Source: Rhizomicrobium sp. (GTDB taxonomy: Bacteria; Pseudomonadota; Alphaproteobacteria; Micropepsales; Micropepsaceae). Taken from it: DNA of 64,000 bases. Every line of letters begins with the position of its first letter. The first letter of the stretch is position 1. The stretch lies in the NCBI GenBank assembly GCA_037200045.1, contig JBBCHM010000001.1, positions 434,001 through 498,000 of the forward strand, given 5' to 3'. The notes below the pieces were generated by a model. The model worked only from the letters and a program-made list of their open reading frames with translations, did not search any database and was not told the DNA's origin. The position numbers were made by a program, and so were the translations under genes. Positions 1 to 64,000 of the stretch are shown one piece after another.

Positions 1-1771
1 GGCCAACCTGAAATTCGTCCACCAGGACACCAACGGCAAGCTCACCGTCTTCGCCGACTACGGCTACAAGGTCGAGCCGAACGAAGACGCCACCGGCTAC
101 GGCAACCAGCAGACCGCCGCCGCCGCCGGCTTCACGCCTTATATCCGCCCGTTCCTGTTCCCCAACCTCGCCGCCGCCATCGCCAGCCTCAGCCACGGCA
201 CGCCGCCGGCGGCGCAGGGCAACAATTTCTCCAACTACGACAGCGCCGCCCAGCGCGAGGACGCGCTCGCCTATGTGCAATATGACTGGAACATCACGAA
301 CGACATGACCTGGTCGAACCAGGCCTATTTCCACCACGACACCGGCCGCGGCATCGTCGCCGGCCCGATCAACCAGGCGGGGCTGCCGGGCCTCTTCGGC
401 ATCTATTTCCCCAGCCTGGTGGTCGGCGGCAGCCCGACCACGACGGCCTCGCTCGACAACATCGTCACGAAGTTCGGCGGCACCGGCTATGAGGTGCGCA
501 CGACCGAATACCGCATCAACCGCACCGGCGAGCGCTCGACCTTCAACTGGCAGCTCGGCGACCATCAGATCGAGGCCGGCGTCTGGTACGAGCGCAACGC
601 CTCGGCCACCGGCCGCCGCTGGTATCCGTTCGGCGGGGCCAATAACGACCTGACGCCCTATGACGTGCCGCGCAATCCGGCCTTCACGCAGTACGACGTG
701 CGGATGAAGACCGACGACGTGCAGATCCACGTCCAGGACCAGTGGCGCATCCTGCCGACCCTGCTGCTCCAGGCCGGCGTCAAGGCCAGCCTGCAGACCG
801 CGAGCAACGTCGTGCTCACGCAGCAGCAGAACCTCGCGGCCGGCAATGCCTTCGGCCTGCCCGCGACCAATCCGCCGGTGGTGTTCCCGACCGGTTCGAT
901 CACCTCGGACAACTGGTTCCTGCCGCAGGTCGGCGCGATCTGGGACGCGACCGACAACGAGCAGGTGTTCGTCAACGTCCAGAAGAACATGCGCCAGTAC
1001 ATTCCCTATGCCGCGGGCAGCAATTTCTACGGCGCCTCGCCGTGGAGCCTGGGCAGCCAGCAGGCCTTCGACAACTTCAAGGCGACGGCGCATCCGGAGA
1101 CGTCATGGACCTATGAAGCGGGCGTGCGTTCGCATCGCGACATCGACTTCGGGCCGCTCACCGCCGTCGAGGGGCAGCTCAGCTATTACCATGTGAACTT
1201 CTCGAACCGGCTGTTCAACGTGGCGACCTACAACTTCATCAACCCGAACCCGTCGATCCTGGTCAATGTCGGCGGCGTGACGACGGACGGCGCGGATCTC
1301 GCGACCACGCTGCATTTCGGCGATCATTTCCAGTTCTACAACGGCCTGTCCTACAATTTGTCGACCTACGACACGAACTACTCGACCGTCTCGGGCGGCG
1401 TGTCGACGGTCGTGCCGATCGCCGGCAAGCAGGTGCCGCTGACGCCCAACTGGCTGGAGAAGTTCGTGGCCAGCACCAATTGGGACTCGTTCGAGGCCCA
1501 GGTCACGGGCGATCTCGTCGGCCGCCGCTTCGCCTCCTATCTCAACGACCAGAAGGTCGCCAGCACCTTCCTGGTCGGCCTGGAGGCGAGCTACACCGTC
1601 GATCTGCCGCTGAACGAATACCTCCACCGCCTGAAGATCAGCGTGAACGCCACCAATCTGGGCGACGTCCAGGGCGTTTCCACCGCGGTGGTGACGGGCG
1701 CCTCGGGCGGCTATCAGGCCTACCCGCTGGCCCCGCGCATGGGCTTCGTGACCCTGGGCGTGAACTACTAG
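1..1771 (+). CDS. TonB-dependent receptor, C-terminal part (5' truncated by window edge)
   Basis: This is the outer-membrane beta-barrel part of a TonB-dependent receptor, which imports a substrate that cannot be told from this part. The frame is open from base 2, so the gene starts outside the window and the ATG at 275 is internal. About 589 residues are visible. They show alternating aromatic/polar strands typical of a barrel and end in ...TLGVNY, the terminal aromatic residue that the BAM machinery expects. The plug domain and TonB box are not in the window. A hairpin follows the stop codon. The family is well supported; the ligand is unknown. Confidence 0.85.
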   Translation, partial: ANLKFVHQDTNGKLTVFADYGYKVEPNEDATGYGNQQTAAAAGFTPYIRPFLFPNLAAAIASLSHGTPPAAQGNNFSNYDSAAQREDALAYVQYDWNITNDMTWSNQAYFHHDTGRGIVAGPINQAGLPGLFGIYFPSLVVGGSPTTTASLDNIVTKFGGTGYEVRTTEYRINRTGERSTFNWQLGDHQIEAGVWYERNASATGRRWYPFGGANNDLTPYDVPRNPAFTQYDVRMKTDDVQIHVQDQWRILPTLLLQAGVKASLQTASNVVLTQQQNLAAGNAFGLPATNPPVVFPTGSITSDNWFLPQVGAIWDATDNEQVFVNVQKNMRQYIPYAAGSNFYGASPWSLGSQQAFDNFKATAHPETSWTYEAGVRSHRDIDFGPLTAVEGQLSYYHVNFSNRLFNVATYNFINPNPSILVNVGGVTTDGADLATTLHFGDHFQFYNGLSYNLSTYDTNYSTVSGGVSTVVPIAGKQVPLTPNWLEKFVASTNWDSFEAQVTGDLVGRRFASYLNDQKVASTFLVGLEASYTVDLPLNEYLHRLKISVNATNLGDVQGVSTAVVTGASGGYQAYPLAPRMGFVTLGVNY

Positions 1772-1810
1772 AGGAGCGTCCGGGCCTCGGCGGGCCGGCG
1801 GACTTTATCG

Positions 1811-1855
1811 GGGCCGTGCAAGCAGAGATTGCTTGCGCGGCCCTGCTTCTTTAAA
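1811..1855 (+). terminator. Probable intrinsic terminator after the TonB receptor gene
   Basis: A 14-bp stem (1811-1824 with 1830-1843, one G-T wobble) and a 5-base loop are followed by a short T-rich stretch (TGCTTCTTT). It lies between the receptor stop and the ettA ribosome site. The T tract is weak, so termination efficiency is uncertain. Confidence 0.55.
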
Positions 1856-1891
1856 AGCGCCCTCTCGCCCACGCACCCAAGGAACAAGCCG

Positions 1892-3550
1892 ATGGCCGGC
1901 CCCGAATTCGTCTATGTGATGAAAGGTCTTTCCAAGACCTATCCCGGCGGCAAGCAGGTCCTGAAGGACATCTGGCTCAGCTTCTATCCCGGCGCCAAGA
2001 TCGGCATCGTCGGCGTCAACGGCGCCGGCAAGTCCACCCTGATGAAGATCATGGCCGGCCTCGATCCGGATTTCACCGGCGAGGCTTGGGCCGCCAAGGG
2101 CGTGCGGATGGGCTACCTGCCGCAGGAACCGACGCTCAATCCCGACAAGGACGTGCGCGGCAACGTCATGGAAGGCGTCGCGGCCAAGCAGGCGCTGGTC
2201 GACCGCTACAACGAGATCGCCGCCAATTATTCCGACGAAACCGCCGACGAGATGGCCCGCCTCCAGGACGAGATCGAGGCCCAGGGCCTGTGGGATCTCG
2301 ATTCCCAGGTCGACCAGGCGATGGACGCGCTGCGCTGTCCCGATCCCGACGCCGATGTCTCCACGCTGTCGGGCGGCGAGCGCCGCCGCGTCGCGCTGTG
2401 CAAGCTGCTGCTCGACGCGCCCGACATCCTCTTGCTCGACGAGCCGACCAACCATCTCGACGCCGAGTCGGTCGAATGGCTGGAGAAGACGCTGCGTGAC
2501 TACAAGGGCTGCATCATCCTCGTCACCCATGACCGCTATTTCCTCGACAACGTCACCGGCTGGATCCTGGAGCTCGACCGCGGCAAGGGCATCCCGCACG
2601 AAGGCAATTATTCGTCCTTCCTGGTGGTGCAGGAGAAGCGGTTGCGCCAGGAAGGCGCCGAGGAAGCGGCGCAGGAGCGCGCCATCGCCGCCGAGCGCGA
2701 ATGGATCCAGAAATCGCCCAAGGCCCGCCAGGCCAAGTCCAAGGCGCGCATCAACGCCTATGAAGATCTGGTGGCCAAGAGCAACGAGCAGCGCAGCGTC
2801 ACCAACCAGATCATCATCCCGGTCGCCGAGCGCCTGGGCGGCGTGGTGGTCGAGGCCGAGGATCTCGCCAAGGGCTATGGCGACCGTCTGCTCTACGAGC
2901 ATGTGAATTTCAACCTGCCGCCGGGCGGCATCGTCGGCGTCATCGGCCCCAACGGCGCCGGCAAGACGACATTGTTCCGTATGCTGACGGGCCAGGAGGC
3001 GCCCGATGCCGGCATGCTGCGCATCGGCCCGACCGTGCAGCTCGGCTATGTCGATCAGAGCCGCGACGCGCTCGATCCCAACAAGACGGTGTGGCAGGAA
3101 ATCTCCGACGGCCTGGATGTGCTCGAACTCGGCAAGCGCACGATGAACTCCAGAGCCTATGTCGGCGCCTTCAACTTCAAGGGCGGCGACCAGCAGAAGA
3201 AGGTCGGCCAGCTCTCGGGCGGCGAGCGCAACCGCGTGCACCTCGCCAAGATGCTGAAGTCCGGCGCCAACCTGCTCCTGCTCGACGAGCCGACCAACGA
3301 TCTGGACGTCGACACGCTGCGCGCGCTGGAATCGGCGCTGGAGGAATTCGCCGGCTGCGCCATGATCATCAGCCACGACCGCTGGTTCCTCGACCGCATC
3401 GCGACCCACATGCTGGCCTTCGAGGGCGACAGCCATGTCGAATGGTTCGAGGGCAATTACCAGGACTACGAGGCCGACAAGAAGCGCCGCCTCGGCATCG
3501 ACGCCGACCAGCCGCACCGGATCAAGTACAAAAGGTTCGCGCGGACCTAA
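1892..3550 (+). CDS. ettA: Energy-dependent translational throttle protein EttA (ABC-F ATPase)
   Basis: EttA is a soluble ABC-F protein that binds the ribosomal E site and gates the first peptide bond according to ATP level. The start chosen is ATG 1892 (MAGPEFVYVM), nine bases after AAGGA; an upstream ATG at 1829 lies inside the terminator hairpin. At 552 residues it matches the E. coli length (555). Visible are Walker A 1 (GVNGAGKST, about residue 41), signature LSGGERRR, Walker B LLLLDEPTNHLD, the interdomain linker with the charged arm, Walker A 2 (GPNGAGKTT), and the family-typical tail RRLGIDADQPHRIKYKRF. It converges with the PIN toxin gene, sharing 4 bases at the stops. Confidence 0.95.
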   Translation: MAGPEFVYVMKGLSKTYPGGKQVLKDIWLSFYPGAKIGIVGVNGAGKSTLMKIMAGLDPDFTGEAWAAKGVRMGYLPQEPTLNPDKDVRGNVMEGVAAKQALVDRYNEIAANYSDETADEMARLQDEIEAQGLWDLDSQVDQAMDALRCPDPDADVSTLSGGERRRVALCKLLLDAPDILLLDEPTNHLDAESVEWLEKTLRDYKGCIILVTHDRYFLDNVTGWILELDRGKGIPHEGNYSSFLVVQEKRLRQEGAEEAAQERAIAAEREWIQKSPKARQAKSKARINAYEDLVAKSNEQRSVTNQIIIPVAERLGGVVVEAEDLAKGYGDRLLYEHVNFNLPPGGIVGVIGPNGAGKTTLFRMLTGQEAPDAGMLRIGPTVQLGYVDQSRDALDPNKTVWQEISDGLDVLELGKRTMNSRAYVGAFNFKGGDQQKKVGQLSGGERNRVHLAKMLKSGANLLLLDEPTNDLDVDTLRALESALEEFAGCAMIISHDRWFLDRIATHMLAFEGDSHVEWFEGNYQDYEADKKRRLGIDADQPHRIKYKRFART

Positions 3551-3951
3551 ACGTCGGGCGTGATCAGCGCGACGTCGGGAAAATATGTCCGATAGCGTCG
3601 CACATCGCGCGTCAGGATCGGCAGGCCGACGATCTGCGCATGCGCGCCGATGAAGAAGTCGGGAAGATTGCTGGTCCGCGTCCCGCCGGCGCTTCGATAA
3701 CGGCCGAAGACTTTGCCGGCCAGGAAAAGCGCGGACTTGGGTATCGCCTGAAATTGCAGGTCGATGTCGCGCAGCGATTGATCGAGCGCGATCTCGTTGG
3801 CGCTGTGCACCGCGATCTCGGAATAAACGACTTCATCGACGAACAGGGCTCTCTGCGCGGCCTGCTTGTTCAACGCCTCGAAAGACCATTCGAACCACGT
3901 CGGGTCCCGCGCGAGGATGTCGATGACGACATTGCTGTCGATCAGGGTCAC
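3547..3951 (-). CDS. PIN-domain ribonuclease toxin (VapC-like)
   Basis: This is a PIN-domain endoribonuclease, the probable toxin of a type II pair. The 134 residues carry the acidic metal-binding residues in order: Asp in MTLIDSNVVID, Glu in VVYSEIAVH, Asp in LPDFFIGAHA, and Asp in LTRDVRRYRTYFP near the C-terminus. The start is GTG 3951, which overlaps the antitoxin stop by four bases (GTGA), so translation is probably coupled. VapC family members cut tRNA or rRNA; the target here cannot be read from sequence. Confidence 0.85.
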   Translation of the reverse strand: MTLIDSNVVIDILARDPTWFEWSFEALNKQAAQRALFVDEVVYSEIAVHSANEIALDQSLRDIDLQFQAIPKSALFLAGKVFGRYRSAGGTRTSNLPDFFIGAHAQIVGLPILTRDVRRYRTYFPDVALITPDV

Positions 3952-4211
3952 TTACGCTCGCCGGTGACCGGGTCGCGCTCGCCGCGTGTCATATCCATGA
4001 TCTCATCGGTCGTGATGCCGCGAATGACACCACGCTTGGACACTTCCAGGAGGCGTGCCCTGTAGTCGTCGCGGGCCCCTTGCTTCTCGATGATGATGCC
4101 GCCCGACGCAGTGGCGCGCACCTCCACCTTGTCGCCGGGCCCAATGCCGACCGCGTCGCGGACGTCCTTGGGCAGCGTCACCTGGCCTTTTATTGTCACA
4201 GTGGTCGTCAT
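3948..4211 (-). CDS. AbrB/SpoVT-type antitoxin of the PIN toxin
   Basis: An 87-residue DNA-binding antitoxin. The N-terminal 45 residues are a swapped-hairpin AbrB domain (TTTVTIKGQVTLPKDVRDAV...GDKVEV). The C-terminal half would wrap and neutralise the PIN toxin, and ends GERDPVTGERK. The start ATG 4211 is chosen because the AbrB domain begins there; the frame runs further upstream only through the operator. Antitoxin first and toxin second with a 4-base overlap is the usual order. A perfect 9-bp inverted repeat lies ten bases upstream of the start. Confidence 0.85.
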   Translation of the reverse strand: MTTTVTIKGQVTLPKDVRDAVGIGPGDKVEVRATASGGIIIEKQGARDDYRARLLEVSKRGVIRGITTDEIMDMTRGERDPVTGERK

Positions 4212-4220
4212 GACCGCCTC

Positions 4221-4248
4221 GGTATTACTTCCGGCGAAGAGTAATACC
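4221..4248 (-). promoter_or_regulatory. Inverted-repeat operator of the toxin-antitoxin operon (candidate)
   Basis: GGTATTACT (4221-4229) and its exact complement AGTAATACC (4240-4248) are separated by ten bases, starting ten bases upstream of the antitoxin ATG. Centre-to-centre spacing is about two helical turns, as expected for two AbrB-type dimers. AbrB/MazE-type antitoxins autorepress from such sites; binding here is inferred. Confidence 0.6.
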
Positions 4249-4276
4249 ACCGCATTTTGCGGTCAAATCGCGAGCG

Positions 4277-4501
4277 TTACCGCACCGCCGTCGCGAGCAG
4301 GCTGGTGCGCTGGTTCCACTGGAACTGGCTTTGCACCAGTTGCACGCCGATCAGCGCCGTGGCGCCGAGCGCCTTGGCCTTCTCTTCGAGCTCGGCAAGG
4401 CATTCCGCGAAGGAATTCTCGTTGACGCCCTCGACGCTGGCATAGAGAACGCCCAGCTCGACTTCCGTCTCGGCCCTGGCGGGCAGTGTTGAGATGCGCA
4501 T
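4277..4501 (-). CDS. Small YbjQ/DUF74-like protein
   Basis: A 74-residue protein whose C-terminal half (EEKAKALGATALIGVQLV) resembles the repeat unit of the YbjQ/DUF74 family, sometimes called putative heavy-metal binding. It is shorter than the usual ~105 residues and has no transmembrane segment. It sits 11 bases downstream of the DUF4239 gene on the same strand, so the two are probably co-transcribed. The assignment rests on one short motif; the function is unknown. Confidence 0.6.
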   Translation of the reverse strand: MRISTLPARAETEVELGVLYASVEGVNENSFAECLAELEEKAKALGATALIGVQLVQSQFQWNQRTSLLATAVR

Positions 4502-4512
4502 TGTGCTAGCCC

Positions 4513-5292
4513 CTAATTGCCGCGATCGATGTCGTCCAGAACCGCGAGCGAGGATTCGAACGCCGCCGGCTCCAGCGCCAGAGGCCCGGCGAAGGGCCGG
4601 TTCAGCAGCAGCATGATGTAGATCAGCGTGCCGATCATCACCGCCATCACCGTCGCCATCATGACGTGCAGCCAGCGGCGGTCCATGTAGAGGAAGAAGC
4701 TCATCGTCACGATCACGACGCCGCCGCCGACCGCGCCCAGCCACATGATGCCCGGCAGCGACTCGCCGGCCTGCACCAGCCGCTTGTTGCGGATGGCGGT
4801 GACCTGCGTGACCGTCTCCAGGAACACCATATTGGCCTGGCCGTGCGCCTGCAGCACCGCCGGATCGATCTTGGCGAAGTCGCGGAACATGTCGCCGAGC
4901 TGCTTGCGCGCCTTGGAGCTGCCCTTGGAGCTGTACTCCAGCGTCGGCCATTCCTCATGCGCGACGATGTCCAGATAGGCGCGCACTTCGCGGCGCACCG
5001 CGGCGCCGTGCTTGGCCGACATGCCGTCCGCCAGGCGGTAGAGCGGCACCATGGTGGTGGCCTCGGTCGCGGCGTTCTCCTTGGCGGCGCCGTAATTCTC
5101 CCACACCGCGATCACCAGGAAGCCCAGCAGCACCGCGTAGAGGACGCCGGCATTCAGGAACATCGGCACCAGGACGTCGTTGTGCCCCTCCGAGACCTGA
5201 TGATGGATCAGCTTGCGCACGACGATGACGCCGATGGCGGCAAAGGCGCCCGCGCCGCCGATGACCAGGATTGCCAATAGCAGCGCGTTCAT
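4513..5292 (-). CDS. DUF4239 membrane protein
   Basis: A 259-residue inner-membrane protein of the DUF4239 type, function unknown. There are two N-terminal helices ([39 protein letters not shown]), a long soluble middle with the family-like [20 protein letters not shown] stretch, and two C-terminal helices around residues 180-235. Start ATG 5292 is chosen because it precedes the first helix and follows a GGGGGC ribosome site. An ATG-type start 69 bases upstream is possible but adds a non-conserved extension. It precedes the DUF74-like gene in a likely two-gene operon. Confidence 0.75.
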
Positions 5293-5393
5293 TTTGCCCC
5301 CAAGCCCACCGAAAAACTCGCCCCAAGAAGCAAGAAAGGCATCGCGATATTGTGTCGGCAACTTACATCTGCGTCATGAACGGCGCGCCGCGT

Positions 5394-6527
5394 CTACGCC
5401 ATCGCCACCAGGACGATCGCGCTCGCCATGGTCAGCACCAGCACCGGGATCGCCCAGGTCAGGTAGGTGTAGGTCTGCTCCTGCACCCAGCGCCCGAACA
5501 GTTTCTCCACCACGTTGAAGCGGTAGAACACGACGTTGATCAGAAGGCTCAATCCCAGCGTGATGTAGTTGAGCGCGAACAGCCGGTTCACCGGATTGTC
5601 GCCGGTGCTCAGGACCTGGTAGGCCTGGTTCACCGTGAAGTTCAGCGCGATCACCGCGAACAGCCCGCCGATGATCAGGTTCACCAGTTCGAAGGTCTCG
5701 ATCCCGAACTTGCCGTCCTCCATGTGGTTCAGCCAGATCGCCAGCAAGGGAATGAGCAGCGAGGCGAACAGCGGAATGAAGATCGACGCCAGCACCGATC
5801 CGGGCTCGCGCGCCACCGTCAGCGAGGCGACGGCGCGGGTGTGCATCGCGCCGTACCAGCCCTTGAGCGGCTGGCTGGTCAGCGCCACGGTCTTGATCGA
5901 CCAGCCGGCCAGCGACGCATCGGGATCGGCCTGGCTGAAGTCCAGATCGTCCTGGTCGTATTGCAGCACCACCTGGTCGGAGGTCTGGTTGCGGATCGCC
6001 GCCTCGATCTGCAGCTTCTGGCGGTCGAACGGGAAGCGCGTCACCTCATAGGGCGTGGCGAACTCGCCGGTGACCCGCTTGATCATCTCCACGTCGCCGC
6101 TGGGGAAGATGCGCAGGCCCAGATTGGTGTAGGTCGGATCGCCCTTCTCGTTGGCGACCTCGATCGCCGGCACCCAGATAGTGGCGAGCTGCGCCTTCGC
6201 GTCGTCGCCGCGATAGACCTTCGGCGGATCGGTCTGTTCCTCGTCGGGACGCCGAAGGCTCGGCACTTCCCAGCGCAGGCGCAGATCGACCGTTCCCTTG
6301 AAGGTGCCGGCGTTCTCGTCGAACGATTCCAGATCGACGAAGGCGACGCCGACCTTCACGATCAGCGGCGTGCCCTTTTCCATCGGCATGGTCGGCGGCA
6401 TCGCGGTGGTGGTCGCGGGCGGCGGCTCCTGGCCGGCGATGGCGATGCCGCCGAGGCCGAGCGCGACGAGCGCCAGCGCCAGCAGCGAGCGCTTCGCGCC
6501 GCCGCGCTTCAGAAAGGAGCGCTTCAT
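5394..6527 (-). CDS. Pentameric ligand-gated ion channel homologue (Cys-loop/pro-loop family)
   Basis: A prokaryotic member of the nicotinic-receptor superfamily. Of 377 residues, 1-31 are a signal peptide and about 50-240 the beta-sandwich ligand domain. The diagnostic pro-loop FPFD lies at 165-168 (RFPFDRQKLQI, no flanking Cys, as in GLIC and ELIC). Four membrane helices follow: M1 ~244-266, M2 ~278-300, M3 ~315-337, M4 ~353-376. Aligning the Asn near the end of M2 with GLIC puts Glu280 near the -1' selectivity ring and Asn283 near 2', which would suit a cation pore; this is inference. The ligand is unknown. It overlaps the upstream dCache gene by four bases. Confidence 0.85.
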   Translation of the reverse strand: MKRSFLKRGGAKRSLLALALVALGLGGIAIAGQEPPPATTTAMPPTMPMEKGTPLIVKVGVAFVDLESFDENAGTFKGTVDLRLRWEVPSLRRPDEEQTDPPKVYRGDDAKAQLATIWVPAIEVANEKGDPTYTNLGLRIFPSGDVEMIKRVTGEFATPYEVTRFPFDRQKLQIEAAIRNQTSDQVVLQYDQDDLDFSQADPDASLAGWSIKTVALTSQPLKGWYGAMHTRAVASLTVAREPGSVLASIFIPLFASLLIPLLAIWLNHMEDGKFGIETFELVNLIIGGLFAVIALNFTVNQAYQVLSTGDNPVNRLFALNYITLGLSLLINVVFYRFNVVEKLFGRWVQEQTYTYLTWAIPVLVLTMASAIVLVAMA

Positions 6528-7639
6528 TCGCCGTGCCCCGGCTTGAACGTCCCCTGAAGTTCGGCGAGGTCCTGGATTTCCTTGCAGAACTTGTCGGTGT
6601 CCTGGGCCGGTTCCTCGCCGCCCGCCTCGGCGCGCAGCCGTTCGGTGACGATGCTCAAGGGGCGCAGCAGGAAGCCGCGGATCACGATGATGATGGCGCC
6701 GGCCATCAGCACGATGCCGAAGATCGCCGCCGCGATCTGCCAGACGAAGGACTGGCTCGCCGCCGCGCGGGACGGGCTGAAATCGCGCGCCAGCGCGATC
6801 ACGCCCAGCGACTCGCCGGCGCCGTTGCGCAAGGGCACCAGCAGCACGCCGTAGGGAATCCCGTCGGAATCGCGCGCGTAACGCACCGGCTCGCTCACGC
6901 CGGCGAGATCGGCGTCGCCGATCAGCGCCTTCATCAGCACGGCGTTGGTGGTGTGATAGCGGATGAAATGGCTGACGCGGTTCTGGTCGCTGTAGATCGA
7001 CGGATCGACGCCCTTGGCGATGTCGCGCAGCGGCTTCTCTTCCACATAGAGCGTGGCGTCCAGCCCATAGGTCGCCTTGAGCTGATCGAGCAGCGGGCCG
7101 AAATCCAGGCCGAATTCGAAGCTGCCGATATGGGCGCCGGCCGCGTCATGGATCGGCGCGATGCCGAAGATCGCCGGGCCCGAGCGCGCGATGGCGAAGC
7201 CCTTGCGCGGCTGGTGGTCGCGGTTCACCGCCACCACCATCGGCCGGCTGCGCGTCAGGTCGTCGCCGAAATTGGCCGGCGATTGCAGGCGCAGCAGCGA
7301 GGTCGCGGGCGGAAGGTGGAACTGCGCCTGCGAGACGCCATGGCGGTCGCGCTGCACGGCGAACATCTCGCTATAGAGGGCCACCAGCTTGTTGTGGTCC
7401 TTGGCGGCCACCGCTTCGCGCGTGATGTCGAGATCGGCGACCATGTCGGCGCGGGCCAGCGCGCGCTCGGCGGCGCTGTCGAGCGAGGAGGTCAGGATCG
7501 ACTGCATGAGCTGGTACTGGCCCTGCTCGACCGAGTCGGTCAGGCCGCTGAACAGGCGGTTCGAAACGAAGGTCAGCGTAAGGATGATCACCGCGGACGC
7601 TGCGATCAGCGCAACCGGCGCACTTCGGCGGAATGTCAT
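6524..7639 (-). CDS. Membrane dCache_3 sensor protein with no output domain
   Basis: A 371-residue receptor-like protein: membrane helix ~8-28, periplasmic region ~29-297, second helix ~299-321, then only about 50 cytoplasmic residues. The periplasmic part resembles the double-Cache sensors (dCache_3) of chemoreceptors and kinases: the signatures FHLPPATSLLRLQSP, FGDDLTRSRPMV, and IGSFEFGLDFGPLL are visible. The tail RPLSIVTERLRAEAGG looks like the start of a HAMP linker, but no kinase, cyclase, GGDEF or MCP domain follows. Start ATG 7639 has AGGGG seven bases upstream. Its stop overlaps the channel-gene start (ATGA), so the two are probably made together. Confidence 0.8.
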   Translation of the reverse strand: MTFRRSAPVALIAASAVIILTLTFVSNRLFSGLTDSVEQGQYQLMQSILTSSLDSAAERALARADMVADLDITREAVAAKDHNKLVALYSEMFAVQRDRHGVSQAQFHLPPATSLLRLQSPANFGDDLTRSRPMVVAVNRDHQPRKGFAIARSGPAIFGIAPIHDAAGAHIGSFEFGLDFGPLLDQLKATYGLDATLYVEEKPLRDIAKGVDPSIYSDQNRVSHFIRYHTTNAVLMKALIGDADLAGVSEPVRYARDSDGIPYGVLLVPLRNGAGESLGVIALARDFSPSRAAASQSFVWQIAAAIFGIVLMAGAIIIVIRGFLLRPLSIVTERLRAEAGGEEPAQDTDKFCKEIQDLAELQGTFKPGHGE

Positions 7640-7775
7640 GAATGCCCCTAAATCGAAGGCCGCGCCCAACGGCCCATGTCGCCCGCTAAGTGACAGCTAA
7701 TGCGGGCACGATCAACAATCTTTGCGCCGCAACGCCGTGCGCGGCGGAGTTTCTTTTTGGAACTCGGAAGCGTCG

Positions 7776-8417
7776 TTAGTGATATGCTTTCGCCAGATCG
7801 TGCAGATGGCTGATCAGCGTGGCGATGGAGCCGTTGTTCTGGCCGAGGAACGAGCTGAACTGGTCGCGTTCCTCGATCGCGAGCCAGATTCCCGCCACCG
7901 AGAAATCGATCACCACGAAGCGGCCATTGTCGGTCAGCACGCGGAAATCCACTTCCAGCGGCTGCTGGCCGCTCTGGTCGTTGGGATCGACCATCTGGGT
8001 CGTGACGATCGTGTCGCCCGGCGCGCGCTCCTGGGAACCGGTCACGCGCAGGGTCTGCCCGGAATATTTCGTGAAATAGGACTGGTACACCGCGATGGCG
8101 TAGTTCTGGAACGCGGCCGCGAAAGCGTCCTGCTCCTGCGGCGTCGCGGTGCGGCGGTATTGGCCGAGCGTGAAATTCGCGATGCGGTGCATGTCGGTCA
8201 GGCCCAGGATGAAGCCCTGGAACTGGGACTTGCGCAGATCCGCGCTGGTCGCCTTGTTGTTCAGGATCGCGAGACCCTTGCTCACATTGGCGTTGACGAA
8301 GGCCTCCGCCGGCGCCGCCGCCATCGCGGGCGCGGCGAACAGGCTCGCCGCCGCCACGATCAAGGCGAGCACCCCGCGGCGCGCGACGGCCGGCAAGCGA
8401 AAATACATCTCGGGCAT
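7776..8417 (-). CDS. mlaC: MlaC-like periplasmic phospholipid-binding protein
   Basis: The periplasmic shuttle of the Mla pathway, carrying phospholipids between the MlaA complex in the outer membrane and the MlaFEDB transporter. The 213 residues start with a Sec signal peptide ending near APAMAAAPA. They contain family-typical stretches such as FTLGQYRRTATPQEQDAF, QEQDAFAAAFQNYAIAVYQSYF and DFSVAGIWLAIEERDQFSSFL. Start ATG 8417 follows an AAGGGAAAG site. mlaA lies 68 bases upstream on the same strand. mlaFEDB is not in the window. Confidence 0.9.
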   Translation of the reverse strand: MPEMYFRLPAVARRGVLALIVAAASLFAAPAMAAAPAEAFVNANVSKGLAILNNKATSADLRKSQFQGFILGLTDMHRIANFTLGQYRRTATPQEQDAFAAAFQNYAIAVYQSYFTKYSGQTLRVTGSQERAPGDTIVTTQMVDPNDQSGQQPLEVDFRVLTDNGRFVVIDFSVAGIWLAIEERDQFSSFLGQNNGSIATLISHLHDLAKAYH

Positions 8418-8485
8418 CGGAAATTCTTTCCCTTGGGGGCCGCGGAAAGGATCGGGCCCGCTTGTGGCAAGTTCGTGGCAGGCCT

Positions 8486-9214
8486 TCAGAACTCCGGCAA
8501 ATCCTTCGTGTCCGGCCGGCCGTTGCGAATTTCGTTGTTGCGGAGCTGCCTGTAAAGGCTGCGCAGCGACGCGTAGTAGTCCACCGACCCGCGCTCTATC
8601 CCGGCGACCGTCTCATAGGTCTGCCCGCGCAGGTCCAGGAGGCTGAAATAATAGCGCCCCGCGTCCCACCACAGATGCTGCTTGAAATGCACATAGTTCC
8701 AGGGGTCGAGCACCACGGCATCGACCAGGAAGCCGACGGCGTCGCGCGGCGGCTGCGGCCCGAACAGCGGCGCCACCAGATAGGGTCCTTCCGGCGCGCC
8801 CCACACCGCCAGGGTCTGGCCGAAATCCTCGCTATGAGAAGGGATATGAAACTTCTTCGTCGCCGGATCGAACATCCCGCCCAGCCCGACGGTCGAGTCG
8901 ATCAGGAAGCGCGCCATTGTCTGGCCGGCGCGACGCGCTTCGCCCTGCAGGACGTCGTTCATGAAGACCGTCGGCGCGGCGAAATTCTGCAGCAGATTGT
9001 GCACCACCCGCCGGCCGGGATCCGGCACGACATAGAAATAGGCGCCGACCGTCGGCAGCACGACATAGCGGTCGAGCTTGCCGTTGAACGCCAGGGTCTG
9101 GCGGTTCTGCGGCTCGAACGGATCGTTGTTGGCGATCATCTCCGGCGTCGGCGTCGCGCAGCCCGCGAGCGCCGACACGCCCAGAGCGGCGAGCATTGCG
9201 CGTAACCTGAACAT
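8486..9214 (-). CDS. mlaA: MlaA (VacJ) outer-membrane lipoprotein
   Basis: The outer-membrane component of the Mla lipid-asymmetry system, which removes phospholipid from the outer leaflet. The 242 residues begin with a lipoprotein signal peptide and lipobox LAGC. The VacJ domain follows, with the hallmark NDPFEPQNRQTLAFN, FIDSTVGLGGMFD-like and EDFGQTLAVWG...GPYLVAPLFGP stretches. ATG 9214 is preferred; a GTG two codons upstream (9220) is possible. It is the first gene of the mlaA-mlaC pair. The C-terminal residues NEIRNGRPDTKDLPEF continue past the core as an amphipathic tail. Confidence 0.93.
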   Translation of the reverse strand: MFRLRAMLAALGVSALAGCATPTPEMIANNDPFEPQNRQTLAFNGKLDRYVVLPTVGAYFYVVPDPGRRVVHNLLQNFAAPTVFMNDVLQGEARRAGQTMARFLIDSTVGLGGMFDPATKKFHIPSHSEDFGQTLAVWGAPEGPYLVAPLFGPQPPRDAVGFLVDAVVLDPWNYVHFKQHLWWDAGRYYFSLLDLRGQTYETVAGIERGSVDYYASLRSLYRQLRNNEIRNGRPDTKDLPEF

Positions 9215-9336
9215 CCCCACCGCCTGGCTTTTCGTCAGTCTATATCGGCAGAGCGGTTAATGGCGAACAGGCCGCCGAAACTTGGGAGAAAACCTGGGGC
9301 AGGCCGTCCCACTCCCACCGAAAGGGATTGCATAAT

Positions 9337-9358
9337 CATATAAAGATATGTTTATATG
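9337..9358 (+). promoter_or_regulatory. SahR-type operator in front of the methionine-cycle operon
   Basis: CATATAAA (9337-9344) and its exact complement TTTATATG (9351-9358) flank six bases (GATATG). The palindrome ends 20 bases before the sahR start and contains a TATAAA that could be the -10 hexamer, so bound repressor would block transcription. ArsR-type SahR regulators of proteobacteria are known to use AT-rich 20-22-bp palindromes of this look. Occupancy here is inferred. Confidence 0.7.
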
Positions 9359-9378
9359 CGCCTGAAAGGGAAGCGATT

Positions 9379-10344
9379 ATGGACGATCTGGTAGCCATGC
9401 TGCGCGCCGCGGGCGATCCGACCCGCCTGCGCCTGTTGCTGCTCCTGCGCCAGGCCGAGCTGACGGTCAGCGAGCTGGTCGACATCGTCGGCCAAAGCCA
9501 GCCGCGCGTCTCCCGCCATCTGAAGCTCCTGACCGAGGCTCAGCTCATCGAGCGCTTCAAGGAAGGAAGCTGGGTGTTCTATCGCGCCTCCGACCGCGGC
9601 CGGGGCGCCGAGCTCTGCACCGCCATCGCCGGCATCGCCGCGCCGCAGGAGGCCGACCTCAAGCGCCTCGCCCAGGTGCGCGAGGCCCGCGCCGCCGAGG
9701 CCGCCGCCTTCTTCAAGGCCAATGCCGCCGAATGGGAGCGCATCCGCGGCCTGCACGCGCCGGACAAGGATGTGGAAGCCGCCATCGTTCGCCACATCGC
9801 CGAACAGCCGATGGATTCGCTGCTCGATGCCGGCACCGGCACCGGCAGCATGCTCGAACTGCTCAGCCCGTATGTGAAGCGCGCGGTCGGCATCGATGTC
9901 AGCCCGGAAATGCTCGCCATCGCCCGCGACCGGCTGGCGCGCGCCGACATCCATCACGTCCAGGTCCGCCTCGGCGACGTCTATCGCCTGCCATTCCCGA
10001 CCGGCAATGCGCTGAGCGGCTTCGACGCCGTCCTCTTCCACCAGGTGCTGCACTTCCTCGACGATCCGCAGGCCGCGGTGATCGAGGGCGCTCGCGTGCT
10101 GCGCGACGGCGGCCGCCTCTTGATCGCCGATTTCGCGCCGCATGCGCTGGAATTCCTGCGCGAGGATTTCGCCCATCGCCGCCTTGGTTTCTCCGACCGC
10201 GAGATCCATGGCTGGCTCGACGCCGCCGGCCTCAAATCGCTCACCGGCGAGACCGTCGTGCCGCGCGCCGCCGGCGCCGACAAGCTCATCGTCAAGATAT
10301 GGCTCGCGCAGAAGTCCGCGAGCGCCAAGGCAGAGGCCGCATGA
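9379..10344 (+). CDS. sahR: ArsR-family regulator fused to a SAM-dependent methyltransferase domain (SahR-type)
   Basis: A 321-residue two-domain protein. Residues 1-90 are an ArsR winged helix ([16 protein letters not shown] ... [21 protein letters not shown]). Residues ~135-310 are a class I methyltransferase fold with the SAM/SAH-binding motif [15 protein letters not shown] and [10 protein letters not shown]. SahR regulators sense S-adenosylhomocysteine and control methionine-cycle genes; in alphaproteobacteria this fusion commonly precedes metF and metH, as here. Start ATG 9379 has AGGGAAG upstream; the frame further upstream runs through the operator. It overlaps metF by four bases. Confidence 0.85.
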
Positions 10345-11221
10345 GTCTCCAGGAACTCGTCTCCGACACCCGGCCGATTTCGGTCAGCTTCGAATTCTCG
10401 CCGCCGCGCACGCCGGAGGCGGAGGAAAGCCTGTGGAAGTCGATCCGCCGGCTGGAGCCGATGGCGCCCGATTTCGTCTCCGTCACCTATGGCGCCGGCG
10501 GCTCGACGCGCGAGCGCACCCACGCCACGGTCAAGCGCATGGTCGAGGAGACCACGCTGAAGCCGGCCGCCCATCTGACCTGCGTCGGCCATTCGAAGGC
10601 CGAGATCGAGGAGATCGTCCGCGCCTATTGGGACGCCGGCATCCGCCACATCGTGGCGCTGCGCGGCGACATGCCCGACATGAGCGGCCCCTATCGTCCG
10701 CACGAAGAGGGCTATGCCTCGACGCCCGATCTGATCCGCGGCATCCGCAAGATCGCGCCGTTCGAGATCAGCGTGTCTTTCTATCCCGAGGCGCATCCGG
10801 ATTCGCCGAACTTCGGCCACGATATCGAGCTTTTGAAGCGCAAGGCCGATGCCGGCGCGACGCGGGCGCTGGGGCAGTTCTGCTTCTACAACGACTATGT
10901 CGCGCGGTTCCGCGACAAGGCGGCCGCCGCCGGCATCGCGATCCCGATCGTGCCCGGCATCATGCCGACCACCGCCTTCCGCGGCATCGAGCGCATGGCG
11001 GGCCGTGCCGGCGCGTCGATCCCGACCTGGCTGACCCGCGCCTATGCCGGCCTCGACGACGACATCGAGACCCGACGCATCGTCGCCGCCGCCGTCCTGG
11101 CCGAGCAGGTGCACGAGATGCGCGCCCGCGGCTTCCACCATTTCCACTTCTACACGCTCAACCAGGCGAACCTGACCTACGCGGCCTGCCGCATCATGGG
11201 TTTGGTGCCGAAGGACTTGTC

Positions 11222-11225
<4 letters not shown>
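10341..11225 (+). CDS. metF: 5,10-methylenetetrahydrofolate reductase
   Basis: A cytoplasmic FAD enzyme reducing 5,10-methylene-THF to 5-methyl-THF, the methyl donor for MetH. The 294 residues match the family. Visible are [14 protein letters not shown] with the catalytic Glu, [42 protein letters not shown], and the C-terminal FHFYTLNQ motif. The start ATG overlaps the sahR stop, and its own stop overlaps the metH ATG (both ATGA), so the three genes form one coupled operon behind the SahR palindrome. Confidence 0.96.
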
Positions 11226-14935
<3,710 letters not shown>

Positions 14936-15038
14936 ACGCCGCCGGACCCACGCCGCATCGCAACATCGGCCCGCGATATTTGTCCTCTCTCTGCCTTCGC
15001 ACTATGCTTTTTTTCGGCGGCACTGGGGCGATGTGCAT

Positions 15039-15974
15039 ATGGGGCGGGGAACGGGGCGCTTATGCGCCCTCGCGGCAAGCTTGATCCTGTGGACGACGCC
15101 CGCCTGGCCCGGCGAGACCTGCACGCTCTATCGGATCGCCACGATGGATATGGGCATCGACGCCGGCGGCCGCATGACGGTGCCGATGACGGTCGGCGGC
15201 CAGACGGTGAACATGCTGGTCGACACCGGCGGCCTGAACACGATGCTGTCCGAATCCGTCGTGAGCTCCCTCGGCCTGCACAAGACGCGGATCTTGAACG
15301 CGCGCATCACCATCTATGGCGGAACCCCGGTCGACTACTTTACCGAAGCGCACGATATTTCGTTCGGCGGCCTCAAGGCGAAGTCGATGGACTTCCTCGT
15401 TCTGCCGGAGGAGCGGGCCATGGGCGGCATCGGCGGAATGCTCGCGCCGGACATCCTGCGCGCCTATGACGACGATTTCGATTTCGCCAACGGCAAGTTC
15501 ACCCTGTTCTCGCCCGACCATTGCGAAGGCAAGGTGGTCTATTGGACCAAGAACCCGGTGGCGGCCAAGATCGAGATCGCGATCGACTCCTCCGGCCATA
15601 TCAAGCTGCCGGTTACGATCGACGGCCATGTGGTGCATCTCACCTTCGATACCGGCGCCGACGACACCACGATAAGCCTGGATCAGGCGGAAAGCCTGTT
15701 CGGCTTCGACGTAAAATCCCCGGATCTCAAGGTCGTCGACGGCGAAGGCGACAACGCCATCTACCAATATCCGTTCAAGACCCTGACCTTCGGCGGCGGC
15801 GACACGGGCAGGGTCACGGTGAACAATCCCCACATCTATCTGACGCCGCGTTCGGTGTCGAAGCTGTCGGATTCGGAATCGGGCCTCCTCGGGATGGGCA
15901 TCCTGCGCCAGCTCCATCTCTACATCGCCTATAAGGAGCATCGCATCTTCGTCACGCCGGCATCGGCGAATTGA
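15039..15974 (+). CDS. Secreted tandem retropepsin-like aspartyl protease
   Basis: An envelope protein of about 311 residues with a signal peptide (CALAASLILWTTPAWPG) and two retropepsin-type half-domains. The first has LVDTGG (Asp near residue 62), the second FDTGAD (Asp near residue 204). Two copies in one chain could pair like a pepsin-type active site. The first motif has Gly where DTG-Ser/Ala is usual, so its activity is uncertain. ATG 15039 or a GTG two codons earlier could start it. The stop shares one base with the ATG of the TPR gene, so the pair is coupled. The substrate is unknown. Confidence 0.75.
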   Translation: MGRGTGRLCALAASLILWTTPAWPGETCTLYRIATMDMGIDAGGRMTVPMTVGGQTVNMLVDTGGLNTMLSESVVSSLGLHKTRILNARITIYGGTPVDYFTEAHDISFGGLKAKSMDFLVLPEERAMGGIGGMLAPDILRAYDDDFDFANGKFTLFSPDHCEGKVVYWTKNPVAAKIEIAIDSSGHIKLPVTIDGHVVHLTFDTGADDTTISLDQAESLFGFDVKSPDLKVVDGEGDNAIYQYPFKTLTFGGGDTGRVTVNNPHIYLTPRSVSKLSDSESGLLGMGILRQLHLYIAYKEHRIFVTPASAN

Positions 15975-16813
15975 TGCGCGCGATGCGGCGGATCCTGTTT
16001 GCCTTCCTGCTGTGCGGTGCGATGACGGGCGCGGCGCGCGCCGCCGGCTATGACGATTTCGCCCGCGGCCTCACCGCCGCCGCGCGCGACGACCCCGACG
16101 GCGCCATCGCCGCCTTCACGGTGGCGCTGGGCGACGGCGACCTCAGCGCCGCGCTGGTGCCGCAGGCCTATCGCGGCCGCGCCCGCGCCTATATGGCCAA
16201 GGGCCGCTGCGCCGATGCGCTGGCCGATCTGGACGCGGCGCTGAAGCTCAAGCCCGGCGAAGGCGATCTCGTCGCACAACACGGCTTCGCGGCCGCCTGC
16301 CTCGACAAGCTCGACGTCGCGCTGGCCGATTACGATGCCCTGGTCGCCGCGAAGTTCTCGACCGACATCTATCGCGCGCGTGGCATCCTGCGCTGGCGCA
16401 TGGGCGATCCCGCTGCCGCGGTCGCGGATTTCTCGACCTATGTGTCGCTCTTCGGGAAGGACCCCTATGGCGTGCTCTGGCTGGAGATGTCGCGGGCGCG
16501 CGCCGGCGCGCTCGATCCGTCGGTCGCCGCCGACGATGTGCGCCATTTCGACGACGACAAATGGCCCGGCGCGCTGCTGAAGCTCTACGCCGGAAAGCTC
16601 AAGCCGGACGGCATCGCCGCCGCCGTGGCCGGGGGCGATGCGTCCGAACAGGCCGACCGGCAATGCGAGGCCGATTTTTATCTCGGCGAGTGGTGGCTTA
16701 CCCAGGCGGACACGTCGCCCGCGAGGCCGCTGTTGCAGCGGGCCCGCGACACCTGTCGGCACGATTTTATCGAATGGGGCATGGCCGGCGCGGAGTTGCG
16801 GCGCCTCAAATAG
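15974..16813 (+). CDS. Secreted TPR-repeat protein
   Basis: A 279-residue protein with a signal peptide ending near GAARAAG and several tetratricopeptide-like repeats between residues 30 and 170 (for example AYMAKGRCADALADLDAALKLKPG). It is probably a periplasmic protein-protein adaptor. Start ATG 15974 overlaps the protease stop by one base (TGATG), which links it to the aspartyl protease; it may present or scaffold that protein's substrate, which is inference. The C-terminal third (FYLGEWWLTQ...ARPLLQRARDTC) resembles the NlpI/TPR tail of similar proteins. Confidence 0.7.
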   Translation: MRAMRRILFAFLLCGAMTGAARAAGYDDFARGLTAAARDDPDGAIAAFTVALGDGDLSAALVPQAYRGRARAYMAKGRCADALADLDAALKLKPGEGDLVAQHGFAAACLDKLDVALADYDALVAAKFSTDIYRARGILRWRMGDPAAAVADFSTYVSLFGKDPYGVLWLEMSRARAGALDPSVAADDVRHFDDDKWPGALLKLYAGKLKPDGIAAAVAGGDASEQADRQCEADFYLGEWWLTQADTSPARPLLQRARDTCRHDFIEWGMAGAELRRLK

Positions 16814-16822
16814 CCGGCGGCG

Positions 16823-17512
16823 TCACCACGGCAGTTCCTTGCCCGCATAATCGCGGAACGTGCCGCTGTTCTTGAGCGTCAGCTCCGCGATGCGGGCGCG
16901 CAGGCCGGCCACGCTCTGCGCGGGTGTCAGGGCCGCGTTCGCGCCGCCCATGTCGGTCTGGACCCAGCCGGGAGAGAAGATGCCGACCGCGATGCCGTCC
17001 TGCGCCCATTCCTTGGCAAGGCCGCGCATGAGCGAATTCACCGCCGCTTTCGACGCGTGATAGGGATAGGCGCCGCCGCCATGCTCGGCGATGGAGCCGA
17101 GCCGGCTGGAGATCGTCACCAGTTTCTTGTCGTGCCCGGCCTTCAGGTTGTCGTGGAACGCCGAGGCGACCGTGACCGGCGCGACGGCATTCACCGCGAA
17201 GACGTTCAGCCAGCCTTGCGCGTCGATGATTCCCCGCGCGGCTTCGCGCGGCCCGCCGATGCCGGCATTGTTGACCAGGATGTCGATCGGCAGCGCGCCG
17301 AGATCGGCCTTCAGCGACTCGACGGATGCCGGATCGGCCACGTCGAGCGCTGCGACGCGCACATTGCGCGCGGTCTTCACCAGGGCGTTCAGCGCGTCGG
17401 CCTTGTCGGGCTCGCGGCAAGCGGCGATCACCTCGGCGCCCTCGGCCGCGTATTGCTTGACGAATTCCAGCCCGATGCCGCGATTGGCGCCGGTGATGAG
17501 GATGGTGGTCAT
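16823..17512 (-). CDS. Short-chain dehydrogenase/reductase (C-factor-like SDR)
   Basis: An NAD(P)-dependent oxidoreductase of 229 residues. It shows the Rossmann motif TGANRGIG at residues 7-14, NNAGIGG, the catalytic Ser in TISSRLGS and YxxxK in YPYHASK. The overall form is like csgA/C-factor SDRs; the substrate is unknown. Its ATG overlaps the stop of the oxoprolinase gene by four bases, so the two are co-translated, though no pathway joining them is obvious. Confidence 0.85.
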   Translation of the reverse strand: MTTILITGANRGIGLEFVKQYAAEGAEVIAACREPDKADALNALVKTARNVRVAALDVADPASVESLKADLGALPIDILVNNAGIGGPREAARGIIDAQGWLNVFAVNAVAPVTVASAFHDNLKAGHDKKLVTISSRLGSIAEHGGGAYPYHASKAAVNSLMRGLAKEWAQDGIAVGIFSPGWVQTDMGGANAALTPAQSVAGLRARIAELTLKNSGTFRDYAGKELPW

Positions 17513-20500
17513 GCCTGTTCCTTTCCAAACCCGCCGCCGCCCGGCGTTTCGATCTCGATCGCGTCGCCGGCCGCGACATCGGTCTCGTCGCGGCCCTTCA
17601 GCACAACGCGCGAACCGTCGGCACGGATGAGCGTGTTGCGCCCCTTGGCACCGTCGCCGCCGCCCGCGAGGCCGAACGGCGCGGTCTCGCGCCGTGTCGA
17701 CAGGATGGCACAGGTCATGGATTCGCGGAACTTGATCCGCCGCACCGCGCCGTCGCCACCGCGATGGGCTCCGGTGCCGCCGGAACCTTCACGGATGCGG
17801 AATTCCTCCAGCAGCACGGGATAGCGCGTCTCCAGCACTTCCGGATCGGTCAGGCGCGAATTCGTCATATGCGTGTGCACCGCCGATTGCCCGTCGAAGC
17901 CGGCGCCCGCGCCGGCGCCGCCGCAGATCGTTTCGTAATACTGGTGCCGCGCATTGCCGAAGGTGAGATTGTTCATCGTGCCCTGGCTCGCCGCCAGCAC
18001 GCCGAGCGCGCCGAACAGGCAATCGACCACGGCCTGCGATGTCTCGACATTGCCCGCCGCCACCGCGCCCGGTGGATGCGGCTTGAGCAGCGAACCCTCT
18101 GGCACGACGATGTCCAACGGCTTGAGGCAGCCCGCGTTCATCGGGATGTCGCTCTCCACCAGACAGCGGAAGACATACAGCACCGCCGCCTTGGTCACCG
18201 ATCCCGGCGCGTTGAAATTGTTCGCCGCCTGGGCCGACGTACCGGTGAAGTCGATCTTCGCCGCGCGGGCGGCGCGATCCACCGTCACCGCGACGCGGAT
18301 CACCGCGCCGCCGTCCATCGGCATCTCGAACGCGCCATCGGACAGCTTGCCGATGACCTGGCGGACGGATTCCTCGGCATTGTCCTGCACATGCCGCATA
18401 TAGGCGGTGACGGCCTCGAGGCCATGCGCCGCGCAGGCCTGGCGCAGGCCCTCCGCGCCCTTGATGCAGGCCGCCGCCTGCGCCCGCAGATCGGCGAGGT
18501 TCTGCTCCGGATTGCGCGCCGGCCACGGCCCCCTGGCCAGCACCGCGCGCACCGCGTCTTCGTCGAAGACGCCGCCGCCGATCATGCGGATGGCGTCGAA
18601 CAACGCGCCCTCCTCGGCAATGTCGGTCGAGAAGGGCGGCATCGAGCCCGGTGTGATGCCGCCGATATCGGCGTGATGGCCGCGCGAGGCGACGAAGAAG
18701 GCACGCGTGCCGTCCACGAACACCGGCATGACCACCGTCACATCGGGCAGATGCGTGCCGCCGTCATAGGGCGCGTTGGTGACGAAGGCGTCGCCGTCGC
18801 GCATATCGGGATGCCTGGCCATGATCGCGGTGACGCAATCGCCCATCGAACCCAGATGCACCGGCATGTGCGGCGCGTTGGCGACGAGCCCGCCCTGGGC
18901 GTCGAACACCGCGCAGGAGAAATCGAGCCGCTCCTTGATGTTGACCGAGGTCGCGGTGTTCTGCAGCACCACGCCCATCTCCTCCGCGATCGCCATGAAC
19001 AGATTGGCGAACACTTCGAGCAGCACCGGATCGACATCCGTGCTCTTGGCCGCGAGCCGCGCGCGTTCCGCGACATGGCGCAGGATGGTGCCCTTGGCCG
19101 GATCGATCTCGGCATGCCATCCCGGCTCGACCACGATGGTCTGATGCGCCTCGACGATGAGGGCAGGGCCGTCGAGCGCGACACTCGCCCGCAGAGCTTC
19201 CGTTCGAAGCACCCGCGCCGCGTGCCATGCGCCTTGCGAGAAAAATTTTAGGGATTCTCCCTCTCCCCCCTCGGGGGAGAGGGCCGGGGTGAGGGGGTCT
19301 CTCCGGCCGTGCAAGTCTCGCGACCCCCCCACCCTAACCCTCTCCCCCGGAGGGGGAGAGGGAACGTCCCGCGCCTCCACTTCCACCGACTCCGCGATCA
19401 GCGGCCGCCCCTCGAATCCGAACCCGAACGCCCGCGCATGCGCCTCGGCAAAGGCGTGCGCCATCTGGTCAAGACCGCCGAACGCAATCGGCAGCGCGGT
19501 ATCGCTGCCCTCGTAGCGGATATGTACCCGCACGCTGCTCGCGATCACCGAGGCGCCCTGCGCGATCAGCGCGTCCTCGGCGTCGCGCCGCAGTTCGGCC
19601 TCGGTTCGCGCCAGCAGTTTTTCGCTGTCCGCCAGCGGTTTGCCCACCGCGCGCTGGTGGACGCTGCGCAGTGCCGCCAGCTTCATGCCATAGGCCGACA
19701 GCAAGCCCGACAGCGGATGGATGAACACCGTCGCCATGCCGAGCGCGTCGGCGACCAGGCAGGCATGCTGCCCGCCCGCGCCGCCGAAGCAGGCCAGCGC
19801 GTAATCGCGCACGTCGATGCCCTTCGCCACCGAGATGCGCTTGATGGCGTTCGCCATGTTCTCGACCGCGATGCGGATGAAGCCGTCGGCGACCTCCTCC
19901 GGCGCGCGCCCGGTCTTCGCCGCCAGTTCGCCGAACGCCGCACGCACCCGCGCCGTGTCGAGCGGCGCGTCGCCGGCCGGCCCGAATATCTTCGGGAAAT
20001 AGGCGCCGTTCAGCTTGCCGACCATGACGTTCGCATCGGTCACCGTCAGCGGCCCGCTTTGGCCATAGCTCATCGGCCCCGGCCGCGCGCCCGCCGATCC
20101 CGGCCCGGCGCGAAACCGCGCGCCGTCGAAGGAAAGGATCGATCCGCCGCCCGCCGCGACCGTGTGGATCGCCAGCATCGGCGTGCGCAGGCGAACGCCC
20201 GCGACCTCTGTCTCATAGAGCCGCTCATACTCGCCATCGAACCGCGCCACGTCGGTCGAGGTGCCGCCCATGTCGAAGCCGATGACGCGTTCGAATCCCG
20301 CCGCGCGCGCCGTCTCCGCCATGCCGACCACGCCGCCCGCCGGTCCCGAGACGATCGCGTCCTTGCCGCGGAAGAACGCCGGCGCCGCCAGCCCGCCATT
20401 CGAGGTCATGAAGCGCAGGTTCACGCCCTCCAATGCGCCCGCGATCTTGCGCGTATAGCGCGCCAGCACCGGCGAGAGATAAGCGTCCGCCACCGTGGTG

Positions 20501-21126
20501 TCGCCGCGCGACACGAATTTCATCAGCGGCACCGCCTCATGGCTCGTCGACACCTGCGTGAAGCCGCAATCGCGCGCAATCTCGGCCGCCCGCCGCTCAT
20601 GCGCCGCAAAGCGATAGCCGTGCAGGAACACGATGGCGCAGGCCGCGATCCCGCGCGCCCGCGCCGCCGCCAGATCGCGCGCCAGCGCCGTCTCGTCGAG
20701 TTGTGTCAGCGTCGCGCCTTCCGCCGTCAGGCGCTCGTCGGCTTCGATGACGCTTTCATAAAGCATGTCCGGCAGCTCGATCTTCAGCGCGAACAATTTG
20801 GGCCGGTTCTGGTAGCCGATGCGGAGCTGGTCGCGCAGCCCCTTGGTGGTCACCAGCACCACGCGCTCGCCGCTGCGGGTCAGCAAGGCATTGGTCGCGA
20901 CCGTGGTTCCCATCCGCACTTCGCCGACCAGGCCGGGTGGAATGGCGCTTCCGCTTTGCAGGCCGAGCGCCCGCCGGATCCCTTCCAGCGCAGCGTCGTC
21001 ATATTGTGAACTTTCGGACAGCAATTTCAGCGTCGACAGCGCGCCGTCCGGCGCCTGGGCCACCACGTCGGTGAACGTGCCGCCGCGGTCGATATAGAAA
21101 TTCCATGTGCCGGGAAAAGCTGACAT
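17509..21126 (-). CDS. 5-oxoprolinase / N-methylhydantoinase A+B fusion
   Basis: An ATP-dependent cytoplasmic amidohydrolase opening 5-oxoproline or a hydantoin ring. The 1205 residues combine a HyuA half (~1-640: RGGTFTDVVA, GTTVATNALL, DMGGTSTDVAR) and a HyuB half (~670-1190: FANLFMAIAEEMGVVLQNTA, HMPVHLGSMGDCV, GGDGAVRR). The fused order is that of eukaryotic-type 5-oxoprolinases. Near residue 590-630 the chain is interrupted by a low-complexity stretch (PLTPALSPEGGEGE and flanks) encoded by a palindromic repeat at 19255-19366. It begins 30 bases from the divergent TerB-DnaJ gene. Confidence 0.9.
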   Translation of the reverse strand: MSAFPGTWNFYIDRGGTFTDVVAQAPDGALSTLKLLSESSQYDDAALEGIRRALGLQSGSAIPPGLVGEVRMGTTVATNALLTRSGERVVLVTTKGLRDQLRIGYQNRPKLFALKIELPDMLYESVIEADERLTAEGATLTQLDETALARDLAAARARGIAACAIVFLHGYRFAAHERRAAEIARDCGFTQVSTSHEAVPLMKFVSRGDTTVADAYLSPVLARYTRKIAGALEGVNLRFMTSNGGLAAPAFFRGKDAIVSGPAGGVVGMAETARAAGFERVIGFDMGGTSTDVARFDGEYERLYETEVAGVRLRTPMLAIHTVAAGGGSILSFDGARFRAGPGSAGARPGPMSYGQSGPLTVTDANVMVGKLNGAYFPKIFGPAGDAPLDTARVRAAFGELAAKTGRAPEEVADGFIRIAVENMANAIKRISVAKGIDVRDYALACFGGAGGQHACLVADALGMATVFIHPLSGLLSAYGMKLAALRSVHQRAVGKPLADSEKLLARTEAELRRDAEDALIAQGASVIASSVRVHIRYEGSDTALPIAFGGLDQMAHAFAEAHARAFGFGFEGRPLIAESVEVEARDVPSPPPGERVRVGGSRDLHGRRDPLTPALSPEGGEGESLKFFSQGAWHAARVLRTEALRASVALDGPALIVEAHQTIVVEPGWHAEIDPAKGTILRHVAERARLAAKSTDVDPVLLEVFANLFMAIAEEMGVVLQNTATSVNIKERLDFSCAVFDAQGGLVANAPHMPVHLGSMGDCVTAIMARHPDMRDGDAFVTNAPYDGGTHLPDVTVVMPVFVDGTRAFFVASRGHHADIGGITPGSMPPFSTDIAEEGALFDAIRMIGGGVFDEDAVRAVLARGPWPARNPEQNLADLRAQAAACIKGAEGLRQACAAHGLEAVTAYMRHVQDNAEESVRQVIGKLSDGAFEMPMDGGAVIRVAVTVDRAARAAKIDFTGTSAQAANNFNAPGSVTKAAVLYVFRCLVESDIPMNAGCLKPLDIVVPEGSLLKPHPPGAVAAGNVETSQAVVDCLFGALGVLAASQGTMNNLTFGNARHQYYETICGGAGAGAGFDGQSAVHTHMTNSRLTDPEVLETRYPVLLEEFRIREGSGGTGAHRGGDGAVRRIKFRESMTCAILSTRRETAPFGLAGGGDGAKGRNTLIRADGSRVVLKGRDETDVAAGDAIEIETPGGGGFGKEQA
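19255..19366. repeat. Double-hairpin repeat element inserted in frame in the oxoprolinase gene
   Basis: Two GC-rich hairpins of similar sequence (arms CTCTCCCCC / GGGGGAGAG, at about 19260-19283 and 19340-19362) face each other in inverted orientation around a ~55-base centre. On the minus strand the element is read through as extra residues between the HyuA and HyuB halves. LTPALSPEGGEGE-type peptides are the usual translation of this widespread intergenic repeat class. Confidence 0.8.
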
Positions 21127-21156
21127 GGGCGCGAGATTGTCCTATTGCTTCGACCC

Positions 21157-21885
21157 ATGTCCATCTTCGGAAAACTCGGCGGCGCCGCGGCCGGATTCAT
21201 GCTGGGCGGCGGCCCCATCGGCGCGCTGATCGGCGCGCTGGCGGGCCATTTCCTCATCGATCGGGAGATGCCGCAGATCAATCCCGGCGACGCGCCGGGC
21301 GTGGTCTTCACCATCGCCATGATCGCGCTCGCCGCCAAGATGGCCAAGGCCGACGGCACGGTGACCGACGACGAGGTCGAAGCCTTCCACCGCCTGTTCC
21401 GTTTCGCGCCGTCCGAGCAGGCCAGCGTCGACCGCGTCTTCCGCCTGGCGCAGCAGGACACCGCCGGTTTCGAGGCCTATGCCGGCCAGATCGCCAAGAT
21501 GCTCGCCGGCAATCCCGCGCTCTTGGAGGACATCATCGACGGGCTGTTCGAGATCGCCAAGGCCGACGGCGTCTTCCATCCGGGCGAGGCCGCGTTCCTG
21601 GAGCGCGTCGCCGACATTTTCGGCTTCACGCCGAACGAATACCGCCGCCTGCGCGCCAGCCATATCGGGCCCGACAAGGGCGATCCTTATGTCATCCTGG
21701 GAGTCGATTTCGAGGCCGGCGACGACGAGGTCAAGGCGACCTATCGCATGCTGGTGCGCGAGAACCATCCCGACAAGCTGATCGCCCGCGGCGTCCCCGA
21801 GGAATTCATCCGCGTCGCCACCGACAAGCTGGCCGCGATCAACGGCGCCTATGACAGGGTCGGGCGCGAAAGAGGCTGGAAGTAG
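21157..21885 (+). CDS. TerB-DnaJ protein (DjlA-like co-chaperone)
   Basis: A membrane-anchored J-domain protein of 242 residues. A glycine-rich hydrophobic N-terminus (GGAAAGFMLGGGPIGALIGALAGHFL) is followed by a TerB-like helical domain (~45-165, with AKADGTVTDDEVE and AKADGVFHPGE acidic loops). The C-terminal J domain carries the HPD tripeptide in ENHPDK. J domains stimulate DnaK ATPase. ATG 21157 is preferred over one four codons upstream. It is transcribed away from the oxoprolinase gene with only 30 bases between starts. Confidence 0.88.
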   Translation: MSIFGKLGGAAAGFMLGGGPIGALIGALAGHFLIDREMPQINPGDAPGVVFTIAMIALAAKMAKADGTVTDDEVEAFHRLFRFAPSEQASVDRVFRLAQQDTAGFEAYAGQIAKMLAGNPALLEDIIDGLFEIAKADGVFHPGEAAFLERVADIFGFTPNEYRRLRASHIGPDKGDPYVILGVDFEAGDDEVKATYRMLVRENHPDKLIARGVPEEFIRVATDKLAAINGAYDRVGRERGWK

Positions 21886-21900
21886 ATTCGGCGGGCGCCG

Positions 21901-22134
21901 TCAATTCCATCGCACCGGCGCGACATCGTATGGATGCACCACCGTCACGGGATGTCCCGTTTCGTCGGCGATCTCGATCTGCTTGCCGTCGAGCGCATCG
22001 GCGCGGCCGGCGAGCAGCGTGCGTATCGTCTCCACCGTCGCGTCGCGCGCGTCCTGCGCCGTCGGGAAGTGATAAATCCTGGGATCGCGCGTCACGGCCT
22101 CGCCGCTGCGAACGATCAGGGTGAATTGCGCCAT
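21901..22134 (-). CDS. Small DUF6894-like protein
   Basis: A 77-residue soluble protein resembling DUF6894-type small alphaproteobacterial proteins: an N-terminal beta strand, then a central helix with regularly spaced Ala/Arg (DARDATVETIRTLLAG), then KQIEIADETGHPVTVV. No catalytic motif is seen. It is alone between convergent and divergent neighbours. The function is unknown and the family assignment is by general look only. Confidence 0.6.
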   Translation of the reverse strand: MAQFTLIVRSGEAVTRDPRIYHFPTAQDARDATVETIRTLLAGRADALDGKQIEIADETGHPVTVVHPYDVAPVRWN

Positions 22135-22268
22135 CTGGATACCTCTGCACGGGAAACGGTGCGCCCCACGAAGAGTTCCGGCCCGCGCCCTCCGATATTA
22201 TACGTTCCCTTGGCAACCGTTTGATCCTGCGCCTATAATCGCATATCCGGCGGGGGCTGGAGGGCAGG

Positions 22269-22874
22269 ATGGCGCCGCAGCCGTCGCAGGAACAGCCCGC
22301 GCCTTGGTGGCGCTCGCCGCGCATGCCGGCCGTGATTCTGGTCGGTGCCGTCCATCTCGGTTTGATCGCGCTCTTTATTCTATCGTCGCGGCCCGAAGCG
22401 ATTCCGCCCTTGCGGCACGAGGTCTTCCTTCTTTTCCGTCCCGCGCCCGTCCGCCTGCCGCGCAAGATCGAGCCGCCCGCCACCGCGCGCCCGGCGCCGC
22501 AGCCTTTCCGCTTCGCACCACCGCCCTCGACCGCGATCACCGTGCCGCCGCCGCCGGCAAGCCAGTTGGAGCTGTCGCTGTTTCGCTGCGCGCCGGAAAA
22601 TCTCGCGAAGCTCGCGCCGTCCGAGCGCGCCCATTGCGGCGAAGCCTACACCGCGCGCGCCTTCGAGGCGCCGGTGCCGGGCGCGCCGAGCGAGCATGCG
22701 GTCGATGTCGAACGTTGGCGCTCCGCGCTCGCGGCGCGCGACACGCCCGCGGCGGTGCCCTGCGCCACGGTCGAACGGATCGAGGTCAACCAGTTCACCC
22801 ACGAGGCGGCCAACGCCGTCATGACCGACCCGCTCTGCGCCCTGCGCAATCTCGTCGACCGATCCGATCACTAG
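22269..22874 (+). CDS. Hypothetical single-pass membrane protein with a proline-rich linker
   Basis: Of 201 residues, a cytoplasmic N-terminus is followed by one helix at ~20-40 (AVILVGAVHLGLIALFILSS). Next come a Pro/Arg/Ala-rich linker (~45-100) and a C-terminal domain with four Cys (FRCAPENL, HCGEAY, PCATVERI, LCALRN) that could form disulfides in the periplasm. The topology resembles TonB-like or energy-coupling proteins but no known motif is present. It ends 41 bases before a small two-helix protein gene. Confidence 0.6.
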   Translation: MAPQPSQEQPAPWWRSPRMPAVILVGAVHLGLIALFILSSRPEAIPPLRHEVFLLFRPAPVRLPRKIEPPATARPAPQPFRFAPPPSTAITVPPPPASQLELSLFRCAPENLAKLAPSERAHCGEAYTARAFEAPVPGAPSEHAVDVERWRSALAARDTPAAVPCATVERIEVNQFTHEAANAVMTDPLCALRNLVDRSDH

Positions 22875-22915
22875 ATCGGCTTGATATTGGGATTATAGTC
22901 ATATATGGTCGTCCC

Positions 22916-23089
22916 ATGACCTCGGGATGGCTCTGGTTCTTGGTGAGTTTGGGTGCCGCCCTGATGGTCGCGGCGCTGCAGCAGCTTGTGCCAACGGCCT
23001 ATGTTATATGGGCCTGGATCCTCGCGCTCGGAGTCGCTTTGATCCTCTTCGCGGCGACGGCCTATCTCCTGCATCATGATAGAACATAA
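22916..23089 (+). CDS. Small two-helix membrane protein (57 aa)
   Basis: A 57-residue protein consisting almost entirely of two membrane helices (WLWFLVSLGAALMVAALQQL and VIWAWILALGVALILFAATA) ending in LLHHDRT. Start ATG 22916 is inferred from where the hydrophobic segment begins; no strong ribosome site is visible. Codon use is GC-rich like the neighbours. The function is unknown. Confidence 0.5.
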   Translation: MTSGWLWFLVSLGAALMVAALQQLVPTAYVIWAWILALGVALILFAATAYLLHHDRT

Positions 23090-23117
23090 TCCTATGATGA
23101 TTATTTGATGACTCCCC

Positions 23118-23148
23118 TTGACGAACGAGCCTTTGATGACTTTATGAT
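23118..23148 (+). promoter_or_regulatory. Candidate promoter for the Trp-heptad/RHH operon
   Basis: TTGACG (23118-23123) and TATGAT (23143-23148) have a 19-base spacer. The AT-rich stretch around them holds two copies of TTTGATGACT, 28 bases apart (23104 and 23132), which could be an operator for the downstream ribbon-helix-helix protein. The spacer is longer than ideal. Confidence 0.35.
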
Positions 23149-23196
23149 GACCACAAGGGCCGCGACACAGGCCCGGCTCACAGACAGGAGTTTTTC

Positions 23197-23742
23197 ATGA
23201 GCAAAATCGGAGTGGGCGTCGGCGATGAATTTCCGCTCGACGACGGCGCGGCCAAGTCCGCCGCCGGCGAAACCCCACGCACCCCCGAAGACGACCGCGC
23301 GGAATTCGAGGAATGGAAGCGCCGCCGCGACGCTTGGCGCGCCCAGCGCGAAGCCTGGCGGGCGCAGCGCGAGGAATGGCGCCGCCGCCGCCACGAATGG
23401 AAAGAGCAGTGGCGCGCCCAGCGCCGCCAATGGCGCGACGAATACCGCGATGGCCCCGAAGCCGGCCCCTACGGACATCCCTTTTTTTTTGGACGTGGAC
23501 CATGGCGGGTTGTCGGGACCGTCGCGGCGGTCGCGCTGATCGTGTTCGCCCTTAGCCATATCGGTTACATCATCGTGGGATTGGCCGCGCTCGCTCTGCT
23601 GTTCGCGGCCTATCACCACTTCGGCCATGATCCCCTGGATATTGGCCCGCGCGACTATGCGCGCCCCGTCACCACCCCGCCGCCCGCGCCGCAGACTTCG
23701 GTCGAGAAGCCGCGCGATCCGGCCGAAAAGGACTTGAAATGA
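23197..23742 (+). CDS. Membrane protein with a Trp/Arg heptad-repeat cytoplasmic domain
   Basis: A 181-residue protein. Residues ~40-90 form seven-residue repeats led by Trp (WKRRRDA, WRAQREA, WRAQREE, WRRRRHE, WKEQ, WRAQRRQ, WRDEYRD), a very basic probable helix that could bind nucleic acid or acidic lipid. Two hydrophobic helices follow at ~105-140 (VVGTVAAVALIVFAL; YIIVGLAALALLFAAY), then a Pro-rich tail. Start ATG 23197 follows AGGAG. The stop overlaps the ATG of the RHH gene. A run of nine T (23482-23490) sits just before the helices. No family name is assigned. Confidence 0.65.
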   Translation: MSKIGVGVGDEFPLDDGAAKSAAGETPRTPEDDRAEFEEWKRRRDAWRAQREAWRAQREEWRRRRHEWKEQWRAQRRQWRDEYRDGPEAGPYGHPFFFGRGPWRVVGTVAAVALIVFALSHIGYIIVGLAALALLFAAYHHFGHDPLDIGPRDYARPVTTPPPAPQTSVEKPRDPAEKDLK

Positions 23743-24035
23743 GACATCGTCACGGTCACCGCTTTCATGGCGCCGCCGCGGAGGCCATGCGCGCCGCCGC
23801 CGACGCCATGGAAACCGGCGAACGCACCACCACCCGCGTCCAGCTCGAATTGCCGCCCCAGGCGATGGAGCGCCTGCAAAAGCTGAAGGAGAAGACCGAA
23901 GCCGCCTCCTACGCCGAGGTCATCCGCAACGCCCTGCGCCTGTTCGAGGCGCTGGTGCAGGAGCACGAAGCCGGTGCGGAATTTTCCCTAAAGCGCGCGA
24001 ACGGCGAGGTCGTCGCCTACAGGATATTCGTGTAG
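23739..24035 (+). CDS. Ribbon-helix-helix DNA-binding protein
   Basis: A 98-residue protein with a His-rich N-terminus (MRHRHGHRFHG). An RHH fold occupies ~33-80: strand TTTRVQLELPPQAMERL, then helices LKEKTEAASYAEVIRNAL and RLFEALVQEHEAG. RHH proteins bind operators as dimers through the strand. The overlap with the Trp-heptad membrane protein (ATGA) suggests the pair acts together, possibly tethering DNA or sequestering the regulator at the membrane; that is inference. Confidence 0.75.
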   Translation: MRHRHGHRFHGAAAEAMRAAADAMETGERTTTRVQLELPPQAMERLQKLKEKTEAASYAEVIRNALRLFEALVQEHEAGAEFSLKRANGEVVAYRIFV

Positions 24036-24055
24036 TTCGCTTTCAACACCAGCAC

Positions 24056-24128
24056 TGTCATGCCCGCGCAGGCGGGCATCCAGGCCGCCCGCACCGAAGT
24101 CTGGATTCCCGCTTGCGCGGGAATGACA
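24056..24128. repeat. Paired intergenic palindromes (IRU type)
   Basis: Two hairpins in opposite orientation, TCATGCCCGCGCAGGCGGGC with ATCCAG and CTGGATTCCCGC with TTGCGCGGGAATGACA, fill the gap between the RHH gene and the flavoprotein gene. The ends TGTCAT/ATGACA and inner CCAG/CTGG match the elements near 53.5 and 60.3 kb. Confidence 0.8.
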
Positions 24129-24144
24129 ATTGGAGATGACCCAA

Positions 24145-24894
24145 ATGACCGTCGCCGAATCCCCCTCCGCCTTCTCGCAGCTCGCGCTCTATCTGTCGCG
24201 CAAGGGCCGCCCGGTCTGGCCGCTGGCCGTTCAGGGCAAGCGCGATATCACCCCGCGCATGACGCGCGTGACCCTCACCTGTCCCGCGCTGGGCGACCTC
24301 GCCTGGAAGCGCGGCCAGGACCTGGTGCTGGAGCTGCCGCTGCCGGGCGGGGAGATCGCGCGCCGCCACTACACGATCCGCGACATCGCCGGCGGCGTGC
24401 TCGCCATCGATTTCGTGCGCCACGGCGCGAGCCCCGCCGGGCGCTGGCTCGATGCCGTCCAGCCGGGCGATCTGCTGAACGCCGCCGGCCCGCGCGGCCA
24501 CACTTATATCCACGACGCCGACTGGCATCTCTTCACCGGCGACGAGACCGCGATCCCGGCGATCTTCGCCATGCTCGAAGGCCTGCCGGGCGACGCGCGC
24601 GCCATCGCCTTCATCGAGATCGCCGACGACGCCGAGCGCCAGCCGGCGCCGCAAAACGCCCGCATCGTCTGGCTGTCGCGCGACGGCGCGCCCATCGTGC
24701 CCAGCCGCCGGCTCTACGATGCGGTCGATGCCTTCGCCCTGCCGGAGGGCCGCGGCCACGCCTATATCCTGGGCGAAACCTCGAGCGTCCGCGCCATCCG
24801 CCAGCGCCTGATCGCGCGCGGGCTTGGCAAGGAGCAGACTTGCGCCGAAGGTTACTGGCGACCCGGCCGCGTCGGCGGCCACGACCACGCGTGA
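24145..24894 (+). CDS. Siderophore-interacting FAD/NAD(P)H oxidoreductase
   Basis: A cytoplasmic ferric-siderophore reductase of the ViuB/SIP type, releasing iron from imported siderophore. The 249 residues carry an FAD domain (RMTRVTLTCPAL, flavin-binding RRHYTIR, DFVRHGASPAGRWLDAVQPGD), then an NAD(P)H domain (GDETAIPAI, YILGETSSVRAIR) and the C-terminal GYWRPGR. ATG 24145, nine bases after GGAG, is preferred over ATG 24136 or TTG 24130. No siderophore uptake gene is adjacent. Confidence 0.9.
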   Translation: MTVAESPSAFSQLALYLSRKGRPVWPLAVQGKRDITPRMTRVTLTCPALGDLAWKRGQDLVLELPLPGGEIARRHYTIRDIAGGVLAIDFVRHGASPAGRWLDAVQPGDLLNAAGPRGHTYIHDADWHLFTGDETAIPAIFAMLEGLPGDARAIAFIEIADDAERQPAPQNARIVWLSRDGAPIVPSRRLYDAVDAFALPEGRGHAYILGETSSVRAIRQRLIARGLGKEQTCAEGYWRPGRVGGHDHA

Positions 24895-24913
24895 GCGTGG
24901 GGCGGGGGGACAC

Positions 24914-25372
24914 ATGCTCGCGGCACTCCTCGGCTTCGCCAGCGTGCTGGGCGCCGGCATCCTGGCCGGCGAGGAGTTCATTATCCGCTATGGCGTTCGC
25001 GCGCCGATCGCCACGCTGGAGCCCAGGCCGCAAATCGAATTGCGCCAGGCACTGATCCGCCGGATGCGCTTGGTGGTCCCAGCCGTTTTCGTCTTCACCT
25101 TGTTGTCGGGAGCGGCCGCCGCTTGGCTCGATTCCCGTTTCGGCTTCGAATTGGCGGTTCGCGTCGCCGCGCTGCTCGCCCTGGTCGCGTTCATCGCGAT
25201 CACGCTCGGGGGCACGGTGCCGATCAACAAGGCGGCCTTGAACTGGAATCCGGTCGCGCCGCCGCCCGATTGGCGCGATAGGATCGCGCGCTGGGAACGG
25301 CTCGATACGGCGCGGACATGGGCGGCGCTCGCGGCGTTCGGATTGTTCCTGGCGGCGGCGACGCTGCGCTGA
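24914..25372 (+). CDS. DUF1772-family membrane protein
   Basis: A 152-residue protein with four predicted membrane helices: ~3-20, ~50-70, ~76-95 (VAALLALVAFIAITLG) and ~130-150. A conserved-looking TVPINKAALNW after the third helix is typical of DUF1772 (anthrone-oxygenase-like) proteins. ATG 24914 has a strong GGGGGGA site. It lies 19 bases after the siderophore-interacting gene, so it may be in the same transcript. Its function is not established. Confidence 0.75.
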   Translation: MLAALLGFASVLGAGILAGEEFIIRYGVRAPIATLEPRPQIELRQALIRRMRLVVPAVFVFTLLSGAAAAWLDSRFGFELAVRVAALLALVAFIAITLGGTVPINKAALNWNPVAPPPDWRDRIARWERLDTARTWAALAAFGLFLAAATLR

Positions 25373-25409
25373 GCGACGGTTTCGGCTAGAACGCGTGAAG
25401 AGGCCCCGC

Positions 25410-26120
25410 ATGACTTTGAAACTCGTCGCCTGTCCGTCGCCGAACCATGACGAGCGGCCCGCCGGCGCGGCGGTCGACATTCTCGTGCTGCACTACACCG
25501 GCATGAAGACGGCGGACGAGGCGCTGGCGCGGCTCTGCGATCCGGCGGCGAAGGTCTCGGCGCATTACACCATCGGCCGCGACGGCCGCGTCTACGCCCA
25601 TGTGCCGGAGGAGCGCCGCGCCTGGCACGCCGGCGTGTCGTATTGGGCGGGGGAGACGAACGTCAACGCGCGCTCCATCGGGATCGAGCTCGTCAATCCC
25701 GGTCACGAATTCGGCTACGAGCCCTTCCCCGATCCGCAGATCGCCGCCCTGATCGACCTCGCGCGCGGGATATTGAAGCGCCATCCGATTCCGCCGCATC
25801 GCGTGCTGGGCCACTCCGATGTGGCGCCGGCGCGCAAGATGGACCCGGGCGAGCTCTTTCCGTGGCCGCGCCTTGCCGAATTCGGCATCGGCCTGTGGCC
25901 GTCCTCTCTTTCCTCCCGCGCGATAGCGGGGGAGGGGCGTGCGGTCTCCGACTTGTCGGAATTCGGCTACGGCATCCCTCCGCACACGGATGTTCCATTG
26001 GAATCCGTGATCGCCGCCTTCCAGCGCCATTTCCGCCCCTCCGGGATCGACGGGAGCTGGGACGGCGAATGCGCCGCCGTGCTGGCGGGATTGCTTGCTC
26101 GGAATCCACCCTCCCCTTGA
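25410..26120 (+). CDS. N-acetylmuramoyl-L-alanine amidase (AmpD/AmiD-like, Amidase_2)
   Basis: Cleaves the bond between N-acetylmuramic acid and L-alanine, probably on recycled anhydro-muropeptides. The 236 residues have no signal peptide, which suits a cytoplasmic AmpD role. Zinc ligands fit LHYTG (His), HSDVAPARKMDPGELFPW (His/Asp) and the middle WHAG. A peptidoglycan-binding-like tail (VIAAFQRHFRPSGIDG) is at the C-terminus. Two palindromic repeats lie inside the frame: one encodes SSRAIAGEGRA near residue 170 (25905-25938), the other spans the stop. Start ATG 25410; GTG 25395 is an alternative. Confidence 0.88.
   Translation: MTLKLVACPSPNHDERPAGAAVDILVLHYTGMKTADEALARLCDPAAKVSAHYTIGRDGRVYAHVPEERRAWHAGVSYWAGETNVNARSIGIELVNPGHEFGYEPFPDPQIAALIDLARGILKRHPIPPHRVLGHSDVAPARKMDPGELFPWPRLAEFGIGLWPSSLSSRAIAGEGRAVSDLSEFGYGIPPHTDVPLESVIAAFQRHFRPSGIDGSWDGECAAVLAGLLARNPPSP
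25907..25938. repeat. Short palindrome inside the amidase gene
   Basis: CCTCCCGC and GCGGGGGAGG flank GCGATA, a common intergenic hairpin type. It is translated in frame between the catalytic domain (GIGLWP) and the C-terminal domain (DLSEFGYG), which indicates an insertion into a tolerant linker. Confidence 0.6.
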
Positions 26121-26128
26121 GGGAGGGT
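26108..26128 (+). terminator. Hairpin across the amidase stop codon
   Basis: ACCCTCCC and GGGAGGGT form a perfect 8-bp stem with a 5-base loop that contains most of the TGA stop. There is no T tract, so it is more likely a repeat unit than a strong terminator; it supplies the last residues PPSP. Confidence 0.45.
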
Positions 26129-26194
26129 CGAATTGCACACCCGTCATGCATTCGCGACGCTTCCCAGCGGTCGAACGCCTGCTAGCCTCGCCCC

Positions 26195-26890
26195 ATGAAA
26201 ACCATCGGCATGCTCGGGGGGATGAGCTGGGAATCCTCCGCCGTCTACTACCGGCTCCTCAACCGCGAAGCGCAGGCTCGCGTCGGCGGGGTCGCCTCCG
26301 CGAAGATCATCCTGCATTCCTTCGACTTCGCCGAGATCTCCGTCGCGCAGCGGACCGGCGCCTGGGACGACGCCAACCGCCGCATGGCCGAGGCCGCGCA
26401 AGGCCTCGAGCGCGCCGGCGCCGACTTCGTCATCATGTGCTGCAACACCATGCATTGCGCGACGGACGCTATCGAGAAAGCGATCCGCGTTCCCTTCCTG
26501 CACATCGCCGATCCGCTCGGCGCCGCCATCGATCGCGCCCGCATGCGCCGCGTCGCGCTCCTGGGTTCCAGCCACACGATGGAGCGGGACGATATCCTGC
26601 TCGGCCGCCTCAAGGGACGCTACGGCCTCGACGTCATCGTGCCGCAAGGCGACGACGCCGCCGAAGTCAGCCGGGTGGTCTATGAGGAACTCGTGCGCGG
26701 CCGGTTCCTTCCGGCCTCGCGCGCCAAGTATCGCGACATCATCGCGGGCCTCGTGGCGCGCGGCGCGGAAGGCGTGATCCTCGGCTGCACCGAGCTGCCG
26801 CTGCTCGTCATGCCGGAAGATTCCGCCGTTCCGCAATTCGATACCACCACGCTCCACGCGACGGCGGCGGTCGATCTGGCGCTCGGCTAG
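26195..26890 (+). CDS. Aspartate/glutamate racemase family protein (YgeA-like)
   Basis: A cofactor-independent amino-acid racemase of 231 residues. The two catalytic Cys are in MCCNTMH (~residue 85) and GCTELPLL (~residue 195). The N-terminus MKTIGMLGGMSWESSAVYYRLLN is highly typical of the family. It could supply D-aspartate or D-glutamate; MurI itself is a different subfamily. Its stop overlaps that of the convergent sciP gene by four bases. Confidence 0.9.
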   Translation: MKTIGMLGGMSWESSAVYYRLLNREAQARVGGVASAKIILHSFDFAEISVAQRTGAWDDANRRMAEAAQGLERAGADFVIMCCNTMHCATDAIEKAIRVPFLHIADPLGAAIDRARMRRVALLGSSHTMERDDILLGRLKGRYGLDVIVPQGDDAAEVSRVVYEELVRGRFLPASRAKYRDIIAGLVARGAEGVILGCTELPLLVMPEDSAVPQFDTTTLHATAAVDLALG

Positions 26891-27162
26891 CGCCCGCCGA
26901 TGCGGTATTCCTGGGCATGCGTCGCGCGCAGGCCGGCGAGGCCGTATTTGTCGATCGCGCGCTGCCAGGACGAGAACTCCTCCACCGTCAGCGCATAGCG
27001 CTGGCAGGCCTCGTCGAGGCTGAGCGCGCCGCCCTGCACCGCGGCCACGACCTGGGCCTTGCGCCGCGGCACCCAGCGTTTGGTCCTCGGCTCCGGCAGG
27101 TCGAACGCCGCCATTGTGGCGGGCGAGGGGCGGCTTTCGTCGAGTTGGTGGATGGATGCCAT
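26887..27162 (-). CDS. sciP: SciP-type CtrA inhibitor (DUF1153)
   Basis: A small helix-turn-helix protein of 91 residues found only in alphaproteobacteria. In Caulobacter SciP binds CtrA and blocks transcription of CtrA targets in G1. The core RWVPRRKAQVVAAVQGG, LSLDEACQRYALTVEEFSSW and GLRATHAQEYR is nearly the family consensus. It is the strongest taxonomic marker in the window. No CtrA box is seen in its 100-base upstream region. Confidence 0.92.
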   Translation of the reverse strand: MASIHQLDESRPSPATMAAFDLPEPRTKRWVPRRKAQVVAAVQGGALSLDEACQRYALTVEEFSSWQRAIDKYGLAGLRATHAQEYRIGGR

Positions 27163-27267
27163 GTTTGTTCTCCCAGTTTCTTGGTTCTGAGAGTGCCGAA
27201 CTACGCAACACGTTCCGTGGAACTCCCCGTGCCCGCGAATCTGGTTACCGGAAGGCGAAGCATTCCG

Positions 27268-27483
27268 CTAAAATTGTGCCGGTCGCGTCCGCAGGTCGAA
27301 TTCCAGCATCGGCAGCAGGCGGCCCGGAATGGACTGCGACGGCGCCTCGCCGGTCCGCCGCGCGCCGAGGCGCAGGTAAAATCCCTCCGCATGCGGATCG
27401 GATTGGATCGACAGCATGGTTCCGCCCAGCCGCCGCGCCATCCCGGCGATCGCGCCGAACAGGGCGTCGGCAAGTATCCCGGT
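27268..27483 (-). pseudogene. C-terminal fragment of a GNAT acetyltransferase
   Basis: About 70 codons resemble the end of GNAT N-acetyltransferases: a helix (LFGAIAGMARRLGG), strand MLSIQSDPHAEGFYLRLGARRTGE, and the closing SIPGRLLPMLEFDL. The acetyl-CoA binding loop and N-terminal half are absent: upstream the frame passes into unrelated sequence and then into the RNase P RNA gene. It looks like a remnant left by a deletion or rearrangement next to rnpB. Confidence 0.6.
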
Positions 27484-27524
27484 CGTCGGCCGCCGGCAAT
27501 CGGCTCGCCCGCGTGCGTCCCGAC

Positions 27525-27553
27525 TCGACCGGGTGCTGGCGAAAGCGTAGGTT
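27525..27553 (+). promoter_or_regulatory. Candidate rnpB promoter
   Basis: TCGACC (27525-27530) and TAGGTT (27548-27553) are 17 bases apart, and the RNA's first paired base at 27560 is seven bases further, a normal start distance. The hexamers are imperfect. Confidence 0.4.
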
Positions 27554-27559
27554 CCGCCC

Positions 27560-27947
27560 GCGTCAGATGGCCGGATGGCCGCTCTTCCTCGCAAGGGGAG
27601 GGGAGGAAAGTCCGGGCTCCACGGAGACACGGTGCCGGCTAACGGCCGGCGGGGGCGACCCCAGGGACAGCGCCACAGAAATGATACCGCCTACCGGCCC
27701 GGTCTTCTTTCGGGAAGATCGGCCGCGGCAAGGTTGAAATGGTGCGGTAAGAGCGCACCGCGGTCCTGGCAACAGGAGCGGCAAGGCAAGCCCCACCGGG
27801 AGCAAGACCAAATAGGGACGGCACCTGATCCGTTTCCGGATCGCCGTCCGGGTAGGTCGCGCGAGGTGGCGAGCGATCGCCATCCCAGAGGAATGGCCAT
27901 CCTCTCGGCAACGAGAGACAGAACCCGGCTTACAGGCCATCTGACGC
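27560..27947 (+). ncRNA. rnpB: RNase P RNA
   Basis: The catalytic RNA of RNase P, which matures tRNA 5' ends. The ends form a perfect 13-bp P1 helix (27560-27572 with 27935-27947). Conserved cores are present: GAGGAAAGTCCGGGCTCC at 27601-27618, ACAGCGCCACAGAAA near 27667, a TAAGAGCGCACCG stretch near 27748, and AGACAGAACCCGGCTTA near the 3' end. The arrangement is the ancestral type A form of about 388 nt. Open frames drawn across it are not genes. Confidence 0.95.
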
Positions 27948-28031
27948 GCCTTGGAAACTGTCACCCCCGGCCAGCGAGCGCAGCGAGCGCGCGCCGGGGC
28001 CCAGGTGCAGCAAGCATCCCGACGTTGCGGC

Positions 28032-28616
28032 TCAGGCCACTTTGATGTCTTCGGACGCGTCCAGGTGCTCGACCCGCTCCAGTTCGATCACCGCATAGTC
28101 CACCGGCTCGCCCAGCGCCTGCGCCACCGATTTGATCTTCAGATAGCGGTCGACCGGCAGATGCGCGTGCGCCAGGACCGGCGTCACGCCCTGCGCGTCG
28201 GGCGCGAAGGGCAGCACGATCTCTTCGCACAGATAGTCCTCGCCCTCCGTCGTGGCGAGGCGGCGATGCCCCACCAGGATCGCGCCGCGCGCGATCTTCG
28301 AATAAACGCCGAGCCGCGTGGCGCGATAGCTTGGCGGCGCCGCGGCGATCCAGTCCGCGCCCGTCATCTCCCGGCCCAGGATATGCGCATAGCGCGTGCC
28401 GGCCAGCCGCACGGTCACGCTCTGGTCGGGCACGACGTTGAAGAGGACGATGGTCGGCAGGAAGGTCTTGAAATTCGAGGGCCGGAACGCGTCGCGCCGA
28501 GGCAGCGCATCGCTCCGCCACAGCCCCAGCCAGCGCGCCGCCAATTCGCCGTTCGAGCGCGCGAGATGCAGCGCCTCGATGGTCCGTTCCGCCGCGTGTC
28601 TGTCGAAGCCGTTCAC
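28032..28616 (-). CDS. PAS-domain protein (PAS_5 type)
   Basis: A 194-residue single-domain cytoplasmic PAS protein of the kind common in Rhodospirillales and Rhizobiales: ALHLARSNGELAARWLGLWRSDALPRRDAF, FKTFLPTIVLFNVV, RLAGTRYAHILGREMTGADW. It has no output domain. Start GTG 28616; no ATG fits. The ligand and partner are unknown. It ends 85 bases after rnpB on the opposite strand. Confidence 0.8.
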   Translation of the reverse strand: MNGFDRHAAERTIEALHLARSNGELAARWLGLWRSDALPRRDAFRPSNFKTFLPTIVLFNVVPDQSVTVRLAGTRYAHILGREMTGADWIAAAPPSYRATRLGVYSKIARGAILVGHRRLATTEGEDYLCEEIVLPFAPDAQGVTPVLAHAHLPVDRYLKIKSVAQALGEPVDYAVIELERVEHLDASEDIKVA

Positions 28617-28710
28617 GTTGTCCTCGCAACGTCCGGTTCTAGACGCGACAACGCTAACCGAGGGTTTACGCCGGCGAAGTTCCGCTTAGGTAGGATCGCG
28701 TAACGGCAGC

Positions 28711-29583
28711 TTACAGACCGGATCTCTTCGCGATCAGCGCGGCGCCGGCCGTCAGGTCCTTCTCGCCCCAGCCGTCCGCGATCGCGGCCTCGAGCGTGTC
28801 GCGCATCAGATCGCCCAGCGGCAGGAAGCTGCCGAGCTCGGCCGCCGCGCCGCGCGCCAGGTTCACGTCCTTCAGGCCGAGCACCAGCCGGAAGCCCGGC
28901 GGATCGAACGCCTCGTCGACGATCAGCTTGCCATAGCCCTGATAGAGCGGGGCGGCGAACAGCGACGACGCCATGATCTCCTGGAAGCGGCCGTGATCGA
29001 CGCCGCCCTTGCGCAGCAGCGCGAAGGCCTCGCCCAGCGTCTCCACCACCGACACGATCATGAAATTGCCGGCGATCTTGAACAGGTTCGCCTGCTCCGG
29101 CCTGTCGCCGACGATCTCGACGCGGCGCCCCACCGCGCCGAGCAGCGGCTTGACCGTCTCGACCGCATCGGCCGCGCCCGCCGCGACGACGAGCAATTGG
29201 CCCAGCGCCGCCACGTTCGGCCGCCCGAACACCGGCGCCGCGACGTATCCGAGCCCGCGCTGCGCATGCGCCGCCGCCAGCGCGCGCGCCATGTCGAGCG
29301 ACACCGTCGCCATGTTGCAATGGACGAGCCCCTTGGCCGCGCCGTCGAGCGCCGCGCCGTCCAGCCCCACCGCGTGCAGCGCCGCGTCGTTGGCGAGCAT
29401 GGAGAACAGCACCTCGCCCCGCAGCGCGTCGCCCGGCGTCTTCGCCGCGCGCGCGCCCTGCGCGACGAGCGCCGCGACCGGCTCGGGCGAGCGGTTCCAC
29501 ACCGTCACGTCGTGGCCGGCGCGCAGCAGGTTTGCCGCGATGCCGGCGCCCATCGCGCCCAATCCGATGACTCCGATTTTCAT
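28711..29583 (-). CDS. NAD(P)-dependent oxidoreductase, 3-hydroxyisobutyrate dehydrogenase family
   Basis: A cytoplasmic beta-hydroxyacid dehydrogenase or imine reductase-like enzyme. The 290 residues have Rossmann GLGAMGAGIAANLLRAG at 7-23 and cofactor-specific WNRSPEP. The catalytic Lys is in NLFKIAGNFMI (~residue 170), the DxNLA-type helix in GLKDVNLARG. Arg in WNRS suggests NADPH. The substrate is not identifiable. It lies 19 bases downstream of an aldo/keto reductase gene on the same strand. Confidence 0.88.
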   Translation of the reverse strand: MKIGVIGLGAMGAGIAANLLRAGHDVTVWNRSPEPVAALVAQGARAAKTPGDALRGEVLFSMLANDAALHAVGLDGAALDGAAKGLVHCNMATVSLDMARALAAAHAQRGLGYVAAPVFGRPNVAALGQLLVVAAGAADAVETVKPLLGAVGRRVEIVGDRPEQANLFKIAGNFMIVSVVETLGEAFALLRKGGVDHGRFQEIMASSLFAAPLYQGYGKLIVDEAFDPPGFRLVLGLKDVNLARGAAAELGSFLPLGDLMRDTLEAAIADGWGEKDLTAGAALIAKRSGL

Positions 29584-29602
29584 TCGCGTCTCCTGTTCCG
29601 TC

Positions 29603-30607
29603 TTACGTTCGCGCCGGCGGCGCCATGAATTCCGGCCCGACCGGATCGGGTATTTCCTCGCGCAGGATCGTCTCGATCTCGGCCATCGCCGCCGCGTCGA
29701 GCGTCCAGCCGATCGCGCCCGCCACCGGGGCAAGCTGGTCCGGCCGCCGCGCGCCCCACAGCGCCGACGTTATGCCCTTGTCGAGGTTGAAGCGCACCGC
29801 CAAATCTATCACCGTCCGCCCGAACCGCTCGCGGGCGAGCGTGTCGAGCCGCGTCACCGCCGCCAGATAGTGTCCGAAGCGCGGCTGCTGGAATTTCGGA
29901 TCGGTGCGGCGCAGATCGTCGCCCTCGAATTTCGTGTCCGCCCGCATCGTGCCCGACAACAGGCCGCGACACAGCGCGCCATAGCCGAGCGTCGCGATGC
30001 CGTTCGCCCGCGCATAGGGCAGGATCTCCGCCTCGGCCGCGCGCTCGAACAGATTGTAGGGCGGCTGCAGCACATGCAGCGGCGCGTGGCGGCGGAATTC
30101 CTCCATCTGCGCCACGGAGAAGTTCGAAACGCCGATGGCCGCGATCTTGCCTTCGGTATAGAGCGAACGCATCGCATCGGCGGTTTCGGCGATCGGCGTC
30201 GTCGGATCGGGCCAGTGCACCTGGTAGATGTCGATGTGATCGGTCTGCAGACGGCGCAGCGAATCCTCGCACTCCTTGCGGATGCGCGCGCGGCTGGCGT
30301 CGCGGAACGGCTTGCCGTCCTTCCAGTCCAGCCCGACCTTGGTCGCGATCACCGCCCGGGGTCGCAGGCCCAGAAGCGCCTTGCCGACGATATCCTCCGA
30401 ACGCCCGAAGCCGTAGACCGGCGCGGTGTCGATCAGGTTGATGCCGCGGTCGAAGGCGGCGCGGATGGTGCGGATGGCTTCGGCCTCGTCGCTGCCGCCC
30501 CACATCCAGCCGCCGATCGCCCAGGTGCCCAGGCCGATGCGCGAGGTCGCGGTGTCCGCGATGTCGGCGAACTCCATCGGCCCGACCGCCGAAGACATGC
30601 GATCCAT
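29603..30607 (-). CDS. Aldo/keto reductase
   Basis: A TIM-barrel NADPH-dependent carbonyl reductase of 334 residues. The catalytic tetrad is visible: Asp and Tyr in NLIDTAPVYGFGRSE, Lys in VIATKVGLDW, His in DIYQVHWPDP. It has AIGVSNFSVAQMEE and an SALWGARRPDQL NADPH-binding tail. The substrate is unknown. It is first in a two-gene minus-strand operon with the dehydrogenase. The 266 bases upstream (30608-30873) contain no gene I can support. Confidence 0.9.
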   Translation of the reverse strand: MDRMSSAVGPMEFADIADTATSRIGLGTWAIGGWMWGGSDEAEAIRTIRAAFDRGINLIDTAPVYGFGRSEDIVGKALLGLRPRAVIATKVGLDWKDGKPFRDASRARIRKECEDSLRRLQTDHIDIYQVHWPDPTTPIAETADAMRSLYTEGKIAAIGVSNFSVAQMEEFRRHAPLHVLQPPYNLFERAAEAEILPYARANGIATLGYGALCRGLLSGTMRADTKFEGDDLRRTDPKFQQPRFGHYLAAVTRLDTLARERFGRTVIDLAVRFNLDKGITSALWGARRPDQLAPVAGAIGWTLDAAAMAEIETILREEIPDPVGPEFMAPPART

Positions 30608-30873
30608 GTTCCGCTCCTCTGGGGAATTGCAATGGCAACTTTAGGAACGCACGGGCGGGGCGCCAGTGTTCTGCGGCATTGTCGCGCGCTCGCGCGTCGC
30701 AAAAGCCCGGTAAGGGCGGGGCCGCGACGAATCGCGACAGTCCGGGATGCTTCACCGCCCGCCGAAAAAGGCGGCACGGACCGCGAGGGCTTGGCGGAAG
30801 TCCGGGCTCGGCCTTTGCCGCATTGCCCGCGCCACGATAGTCCGTCTACGGATGGTAACCGGCGCGGTTCGGC

Positions 30874-31320
30874 CTAGGGTGTCGTATCGCACTCCGCTTC
30901 GCTGGATTCGCAATAGGCCGTGCGATCCGCGCCCGCCGTATCCTGGCAATGTTGCAGGGCCTGTTCGCTTGCCGCGGACTCCGTATCCGCGATTGCCCAC
31001 CCGTAGCCGGGCGTGCCTGCCTTTGGATCCATGGAGATCGCCAGGCATTGATGGTCAAAATGCGCGACCACCTTGCACAAGGCGCGCGTATCGTCGGGCG
31101 CGCCGGTAAAACCGCGACAGCTGCTCAACGCATCCGCATCCGCGCTCTCGCGCGACGAATGGTTCCAAGCGGTACCGTATGCGAGGCCGTGATGGGCCAC
31201 GTCGTCGGGGATTCCAAGAGCAAAAGAAGCCATTGCGCCGGCTGTGCTGGGCAACAGCACCGTCGTTGCAAGCAAAAACATCGAAGCCGTAATCGTGTTC
31301 GCCAATCGTCTGTCGCTCAT
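30874..31320 (-). CDS. DUF4189 secreted protein
   Basis: A 148-residue exported protein: signal peptide (LANTITASMFLLATTVLLPSTAGA), then a DUF4189 domain with paired Cys (SSCRGFTG, ALCKVVAHFDHQCLAIS, ALQHCQDTAG, AYCESSEAEC). The GYGWAIADTESAASEQAL motif is typical. Related proteins are periplasmic and of unknown function. ATG 31320 follows AGGGG. Its upstream region overlaps the tail of a decayed small gene. Confidence 0.75.
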   Translation of the reverse strand: MSDRRLANTITASMFLLATTVLLPSTAGAMASFALGIPDDVAHHGLAYGTAWNHSSRESADADALSSCRGFTGAPDDTRALCKVVAHFDHQCLAISMDPKAGTPGYGWAIADTESAASEQALQHCQDTAGADRTAYCESSEAECDTTP

Positions 31321-31334
31321 CGGTTTGTTGCCCC

Positions 31335-31512
31335 TCAATTGATTTCACGAATCTGCGGATCGGGCGCCTTTGCGCGCCTGGCGGTCTTAACCCGACTCGC
31401 CCTTGGCTTGCGCCGGATGTCTTTCAATCGCGTGGGTAAGCCCTTGAAGGCTTCGCGAAGCGCCGTGTGTTGCTCGGGTTCTTCGAGGCCGCTGGTCCAT
31501 TTCGTTTTTCAT
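31335..31512 (-). pseudogene. Frameshifted copy of the small basic protein gene at 34249-34428
   Basis: Read from ATG 31512 and shifted once near codon 10, this encodes PEQHTALREAFKG, LPTRLKDIRRKPRASR and more, clearly related to the intact 59-residue protein inside the IS element. The span is 178 bases, one off a whole number of codons. With 31524-31871 it forms a decayed relative of the element's right half. Confidence 0.6.
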
Positions 31513-31523
31513 GGAGCACCAAG

Positions 31524-31858
31524 ATGTGGTGGGCGGCTGGTGAAAATATATCCGATGGGCTGAAAAATCTCAACGCCGAACGGCGTTTTGACCGGTTTGT
31601 CGCGACCTGGGCAGGCGCAATCGTCGAAACCCACGCAACGGCGCGAGCCGCATGCATTCGAGCGGGGCGCCCGCCGGTTTCTTCCGTCAATGCGTGGCGA
31701 AGACGCCGGTGGTGTTGCGCGCCACGCAATTCACTGTCGGGACTGGACGCGTTTGATTGGACGCCACGATCTGGCCGCCGCCGGTATTTTGACGGCCGCG
31801 GCAATTGCCGGTGTTCTTCTGGGCTGGAATATCGTCCCAAATTTTCCGGCAGCATGAG
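31524..31858 (+). pseudogene. Probable disrupted plus-strand ORF with a C-terminal membrane helix
   Basis: Frame one starts MWWAAGENISDGLKNLNAER and looks coding to about 31650 (RRFDRFVATWAGAIVETHATAR). Another frame then carries HDLAAAGILTAAAIAGVLLGW to the stop at 31857, a plausible membrane helix. The shift between frames suggests a damaged gene. It is divergent from the small basic-protein remnant, mirroring the arrangement inside the IS element at 34249-34882. No family was recognised. Confidence 0.35.
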
Positions 31859-31871
31859 ATAGATATCTAGG
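31822..31871 (+). repeat. Degenerate right end of a related IS element
   Basis: GGCTGGAATATCGTCCCAAA (31822-31841) is identical to 35052-35071, just inside the intact element's right end. The following ~30 bases keep partial similarity to the terminal repeat (GATATCTAGG versus CATATTTGGG) and abut the same TACGAAGT octamer. Confidence 0.5.
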
Positions 31872-31879
31872 TACGAAGT
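31872..31879. repeat. Target-site duplication, left copy
   Basis: TACGAAGT immediately precedes the left inverted repeat and recurs exactly after the right one. Eight bases is the duplication length made by IS1595-family transposases. Confidence 0.85.
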
Positions 31880-31903
31880 CCCAAATATGTAGTTGACACC
31901 ACA
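31880..31903 (+). repeat. Left terminal inverted repeat (IRL)
   Basis: 24 bases beginning CCCAAATATGTAGTTGACAC, exactly complementary to 35076-35099. Confidence 0.9.
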
Positions 31904-31915
31904 AAACCGAGGCAT

Positions 31916-32896
31916 ATGCTGGCATCACTGAATTTGAGGCCGTTGCCAGCTATGAATACTTTCACAGACCGCCGCTTTCACGATGAGGAAGCCGCCCGGT
32001 CATGGTTTGAGGCGTCCCGCTGGCCGTCCGGCCCGGTCTGCCCCCATTGTGGCTCCCAGGACCGCTACGCGACCAAGAAGCCGGGCCGCTACCGCTGCGC
32101 TGCCAAGACGTGCCGCAAAGACTTCACCGTCATGACGGGCTCTGTGATGGAGCGTAGCCACGCCCCTCTGACGCAGTGGGCCATGGCCTTCTACCTCATG
32201 AACTCCAGCAAGAAGGGCTTCAGCGCCCTTCAGCTTCAGCGCGCCCTCGGGTGCCAATACAAGACCGCCTGGTTCATGCATCACCGGATCATGGAGGCGA
32301 TGCGCCAGGGCGGCCTCGATCTGCCGCCGATGGGCGGCGAGGGTCGGATTGTCGAGGCGGACGAAACCTACTTCGGCGGTGTCGAAAGCCAGAAGATGCG
32401 GACAGCGACCACCAGCGGCCGCAAATTCACCAAGAAGGGCAATACTGGGCCGTCCAACAAGCGCACCATCGTCACGCTGGTGGAGCGTCACGGCAAGGTA
32501 CGGTCGTTCCATGTTCCGCGTGCTGACAAGGCCACGGTCGGGAAGATCGTCGCCGACAACATCGCCCACGAGTCGCGGCTGCATACCGACGGCAGTCGCC
32601 TCTATACCGAAGTCGGCAACCTCTTCGGCGATCACGAAACCGTCGACCATCGCTCCAAGGAATACGTCCGCGGCGACGTGCATGTGAACTCGGCAGAAGG
32701 CTACTTCTCGATTTTTAAGCGCGGCATGCGCGGCGTGTACCAGCATTGCAGCGAGAAGCATCTGCACCGCTATCTCGCGGAATTCGATTTTCGCTACAAT
32801 CACCGTGAGGCGCTGGGCTGGAATGACGAAGCCCGCACGGTCGCGGCGGTTCGCGCCGCCGAAGGCAAGCGCCTCACCTATCATCAACCTCGTTAA
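31916..32896 (+). CDS. IS1595-family transposase (ISXO2-like, DDE-type)
   Basis: A 326-residue transposase. The N-terminal zinc ribbon is VCPHCGS...CAAKTCRKDF. The catalytic region has the first Asp in VEADETYFGG, the second in LHTDGSRLY, and the Asn/Lys pair in VHVNSAEGYFSIFKRGMRG, fitting the DDNK pattern of this family. It closes with LAEFDFRYNHRE. The gene is intact. ATG 31916 begins four bases after GAGG, 12 bases inside the left repeat; ATG 31952 (MNTFTDRRFHDEEAA) is an equally plausible start. Confidence 0.92.
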   Translation: MLASLNLRPLPAMNTFTDRRFHDEEAARSWFEASRWPSGPVCPHCGSQDRYATKKPGRYRCAAKTCRKDFTVMTGSVMERSHAPLTQWAMAFYLMNSSKKGFSALQLQRALGCQYKTAWFMHHRIMEAMRQGGLDLPPMGGEGRIVEADETYFGGVESQKMRTATTSGRKFTKKGNTGPSNKRTIVTLVERHGKVRSFHVPRADKATVGKIVADNIAHESRLHTDGSRLYTEVGNLFGDHETVDHRSKEYVRGDVHVNSAEGYFSIFKRGMRGVYQHCSEKHLHRYLAEFDFRYNHREALGWNDEARTVAAVRAAEGKRLTYHQPR

Positions 32897-33020
32897 ATCT
32901 CAGTCGTTCAAGTGGTTGGCCGCGCACTTCTCGCGCTGGCGGCAAAAGCAGAAGCCCACCGAATGACTCCGGTGGGCTTCGCCACTATCCTAGGAATCGC
33001 GACAGACCTAGGAGAGACAG

Positions 33021-33269
33021 ATGGAGACGCATGCATTCCTTGCGGTGCCACGGGATGTAAAATTCGATCCTAAAACGAAAAATATACGTCTCCGTTTTTC
33101 AACATCCACATCCGAAAGACCATTAGTAGTCGAGCTCCGCGTTTCGGAGGTTGATGCGCTTTCTCTGGCGCGAGCAATTCGGGCAATCGTGCGACAAGCG
33201 CACGCGAAGAAGCAGCCTTCACACAAATCGCGCCAGCACCTGCGGCTCGTGAAGGACGATGACGACTAG
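33021..33269 (+). CDS. Passenger hypothetical protein (82 aa)
   Basis: A soluble 82-residue protein. Beta-rich N-terminal half (FLAVPRDVKFDPKTKNIRLRF), a helix (VDALSLARAIRAIVRQ), and a basic then acidic tail (HLRLVKDDDD). Start ATG 33021 has AGGAGAG seven bases upstream. Lower GC than the host genes fits its location in the IS cargo. No family recognised. Confidence 0.6.
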   Translation: METHAFLAVPRDVKFDPKTKNIRLRFSTSTSERPLVVELRVSEVDALSLARAIRAIVRQAHAKKQPSHKSRQHLRLVKDDDD

Positions 33270-33388
33270 ATTTTCGAGTTTGCATAGAGCGCCCATTCGG
33301 CTAGATTGATATAGCCGTTGGCGTCGCTGCTATTGGCACCAGATCCAAAGCGCGGCTGGCAGGCCGCGCGGATCACCCCCCCCGAACA

Positions 33389-33697
33389 CTATCCCTCTGA
33401 ACGCGTCGTATCAACGAACGATGCGCTCGCCTTCATCGATGACATGATTTCGGAACCAGCCTTTTGCCACCACACAGTTGCGCCGATACCAGCGCAGACG
33501 CCCCAAACAAAGTGGCTCCTACAGATACGTTCCACGCCGCTCATGTCGACTGGAAGATGGCTCCCGGTGGCCCACAGCAAAACATCCCAAGCAGTCCCGA
33601 GTGGAACGGCCACAAGCATTGCCACGAGAAACGCCGTCAGACCGTAGACGGCAGTGCCGATTAGGATTCCGACCGCCGCTCTAGCAAGAGCCATCAT
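33389..33697 (-). CDS. Passenger small membrane protein
   Basis: A 102-residue protein with two or three membrane helices (AAVGILIGTAVYGLTAFLVAML; VPLGTAWDVLLWATG; FVWGVCAGIGATVWW). Its ATG overlaps the stop of the secreted Cys-rich gene upstream (ATGA), so the two make one translational unit in the IS cargo. Function unknown. Confidence 0.6.
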   Translation of the reverse strand: MMALARAAVGILIGTAVYGLTAFLVAMLVAVPLGTAWDVLLWATGSHLPVDMSGVERICRSHFVWGVCAGIGATVWWQKAGSEIMSSMKASASFVDTTRSEG

Positions 33698-34011
33698 CGG
33701 ACAACGCACCGCCCACCAGAACTTTCTGCCGCGTCCCTGCAACTGTCTGCGGAGTAAAACCAACAATTGGTAGCGGTGGACGTAACGACACAGAAAGGTG
33801 CTGTACCGTTCGGCGGTCGCACCGCCTCTCGATTAAGAATGCACGCGCCCATTGTGCCGGCGGCATTCTCACATGCCTCTTCCGTGTAATACCAACACTG
33901 CTTGCCATACGCGAAGACGGTACAGAAGGGCGCATTTCCGTCATCCGCGACCGCCGGACCGAAACTTCCCAACGTGATCAGCGCCCAGAATAGCCAGCGT
34001 GTCCAAGCCAT
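33694..34011 (-). CDS. Passenger secreted protein with two DUF3551-like Cys-rich repeats
   Basis: A 105-residue exported protein: signal peptide to about residue 22 (LGSFGPAVADDG), then two ~35-residue repeats of one design, APFCTVFAYGKQCWYYTEEAC...GACILN and APFCVVTSTATNCWFYSADSC...GRCVV. Each has four Cys at matching positions, giving two disulfide-bonded modules. The spacing is like DUF3551 proteins common in Bradyrhizobium relatives. It is translationally coupled to the membrane protein that follows. Confidence 0.65.
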   Translation of the reverse strand: MAWTRWLFWALITLGSFGPAVADDGNAPFCTVFAYGKQCWYYTEEACENAAGTMGACILNREAVRPPNGTAPFCVVTSTATNCWFYSADSCRDAAESSGGRCVVR

Positions 34012-34248
34012 CCATCTCTCCCCGCCTGGCGATCGGGGAGTTAGAAAACCTCAGATTGGCAAGGTTGCATCCGTCTTTGGGCTTTCGCCTTGGACATGCA
34101 CGGATGCCTCCCCGACCATATGGGCGGAGAGTGCGTTTGCGGCAGCACAAAGCCGCCAATCTGAGAGGTTTCTACGCCCCAGCAACCCGCGAACGGGTCA
34201 CCGGAGCGGAATATAGCGGCGTCGCGCGACGGGCGCGAATCTGTGGAT

Positions 34249-34428
34249 TTAAGCGGTCTTTCGGACCCGACGACTGGCGGCCTTGGTCCGACTCGCCCTT
34301 GGCTTGCGCGGGATGTCTTTCAGTTGCGTTGGCGAGCCCCTGAAGGCTCCGCGAAGTGCCGCGCGCACCCGTTGCTCGGTTTCTTCCGGTCCGTATTGGT
34401 CCTGATGATCTGAGCTTTTCTTGTCCAT
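34249..34428 (-). CDS. Passenger small basic protein (59 aa)
   Basis: MDKKSSDHQDQYGPEETEQR begins a 59-residue protein, acidic at the start and very basic at the end (DIPRKPRASRTKAASRRVRK). It has a predicted helix EQRVRAALRGAF and the LKDIPRKPR motif seen in many short alphaproteobacterial proteins. It starts 11 bases from the divergent HEPN-like gene. A frameshifted paralogue lies at 31335-31512, outside the element. Confidence 0.55.
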   Translation of the reverse strand: MDKKSSDHQDQYGPEETEQRVRAALRGAFRGSPTQLKDIPRKPRASRTKAASRRVRKTA

Positions 34429-34439
34429 TGGGAACGCCT

Positions 34440-34882
34440 ATGCCAGATGAACCGGAAGACCTTTTATACAATCACGCGACGGTTGACCACGCCGCTGCCA
34501 TCGGTCGGGCAATCTCGGCATGGGCGCAGTTTGAATTCATCGTCGATGAAGTGACGTCAGGCAACGGTTCGATGCGCTGATAACTCTCTCCAGATCTCAA
34601 GGAATCAGCAAGAAACACATCGACAAGCTCAATCAAATTCGTGGCAACGCCTTGGGCATGGCGGACAAAAGAAACCGGATAGCGCACGATCCATGGTTCT
34701 ACAGCTATGACAGCGGGCAGCATTACCGACTACACAAGACGGCCCACGGCACGCTGGATTTCTCGTACAAGCCCGTTAGCACGGACGAGGTGCGAGCCAT
34801 CGAAAAGGAATTCACCGATCTCACTGCCCGGTTTCGGGAGGTGAAGTCCGCGATGCTTCGAGACTTTTACTCATCGCCTTAA
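34440..34882 (+). pseudogene. Frameshifted HEPN-like passenger gene
   Basis: From ATG 34440 the frame reads MPDEPEDLLYNHATVDHAAA, IGRAISAWAQFEFIVDEVTS and stops at 34580. The continuation lies in another frame from about 34572: FDALITLSRSQGISKKHIDK, NALGMADKRNRIAHDPWF, then PVSTDEVRAIEKEF. The RNRIAHDPW motif resembles the Rx4-6H-type core of HEPN-like helical domains. A frameshift, perhaps with a small deletion, separates the halves near 34545-34572. As it stands it should not make the full protein. Confidence 0.6.
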
Positions 34883-35051
34883 AGATGAGCGTCAGAAATT
34901 CTGGCGTCATCAGGTAGTCGCCGTACTCATGCGGGCCGATGCTCTCCTGGCCGTGCGCGCTAAAAACAGCATGTTCCGCCGCCTCGATCATCTCGGGCGT
35001 GACCTCGATATCGGTCCCCGGCGCTGGGGATGTCGGCCTGTCGTTTGACAT
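34821..35051 (-). CDS. Passenger hypothetical protein (76 aa)
   Basis: A soluble 76-residue protein with a Pro-rich start, then TDIEVTPEMIEAAEHAVFSA and PEFLTLIFKAM, resembling short rhizobial proteins with an ITPEMI-type motif. It overlaps the end of the HEPN-like remnant by about 62 bases in antisense. It starts 24 bases inside the right terminal repeat. Function unknown. Confidence 0.5.
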   Translation of the reverse strand: MSNDRPTSPAPGTDIEVTPEMIEAAEHAVFSAHGQESIGPHEYGDYLMTPEFLTLIFKAMSKSLEASRTSPPETGQ

Positions 35052-35075
35052 GGCTGGAATATCGTCCCAAAATCA

Positions 35076-35099
35076 TGTGGTGTCAACTACATATTTGGG
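35076..35099 (-). repeat. Right terminal inverted repeat (IRR)
   Basis: Exact complement of 31880-31903. Confidence 0.9.
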
Positions 35100-35107
35100 T
35101 ACGAAGT
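35100..35107. repeat. Target-site duplication, right copy
   Basis: TACGAAGT, identical to 31872-31879, directly follows the right inverted repeat. Confidence 0.85.
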
Positions 35108-35147
35108 CTTATTCGGCTGCATAGGACTAAAAACCGCATACTCATCG

Positions 35148-35171
35148 TTAACCTGGTGTTTACCCGGGTAA
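35148..35171. promoter_or_regulatory. CtrA-like half site and a 12-bp palindrome upstream of mraZ
   Basis: TTAA, seven bases, TTTA (35148-35162) is one base off the CtrA consensus TTAA-N7-TTAA. It overlaps the perfect palindrome TTACCCGGGTAA (35160-35171). Both lie 210-235 bases before mraZ. CtrA or another regulator binding here is inference. Confidence 0.3.
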
Positions 35172-35274
35172 CCGCAACATTTACGTGTTTCGTATTTGTT
35201 CCGCGACCACAACGGGTAGATGAGTCGATTCCATAGGTAGATGTACCAACCCCCTCAAATCACTGGCTTTTTGA

Positions 35275-35315
35275 TTGACCGCCGGTCTCATCCCATGCTA
35301 TCCCAGACTGTCCCA
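35275..35315 (+). promoter_or_regulatory. dcw promoter region with MraZ-type boxes
   Basis: Three TCCCA pentamers at 35291, 35301 and 35311 are spaced exactly ten bases apart. The complement is TGGGA-N5-TGGGA-N5-TGGGA, the direct-repeat pattern bound by MraZ. They follow a TTGACC (35275-35280) and overlap where a -10 would fall, which fits repression of the dcw operon by its first product. The orientation is opposite to that usually drawn. The rest of 35108-35382 has no gene. Confidence 0.65.
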
Positions 35316-35382
35316 GGGGCTTTGATCCAGCGCCCTCCCGCGGCAGGCCAGCCCCTCGGACCCGAGGGGGAACCGCCGACCA

Positions 35383-35844
35383 ATGACCAGCCTGCCGTTC
35401 CTTTCGACGGTAACGGGGTCGCTCGATAGCAAGGGGCGCGTCTGCATCCCCGCGAGCTTCCGGCAGGTCCTGGCCGCCCAGAACACGGCCGGCGTCTATG
35501 TCTATCCCTCCTTCGTCGATGCCTCGCTCGAAGGCTTCGGCCAGGCGGCGGTCGACGGGCTGACGGCGCGTCTCGCCGCGCTCGATCCGTTTCTGTCGCC
35601 GGCCCATGACGACATGGCCACCGCGATCATGGGGCGCATCCAGCTTCTGCCGACCGACGATGGCGGCCGCGTGCGCCTGCCGGACGCGATGATCGCGCAT
35701 GCCGGCCTCAAGGACAAAGTCGCCTTCGTCGGCATGGGCCAGAAATTCAAGATATGGGACGCCACGGCCTACGCGGTGGTCGAGGCCGAAAGCGTCGCGC
35801 GCATGAAGGCCCGCTTCGAAGCGGCGAAGGAGGGCGGCGCATGA
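35383..35844 (+). CDS. mraZ: Transcriptional regulator MraZ
   Basis: The first gene of the division and cell-wall cluster. MraZ forms a ring and represses its own operon by binding TGGG repeats. The 153 residues contain two AbrB-like halves with the DxxGR signature: [15 protein letters not shown] and [12 protein letters not shown]. It overlaps rsmH by four bases, starting a chain of coupled genes. Confidence 0.93.
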
Positions 35845-36755
35845 GCGGCCATCTTCCCGTGATGCTCGCCGAAGTTCTCGACATGCTCGCGCCCAAGGAC
35901 GGCGAGCATTATGTCGACGGCACCTTCGGCGGCGGCGGCTATACCCGCGCCATCCTCGAAGCCGCGGATTGCCGCGTGCTCGGCATCGACCGCGATCCCG
36001 ACGCCATCGCGCGCGGCCAGGATCTGGTGGCGCAGTTCGGCGGCCGCCTCACCCTGATCCATGGCGAGTTCTCCAACCTCGCGACCTATCTCGACGGCGC
36101 GCGGGCCGATGGCGTCGTGCTCGATCTTGGGGCGTCGTCTTTCCAATTCGACGAGCCGGCGCGCGGCTTCTCGTTCCGCGACAGCGGCCCGCTCGACATG
36201 CGCATGAGCAAGGAAGGCCCGTCCGCCGCCGATTTCGTGAACACCGCCGACGAGCGCGACATCGCCCGCGTCATCTCCCAGCTCGGCGAGGAGCACAACG
36301 CGCGCCGCATCGCCCGCGCCATCGTCGCCAAGCGTCCGGTCACCACCACGGGCGAACTGGCGCAGATCGTGAAGGACGCGCAAGGCCCCGCCGCCGCGCG
36401 CCTCGCCATCCATCCCGCCACGCGCACCTTCCAGGCGCTGCGCATCCATGTGAACGACGAGCTCGGCGAGCTCGAACGCGGCCTCGAAGCCGCCGCCGGC
36501 GCGCTCGCGCCGTTCGGCCGGCTGGTCGTCGTCTCCTTCCATTCGCTCGAGGACCGCATCGTGAAGCGCTTCCTGACCGCGCGCGCCACCACCGCGCCGC
36601 TCGGCTCGCGCCACGCGCCGGTGGCGCGGCGCGCCCAGCCGGCCGCGTTCCGGCTCCTCACCCACCGCCCGCTGATGCCGGGCGCGACCGAAGTCGAAGG
36701 CAACCCCCGCGCGCGCTCCGCCCGCCTGCGCGCGGCTGAACGTTTGGCGGCTTAG
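35841..36755 (+). CDS. rsmH: 16S rRNA m4C1402 methyltransferase RsmH (MraW)
   Basis: Methylates N4 of C1402 in the ribosomal P site using SAM. The 304 residues carry [13 protein letters not shown], the SAM loop [26 protein letters not shown], and [15 protein letters not shown]. The segment [19 protein letters not shown] reads Phe-Gln-Phe where the consensus has Pro-Gln-Leu. The ATG overlaps mraZ; ftsL follows after 9 bases. Confidence 0.95.
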
Positions 36756-36764
36756 GAGCAAACC

Positions 36765-37130
36765 ATGGTGCGCGTCTTCAACACTCTCTGCGTCGCCCTG
36801 ATGGGCCTCGCCATCCTCGCGCTCTATCATGTGTCGGAGAAGACCCGTGTCGCCGGCGTCGAACTCTCCAACGTCAACAGCGAGATCGCGCGCGAGCAGG
36901 CCAGCATGAGCGTGCTGGAAACCGAATGGGAGCACGTCGCCGGCCCGGCCCGGATCCAGGCCTTGGCGCAGACCAATCTCGGCCTCACCGGCGCGCCGAC
37001 CGTCCAGCTTTCGTCGTTCGACGCCCTGCCGCGCCGCGGCGAAGAGGCCCCGCTCAGCGACACGCCGATCCGCCAAGCCAATGTCCAGGTGCCCACCCCC
37101 AAGCCCGCCACCGACCGTTCCGGACTCTAG
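36765..37130 (+). CDS. ftsL: Cell division protein FtsL
   Basis: A short bitopic divisome protein that joins FtsQ/FtsB and activates FtsWI. Of 121 residues, one membrane helix is at ~4-21 (VFNTLCVALMGLAILALYHV), then a coiled coil (ELSNVNSEIAREQASMSVLE), AQTNLGLTG and a Pro-rich tail. The assignment rests on position between rsmH and ftsI as well as topology. GGAGCAAACC precedes the ATG. Confidence 0.85.
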   Translation: MVRVFNTLCVALMGLAILALYHVSEKTRVAGVELSNVNSEIAREQASMSVLETEWEHVAGPARIQALAQTNLGLTGAPTVQLSSFDALPRRGEEAPLSDTPIRQANVQVPTPKPATDRSGL

Positions 37131-37138
37131 GAAACCCG

Positions 37139-38737
37139 ATGAAGCAGGGCCCCACGATCTATCAGCGGCGCATCGTGATCGGCGCGGCCCTGTGCGTCGC
37201 GGCCTTCGCGCTGGTCGGCGTGCGCCTTGTCGACGTCACCCTGTTCCGCCACGGCCAGGCCGCGGTGGCCGCCGGCGACGGGTTGTTCGCCCGCGCCGAC
37301 ATCGTCGACCGCAATGGCGAGCTTCTGGCGCGCGATCTTCCGGTCATGGACCTCTATGTCCGCCCGCACGCGCTCTACGACAGGGACCAGGCGGCGCGCG
37401 ATCTGGCGTCGATCACCGGCACCGACTATCCGCGGCTCAAATCCGCCTTCGACCATGCCAAGAGCCCTTACGTCCTGGTCGCCCGCCAGCTCACGCCCGA
37501 CGTGCAGGACAAGGTGATGCGGCTGGGTCTCCCCGGCCTGGAGTTCGAGCCCAACACCAAGCGCTATTATCCCGACGGCCGCGCCACGGCGCAGCTTCTC
37601 GGCGTCACCGATCCCGACGGCAACGGCCAATCGGGCCTGGAAGGCGGGCTCGACGTCCAGCTCCGCACCGCGCCGACCATTCCCGTCCAGCTCTCCGTCG
37701 ACATGCGCGTGCAATACATCCTGGCCAACGAGGTCGAGGCGGCGCGCAAGACCTTCCGCGCGCTGGCCGCCGGCGGCGTGGTGATGGACGTGAACACCGG
37801 CGAGATCCTCGCCATGGTCTCGATGCCGGATTTCGATCCGAACTATCGCCATCTCACCGGCGCCGATTCCGACCACAACATCATGGCCGCCGACCGCTAC
37901 GAGCTCGGCTCGGTGTTCAAGGTCCTGTCCTTCACCCTGGCGATGGAGGACCACACCACCACGCCGGACGAAGTATTCCCCATCGGCAACGGCTTTCGGA
38001 TCGGCAAGTTCACCATCCACGAGGCCGAGCACATGCCGGCCACCTACACCGCGCGCGAGGTGCTGGCGCATTCCTCCAACATCGGCACGGCGCAGATCGC
38101 GCTGCGCTCCGGCGGCGTGCGCCAGCGCCAGTTCCTCGACAGCATGGGCGTGTTGCATATCCTTCACACCGAGCTCTCGGAATTCGCCCGCCCGCTTTAT
38201 CCCGCGCCCAAGAACTGGGGCACGATCGAGACCGCGACCATCGGTTTCGGCCACGGCATTTCGGTCGCGCCGCTCTCTTATGTCGCCGCCGCCGCCATCG
38301 TCGTGAACGGCGGCCGCCGGGTCGCGCCGACCTTCCTGAAACATGCGGCCGATGCGCGCGGCGAGCAGGTGATCAAGCCGCAAACCAGCCTGAAAATGCG
38401 CGAATTGCTGCGCTATGTCGTCACCGACGGCACCGGCCGCAAGGCCGATATCCCGGGCTATGACGTCGGCGGCAAGACCGGCTCGGCGGAAAAGCCGATT
38501 CCCAACGGACATGGTTACCAGCCCCATGTGCTGGTGACCTCCTTCCTCGCCGTTTTCCCCATCGAGGATCCGCGCTACATTGTCTTTGTTCTCCTGGACA
38601 CGCCGCACGGGACCAAGGAAACGGGCGGCACCGCCTTGGCCGGTTTGACGGCGGCGCCGCTCGCGGGCCGCGTGATCTCGCGCATCGCGCCGATCCTGGG
38701 CGTGGCGCAGAGGCCCGCGCCGCGTGGGAATACATAA
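37139..38737 (+). CDS. ftsI: Septal transpeptidase FtsI (PBP3)
   Basis: Cross-links septal peptidoglycan as the partner of FtsW. The 532 residues have one N-terminal helix (~11-30), then a PBP dimer domain with DRNGELLARD. In the transpeptidase domain the nucleophile Ser258 lies in GSVFK, then SSN in AHSSNIGTAQ, and the KTG triad in VGGKTGSAEKP. GSVFK differs from the usual GSTFK. The stop TAA shares one base with the murE ATG. Confidence 0.95.
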   Translation: MKQGPTIYQRRIVIGAALCVAAFALVGVRLVDVTLFRHGQAAVAAGDGLFARADIVDRNGELLARDLPVMDLYVRPHALYDRDQAARDLASITGTDYPRLKSAFDHAKSPYVLVARQLTPDVQDKVMRLGLPGLEFEPNTKRYYPDGRATAQLLGVTDPDGNGQSGLEGGLDVQLRTAPTIPVQLSVDMRVQYILANEVEAARKTFRALAAGGVVMDVNTGEILAMVSMPDFDPNYRHLTGADSDHNIMAADRYELGSVFKVLSFTLAMEDHTTTPDEVFPIGNGFRIGKFTIHEAEHMPATYTAREVLAHSSNIGTAQIALRSGGVRQRQFLDSMGVLHILHTELSEFARPLYPAPKNWGTIETATIGFGHGISVAPLSYVAAAAIVVNGGRRVAPTFLKHAADARGEQVIKPQTSLKMRELLRYVVTDGTGRKADIPGYDVGGKTGSAEKPIPNGHGYQPHVLVTSFLAVFPIEDPRYIVFVLLDTPHGTKETGGTALAGLTAAPLAGRVISRIAPILGVAQRPAPRGNT

Positions 38738-40230
38738 TGGGACCACAATCGGGAGCCAGTATCACGTCGGGTAGAGTGGGTATGGACGCCATGAAGGCGC
38801 CCCCGGATTCCATCGCCGGAGAATACACCGGGCTTGCGAGCGACAGCCGCGAGGTCAAGCCCGGTTATTTGTTCGCGGCGCTGCCCGGCACCAAGGCCGA
38901 CGGCGCGGCCTTCGTGAAGGACGCCGTGGCGCGGGGCGCGATCGCCGTGCTCGGCCGCCCCGATGTCGCCCCGGCCGCCGCCGCGCTCGGCGTGCGCTTT
39001 ATCTCCGACGACAATCCGCGCCTCGGCCTTGCCAGGACCGCCGCGCGCTTCTTCGGCGCCCAGCCCAGGATCGTCGCCGCCGTCACCGGCACCAAGGGCA
39101 AGTCCTCCATCGTCGCCTTCGTGCGCGAGATCTGGACCGCGCTCGGCAAGCCGGCCGCCAGCCTCGGCACGGTCGGCGTCGTCACGCCCAAGGGCGAGAT
39201 TCCGCTGAAGCACACCACGCCCGACCCGATCGAGATCCATCGCCTCTTGGCGCAATTGAAGAAGGACGGCATCGACCATCTGGCGCTGGAAGCCTCCAGC
39301 CACGGCCTCGACCAGTTCCGCCTGGATGGCGTCGAGATCGCCGCCTGCGCCTTCACGAATCTGAGCCGCGACCATTTTGATTATCACGGTTCGGTCGAGA
39401 ACTATCTCCACGCCAAGCTGCGCCTGTTCACCGAGGTCGCGCGCGACGACGCGCTGGCCGTGGTCAACGCCGACGCCGAATATGCCGACCGCTTCATCGC
39501 CGCGGCGCGCAAGCGCGGCCTCGCGATCATGGCGGTCGGCGAACATGGCGAAGCCATTCGGATGCTGTCGCGCGAAGGCCGCCTCGACGGACAGACGCTG
39601 ACGCTGCGCCACGACGGCCACGATTACACGGTTTCGCTGCCGCTGGCCGGCAGCTTCCAGGCATCCAACGCCCTCGTCGCCGCCGCGCTGGTGATCGGCC
39701 TGGGCGACGATCCGGCGAAAGTCTTCGCCGCGCTCGAACATCTCAAAGGCGCCCCTGGGCGCCTGGAGAAGGTCGCCGTCGCCGCGTCCGGCGCGCCGAT
39801 CTATATCGACTACGCCCACACCCCGGATTCGCTGGAGAAGGTGCTCGCCGCGATCCGCCCGCATGTCACGGGCAGGCTGCATGTCGTGTTCGGCTGCGGC
39901 GGCGACCGCGACAAGGGCAAGCGCCCGCTGATGGGCGAAGCCGCGACGCGCAATGCCGACGCCGTCATCGTCACCGACGACAACCCCCGCACCGAAGACG
40001 CGGCCACGATCCGCAAGGAAGCCCTCGCCGGCGCGCCGGGCGCGCGCGAGATCGGCGACCGCGCCACCGCCATCCGCGAAGGCATCGCCGCGCTCGGTGC
40101 CGGCGACATCCTCGTCATCGCCGGTAAGGGCCATGAGACCGGCCAGATCGTCGGCACGCAGGTGCTTCCGTTCTCCGACCGCGCCGTCGCCATCGCCGCC
40201 GCCCTCTCGCTCGGAGGGCGCGCCGCATGA
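38737..40230 (+). CDS. murE: UDP-MurNAc-tripeptide synthetase (meso-DAP adding)
   Basis: Adds meso-diaminopimelate to UDP-MurNAc-L-Ala-D-Glu. The 497 residues include the ATP loop VTGTKGKSS (Lys for the usual Asn), HTTPDPIEIHRLL, LEASSHGLDQFR, and the DNPRTED motif that selects meso-DAP over lysine. TAATG couples it to ftsI. An internal ATG at codon 16 (MDAMKAPPDS) is an alternative start. Confidence 0.95.
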   Translation: MGPQSGASITSGRVGMDAMKAPPDSIAGEYTGLASDSREVKPGYLFAALPGTKADGAAFVKDAVARGAIAVLGRPDVAPAAAALGVRFISDDNPRLGLARTAARFFGAQPRIVAAVTGTKGKSSIVAFVREIWTALGKPAASLGTVGVVTPKGEIPLKHTTPDPIEIHRLLAQLKKDGIDHLALEASSHGLDQFRLDGVEIAACAFTNLSRDHFDYHGSVENYLHAKLRLFTEVARDDALAVVNADAEYADRFIAAARKRGLAIMAVGEHGEAIRMLSREGRLDGQTLTLRHDGHDYTVSLPLAGSFQASNALVAAALVIGLGDDPAKVFAALEHLKGAPGRLEKVAVAASGAPIYIDYAHTPDSLEKVLAAIRPHVTGRLHVVFGCGGDRDKGKRPLMGEAATRNADAVIVTDDNPRTEDAATIRKEALAGAPGAREIGDRATAIREGIAALGAGDILVIAGKGHETGQIVGTQVLPFSDRAVAIAAALSLGGRAA

Positions 40231-41600
40231 CCATGCCGCTCTGGACCTCCGAAGAAGCGCAAGGCGCGACGCTTGCCATTCCTGGAAAACCATTCGAAGT
40301 GAACGGCCTCTCCATCGACACGCGCACGCTTCAGCCCGGCGATCTCTTCGTCGCGCTGAAGGGCGACAACCGCGACGGCCATGATTTCGTGAAGGCGGCA
40401 TTCGAAGCCAAGGCCGGCGCCGCCCTGGTCAGCCGCGAGCCGGCGGGCCTTGCACCCGGCTCGGCGCTGCTCACCGTGGCGCACACCCAGCGCGGCCTCG
40501 AAGACCTCGCCCGCGCCGCCCGCGCCCGCAGTTCAGCCAAGATCGTCGGCGTCACCGGCAGCGCCGGCAAGACCACGACGAAGGAGCTTCTGCGCCTCGC
40601 CCTCGGCGCGCTCGGCGCCACGCATTGCTCGGCCGCGTCCTACAACAACCATTGGGGCGTGCCGCTCAGCCTCGCTTCGTTGCCGCGCGGCGCGCAGTAC
40701 GGCGTGTTCGAGATCGGCATGAATCATTTCGGCGAGATCCGCAATCTCGTGAGCTTCGTGCAGCCGCATGTCGCGCTCGTCACCACCATCGCGCCGGCGC
40801 ATCTGGAATTCTTCGGCAATTGCGACGCCATCGCCGACGCCAAGTCCGAGATCTTCGAGGGCCTCGCCCCCGGCGGCGCCGCGATCCTCCCCGCCGACAG
40901 TCCCTATGCCGACCGCCTGAAAGCCCGCGCCCGCCAGGCCCATGTCGCGCGGGTTCTCGCCTTCGGCGAAAAACCCGGCAGCGACGCGCGCCTGCTCGAC
41001 TATTCCGAAACCGCCGAGGGCGCGAGCGTGAAGGCCGACATCCTCGGCACGCCGGTCGAATTCCGCATCGGTGCGCCCGGCAAGCACATCGCCGGCAACG
41101 CGGTGGCCGCGCTGCTCGCCGTCGCGCTGCTCGACGGCGACGTCCTCAATGCCGCCGCCGCGCTCAAGGGCTTTGCGGCGCTGAAGGGCAGGGGGGCGCG
41201 CTTCTCCGCCGCCGGCATCGACGTGATCGACGAAAGCTACAACGCCAACACCGCCTCGATGGCCGCCGCGCTCGCGCTATTGGGCGCCGCGAAAGGCCGC
41301 CGCATCGCCGTGCTCGGCGACATGCTGGAGATGGGTCCGGACGGCGCCGCGCACCACGCCGGCCTCGCCGCGCCCGTCGAAGCGGCGAAGGCCGATCTCG
41401 TCTTCCTCTGCGGGACGCAGATGAAGGCGCTGTGGGACATCCTGCCCGCCGCGCGCCGCGGCGCCTGGGCCGCGACCTCCGCCGAGCTCGTCGCGCCACT
41501 GGCCGCGGCGCTGCGCGCCGGCGACGTCGTGCTGGTGAAGGGGTCGCTCGGCAGCAAGATGGCCGTCGTCATCGATGCGTTGAAAGCGAGGGTTGCGTAA
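40227..41600 (+). CDS. murF: UDP-MurNAc-pentapeptide synthetase MurF
   Basis: Adds D-Ala-D-Ala to the UDP-MurNAc-tripeptide. The 457 residues have SIDTRTLQPGDLFVALKGDN, the P-loop GVTGSAGKTTTKE, NNHWGVPLSLA, FEIGMNHFGEI and DESYNANTASMAAAL. It overlaps murE by four bases (ATGA); mraY follows three bases after the stop. Confidence 0.96.
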   Translation: MTMPLWTSEEAQGATLAIPGKPFEVNGLSIDTRTLQPGDLFVALKGDNRDGHDFVKAAFEAKAGAALVSREPAGLAPGSALLTVAHTQRGLEDLARAARARSSAKIVGVTGSAGKTTTKELLRLALGALGATHCSAASYNNHWGVPLSLASLPRGAQYGVFEIGMNHFGEIRNLVSFVQPHVALVTTIAPAHLEFFGNCDAIADAKSEIFEGLAPGGAAILPADSPYADRLKARARQAHVARVLAFGEKPGSDARLLDYSETAEGASVKADILGTPVEFRIGAPGKHIAGNAVAALLAVALLDGDVLNAAAALKGFAALKGRGARFSAAGIDVIDESYNANTASMAAALALLGAAKGRRIAVLGDMLEMGPDGAAHHAGLAAPVEAAKADLVFLCGTQMKALWDILPAARRGAWAATSAELVAPLAAALRAGDVVLVKGSLGSKMAVVIDALKARVA

Positions 41601-41603
41601 CCG

Positions 41604-42695
41604 ATGCTGTATTATCTCTCGCTGCTCACCCACACCGACCAGCTCGCCTTCTTCCGGCTGTTCAAATATCTCACCTTCCGCTCCGGCGGCGCGGTGATCA
41701 CGGCGCTGATCTTCGCCTTCATCGTCAACGGTTCGCTGATCCGCTGGCTGAAGGCGAAACAGGGCAAGGGCCAGCCGATCCGCGCCGACGGGCCGCAGCG
41801 CCACATCGTGGAGAAAGCCGGCACGCCGACCATGGGCGGCCTCCTGATCCTCCTGCCCTGGGTGATCGCCACGCTGCTCTGGGCCAATCTCGCCAACGAA
41901 TATGTCTGGATCGTCCTCTTCGTCACCGTCGCCTATGGCGCGCTCGGCTTCGCCGACGACTACCAGAAGGTCACCAAGCGCACTTCCGGCGGCGTCAGCG
42001 GCTATGTCCGCCTCGCCGTCGAGTTCGGCGTCGCCTTCATCGCCACCTGGGCGCTGATGCATCTCGAGGAGACGCCGCTGCAGGGCACGCTGGCGGTGCC
42101 GTTCTTCAAGTCTTTCGTCATCCCGTTCGGCATCGGCTTCGTCGTGGTCGGCGGCATCGTGATCGCCGGCGCCGCCAATGCGGTGAACTTCACCGACGGC
42201 CTCGACGGCCTCGCCATCGTGCCGGTGATGATCGCGGCGTCGACCTTCATCCTGATCGCCTATCTCGTCGGCAATGTGAACTTCGCCAAATACCTCGAAT
42301 TGATCTACGTCGCCGGCACCGGCGAACTTGCCGTCTTCCTCGCCGCCCTGGTCGGCGCCGGCCTCGGTTTCCTCTGGTACAACGCGCCGCCCGCCATGGT
42401 GTTCATGGGCGACACCGGTTCGCTGCCGCTCGGCGGCGCGCTCGGTGCCGTCGCCGTCGCCGTCAAGCACGAGATCGTGCTCGCCATCGTCGGCGGGCTT
42501 TTCGTGTTCGAGACCGTCTCGGTGATCGTCCAGGTCATCTCGTTCAGGCTGACCGGCAAGCGCGTCTTCCGCATGGCGCCGATCCACCACCATTACGAAC
42601 AGCTCGGCTGGAAGGAGCCCACCATCGTCATCCGTTTCTGGATCGTCGCGGTGGTGCTCGCTTTGGTCGGCCTCGCAACCTTGAAGCTGCGGTAG
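41604..42695 (+). CDS. mraY: Phospho-MurNAc-pentapeptide transferase MraY
   Basis: An inner-membrane enzyme joining phospho-MurNAc-pentapeptide to undecaprenyl phosphate, making lipid I. The 363 residues span about ten helices. Catalytic Asp pair in [30 protein letters not shown] and the HHHYE-type motif [13 protein letters not shown] are present. murD starts three bases after the stop. Confidence 0.97.
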
Positions 42696-42698
42696 GCG

Positions 42699-44117
42699 AT
42701 GATCGCGGCGCGCGCCTTCAAGCACAAGGATGTCGGCGTCTTCGGGCTGGCGCGCAGCGGCATGGCGTCGATCGCGTCGCTCAAGGCCGGCGGCGCGCAT
42801 GTCTTTGCCTGGGACGACCGGGAGGACGCGCGGCGTGAGGCCGAGGGCCTCGGCGCGGTCGTCGTGCCCATCGCCAGTTGGGCATGGGACAGGCTGCAGG
42901 CGCTGGTGCTGTCGCCCGGCGTGCCGCTGACCCATCCCAAGCCCCATGCCATCGTCGAGCGCGCCCGCGCCGCCGCCGTCGAAGTGATCGGCGACATGGA
43001 GCTGTTCGCGCGCGAGATGGCGGCCGATCCCGCCGTGCCCGGCCGCAGCCCGGTCATCGCGATCACCGGCACCAACGGCAAGTCCACCACCACCGCCCTG
43101 ATCGGCCACATCCTCGCCGCCGCCGGTTACGACGTGCAGGTCGGCGGCAATATCGGCAAGGCGGTGCTTGACCTCGAACCGCCGGGCCCCAAGACGATCT
43201 ATGTGCTGGAGCTGTCGTCCTACCAGATCGATCTCGCGCCGGGCCTGGTGCCGGATGTCAGCGTGCTTTCCAACATCACGCCCGACCACATCGACCGCCA
43301 TGGCAGCTTCGAGCACTACGCCGCGGTGAAGGCGCGCCTCCTGAAGCAGACCTCCAAGGCCGGCCAGATCGTGATCGGCGTCGACGACCCTTACACCTCG
43401 GCGATCTTCACCCGCCACGCCTCGAATGGCGGCCCGCCCGCCGTGCCGGTCTCGGTCGGCAAGGTGCTGGGCCGCGGCGTCTTCGTGGTCGATGGCGCGC
43501 TCTACGACGCGCAGGGCCAGCGCGCGACGAAAGTCATGGACCTCGCATCCGCGACGCATCTGCCCGGCGCCCACAATTGGCAGAACGCCGCGCTCGCCTA
43601 TGCCGCGACCAAGCCCTATGCCAGGGACAGCCGCGCCATCGCCCAGGCCATCGGCGACTTCCCCGGCCTGGCGCACCGGATGGAAGAGGTCGGCCGCATC
43701 GGCGCGGTGCGCTTCGTCAACGATTCCAAGGCGACCAATGCCGACGCGGCGGCCCGCGCGCTCGCCTGCTACCCCGACATCTTCTGGATCGCCGGCGGCA
43801 AGGCGAAGGCGGGCGGCATCGAAAGCCTCGCACCCTTCTTCCCGCGCATCCGCAAAGCCTTCCTGATCGGCGACGCCGCGCCGGCCTTCGCCGCCACGCT
43901 GGACGGCAAGGTGGCTTACGAAATCTCCGGCACGCTGGAGGCCGCGACCCGCGCCGCCGCGTCCGCCGCCGCTGGGTCGGCGCTGCCCTCGCCGGTCGTG
44001 CTGCTGTCGCCGGCCTGCGCCTCGTTCGACCAGTTCCGGGATTTCGAGCAGCGCGGCGATGTCTTCCGCGCCCTGGTCGCCGACCTGCGCGCCCATCCCG
44101 TCCGGGAGGCGTCATGA
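42699..44117 (+). CDS. murD: UDP-MurNAc-L-alanine:D-glutamate ligase MurD
   Basis: Adds D-glutamate. The 472 residues have the N-terminal UDP-binding domain (FGLARSGMASIASLKAGG), P-loop ITGTNGKSTTTAL, LELSSYQID, SNITPDHIDRHGS, FVNDSKATNADAAARAL and the closing SPACASFDQFRDFEQRGD. It overlaps ftsW by four bases. Confidence 0.96.
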   Translation: MIAARAFKHKDVGVFGLARSGMASIASLKAGGAHVFAWDDREDARREAEGLGAVVVPIASWAWDRLQALVLSPGVPLTHPKPHAIVERARAAAVEVIGDMELFAREMAADPAVPGRSPVIAITGTNGKSTTTALIGHILAAAGYDVQVGGNIGKAVLDLEPPGPKTIYVLELSSYQIDLAPGLVPDVSVLSNITPDHIDRHGSFEHYAAVKARLLKQTSKAGQIVIGVDDPYTSAIFTRHASNGGPPAVPVSVGKVLGRGVFVVDGALYDAQGQRATKVMDLASATHLPGAHNWQNAALAYAATKPYARDSRAIAQAIGDFPGLAHRMEEVGRIGAVRFVNDSKATNADAAARALACYPDIFWIAGGKAKAGGIESLAPFFPRIRKAFLIGDAAPAFAATLDGKVAYEISGTLEAATRAAASAAAGSALPSPVVLLSPACASFDQFRDFEQRGDVFRALVADLRAHPVREAS

Positions 44118-45262
44118 ACAGCCGCGCCGACCGCAGCTCCTACGCCACCTGGTGGTGGACCATCGACCGCACCGCGCTCGTCCTGATGCTGATGCTCATC
44201 ACCATCGGATTGATGCTCGCCTTCGCCGCCAGCCCGGCCGCGACCGGCGGGCCGCTGACCGCCGGCGATTTCCGCTACACCGCCAAGCAGATCCTGTTCG
44301 CCGTCGTCGCCTTCGCGATCCTCGGCGGCGCCTCGCTGCTGTCGCTGCAGCAGGTCAAGATCGCCGCCGCCATCACCTTCGCCGTGGCGCTGATCGCCAC
44401 GGCCCTGGTGCTGGTCATCGGCAGCGAAGTGCTGGGCGCCAAGCGCTCCATCGAGTTCGGCTTCTTCTCGCTGCAGCCGTCGGAGTTCCTCAAGCCCGGC
44501 TTCGCGGTGCTCGCCGCCGCGATCCTGGCGGACCGCCAGACCATGGCGCTGCCCAAGCCGGTCATCACCCTGCTGCTGATCCTTCCCGCCATCGCCATCC
44601 TGCTCAAGCAGCCCGATGTCGGCCAGACGACGCTTCTGATCGCGCTGTGGGCGACGCTGTTGTTCTTCTCCGGCGCGCCGCTGAAATGGATGGGCGGCCT
44701 GGCCGGCGGCGGCGTGGTGCTCGGCCTTGTCGCCTATCTGCTGTTCCCGCACGTCCATCACCGCATCGACCAGTTCCTCAATCCGACCGATACCGGCTAC
44801 CAGACCGGCCTGGCGCTGAAGGCGTTCGCGCATGGCGGCCTCACCGGTGTCGGCCCCGGCGCCGGCACGGTGAAATACCGCCTGCCCGAGGCGCACTCCG
44901 ACTTCGTCTTCGCCGTCGCCGGCGAGGAGTTCGGCCTCATCCTGTGCGGCGTCATCGCCATCCTGTTCTGCCTGTTGACCGTGCGCCTGTTGCTGCGCGC
45001 CGCCGACCAGCGCGACCGCTTCTCCCAGCTCGCCGGTGCAGCGCTCGCCACCGTCACCGCGCTCCAGGCTTTCATCAACATGGGTGTGGCGGTCAGCCTG
45101 TTGCCCGCCAAGGGCATGACCCTGCCGTTCATTTCCTATGGCGGCTCCTCGCTGTTCGCGGTGGCGCTGACCATGGGCTTCGCGCTCGCCGTGACGCGCC
45201 AGCGGCCGCAGCTTCCCACCCGCGATCCCTCGCTGCTCGAACTGTTCGGGGCGCGCGCATGA
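44114..45262 (+). CDS. ftsW: Septal peptidoglycan glycosyltransferase FtsW
   Basis: A SEDS-family polymerase acting with FtsI. The 382 residues form about ten helices. Visible are the catalytic-side motifs [13 protein letters not shown] and [11 protein letters not shown], then [22 protein letters not shown], and [14 protein letters not shown]. The start ATG overlaps murD. murG overlaps at the end. Confidence 0.95.
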
Positions 45263-46350
45263 GCCTGATCGTGCTCTCGGCCGGCGGCACCGGCGGCCAT
45301 CTCTTCCCGGCACAGGCGCTGGCCGGCGAACTGCAGAAGCGCGGCAATTCCATCGTCGTGATGACCGATGCCCGCTTCAAGAACTACGCGACCGCCTTTC
45401 CCGGCGCGCGGATCGAGACCGTGCCCTCCGCCGCCTTCTCCGACCGCTCGATCCTCGGCCTGATGGCCTCGCCGTTCGAGATCGTCGGCGGCATCGTGAT
45501 GTCGCTGATCAAGCTGGCGCGCCTGAGGCCCGCCGCCGTCGTCGGCTTCGGCGGCTATCCCAGCGTGCCGGTGATGCTCGCCGCCATCGTCACGCGGATC
45601 CCGACCGCGATCCTCACACCCGACGCCCTGATGGGCCGCGCCAATCGCCTCGTCATGAACAGCGTGAACCTGATCGCGGCGAACTTCCCGCTGGTGCGCT
45701 TCCTGCCCAAGGACATGCGCAAGGTCGTCTACACCGGCAACACGCTGCGCCCCGAAGTCGTGGCGCTGGCCGGCGCGCCCTACGACACACCGAGCGCCGC
45801 CGGCCCGCTGAAGCTTCTCGTGTTCGGCGGCAGCCAGGGCGCCCGCGTCTTCAGCGAGATCGTTCCCGCCGCCGTCGCGCTGTTGCCCGATGCGCTCCGC
45901 GCCCGTCTCGACATCGTGCAGCAATGCCGCCCCGAAGATCTCGAAGGCGTGAAGGCGATCTACGCCAAAGCCGGCGTGAAAGCCGAACTGGCGCCGTTCT
46001 TCGGCGATCTGCCCCAGCGCATGGCCGCCACACACCTTGTTATCTGCCGCTCCGGCGCCGGCACGGTGAGCGAGCTCGCCGTGATCGGCCGCCCCGCCAT
46101 CCTGGTGCCGCTGCCGCATGCGCTGGACGACAACCAGACCCCGAACGCCGACGCGCTGGCGAAAGCCGGCGGCGGCTGGCGCGTGCGCCAATCCGAACTC
46201 TCGCCGAAGAAGCTCGCGGAGATGCTGACGGCGGCGTTCGCATCGCCCGGCGACCTAGCCAAACGCGCCGCGTCGGCGCGCGCCATCGCCAAGGCCGACG
46301 GCACGCAGCGCTTCGCCGACGCGGTGCTCAAGATCGCGAGGGCCGCATGA
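45259..46350 (+). CDS. murG: UDP-GlcNAc:lipid I N-acetylglucosaminyltransferase MurG
   Basis: Makes lipid II at the inner face of the membrane. The 363 residues carry the acceptor-site loop [10 protein letters not shown] (His14), [29 protein letters not shown] and DDNQTPNA. Two conserved spots differ from the usual family: HEQNxxxGRxNR is [12 protein letters not shown] at 119-130, and DDHQT is DDNQT. Position, length and other motifs make MurG certain; the substitutions are noted separately. ATGA junctions at both ends. Confidence 0.95.
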
Positions 46351-47774
46351 CCGCGCCCGTGCACACCCGCGTGCCGCTCGACGTCGGCACCATCCATTTC
46401 ATCGGCATCGGCGGCATCGGCATGAGCGGCATCGCCGAGATCATGCACAATCTCGGCTACAAGGTTCAAGGCAGCGACGTGGCCGACAACGCCAATGTCA
46501 GGCGCCTCAAGAAGATGGGCATCCCCGTGATGCTCGGCCACGATCCGGCGAACCTGGCGGACGCCCACGCCGTCGTCTATTCCTCCGCCGTCAAGCCCGG
46601 CAATCCGGAGTTCGACGCCGCCCGCGCCCAAAGCCTGCCGCTGGTGCGCCGCGCCGAGATGCTGGCCGAGATCATGCGCCTGCGCTCCTGCGTCGCCGTC
46701 GCCGGCACCAACGGCAAGACCACGACCACGACGATGATCGCCGCGCTGCTCGACGCCGGCGGGCTCGATCCCACGGTGGTCAATGGCGGCATCATCAACG
46801 CCTATGGCACCAATGCGCGGCTCGGCGCCGGCGAATGGGTCGTGGTCGAGGCCGACGAGAGCGACGGCACCTTCCTCAAGCTGCCGGCCACCGTCGCGGT
46901 CGTCACCAACGCCGACCCGGACCATCTGGACTTCTACGGCACCTTCGACCGCATGCGCGAGGCCTTCCAGCGCTTCGTCGAGAACATCCCGTTCTACGGC
47001 TTCGCCGTGCTCTGCCTCGACCATCCCGAGGTCCAGGCCATGGTCGGCCGCATCGAGGACCGCCGCCTCATCACCTATGGCTTCAGCCCGCAGGCCGATA
47101 TCCGCGCCACCGGCGTCCGCTTCGCCAAGGGCGTGTCGCATTTCGAAGTGGTCATCACCGACCGCCGCAAGAACGCGCAGATTCGCCTTGAGGACATGTG
47201 CCTGCCGATGCCCGGCGAGCACAACGTCCAGAACGCGCTGGCGGCGATCACCGTGGCGCGCGAACTCGGCGTCTCCGACGACACGATCCGCACCGCGCTG
47301 GCGAAATTCGGCGGCGTCGGCCGCCGCTTCACCAAGGTCGGCGAATGGCACGGCGCCGCGATCATCGACGACTACGCCCACAATCCCTTCAAGATCGCCG
47401 CCGCGCTCAAGGCCGCGCGCCAGGCCTATACCGGGCCGGTGATCGCCATCGTCCAGCCGCACCGCTACACCCGCCTGCGCGACACCTTCGAGCAGTTCGC
47501 CAAATGCCTCAACGACGCGGACGTCGCCATCGTCGCGCCGATCTACGCCGCCGGCGAACAGCCGATCGAAGGCATCAGCCGCGACAGCTACGCCGAGGCC
47601 CTGCGCGCCCACGGCCATCGCGACGTCCGCGTGATCGACGGCGAGGCCGACCTGCCGGCGATGCTCGCGACCCTGGAAAAGGATTTCGCCGACGGCGCCA
47701 TCGTCTTCCTCGGCGCCGGCTCGATCACGGCCTGGGCGCACAATCTCGAAACCGCGTTGAAGGGGAGGCCGTGA
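46347..47774 (+). CDS. murC: UDP-MurNAc:L-alanine ligase MurC
   Basis: Adds the first amino acid of the stem peptide. The 475 residues have [18 protein letters not shown]-loop [59 protein letters not shown] and [10 protein letters not shown]. It overlaps murG. AGGGGAGG just before its stop serves murB. Confidence 0.97.
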
Positions 47775-47776
47775 AG

Positions 47777-48673
47777 ATGACCCGCCCCTGCGACGCGCTT
47801 CCGCCCGTGCGCGGCACCTACACGATGGGCGCGCCGCTGAAGGACCTCGTCTGGTTCCGCGCCGGCGGCCCGGCGGAAATCCTGTTCCGCCCCGCCGATG
47901 CCGACGACCTCGCGACCTTCCTCGCCGCCAAGCCCGCCGACACCCGCGTCAGCGTGATCGGCGTCGGCTCGAATTTGCTGATCCGCGACGGCGGCATCCC
48001 CGGCGTGGTCGTGCGACTGCCCGGCACGATGGGCAAGGTCACGGTCGAAGGCACGCGCCTCACCGCCGGCGCCGCCGCGCTCGACGCCAATGTCGCCAGG
48101 ACCGCCGCCGACGCCGGCATCGCCGGCCTCGAATTCCTGCGCGGCATCCCCGGCACGGTCGGCGGCGCGCTGCGCATGAACGCCGGCTGCTACGGCCGCG
48201 AGATCAAGGACATCCTGGTCGAGGCCACCGCCATCGACGCCAAGGGCAATCTCATCACGCTTACGCCCGCCGAGATGGGCTTCACCTATCGCCACACCGC
48301 CGCGCCCGACGATCTGATCTTCGTCTCCGCCGTCTTCGCCGGCACGCCGGACGATCCCGCCGCCGTGCGCGCCCGCATGGACAAGCTGCTCGCCGACCGC
48401 GAAGCCTCGCAGCCGGTGAAGACCCGGACCGGCGGCTCGACCTTCAAGAACCCGCCCGGCAAGAACGCCTGGAAGCTGATCGACGAGGCCGGCTGCCGCG
48501 GCCTGATGCGCGGCCCCGCGCAGGTCAGCCCGATGCATTGCAACTTCCTGATCAACACCGGCGACGCGACCGCCGCCGATATCGAGGCGCTGGGCGAAGA
48601 GGTCCGCGCCCGGGTCAAGGAGAAGACCGGCGTCGAACTGGAATGGGAAATCAAGCGGGTGGGCGTCGCATGA
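47777..48673 (+). CDS. murB: UDP-N-acetylenolpyruvoylglucosamine reductase MurB
   Basis: FAD enzyme producing UDP-MurNAc. The 298 residues contain [61 protein letters not shown] and the proton-donor region GGSTFKNP with [23 protein letters not shown] 47777 is eight bases after GGAGG; GTG 47771 overlapping the murC stop is possible. Confidence 0.96.
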
Positions 48674-49596
48674 GCGCTTATAAGAGAGTGGCCGTCCTGC
48701 TCGGCGGGCGTTCCGCCGAACGCCCCGTCAGCCTGTCGTCCGGCAAGGGCTGCGCCGCCGCCTTGCGCGAGGAAGGCTTCGACGTGGTCGAAATCGATCC
48801 CGGCGAGGATCTGGCGCGCCAGCTTCTCGACGCCCGTCCCGACGCGGTGTTCAACGCGCTGCACGGCCGCTTCGGCGAGGACGGCACGGTCCAGGGCCTG
48901 CTGGAGCTTTACGGCATCCCCTACACCCATTCGGGCGTGCTCGCCTCCGCGCTTGCCATGCACAAGCAGCGCACCAAGGATGTCTACCGTGCCGCCGGCC
49001 TGCCGGTGGTGAACTCCATCGTGGTCGACCGCCGTGAGGCCGCCGCGCGGCACCTGATGGAGCCGCCCTATGTGGTCAAGCCGGTCAACGAAGGCTCCTC
49101 CGTCGGCGTCTTCATTATCCGCAAGGGCGACAACCGCCCGCCGGAAGCGCTCGGCAGCGACACCTGGACCCTCTCCAGCGAGATGATGGTCGAGGAATTC
49201 GTCCCCGGCCGCGAACTCACCGTCGCGGTGATGGGCGGCAAGGCGCTGGGCGTCACCGAGATCACGACCGCTCTCGAATTCTACGATTTCGAGGCGAAAT
49301 ATGCCGAGGGCGGCTCGCTCCACGTCCTGCCCGCCAAGGTCCCCGATACGGTCGCCAAGGAAGCCCTCGCGCTGGCCGAGCGCGCCCATGCGGCGCTGGG
49401 CTGCCGCGGCGTGTCGCGCACCGACATCCGCTACGACGACACGATCAAGGGCAAGCACCGCCTGGTGCTGCTGGAGACCAACACCCAGCCCGGCATGACG
49501 CCGACCTCGCTGGTGCCCGAACAGGCCGCTTACAACGGCCTGACCTATCCCAAGCTCTGCCGCTGGATCGTGGAGGACGCGTCTTGCGACAGGTGA
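48670..49596 (+). CDS. ddl: D-alanine--D-alanine ligase
   Basis: ATP-grasp enzyme supplying D-Ala-D-Ala to MurF. The 308 residues include [63 protein letters not shown] and [18 protein letters not shown]. It overlaps murB by four bases. Its end overlaps the ftsQ start. Confidence 0.95.
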
Positions 49597-50519
49597 AGAT
49601 CGACCGCAAGCCCGCGCAGCCGCGCCCCAAGGCCGGCCGCGGTTCCGCGCGCGCCAGCCGCGCCGCGCCGGCACCGGCCAAGCCGTTCGGCCGCCGCAAG
49701 AAGCCCGGCGCCGTCGCCCGCGCTTGGCGCGCCTTCACCGGTTTCGTCGCCTTCCGCCGCCCGATGCTGACGCTCGCCGCCGTCCTGCTGGCGCTGGCCT
49801 TCGTCGGCGCGCTGTTCATCGGCGGCACTGTCGGCCGCGCCTTCGCCGCCGTCGACACCGCCACCGCCGCGACCATCGACGACGCCGGCTTCGGCATTTC
49901 CCAGGTCCACATCACCGGCAATGCCCGCACGCCGGGCGAGCAGATCGTCGCCGCGCTCGGCTTCGCGCCCGGCCAGTCGATCTTCGGCGCCGACATCGCG
50001 ACCGCGCGGCTGAAGCTCAAGAAGCTCGATTGGGTCGCCGACGCCGATGTCCGCCGCCGCTATCCCGACGACATCTCGGTCCGCATCGTCGAGAAGCTGC
50101 CCTTCGCGCTTTGGCAGGACGGCGACGGCAAGCTCTGGGTGGTCGAGCGCGACGGCGGCCTCATCACCACCGACGGCATCGAGCAGTTCCGCGGCCTGCC
50201 GCTCCTGGCCGGCGCCGGCGGCTCGGCCGCCTCCGACATCGTGGACGCGGTCTCGCAGCATCGCGCGATCTTCGCCCGCATCCGCGCCTATCAGCGCGTC
50301 TCCGAGCGGCGCTGGAACCTGATCCTCGACGACGGCGTTGTCGTCAAGCTTCCCGAGTTGGCCTGGCCCAAAGAGCTCGACGCGCTCGAACATCTCATCA
50401 TCGACAAGGGAATTCTGGAGCGCGACTTGATCGAAATCGATCTGCGCTCGCCGACGCAATACTTCTTCGTGCTCAAGAGCGGCGAGAAGAAGAACGAGAC
50501 GAGGGGGAGCGCCGCCTGA
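49584..50519 (+). CDS. ftsQ: Cell division protein FtsQ
   Basis: Divisome protein linking early and late proteins. The 311 residues have a basic cytoplasmic tail, one helix at ~67-88 ([20 protein letters not shown]), a POTRA domain ([21 protein letters not shown]) and a beta domain ([18 protein letters not shown]). TTG 49584 is chosen because GGAGGA lies six bases upstream; GTG 49593 overlapping the ddl stop gives a 308-residue form. Confidence 0.92.
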
Positions 50520-51799
50520 TGGGTGAGACCGTGAAACTGCGAACGGGGAACGAGATGCCAGCCTACCGCTCGGGGCTTGTCGCCGTCCTCGATGTCGGCT
50601 CGTCGAAGACGGTGTGCCTGATCGGCCGCGCCGAGCCGGGCAGCCTGCGCGTCGTCGGCGCCGCTTTGCGCGAGAGCCAGGGCATCCGCGCCGGCACCGT
50701 GGTCGGCATGGAGCATGCCGAGGAATCCATCCGCGACGCCGTCGCCGCCGCCGAGAACCACGCCGATCTGCGCATCCAGAACGTCATCATCTCGGTCAAT
50801 TGCGGCCAGCCGGTCAGCGTCACCAGCCGGGCCGCCATGGCGCTGGACGGCGCGCTCGTCACCGACGCCCATCTGCGCGCCTTGTTGCAGGACGGCCGCT
50901 CGCGCTGCGTCGCCGAAGGCCATGAGCTGATCCAGAGCGCCCCGACGACTTATGTGGTGGACGAAGCGCGCGGCGTCAGGAACCCGCTCGGCATGTTCTG
51001 CCAGCGCATCGGCGTCGCCATGCACGCCGTCGCGGTCAAGCCGTCGCCGCTCAACAACCTCAAGCTCGCGGTCGAGCGCTGCCATCTCAACGTCGTCGGC
51101 ACCCAGTTCGCGCCCTATGCCAGCGGCCTCGCCACCCTGACCGACGACGAGAAGCAGCTCGGCGTCACCGTCATCGACATGGGCGGCGGCGTCACCTCCA
51201 TCGCGGTGTTCCTCGAGGGCCATCTCGTGCATGCCGATGTCGTGCCGATGGGCGGCCAGCAGGTCACCACCGACCTCGCCCGCATGCTCGCCGCGCCGAT
51301 CTCGGCCGCCGAGCGCGCCAAGACCTTATACGGCGCCGCCCTGGGCGACATGGAGGCCGGCGCCGACGTGATCCCGCTCGCCCAGATGGGCGAGGAGGGC
51401 GAGGACGCTTCCATCCGCGTGCCGCGCTCCATGCTCACCCGCATCATCCAGGCCCGGCTGGAGGAGATTTTCGGCCTCGTCCAGTCGCGGCTGCGCGCGA
51501 GCGGCTTCGACGTGGCGGCGGGCCGCCGCGCCGTGCTCACCGGCGGCGCCTGCCAGCTCGCCGGCGTGCGCGAGCTCGCCGGCCGCGTTTTAAACAAGCA
51601 GGTGCGCATCGGCCGCCCGCAAAGCTTCCCGGGCCTGCCGGCCGCGTCGGCCGGCCCCGACTACGCCACCGCGATCGGCCTTCTGATGGCCGGCGCGACG
51701 TTCCCGCCCGAGGTTCTCAACCCCGAAATCGGCCGCGAAGAGCCGTCGGGACAAGGCAAAGGTTGGCTCGCACGGTTGACCGGTGGGCTGTTCGAGTGA
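50519..51799 (+). CDS. ftsA: Cell division protein FtsA
   Basis: Actin-like membrane tether of FtsZ. The 426 residues show the phosphate-1 motif LDVGSSKTVCLIG, SHS2 domain, VIDMGGGVTSIAVF, GGQQVTTDLARML, VLTGGACQLAGV, and a C-terminal amphipathic helix GKGWLARLTGGLFE as membrane target. The ATG shares one base with the ftsQ stop (TGATG). Confidence 0.96.
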   Translation: MGETVKLRTGNEMPAYRSGLVAVLDVGSSKTVCLIGRAEPGSLRVVGAALRESQGIRAGTVVGMEHAEESIRDAVAAAENHADLRIQNVIISVNCGQPVSVTSRAAMALDGALVTDAHLRALLQDGRSRCVAEGHELIQSAPTTYVVDEARGVRNPLGMFCQRIGVAMHAVAVKPSPLNNLKLAVERCHLNVVGTQFAPYASGLATLTDDEKQLGVTVIDMGGGVTSIAVFLEGHLVHADVVPMGGQQVTTDLARMLAAPISAAERAKTLYGAALGDMEAGADVIPLAQMGEEGEDASIRVPRSMLTRIIQARLEEIFGLVQSRLRASGFDVAAGRRAVLTGGACQLAGVRELAGRVLNKQVRIGRPQSFPGLPAASAGPDYATAIGLLMAGATFPPEVLNPEIGREEPSGQGKGWLARLTGGLFE

Positions 51800-51877
51800 T
51801 TCAACAATAACAACACGAATCGGTTGGGCTTGCGTGGGTGACATGGTGATGAAGGAAAAAGGCCAAGGAGAATAAGT

Positions 51878-53416
51878 ATGGCGATCAACCTCAAGGCACC
51901 CGAACTGACGGTGTTGCGTCCCCGAATCACCGTGCTCGGCGTCGGCGGCGCCGGCGGCAACGCGGTCAACAACATGATCGCCGCCAAGCTCGAAGGCGTC
52001 GAATTCGTCGTGGCGAACACCGACGCCCAGGCGCTGGCGCAGTCCAAGGCGGAGCGGCGCATCCAGCTCGGCGAGCAGGGCCATGGCGCCGGCGCGATGC
52101 CCGATGTCGGCAAGACCTGCGCCGAGGACACGCTCGATAGGGTCATGGAGGAGCTCGCCGGCTCCCACATGGTGTTCATCACCGCCGGCATGGGCGGCGG
52201 CACCGGCACCGGCGCGGCCCCCGTCATCGCCCGCGCGGTGCGCGAGATGGGCATCCTGACCGTCGGCGTCGTCACCAAGCCCTTCGCCTTCGAGGGCGAC
52301 AAGCGCATGCGTGCCGCCGAGCGCGGCATCGTCGAGCTTCAGCAATACGTCCACACGCTTATTGTAATTCCCAATCAAAATCTGTTCCGCGTCGCCAACG
52401 ACCGCACCACCTTCGCCCAGGCCTTCGCCATGGCGGACGAGGTGCTGCATGCCGGCGTGCGCGGCGTCACCGACCTGATCGTGATGCCGGGCTTGATCAA
52501 CCTCGACTTCGCCGACATCAAGTCGGTGATCACCGAGATGGGCAAGGCGATGATGGGCACCGGCGAGGCGGAGGGCGAGGACCGCGCCGCCAAGGCCGCC
52601 GACATGGCGATCTCCAACCCCTTGCTCGACGACGTGTCGATGAAGGGCGCCCGCGGCGTGCTCATCAACATCACCGGCGGCCCCGACCTGATGCTGTTCG
52701 AGGTCGAGCAGGCGGCCAACCGCATCCGCGCCGAGGTCGATCCCGACGCCAACATCATCTTCGGCAACACCATCCTCGACAACATGGAGGGCCGCATCCG
52801 CGTCAGCGTGGTGGCGACCGGCATCGATGCCGAGCAGCTGCGCATGCCGGAGCCCAAGGTCCAGCCGATCCGTCCCGGCATCAAGCCGATGGTGGTGAAG
52901 GGCGAGCCGGCGCGGCCCGAGTCGAAAGTTGAGCCGCTGCGTCCCGCCGTCGCGATGGGCGTCACCAACGCGGTGCACCGCCAGCATGAGGCGCTGGCCG
53001 ACGAGCTCGGCGCCCAGATGCCGGCGCGCGTGCCGTCTCCGGCCGAGGAGATGATCCTCGGCGGCGCCGACGCGCCGGTCGTCGCCGAGGACGACGACAT
53101 CCCGCCGATGCCGGCCGCGCTGCGCAACATCGCGCCCCCGATCCAGCGGGTCGAGCCGATGCGTCCGGCGCAGCCGGCGCCCAAGACGGAGGAGCGCCGC
53201 GGCTGGGGCTTCCTGGGACGGGCGAAGAAGAAGGACGAGCCGCGCATCGAGCCGGTGCAGCAGCGCCCGGCGCCGCGCGCGACGGCGCAGCCGATCGCCC
53301 GTCCGCCGGCCGCCGAGCCGCCCAAGCCCTCGACCCTGGCCGACGACCTCTTCCCCGACCACAAGCGCGACGAACAGTTCGAGATCCCGGCGTTCTTGAG
53401 GCGCCAGTCGAACTGA
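51878..53416 (+). CDS. ftsZ: Cell division GTPase FtsZ
   Basis: Tubulin homologue that forms the Z ring. The 512 residues have the GTPase domain 15-325 with [13 protein letters not shown] and the tubulin signature [10 protein letters not shown] (106-115). A Pro/Ala-rich linker of about 160 residues follows, then the conserved C-terminal peptide [10 protein letters not shown] that binds FtsA. The long linker is normal for alphaproteobacteria. AAGGAG lies seven bases before ATG 51878. The 78-base gap after ftsA could hold its own promoter, but no clear hexamers are seen. Confidence 0.98.
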
Positions 53417-53441
53417 GGCGCATTTTTTGATTTGAAACATG

Positions 53442-53474
53442 AAAGAGCCCTGCCGTATGGCGGGGCTCTTTTCG
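53442..53474 (+). terminator. Intrinsic terminator of the dcw cluster
   Basis: AAAGAGCCCTGCC, loop GTAT, then GGCGGGGCTCTTTT: a 13-bp stem with one wobble, ending in T4 and a further CGTTTT. It lies 25 bases after the ftsZ stop. Confidence 0.85.
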
Positions 53475-53487
53475 TTTTCCTCCCCAC

Positions 53488-53515
53488 TGTCCTGCCCGCG
53501 CAGGCGGGCATCCAG
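53488..53515. repeat. Single palindromic unit (IRU half)
   Basis: TGCCCGCGCAGGCGGGCA followed by TCCAG, the same unit as the left half of 24056-24128. Confidence 0.7.
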
Positions 53516-53531
53516 CGACCACAAAAAAGAT

Positions 53532-53622
53532 TGTCATCCGCCGCGAATGCGGCGGACCCAGTTGACGTTTGCACCAGCGACGCGGGTTTCAGCTGGGTCC
53601 GCCGCATTCGCGGCGGATGACA
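53532..53622. repeat. Paired inverted palindromic unit (34-bp arms)
   Basis: Arms 53532-53565 and 53589-53622 are complementary with one mismatch; each contains its own hairpin (CCGCCGC GAAT GCGGCGG). Ends are TGTCAT and ATGACA with inner ACCCAG/CTGGGT. A related half unit is at 53702-53732. Confidence 0.85.
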
Positions 53623-53778
53623 TTTGGTTGCAGGCCGTCAATGCCCGGCCCACGCTGTCGCCAAGCCTGTGCGGGCAATCCGTTTTTCTCGCTTCCAAAT
53701 TGGATCGCCCGCATGTGCGGGCGATGACGACGCGGTTGTTGATTTCCTTCGAGTCGAGAAGCGCTTTACGCTCCCGCC

Positions 53779-54177
53779 ATGCCGCTGACCTTTCCCACCC
53801 TCGCCAAGAAAACCGCCGCGCTGAAAGCCCGCCTCGACGCCTTCCCCGGCGCGGTCGCCAGCCCGATGGCCGCGTCGCGCGGGACCACGCCGCTTGTCCT
53901 CATCTACAAGGTGATGAACAAGACTTTCGCGATCCTCTCGGTCCGCGCCGACGAATTCGTGATGCTGAAAGCCGATCCCGATTTCGTGCCCCTGCTGCGC
54001 GAAAAGTACGAAGGCATCGGCCACCGCTCCCACCTCGACCCGCGCCACTGGATCGCCGTCGCGCTCGATTCCGATGTCCCGGCGAAGGACGTCGCGCGGC
54101 TGGCGAAGCAGTCCTACGATCTGGTGTGCGCCGGCCTCACCGCCAGGCAGAAGGCCCAGCTCGCGGCTAGACAATGA
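53779..54177 (+). CDS. MmcQ/YjbR-family protein
   Basis: A 132-residue CyaY-like DNA-binding fold protein of unknown role. It contains FPGAVASPMAASRG, KTFAILSVRADEFVMLKADPD, HLDPRHWIAVALDSDVPAKDV and LAKQSYDLVCAGLT, all family features. It overlaps the convergent 67-residue gene by 11 bases. Confidence 0.85.
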   Translation: MPLTFPTLAKKTAALKARLDAFPGAVASPMAASRGTTPLVLIYKVMNKTFAILSVRADEFVMLKADPDFVPLLREKYEGIGHRSHLDPRHWIAVALDSDVPAKDVARLAKQSYDLVCAGLTARQKAQLAARQ

Positions 54178-54370
54178 TGTTCAGATGCCGTCCCAGCGTG
54201 GGCCGCTGCTGGCTGGCTTCCTCGAGGCTGCGCGCCTCGTCGTCCAGGTCGCGCGCCGCCCGCTCCATCATCTCGATATAGTTCGGCAGCTTCATCTCGC
54301 GGGCGCGGCGGCGCAGCTTCTCCGCGAGCACGCGAAGCTCTCCGGCCCTCGATGTGTCATGGCGTCCCAT
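54167..54370 (-). CDS. Small conserved helical protein (67 aa)
   Basis: A soluble, charged, all-helical protein. The run LRRRAREMKLPNYIEMMERA followed by ARDLDDEARSLEEA resembles a short alphaproteobacterial hypothetical family. It converges on the YjbR gene and is divergent from lpxC. Function unknown. Confidence 0.6.
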   Translation of the reverse strand: MGRHDTSRAGELRVLAEKLRRRAREMKLPNYIEMMERAARDLDDEARSLEEASQQRPTLGRHLNIIV

Positions 54371-54482
54371 CTGGATGTGAACGCGCGAAATTCCGTGTGC
54401 GTTCCTCTCAACCTTTTGTTGACCATGAACCGGCCGCGATCCGGCGCATTTTATTTGACCGCGAAGCCTCTATATTGCCCCC

Positions 54483-55340
54483 ATGAGCACCCGCACCACG
54501 CTGGCCGGCGAAATCTCGGCCGAAGGCATCGCCCTGCACAGCGGCGCCAAGGTCCGCATGACGCTGTCGCCGGCGCCCGCCGGCCGTGGCGTCGTCTTCC
54601 GCCGCTCCGACCGGGACAACGCCGAGGTTCCCGCCCGCTACGACGCCGTCGCCGAGACCAATCTGGGCACCGTGATCGCCGCGAACGGGGTGAAGGTCGG
54701 CGTCATCGAGCATCTGATGGCCGCCGTCGCCGGCGCCGGGATCGACGACCTCCTGGTCACGCTCGACGGCGGCGAGCCGCCGATCCTGGACGGCGACGCG
54801 CTCGGCTATCTGACGCTGCTCGACCGGGCGGGCACCAGGCAACAGGCCGGCGCGAAGACCGCGATCAAGGTGACGCGGCCGGTCGAAGTCGCGATCAAGG
54901 ACGCCCGCGTCACGCTCAGCCCCTCGGACGCGCCGGATTATTCCTACGCGCTCGACTATTCCAACACCAAGGCCATCGGCAAGCAGTTCTACCGCGTGGC
55001 GCTCACCCGCGAGGCCTTCGCGCGCGAGATCGCGCCGGCCCGCACCTTCGGCTTCGTCCACGAGCTGGATTACCTCAAAAGCATCGACCGCGGCCACGGC
55101 GCCTCGCTCGAAAACACCCTCGCCATCCAGGGCGACGAGGTGCTGAACAAGGACCTGATGCGCTTCCCCGACGAGTTCGTGCGCCACAAGCTCCTCGACG
55201 CCATCGGCGACATGGCGCTGGCCGGCGCGCCGCTGATCGCCCGGTTCGAGGGGGTCAAATCCGGCCATGGAACCAACAATGCCGTGCTCCGCGCCCTGTT
55301 CGCGGACCCCGCCAATTACGTGACAATCGATTTAGATTGA
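54483..55340 (+). CDS. lpxC: UDP-3-O-acyl-N-acetylglucosamine deacetylase LpxC
   Basis: Zinc enzyme for the committed step of lipid A synthesis. The 285 residues carry the zinc-binding His in IEHLMAAVAG, the LDGGEPPILDGDAL loop, RTFGFVHELDYL, zinc ligands in RHKLLDAIGDMAL, and the catalytic His in KSGHGTNNA. HGTNN replaces the usual HALNN. As in many alphaproteobacteria it follows ftsZ closely and precedes bamD. No clear ribosome site precedes ATG 54483. Confidence 0.94.
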   Translation: MSTRTTLAGEISAEGIALHSGAKVRMTLSPAPAGRGVVFRRSDRDNAEVPARYDAVAETNLGTVIAANGVKVGVIEHLMAAVAGAGIDDLLVTLDGGEPPILDGDALGYLTLLDRAGTRQQAGAKTAIKVTRPVEVAIKDARVTLSPSDAPDYSYALDYSNTKAIGKQFYRVALTREAFAREIAPARTFGFVHELDYLKSIDRGHGASLENTLAIQGDEVLNKDLMRFPDEFVRHKLLDAIGDMALAGAPLIARFEGVKSGHGTNNAVLRALFADPANYVTIDLD

Positions 55341-55473
55341 GCCGCCCCGGCCCGTGTTATAAGCGCCCGTTCAGCCCCTTAACGCTGCCCCGCGAAGCGG
55401 CTTTACCCGGCGGCCGGGGGGATGGCATAAGGGCTTGGCCCCACACGAAAAACAGACAGGCACGGAACGCTTC

Positions 55474-56346
55474 ATGGCGCTTGGATTTGTGAACCCTTCC
55501 CGCGCGGCACGCCTGGCGGCGGTCATCCTGGTGGCCGGCTTCGGCCTCGCCGGCTGCGAGTCGCTCAGCAACCTGTTCGGCCAGGGCGGGGCGCGCGACG
55601 CGGACAAGCCGGCCGAATATGTCGACCGCCCGGTCGACCAGATCTATGCCGACGCCTGGAAGAAGATCAACCAGGAGGATTACGTCGGCGCCGCCAAGCA
55701 GTTCGACGAGGTGGAGCGCCAGCATCCCTATTCGATCTGGGCCCGCCGCGCGATGCTGATGTCGGCCTATTGCTCCTACAAGGCCAACCACTACACCGAC
55801 GCGATCGCCGCCGCCGACGGCTATATCCAGCTTCATCCCGGCAGCAAGGAAGTCGGCTATGCCTTCTACCTGAAGGCGGTTTCGCTCTACGAGCAGATCG
55901 TCGATGTCGGCCGCGACCAGTCCAACACCGAGGACGCGCTGACCGCGCTGCAGGATGTCGTCCAGCGCTTTCCCGACACCGAATATGCCCGCGACGCCAC
56001 GCTGAAGATCGACCTGACGCTCGACCATCTCGCCGGCAAGGAGATGGCGGTCGGCCGCTACTACCTGCGCCAGCAGGATTATATCGGCGCCATCAACCGC
56101 TTCCGCTCGGTGGTCGAGCAGTACCAGAAGACCTCGCAGATCGCCGAGGCGCTGGAGCGGCTGACCGAGGCCTATTACGCGCTCGGCATCTACAACGAGG
56201 CCCAGAACGCCGCCGCGGTGCTGGGCGCCAATTATCCGGGCAGCCCGTGGTACCAGGACGCCTACAAGCTCCTGACCGAACACGGCATGAAACCGCAGGT
56301 GGACGACCGCTCGTGGTTGAGCAAGACTTTCGGGCGGATTCTCTGA
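55474..56346 (+). CDS. bamD: Outer membrane assembly lipoprotein BamD
   Basis: TPR lipoprotein of the BAM complex. The 290 residues start with a lipoprotein signal (lipobox LAGC, ~25) and then five TPR motifs, including DYVGAAKQFDEVERQHPYS and VGRYYLRQQDYIGAINRF. ATG 55474 is chosen because the signal peptide begins there. A short GC-rich hairpin lies upstream at about 55385-55420. Confidence 0.93.
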   Translation: MALGFVNPSRAARLAAVILVAGFGLAGCESLSNLFGQGGARDADKPAEYVDRPVDQIYADAWKKINQEDYVGAAKQFDEVERQHPYSIWARRAMLMSAYCSYKANHYTDAIAAADGYIQLHPGSKEVGYAFYLKAVSLYEQIVDVGRDQSNTEDALTALQDVVQRFPDTEYARDATLKIDLTLDHLAGKEMAVGRYYLRQQDYIGAINRFRSVVEQYQKTSQIAEALERLTEAYYALGIYNEAQNAAAVLGANYPGSPWYQDAYKLLTEHGMKPQVDDRSWLSKTFGRIL

Positions 56347-56356
56347 AAGGGCGGCG

Positions 56357-60213
<3,857 letters not shown>

Positions 60214-60232
60214 GCCGCCGCCACCACACAAC

Positions 60233-60364
60233 TGTCATGGCCCGCGAATGCGGGCCACCCAGGTGAAAGTAGCAATCAGCTTATAATTTTGGCGAGACGA
60301 TCTCCCGAAACTACTTCCGGCGTTCAAAACTCAACTGGGTGGCCCGCATTCGCGGACCATGACA
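60233..60364. repeat. Paired inverted palindromic unit (34-bp arms)
   Basis: Arms 60233-60266 and 60331-60364 are complementary with few mismatches, each containing CCCGCGAATGCGGG, with TGTCAT/ATGACA ends and ACCCAG/CTGGGT inside. The architecture is identical to 53532-53622 but with a 64-base centre. Confidence 0.85.
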
Positions 60365-60368
60365 CCGA

Positions 60369-61376
60369 TTAAGTTGAGAGCGCCTTCGCCAGCACGGGCA
60401 GGCTCACATCCATCCGGTAATCCACCGCGTTGTGGTTGTCCGGGAATTCCTCGTAGATGTGCGGCACGTCCATCGCGGTCAGCCGCTTGTGCATCCGCCG
60501 CGCGCCATAGACCAGATTGTACTGATCGACATCGCCGCAATCGATGTACAGCGCCTTCAGCCGCTTCATGCCCGCCCCATGTTCCTCCACCAGCGTCAGC
60601 GGATCCCATTTCAGCCAGTTGGCCCAGCGCTCCGGGATGATCTCGCAGGTGTCGAGCGTCACCGGCAGGCGCACGCCGTAAGGCGCGCCTGGATCAGGAT
60701 CGAAGCTCGCGGCCTGCGCCAGGATCATGATGATATTGACGTCGCTGTCCTTCGGCTTCGGCGCCGCCCAGAAATCGTCGACCCATTTCTTGATGTCGGG
60801 ATTCTTGGCCAGCGCCCGCAGCACCGGCACGAATTCGTGGCGATACATGAGCTCCATGCCCATGTCGCCCGAATGCACCGCCGCCGCCGACCAGAAATCG
60901 GGATGCAGCAGGGCGTGCACCATCGCGCCGTAACCGCCGCTCGACTTGCCGAAGATGCCGCGCTTGCCCGGCCCGCCGCAGCCGAACCTGGCCTCGACGA
61001 ACGGCACCGCCTCGTCGCGCAGGAAATCGTCCCACCGGCCCATCGCGACCGAGTTCACATACTGGTTGCCGCCCAGCTTGGTGAAGCAGTCCGGAAAGGC
61101 GACCGCGACGGGCGGCATCGCGCCGCTCGCGATCAGCCGGTCGAGCCGCTCGGGCACGTTCTCGCCGAAATTCTTCCAGTTGACGTGCACCGGCCCGCCC
61201 GCCGTGAAGCCGACGACGTCGACCAGCAGCGGCAGCCCGCGCCCGTCATGGCCGTGCGGCACATAGACGTCGATCTCGCGCAGCGTCGGATCGCCCAGCA
61301 GGTTGGTCTTCAGCACCGCGCTGTCGAGATGCAGGCGATGGATGGTGCCGGCGGGGGTCGAAGGGTCTTTGCGCAT
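60369..61376 (-). CDS. Alpha/beta-hydrolase esterase (esterase D-like)
   Basis: A 335-residue serine hydrolase. The nucleophile Ser is in GKSSGGYGAM (~residue 146). Asp in YIDCGDVDQYN and His in FPDNHNAVDYR complete a triad. LREIDVYVPHGHDG and the preceding fold resemble putative esterases (D/antigen-85 group). No signal peptide. It is eight bases downstream of the aminopeptidase gene on the same strand. Confidence 0.8.
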   Translation of the reverse strand: MRKDPSTPAGTIHRLHLDSAVLKTNLLGDPTLREIDVYVPHGHDGRGLPLLVDVVGFTAGGPVHVNWKNFGENVPERLDRLIASGAMPPVAVAFPDCFTKLGGNQYVNSVAMGRWDDFLRDEAVPFVEARFGCGGPGKRGIFGKSSGGYGAMVHALLHPDFWSAAAVHSGDMGMELMYRHEFVPVLRALAKNPDIKKWVDDFWAAPKPKDSDVNIIMILAQAASFDPDPGAPYGVRLPVTLDTCEIIPERWANWLKWDPLTLVEEHGAGMKRLKALYIDCGDVDQYNLVYGARRMHKRLTAMDVPHIYEEFPDNHNAVDYRMDVSLPVLAKALST

Positions 61377-61383
61377 GTCGTCC

Positions 61384-63219
61384 TCAAATAGCCCGTGTCG
61401 CGTTCTCCAGCCAGGGCCGCGTCTCTTCGTCCACCAGCGGCCCCACCGTCAGGAGCACGCGCGCGTGATAGGCGTTGAGCCAGGCCCGTTCCTCCGTGGA
61501 CAGAAGATCGGGCGCGACCAGGTCCAGGTCGATCGGCGCCAGCGTGATGGTCTCGAAATTCAGGAACTTGCGCCGCGGATCGCCGCCGGGCACCGGCGCC
61601 GCCGCGCTCACCACGACCAGGTTCTCGATCCGGATGCCGTATTCGCCGGTCTTGTAATAGCCCGGCTCGTTCGAGCAGATCATCCCCGGCATCAGCGCCT
61701 GGGTGACGGTGTAGCGCTTGGAGATGTTCTGCGGCCCCTCATGCACCGACAGGAAGCTGCCGACGCCATGGCCGGTGCCGTGGTCGTAATCGAGCCCCGC
61801 GTCCCACAGCGCCCGCCGCGCGAAGGCGTCGAGCGCAGCCCCCGGCGTGCCCACCGGGAACCGCGCGGTCGCCAGCGCGATATGGCCCTTCAGCACGCGG
61901 GTGAAGCGGTCCTTCATCTCCGCCGTGGCCGCGCCCACGATCACGGTGCGCGTCACGTCGGTGGTGCCGTCGGGATATTGCCCGCCGGAATCGATCAGGA
62001 AGATCTCGCCGCGCCGGATCGGCCGGTTGGTCGATTGCGTGACGCGGTAATGCACCACCGCGCCGTTCGAGCCGGCGCCGGAGATCGAATCGAACGACAG
62101 ATCGCGCAGCGAGCCGGTGCGGGCGCGATAGCCCTCCAGCGCCTTGGACGCATCGATCTCGGTCAGGTGCCCGTCCGGCGCCTCGCGCGCCAGCCAGGCG
62201 AGGAAGTTCGACAGCGCGGCGCCGTCGCGGATATGGGCCCGCCGCGTGCCTTCGATTTCCACCGGGTTCTTGCACGCCTTCGGCAATTGCACCGGATCGG
62301 GGGCGGAGCGGATATGCGCGCCCGCCGCCTTCAGCCGGTCGAAGATCGCCGCCGACGCCGTCGTCGGATCGGCCGCCACCGTCTTGCCCTTGAGCGCGTC
62401 GAGCGCCGGCGCGAATTCCGCCGGCGGACGCAGGCGCACGGCATTGCCCAGATGCTTCTCCAGCTCGGGCGAGGATTTGCGCGCGTCCATGAACAGGTCG
62501 GTCGAGCCGTCGGCGTTCTGGATCGCGAAGCTGAGCGCGAAGGGCGTGTGAGGCACGTCGCCGCCGCGGATGTTGAGCAGCCAGCAGATCGAATCCGGCA
62601 GGGTGATCACCGCCGCGTCGGCGCCGAGCGCCTTCACGTCCTCGGCGATGCGCAGGCGCTTGGCCTCGGCCGCCTCGCCGGCGAGGTTCAGGTCCTGGAT
62701 CGTCGCCTTGGCGGTCGGCGCCTCCGGCTGGTCGGTCCACACCGCGTCGATCGGGTTGGTCTGGACCGCGACCAGCGTGCCGCCCGCCTTCTCGGCGGCG
62801 GCGCGCAGGGCCTGCACCGCGGCGGCGGTGTGCAGCCACGGGTCGTAGCCGAGCTTGGCGCCCTTCGGCAGGTTGGCGGCGATCCAGGCGGCGGGACCTT
62901 CCTCGACGAGGTCGCGCGGCTCGAACAGCGAGGTGTCGGTCTGCTGGCGGATCTGCAGCGTATAGCGGCCGTCGACGAACACGGCGGCCTTGTCCGTCAG
63001 CGCGACGGCGGCGCCGGCCGAGCCGGTGAAGGCGGTCAGCCAGGCGAGGCGCTCGTCGCGCTTGGGGACGTATTCGCCCTGATGCGCGTCGGCGCGCGGC
63101 ACGACAAAGCCGTCGAGCCCGCGGCGCTTCAGCTCGGCGCGCAGGGCGGCGAGGCGCGGCGCGACGGTCGCGGCGTCGGTTTCGTTCTCGTAAGTCTGGA
63201 AGGGTCCGGTCTTGTCCAT
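61384..63219 (-). CDS. pepP: Xaa-Pro aminopeptidase (M24B, aminopeptidase P)
   Basis: Removes N-terminal residues before proline. The 611 residues give the long three-domain form like eukaryotic XPNPEP: two creatinase N domains (GFVVPRADAHQGEYVPKRDE; TLPDSICWLLNIRGGDVP) and a catalytic domain. Metal ligands appear as Asp in LIDSGGQYPDGTTDVTRT, His in HGTGHGVG, and Glu in SNEPGYY and RIENLVVV. ATG 63219 is preferred over a start 57 bases upstream that reads through a palindromic repeat. Confidence 0.92.
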   Translation of the reverse strand: MDKTGPFQTYENETDAATVAPRLAALRAELKRRGLDGFVVPRADAHQGEYVPKRDERLAWLTAFTGSAGAAVALTDKAAVFVDGRYTLQIRQQTDTSLFEPRDLVEEGPAAWIAANLPKGAKLGYDPWLHTAAAVQALRAAAEKAGGTLVAVQTNPIDAVWTDQPEAPTAKATIQDLNLAGEAAEAKRLRIAEDVKALGADAAVITLPDSICWLLNIRGGDVPHTPFALSFAIQNADGSTDLFMDARKSSPELEKHLGNAVRLRPPAEFAPALDALKGKTVAADPTTASAAIFDRLKAAGAHIRSAPDPVQLPKACKNPVEIEGTRRAHIRDGAALSNFLAWLAREAPDGHLTEIDASKALEGYRARTGSLRDLSFDSISGAGSNGAVVHYRVTQSTNRPIRRGEIFLIDSGGQYPDGTTDVTRTVIVGAATAEMKDRFTRVLKGHIALATARFPVGTPGAALDAFARRALWDAGLDYDHGTGHGVGSFLSVHEGPQNISKRYTVTQALMPGMICSNEPGYYKTGEYGIRIENLVVVSAAAPVPGGDPRRKFLNFETITLAPIDLDLVAPDLLSTEERAWLNAYHARVLLTVGPLVDEETRPWLENATRAI

Positions 63220-63240
63220 GGCTGTCACTTTTCTCGCATC

Positions 63241-63323
63241 GTCATGGCCGCCCCCGTGGCGGCCATCCATAAGCACGATCGACGACGGTGTTCATGGATG
63301 GCCGGGACAAGCCCGGCCATGAC
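63241..63323. repeat. Paired intergenic palindromes
   Basis: TCATGGCCGCC with its inverted partner GGCGGCCATCCAT (63242-63270) faces TCATGGATGGCCGGG with CCCGGCCATGAC (63292-63323). Same general form as the other paired units, lying between prmA and pepP. Confidence 0.7.
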
Positions 63324-63345
63324 GGTTGGGTTTTGTCGCGGAAGC

Positions 63346-64000
63346 TTATGCCCCCGGCCGTTCCAAAACCAGCGCGGTCCACGGCCCGTCGCGGCGGCGG
63401 TCGCGCAAGATCAGGCCATGCGGCACATAGAACGAGACAACAAGATTCTCCTGCCAGGTCAGCAATCCCGACAGCACCAGCGTGCCGCCCTTGGCCAGCG
63501 CCCGGGCGATCGACGGCGCGAGCTGGGTCAGCGGGCCGGCCAGGATATTGGCGAGGATCAGGTCGTAGGGCGCCTCGGCGGCAATCGCCGGGCTGGTCAG
63601 CCCGTCGGCCAGCACGGCGCGGACCAGCGGCGCCGCGCCGTTGGCCGCCGCGTTCTCCCGCGTCACCGCGATGGCGTCGGGATCGATGTCGGTCGCCAGC
63701 ACGCGCCGCCGCCACAGCTTGGCCGCCGCGATGGCGAGCAGGCCGGTGCCGCAACCCAGGTCCAGCACCCGCGCGAACCGCCGTCGCTTTGCGAGATCGC
63801 TGAGGGCGGACAGGCACAGCGACGTCGTCTCATGATGGCCGGTGCCGAACGCCATCCCGGCCTCGATCTTCAGCGCCACGACGCCCGGCGGCACCTGGCC
63901 CGCGTCATGCGCGCCATAGACGAAGAACCGCCCGGCGCGCACCGGCGGCAGGCCCTCCTGGGACAGGCGGATCCAGTCCTGGTCGGGCAGTGGCGCGACG
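63346..64000 (-). CDS. prmA: Ribosomal protein L11 methyltransferase PrmA (N-terminus outside window)
   Basis: SAM-dependent trimethylation of L11. The frame stays open to the window edge (codons from 63999), so only the last ~217 residues are seen. They begin with DWIRLSQEGLPPVRAGRFFV, then AGMAFGTGHHETTSLCL, the SAM motif VLDLGCGTGLLAIAA, and the NPPY-like ILANILAGPL. The gene order prmA then pepP is common in alphaproteobacteria. Confidence 0.94.
   Translation of the reverse strand, partial: VAPLPDQDWIRLSQEGLPPVRAGRFFVYGAHDAGQVPPGVVALKIEAGMAFGTGHHETTSLCLSALSDLAKRRRFARVLDLGCGTGLLAIAAAKLWRRRVLATDIDPDAIAVTRENAAANGAAPLVRAVLADGLTSPAIAAEAPYDLILANILAGPLTQLAPSIARALAKGGTLVLSGLLTWQENLVVSFYVPHGLILRDRRRDGPWTALVLERPGA

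Follow-up and report, generated by a model that had tools for sequence, protein, structure and literature searches.

On the reverse strand of the window (the whole 64,000-nucleotide stretch of Rhizomicrobium sp. DNA analysed here) a gene for a membrane sensor with a dCache_3 domain is followed directly by a gene for a homologue of the pentameric ligand-gated ion channels (pLGICs). The features of this gene pair are as follows.

6524..7639, minus strand: gene for the dCache_3 membrane sensor, 371 aa (Pfam dCache_3, 2.7e-24; AF2 model; orthologue upstream of the channel at 38/38 loci)
7550..7615, minus strand: sensor TM1, about residues 9-30 (AF2 helix 3-68; hydrophobic stretch in the sequence)
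7082..7501, minus strand: membrane-distal Cache lobe of the sensor, about residues 47-186, holding R117, D127 and R132
6782..7072, minus strand: membrane-proximal Cache lobe of the sensor, about residues 190-286 (AF2 secondary structure)
6677..6748, minus strand: sensor TM2, about residues 298-321 (AF2 helix 288-339; hydrophobic stretch in the sequence)
6527..6676, minus strand: HAMP-like cytoplasmic tail of the sensor, residues 322-371 (profile alignment to chemoreceptors)
6524..6527, minus strand: ATGA, four-base overlap of sensor stop and channel start (sequence; RTGA in 48/53 clade loci)
5394..6527, minus strand: gene for the pLGIC homologue, 377 aa
5808..6386, minus strand: extracellular ligand-binding-type β-sandwich of the channel, residues 48-240 (Pfam match 48-214; AF2 strands 55-240)
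6024..6035, minus strand: FPFD pro-loop motif, residues 165-168 (sequence; F165, P166 and F167 invariant in 86 relatives)
5691..5711, minus strand: insert of about seven residues in the M1-M2 loop on the cytoplasmic side, around residues 273-279 (its precise limits vary with the alignment)

An earlier note on this DNA had described two genes overlapping by ATGA, a double-Cache membrane sensor followed by a pro-loop channel, and a sensor separate from the channel. The overlap is present in the sequence, the two protein types are borne out by Pfam matches and AF2 models, and the window holds two genes and no fused frame, so sensory domain and channel do not share one polypeptide as in DeCLIC-type fusions. 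The channel has the pLGIC plan that the note had read in it, a β-sandwich with the FPFD pro-loop and four transmembrane helices in the pLGIC fold, and its extracellular domain matches Neur_chan_LBD at 6.5e-13 (49 bits, cut-off 26). The solved sequences nearest to it are those of GLIC, and at 93.7 bits against a curated cut-off of 500 it lies outside the NCBIfam subfamily LGIC_1. The sensor carries its dCache_3 domain (86.5 bits, cut-off 25.7) between two transmembrane helices, as also seen in the model, and each protein is the single match to its family in the window's genome. In having a Cache gene of its own that shares a predicted operon with the channel gene, the window pair has the arrangement described by Tasneem et al. 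2004.

The channel gene is followed on the same strand by a gene for a Bestrophin-like membrane protein (PF14023; 4513-5361, minus strand), which is not kept beside the pair elsewhere, save for a weak relative upstream in locus L010, and MlaC and MlaA genes (7776-9220, minus strand) lie upstream of the pair on the same strand. Further out are AbrB/MazE-type antitoxin and PIN-domain genes with a four-base overlap, likely a toxin-antitoxin pair (3547-4250, minus strand), and an ArsR-type HTH fused to a methyltransferase (9328-10344, plus strand), after which come what we take to be methylene-THF reductase and methionine synthase genes.

The pairing is constant throughout this channel clade. The sensor gene lies directly upstream on the same strand at 53 of 53 examined loci from four phyla, a count made up, after removal of duplicates, of 38 loci, four second copies, L054, the window and nine further relatives, and including near-identical rows. 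Conserved co-occurrence in related genomes, on which the earlier note had staked its reading beforehand, is thus found at every clade locus examined. The exact RTGA overlap is present at 48 of the 53 (34 + 5 + 1 + 8); four-base overlaps are common in bacterial operons. The 38 loci come from a scan of a genome collection with two short channel peptide patterns, which favour close relatives; in every one the sensor gene directly precedes the channel gene in the same orientation, with contig ends cutting the sensor in L016 and L031, and 34 have RTGA. Of the other four, two are Shinella loci where one base separates the genes, one has broken frames and in one the frames run together through a missing base. 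In the last (L013:5780-7996, plus strand) the base is lacking close to where the sensor frame ends, possibly a sequencing error, giving a single 739-aa sensor-channel frame; none of the six matches to this joined frame carries both domains.

The 38 pair-bearing genomes hold 43 Neur_chan_LBD matches, 42 of which adjoin a sensor. These include the four second copies (L041, L042, L044 and L045), L041 and L044 being strongly diverged. L042 and L016, from the same metagenome assembly, share 92.6 percent identity across 990 bases, so L042 may be a strain variant of the same gene, in which case the count becomes 52 of 52. The single unpaired match, L046, is a distant channel in a Verrucomicrobia genome that also holds L029. 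A search with the Pfam family in a phylum sample (398 genomes) found eight channels spread over seven genomes, among them that of the window: all three clade channels are paired (L050 being the same record as L024), and the five non-clade channels have no sensor match. Apart from the window, a class sample (385 genomes) contained three full-length channels, all unpaired, and one fragment, and in 178 genomes of the family of Azorhizobium oxalatiphilum all 11 clade channels are paired, two of them counted before, with one weak fragment lacking a sensor. The weak fragments L060 and L090 showed no sensor match, a weak match in G284 was left out, and the pLGICs of other clades that were examined have no upstream sensor, L052 offering just 411 bases upstream before the contig start.

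The trees place this link in a single event. A channel tree with 49 rows separates the 41 paired ones, by a single branch (support 100/99), from the eight unpaired ones (L046-L049, L051-L053 and L056); a 58-row tree agrees, and the unpaired channels have long branches whose internal order is unsure. The paired rows come from Pseudomonadota, Myxococcota, Acidobacteriota and Verrucomicrobiota, those outside Pseudomonadota being, by title, nearly all metagenome assemblies. The sensor tree, which is without the nine TM2-ending sensors described below, likewise has 41 channel-linked sensors on one side of one branch (100/98) and 12 output-bearing relatives on the other. Sensor and channel distances correlate at 0.951 over 40 pairs, L013 being additionally set aside for this comparison. 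The trees are without the fragments L016, L042, L055 (unpaired), L060 and L090 (the last concerning the 58-row analysis only), the broken L032, and the duplicate cuts L002, L043, L050, L057-L059, L061-L066, L079 and L080. As the link arose once, the 53 loci stand for one event and a bond that has not been seen broken, not for many independent gains.

A single origin, together with a patchy occurrence, would also suit an inherited accident in which two unrelated genes spread as a cassette. Four genomes sampled from the window's own genus have neither gene, which makes the pair dispensable. This reading is already disfavoured and we regard it as extremely improbable, as neither a split nor an inversion nor the loss of one partner is seen although both proteins have diverged, across 40 pairs, to a mean pairwise identity of about 0.44. 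A crude clustering of reading frames also found no other family across more than nine of the 38 flanks.

The sensor itself resembles a chemoreceptor deprived of its signalling end. A Pfam search finds no kinase, MCP or cyclase domain in the window sensor, and MCPsignal is likewise not one of the 17 families listed across 26 relatives. Chemoreceptors of dCache_3-HAMP-MCPsignal architecture make up ten of the 12 output-bearing relatives (the subset fetched of those listed); of the remaining two, L075 is cut off by the end of its contig and L076 stops close to a contig end, at a point where L075 continues. The loss of cytoplasmic output that the earlier note had proposed is confirmed by this comparison, MCPsignal being present in 10 of the 12 and missing from the window sensor. 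A profile alignment of the channel-linked sensors with the 12 relatives is continuous over 345 columns through the HAMP segment (E 1.6e-59). We call the tail HAMP-like because Pfam HAMP is barely detected, in just two of 26 sensor relatives (best E 0.011). Elsewhere in the 38 channel-bearing genomes ten sensor-domain matches lie away from channels, scoring up to 136 bits, in open frames 639-1567 aa long; another ten, all weak, mostly cover the HAMP end.

The cytoplasmic part is lost to different degrees. In the window's main clade the sensor ends after the HAMP-like segment, and in nine relatives of the Xanthobacteraceae family (L081-L089) the sensor stops about a dozen residues past TM2 and has no cytoplasmic domain; three rhizobial sensors (L041, L044 and L054) keep a longer tail. 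The channel-linked sensor is probably descended from a chemoreceptor, and the series from chemoreceptor through HAMP-like end to bare TM2 end reads as a stepwise loss of the cytoplasmic role, the order of whose steps we infer. A weak dCache_3-GGDEF relative found by protein search (P0245) and Pfam's description of dCache_3 as a kinase sensor domain count against a purely chemoreceptor ancestry. A further relative, P0244 (627 aa), has 4HB_MCP/TarH-type domains as well as dCache_3.

Conservation is distributed differently in the two groups, which differ in diversity. The distal lobe is about equally conserved in the main clade and the 12 output-bearing relatives (0.53 and 0.51), the proximal lobe and TM2 are more conserved in the main clade (0.46 vs 0.28 and 0.48 vs 0.25, respectively) and the tail less so (0.30 vs 0.37); L065 (the same locus as L054), L013 and L035 were set aside here. 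All 48 short sensors and all 12 output-bearing relatives have R117, D127 and R132 in the distal lobe, which suggests a retained ligand site. We consider it reasonably likely, judging from these sequence comparisons, that sensor and channel form one receptor-channel unit, in which a periplasmic small molecule acting on the sensor gates or tunes the channel. The molecule would bind the distal Cache lobe in the periplasm, the two proteins would touch, the membrane-proximal lobe and transmembrane helices are predicted to gate or tune the channel, and binding would thereby change ion flow. Against this reading weigh the single event behind the 53 loci, the dispensability of the pair and the lack of a two-domain protein among the six matches to the joined L013 frame.

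The sensor could also be a partner in assembly, stability or trafficking of the channel that passes no ligand signal. The α2δ subunits of animal calcium channels promote channel expression, which we count in favour of such a role. They too carry Cache domains (PMC4822843, in the part of the paper available), and the gene order at the 48 overlapping loci, with the sensor first, would suit co-translational assembly. An assembly partner would, however, be less expected to keep the three distal-lobe residues as in the output-bearing relatives, and we judge this explanation unlikely.

More doubtful still is signalling by the sensor to a chemoreceptor array or kinase, through pairing with another receptor, the channel being merely co-expressed. 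The HAMP-like tail of the main clade suits it, and a signal to the cytoplasm could still be possible there; CheW is found in 35 of 39 pair-bearing genomes. However, CheW was not found in the other four, among them Mesorhizobium sp. LHD-90, an isolate. With just one MCPsignal match in the window's genome as well, chemotaxis does not look required. With no cytoplasmic part left in the nine TM2-ending relatives, we think array signalling very unlikely. Indeed, as these relatives keep just the periplasmic and membrane parts, a sideways signal to the channel is well motivated, and the sensor-to-channel signalling proposed in the earlier note is partly supported.

Another reading, following a proposal in the part of Tasneem et al. 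2004 available, has the sensor concentrate a solute for the channel's own binding domain or hand it over, leaving the sensing to the channel. The channel does keep a full ligand-binding-type domain. In locus L053 an unpaired pLGIC frame (1072-2781, minus strand) directly adjoins a gene for a PhnD-type phosphonate-binding protein (160-1068, minus strand; PF12974, 2.1e-65), similar to the PBP neighbours of bacterial pLGICs reported in 2004 (PMC549065, as far as its available text goes). The sensor, however, has a membrane anchor at each end and still shows the TM2 arrangement of signalling receptors, which makes a solute hand-over seem distinctly unlikely.

Returning to a receptor-channel unit, a more specific form may be offered tentatively, again from sequence. 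The pair may be a split ionotropic receptor, in which a chemoreceptor that lost its kinase-controlling end became an obligatory ligand-binding subunit, placing the agonist site on another protein than this Cys-loop-type channel. The M1-M2 insert is present in 38 of 38 main-clade rows and missing from all 20 other rows of the 58-row alignment. In the main clade the leftover HAMP segment may, in the general form of the unit as in this one, dock on the enlarged loop at the cytoplasmic pore mouth, a contact suggested by one coincident change (tail kept, insert present), and the TM2-ending branch would couple through periplasm and membrane alone.

To our knowledge, the stimulus that opens most bacterial relatives of the neurotransmitter receptors in their own cells is an open question. 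A dedicated sensor for a whole channel clade would, if true, make the natural stimulus directly testable by comparing the channel with and without its partner, and would represent a chemotaxis receptor turned ion-channel subunit. The core idea of a stand-alone Cache protein cooperating with a bacterial pLGIC is already in print. In the text available, Tasneem et al. 2004 (PMC549065) described bacterial pLGICs fused to Cache domains and, from Rhodopseudomonas, an ART-LGIC gene whose predicted operon includes one stand-alone Cache gene; they suggested that the two proteins work together, possibly in chemotaxis. New here are the constancy and breadth of the pairing, the likely chemoreceptor origin, the graded loss of the cytoplasmic part and the M1-M2 insert in the tail-keeping clade. 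No later paper on Cache-pLGIC pairs is among the search matches listed, most subscription papers and all bioRxiv preprints lying outside that search. A term search of the main text of Jaiteh et al. 2016 (PMC4795631) found neither "Cache" nor "operon", the available part of a Cache census (PMC4822843) has no ion-channel entry under dCache_3, and a Campylobacter paper, at the place found, just cites Tasneem et al.

The known systems each share part of this plan. For GLIC, the proton-gated channel of Gloeobacter with the same pro-loop and four-helix plan, we know of no sensor partner; the main-clade M1-M2 loop is about seven residues longer than in the other aligned pLGICs, an alignment that GLIC stands outside. 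The Rhodopseudomonas operon resembles the window in its separate Cache protein beside a bacterial pLGIC, but its account, in the text available, is without the channel clade, origin, overlap or sensor anatomy. DeCLIC (PMC9897478, available in part) has an extra periplasmic domain that influences gating, as proposed for the window sensor, but there the domain is fused to the channel, has two jelly-roll lobes and involves calcium, whereas the window sensor is a separate, membrane-anchored Cache protein. The dCache_3-HAMP-MCPsignal chemoreceptors are homologous to the channel-linked sensors from TM1 on, the profile alignment running through the HAMP segment, and share H108 and N139, as well as the three distal-lobe residues above, with the window sensor (12 of 12 output-bearing relatives). 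The MCP signalling domain is missing from the channel-linked sensors, one branch of which is without any cytoplasmic part. The α2δ subunits of animal voltage-gated calcium channels, a different channel family with a different topology, are likewise separate, Cache-bearing channel subunits (PMC549065 and PMC4822843, in their available parts), and the window pair, if the receptor-channel unit is true, would be their bacterial parallel in plan.
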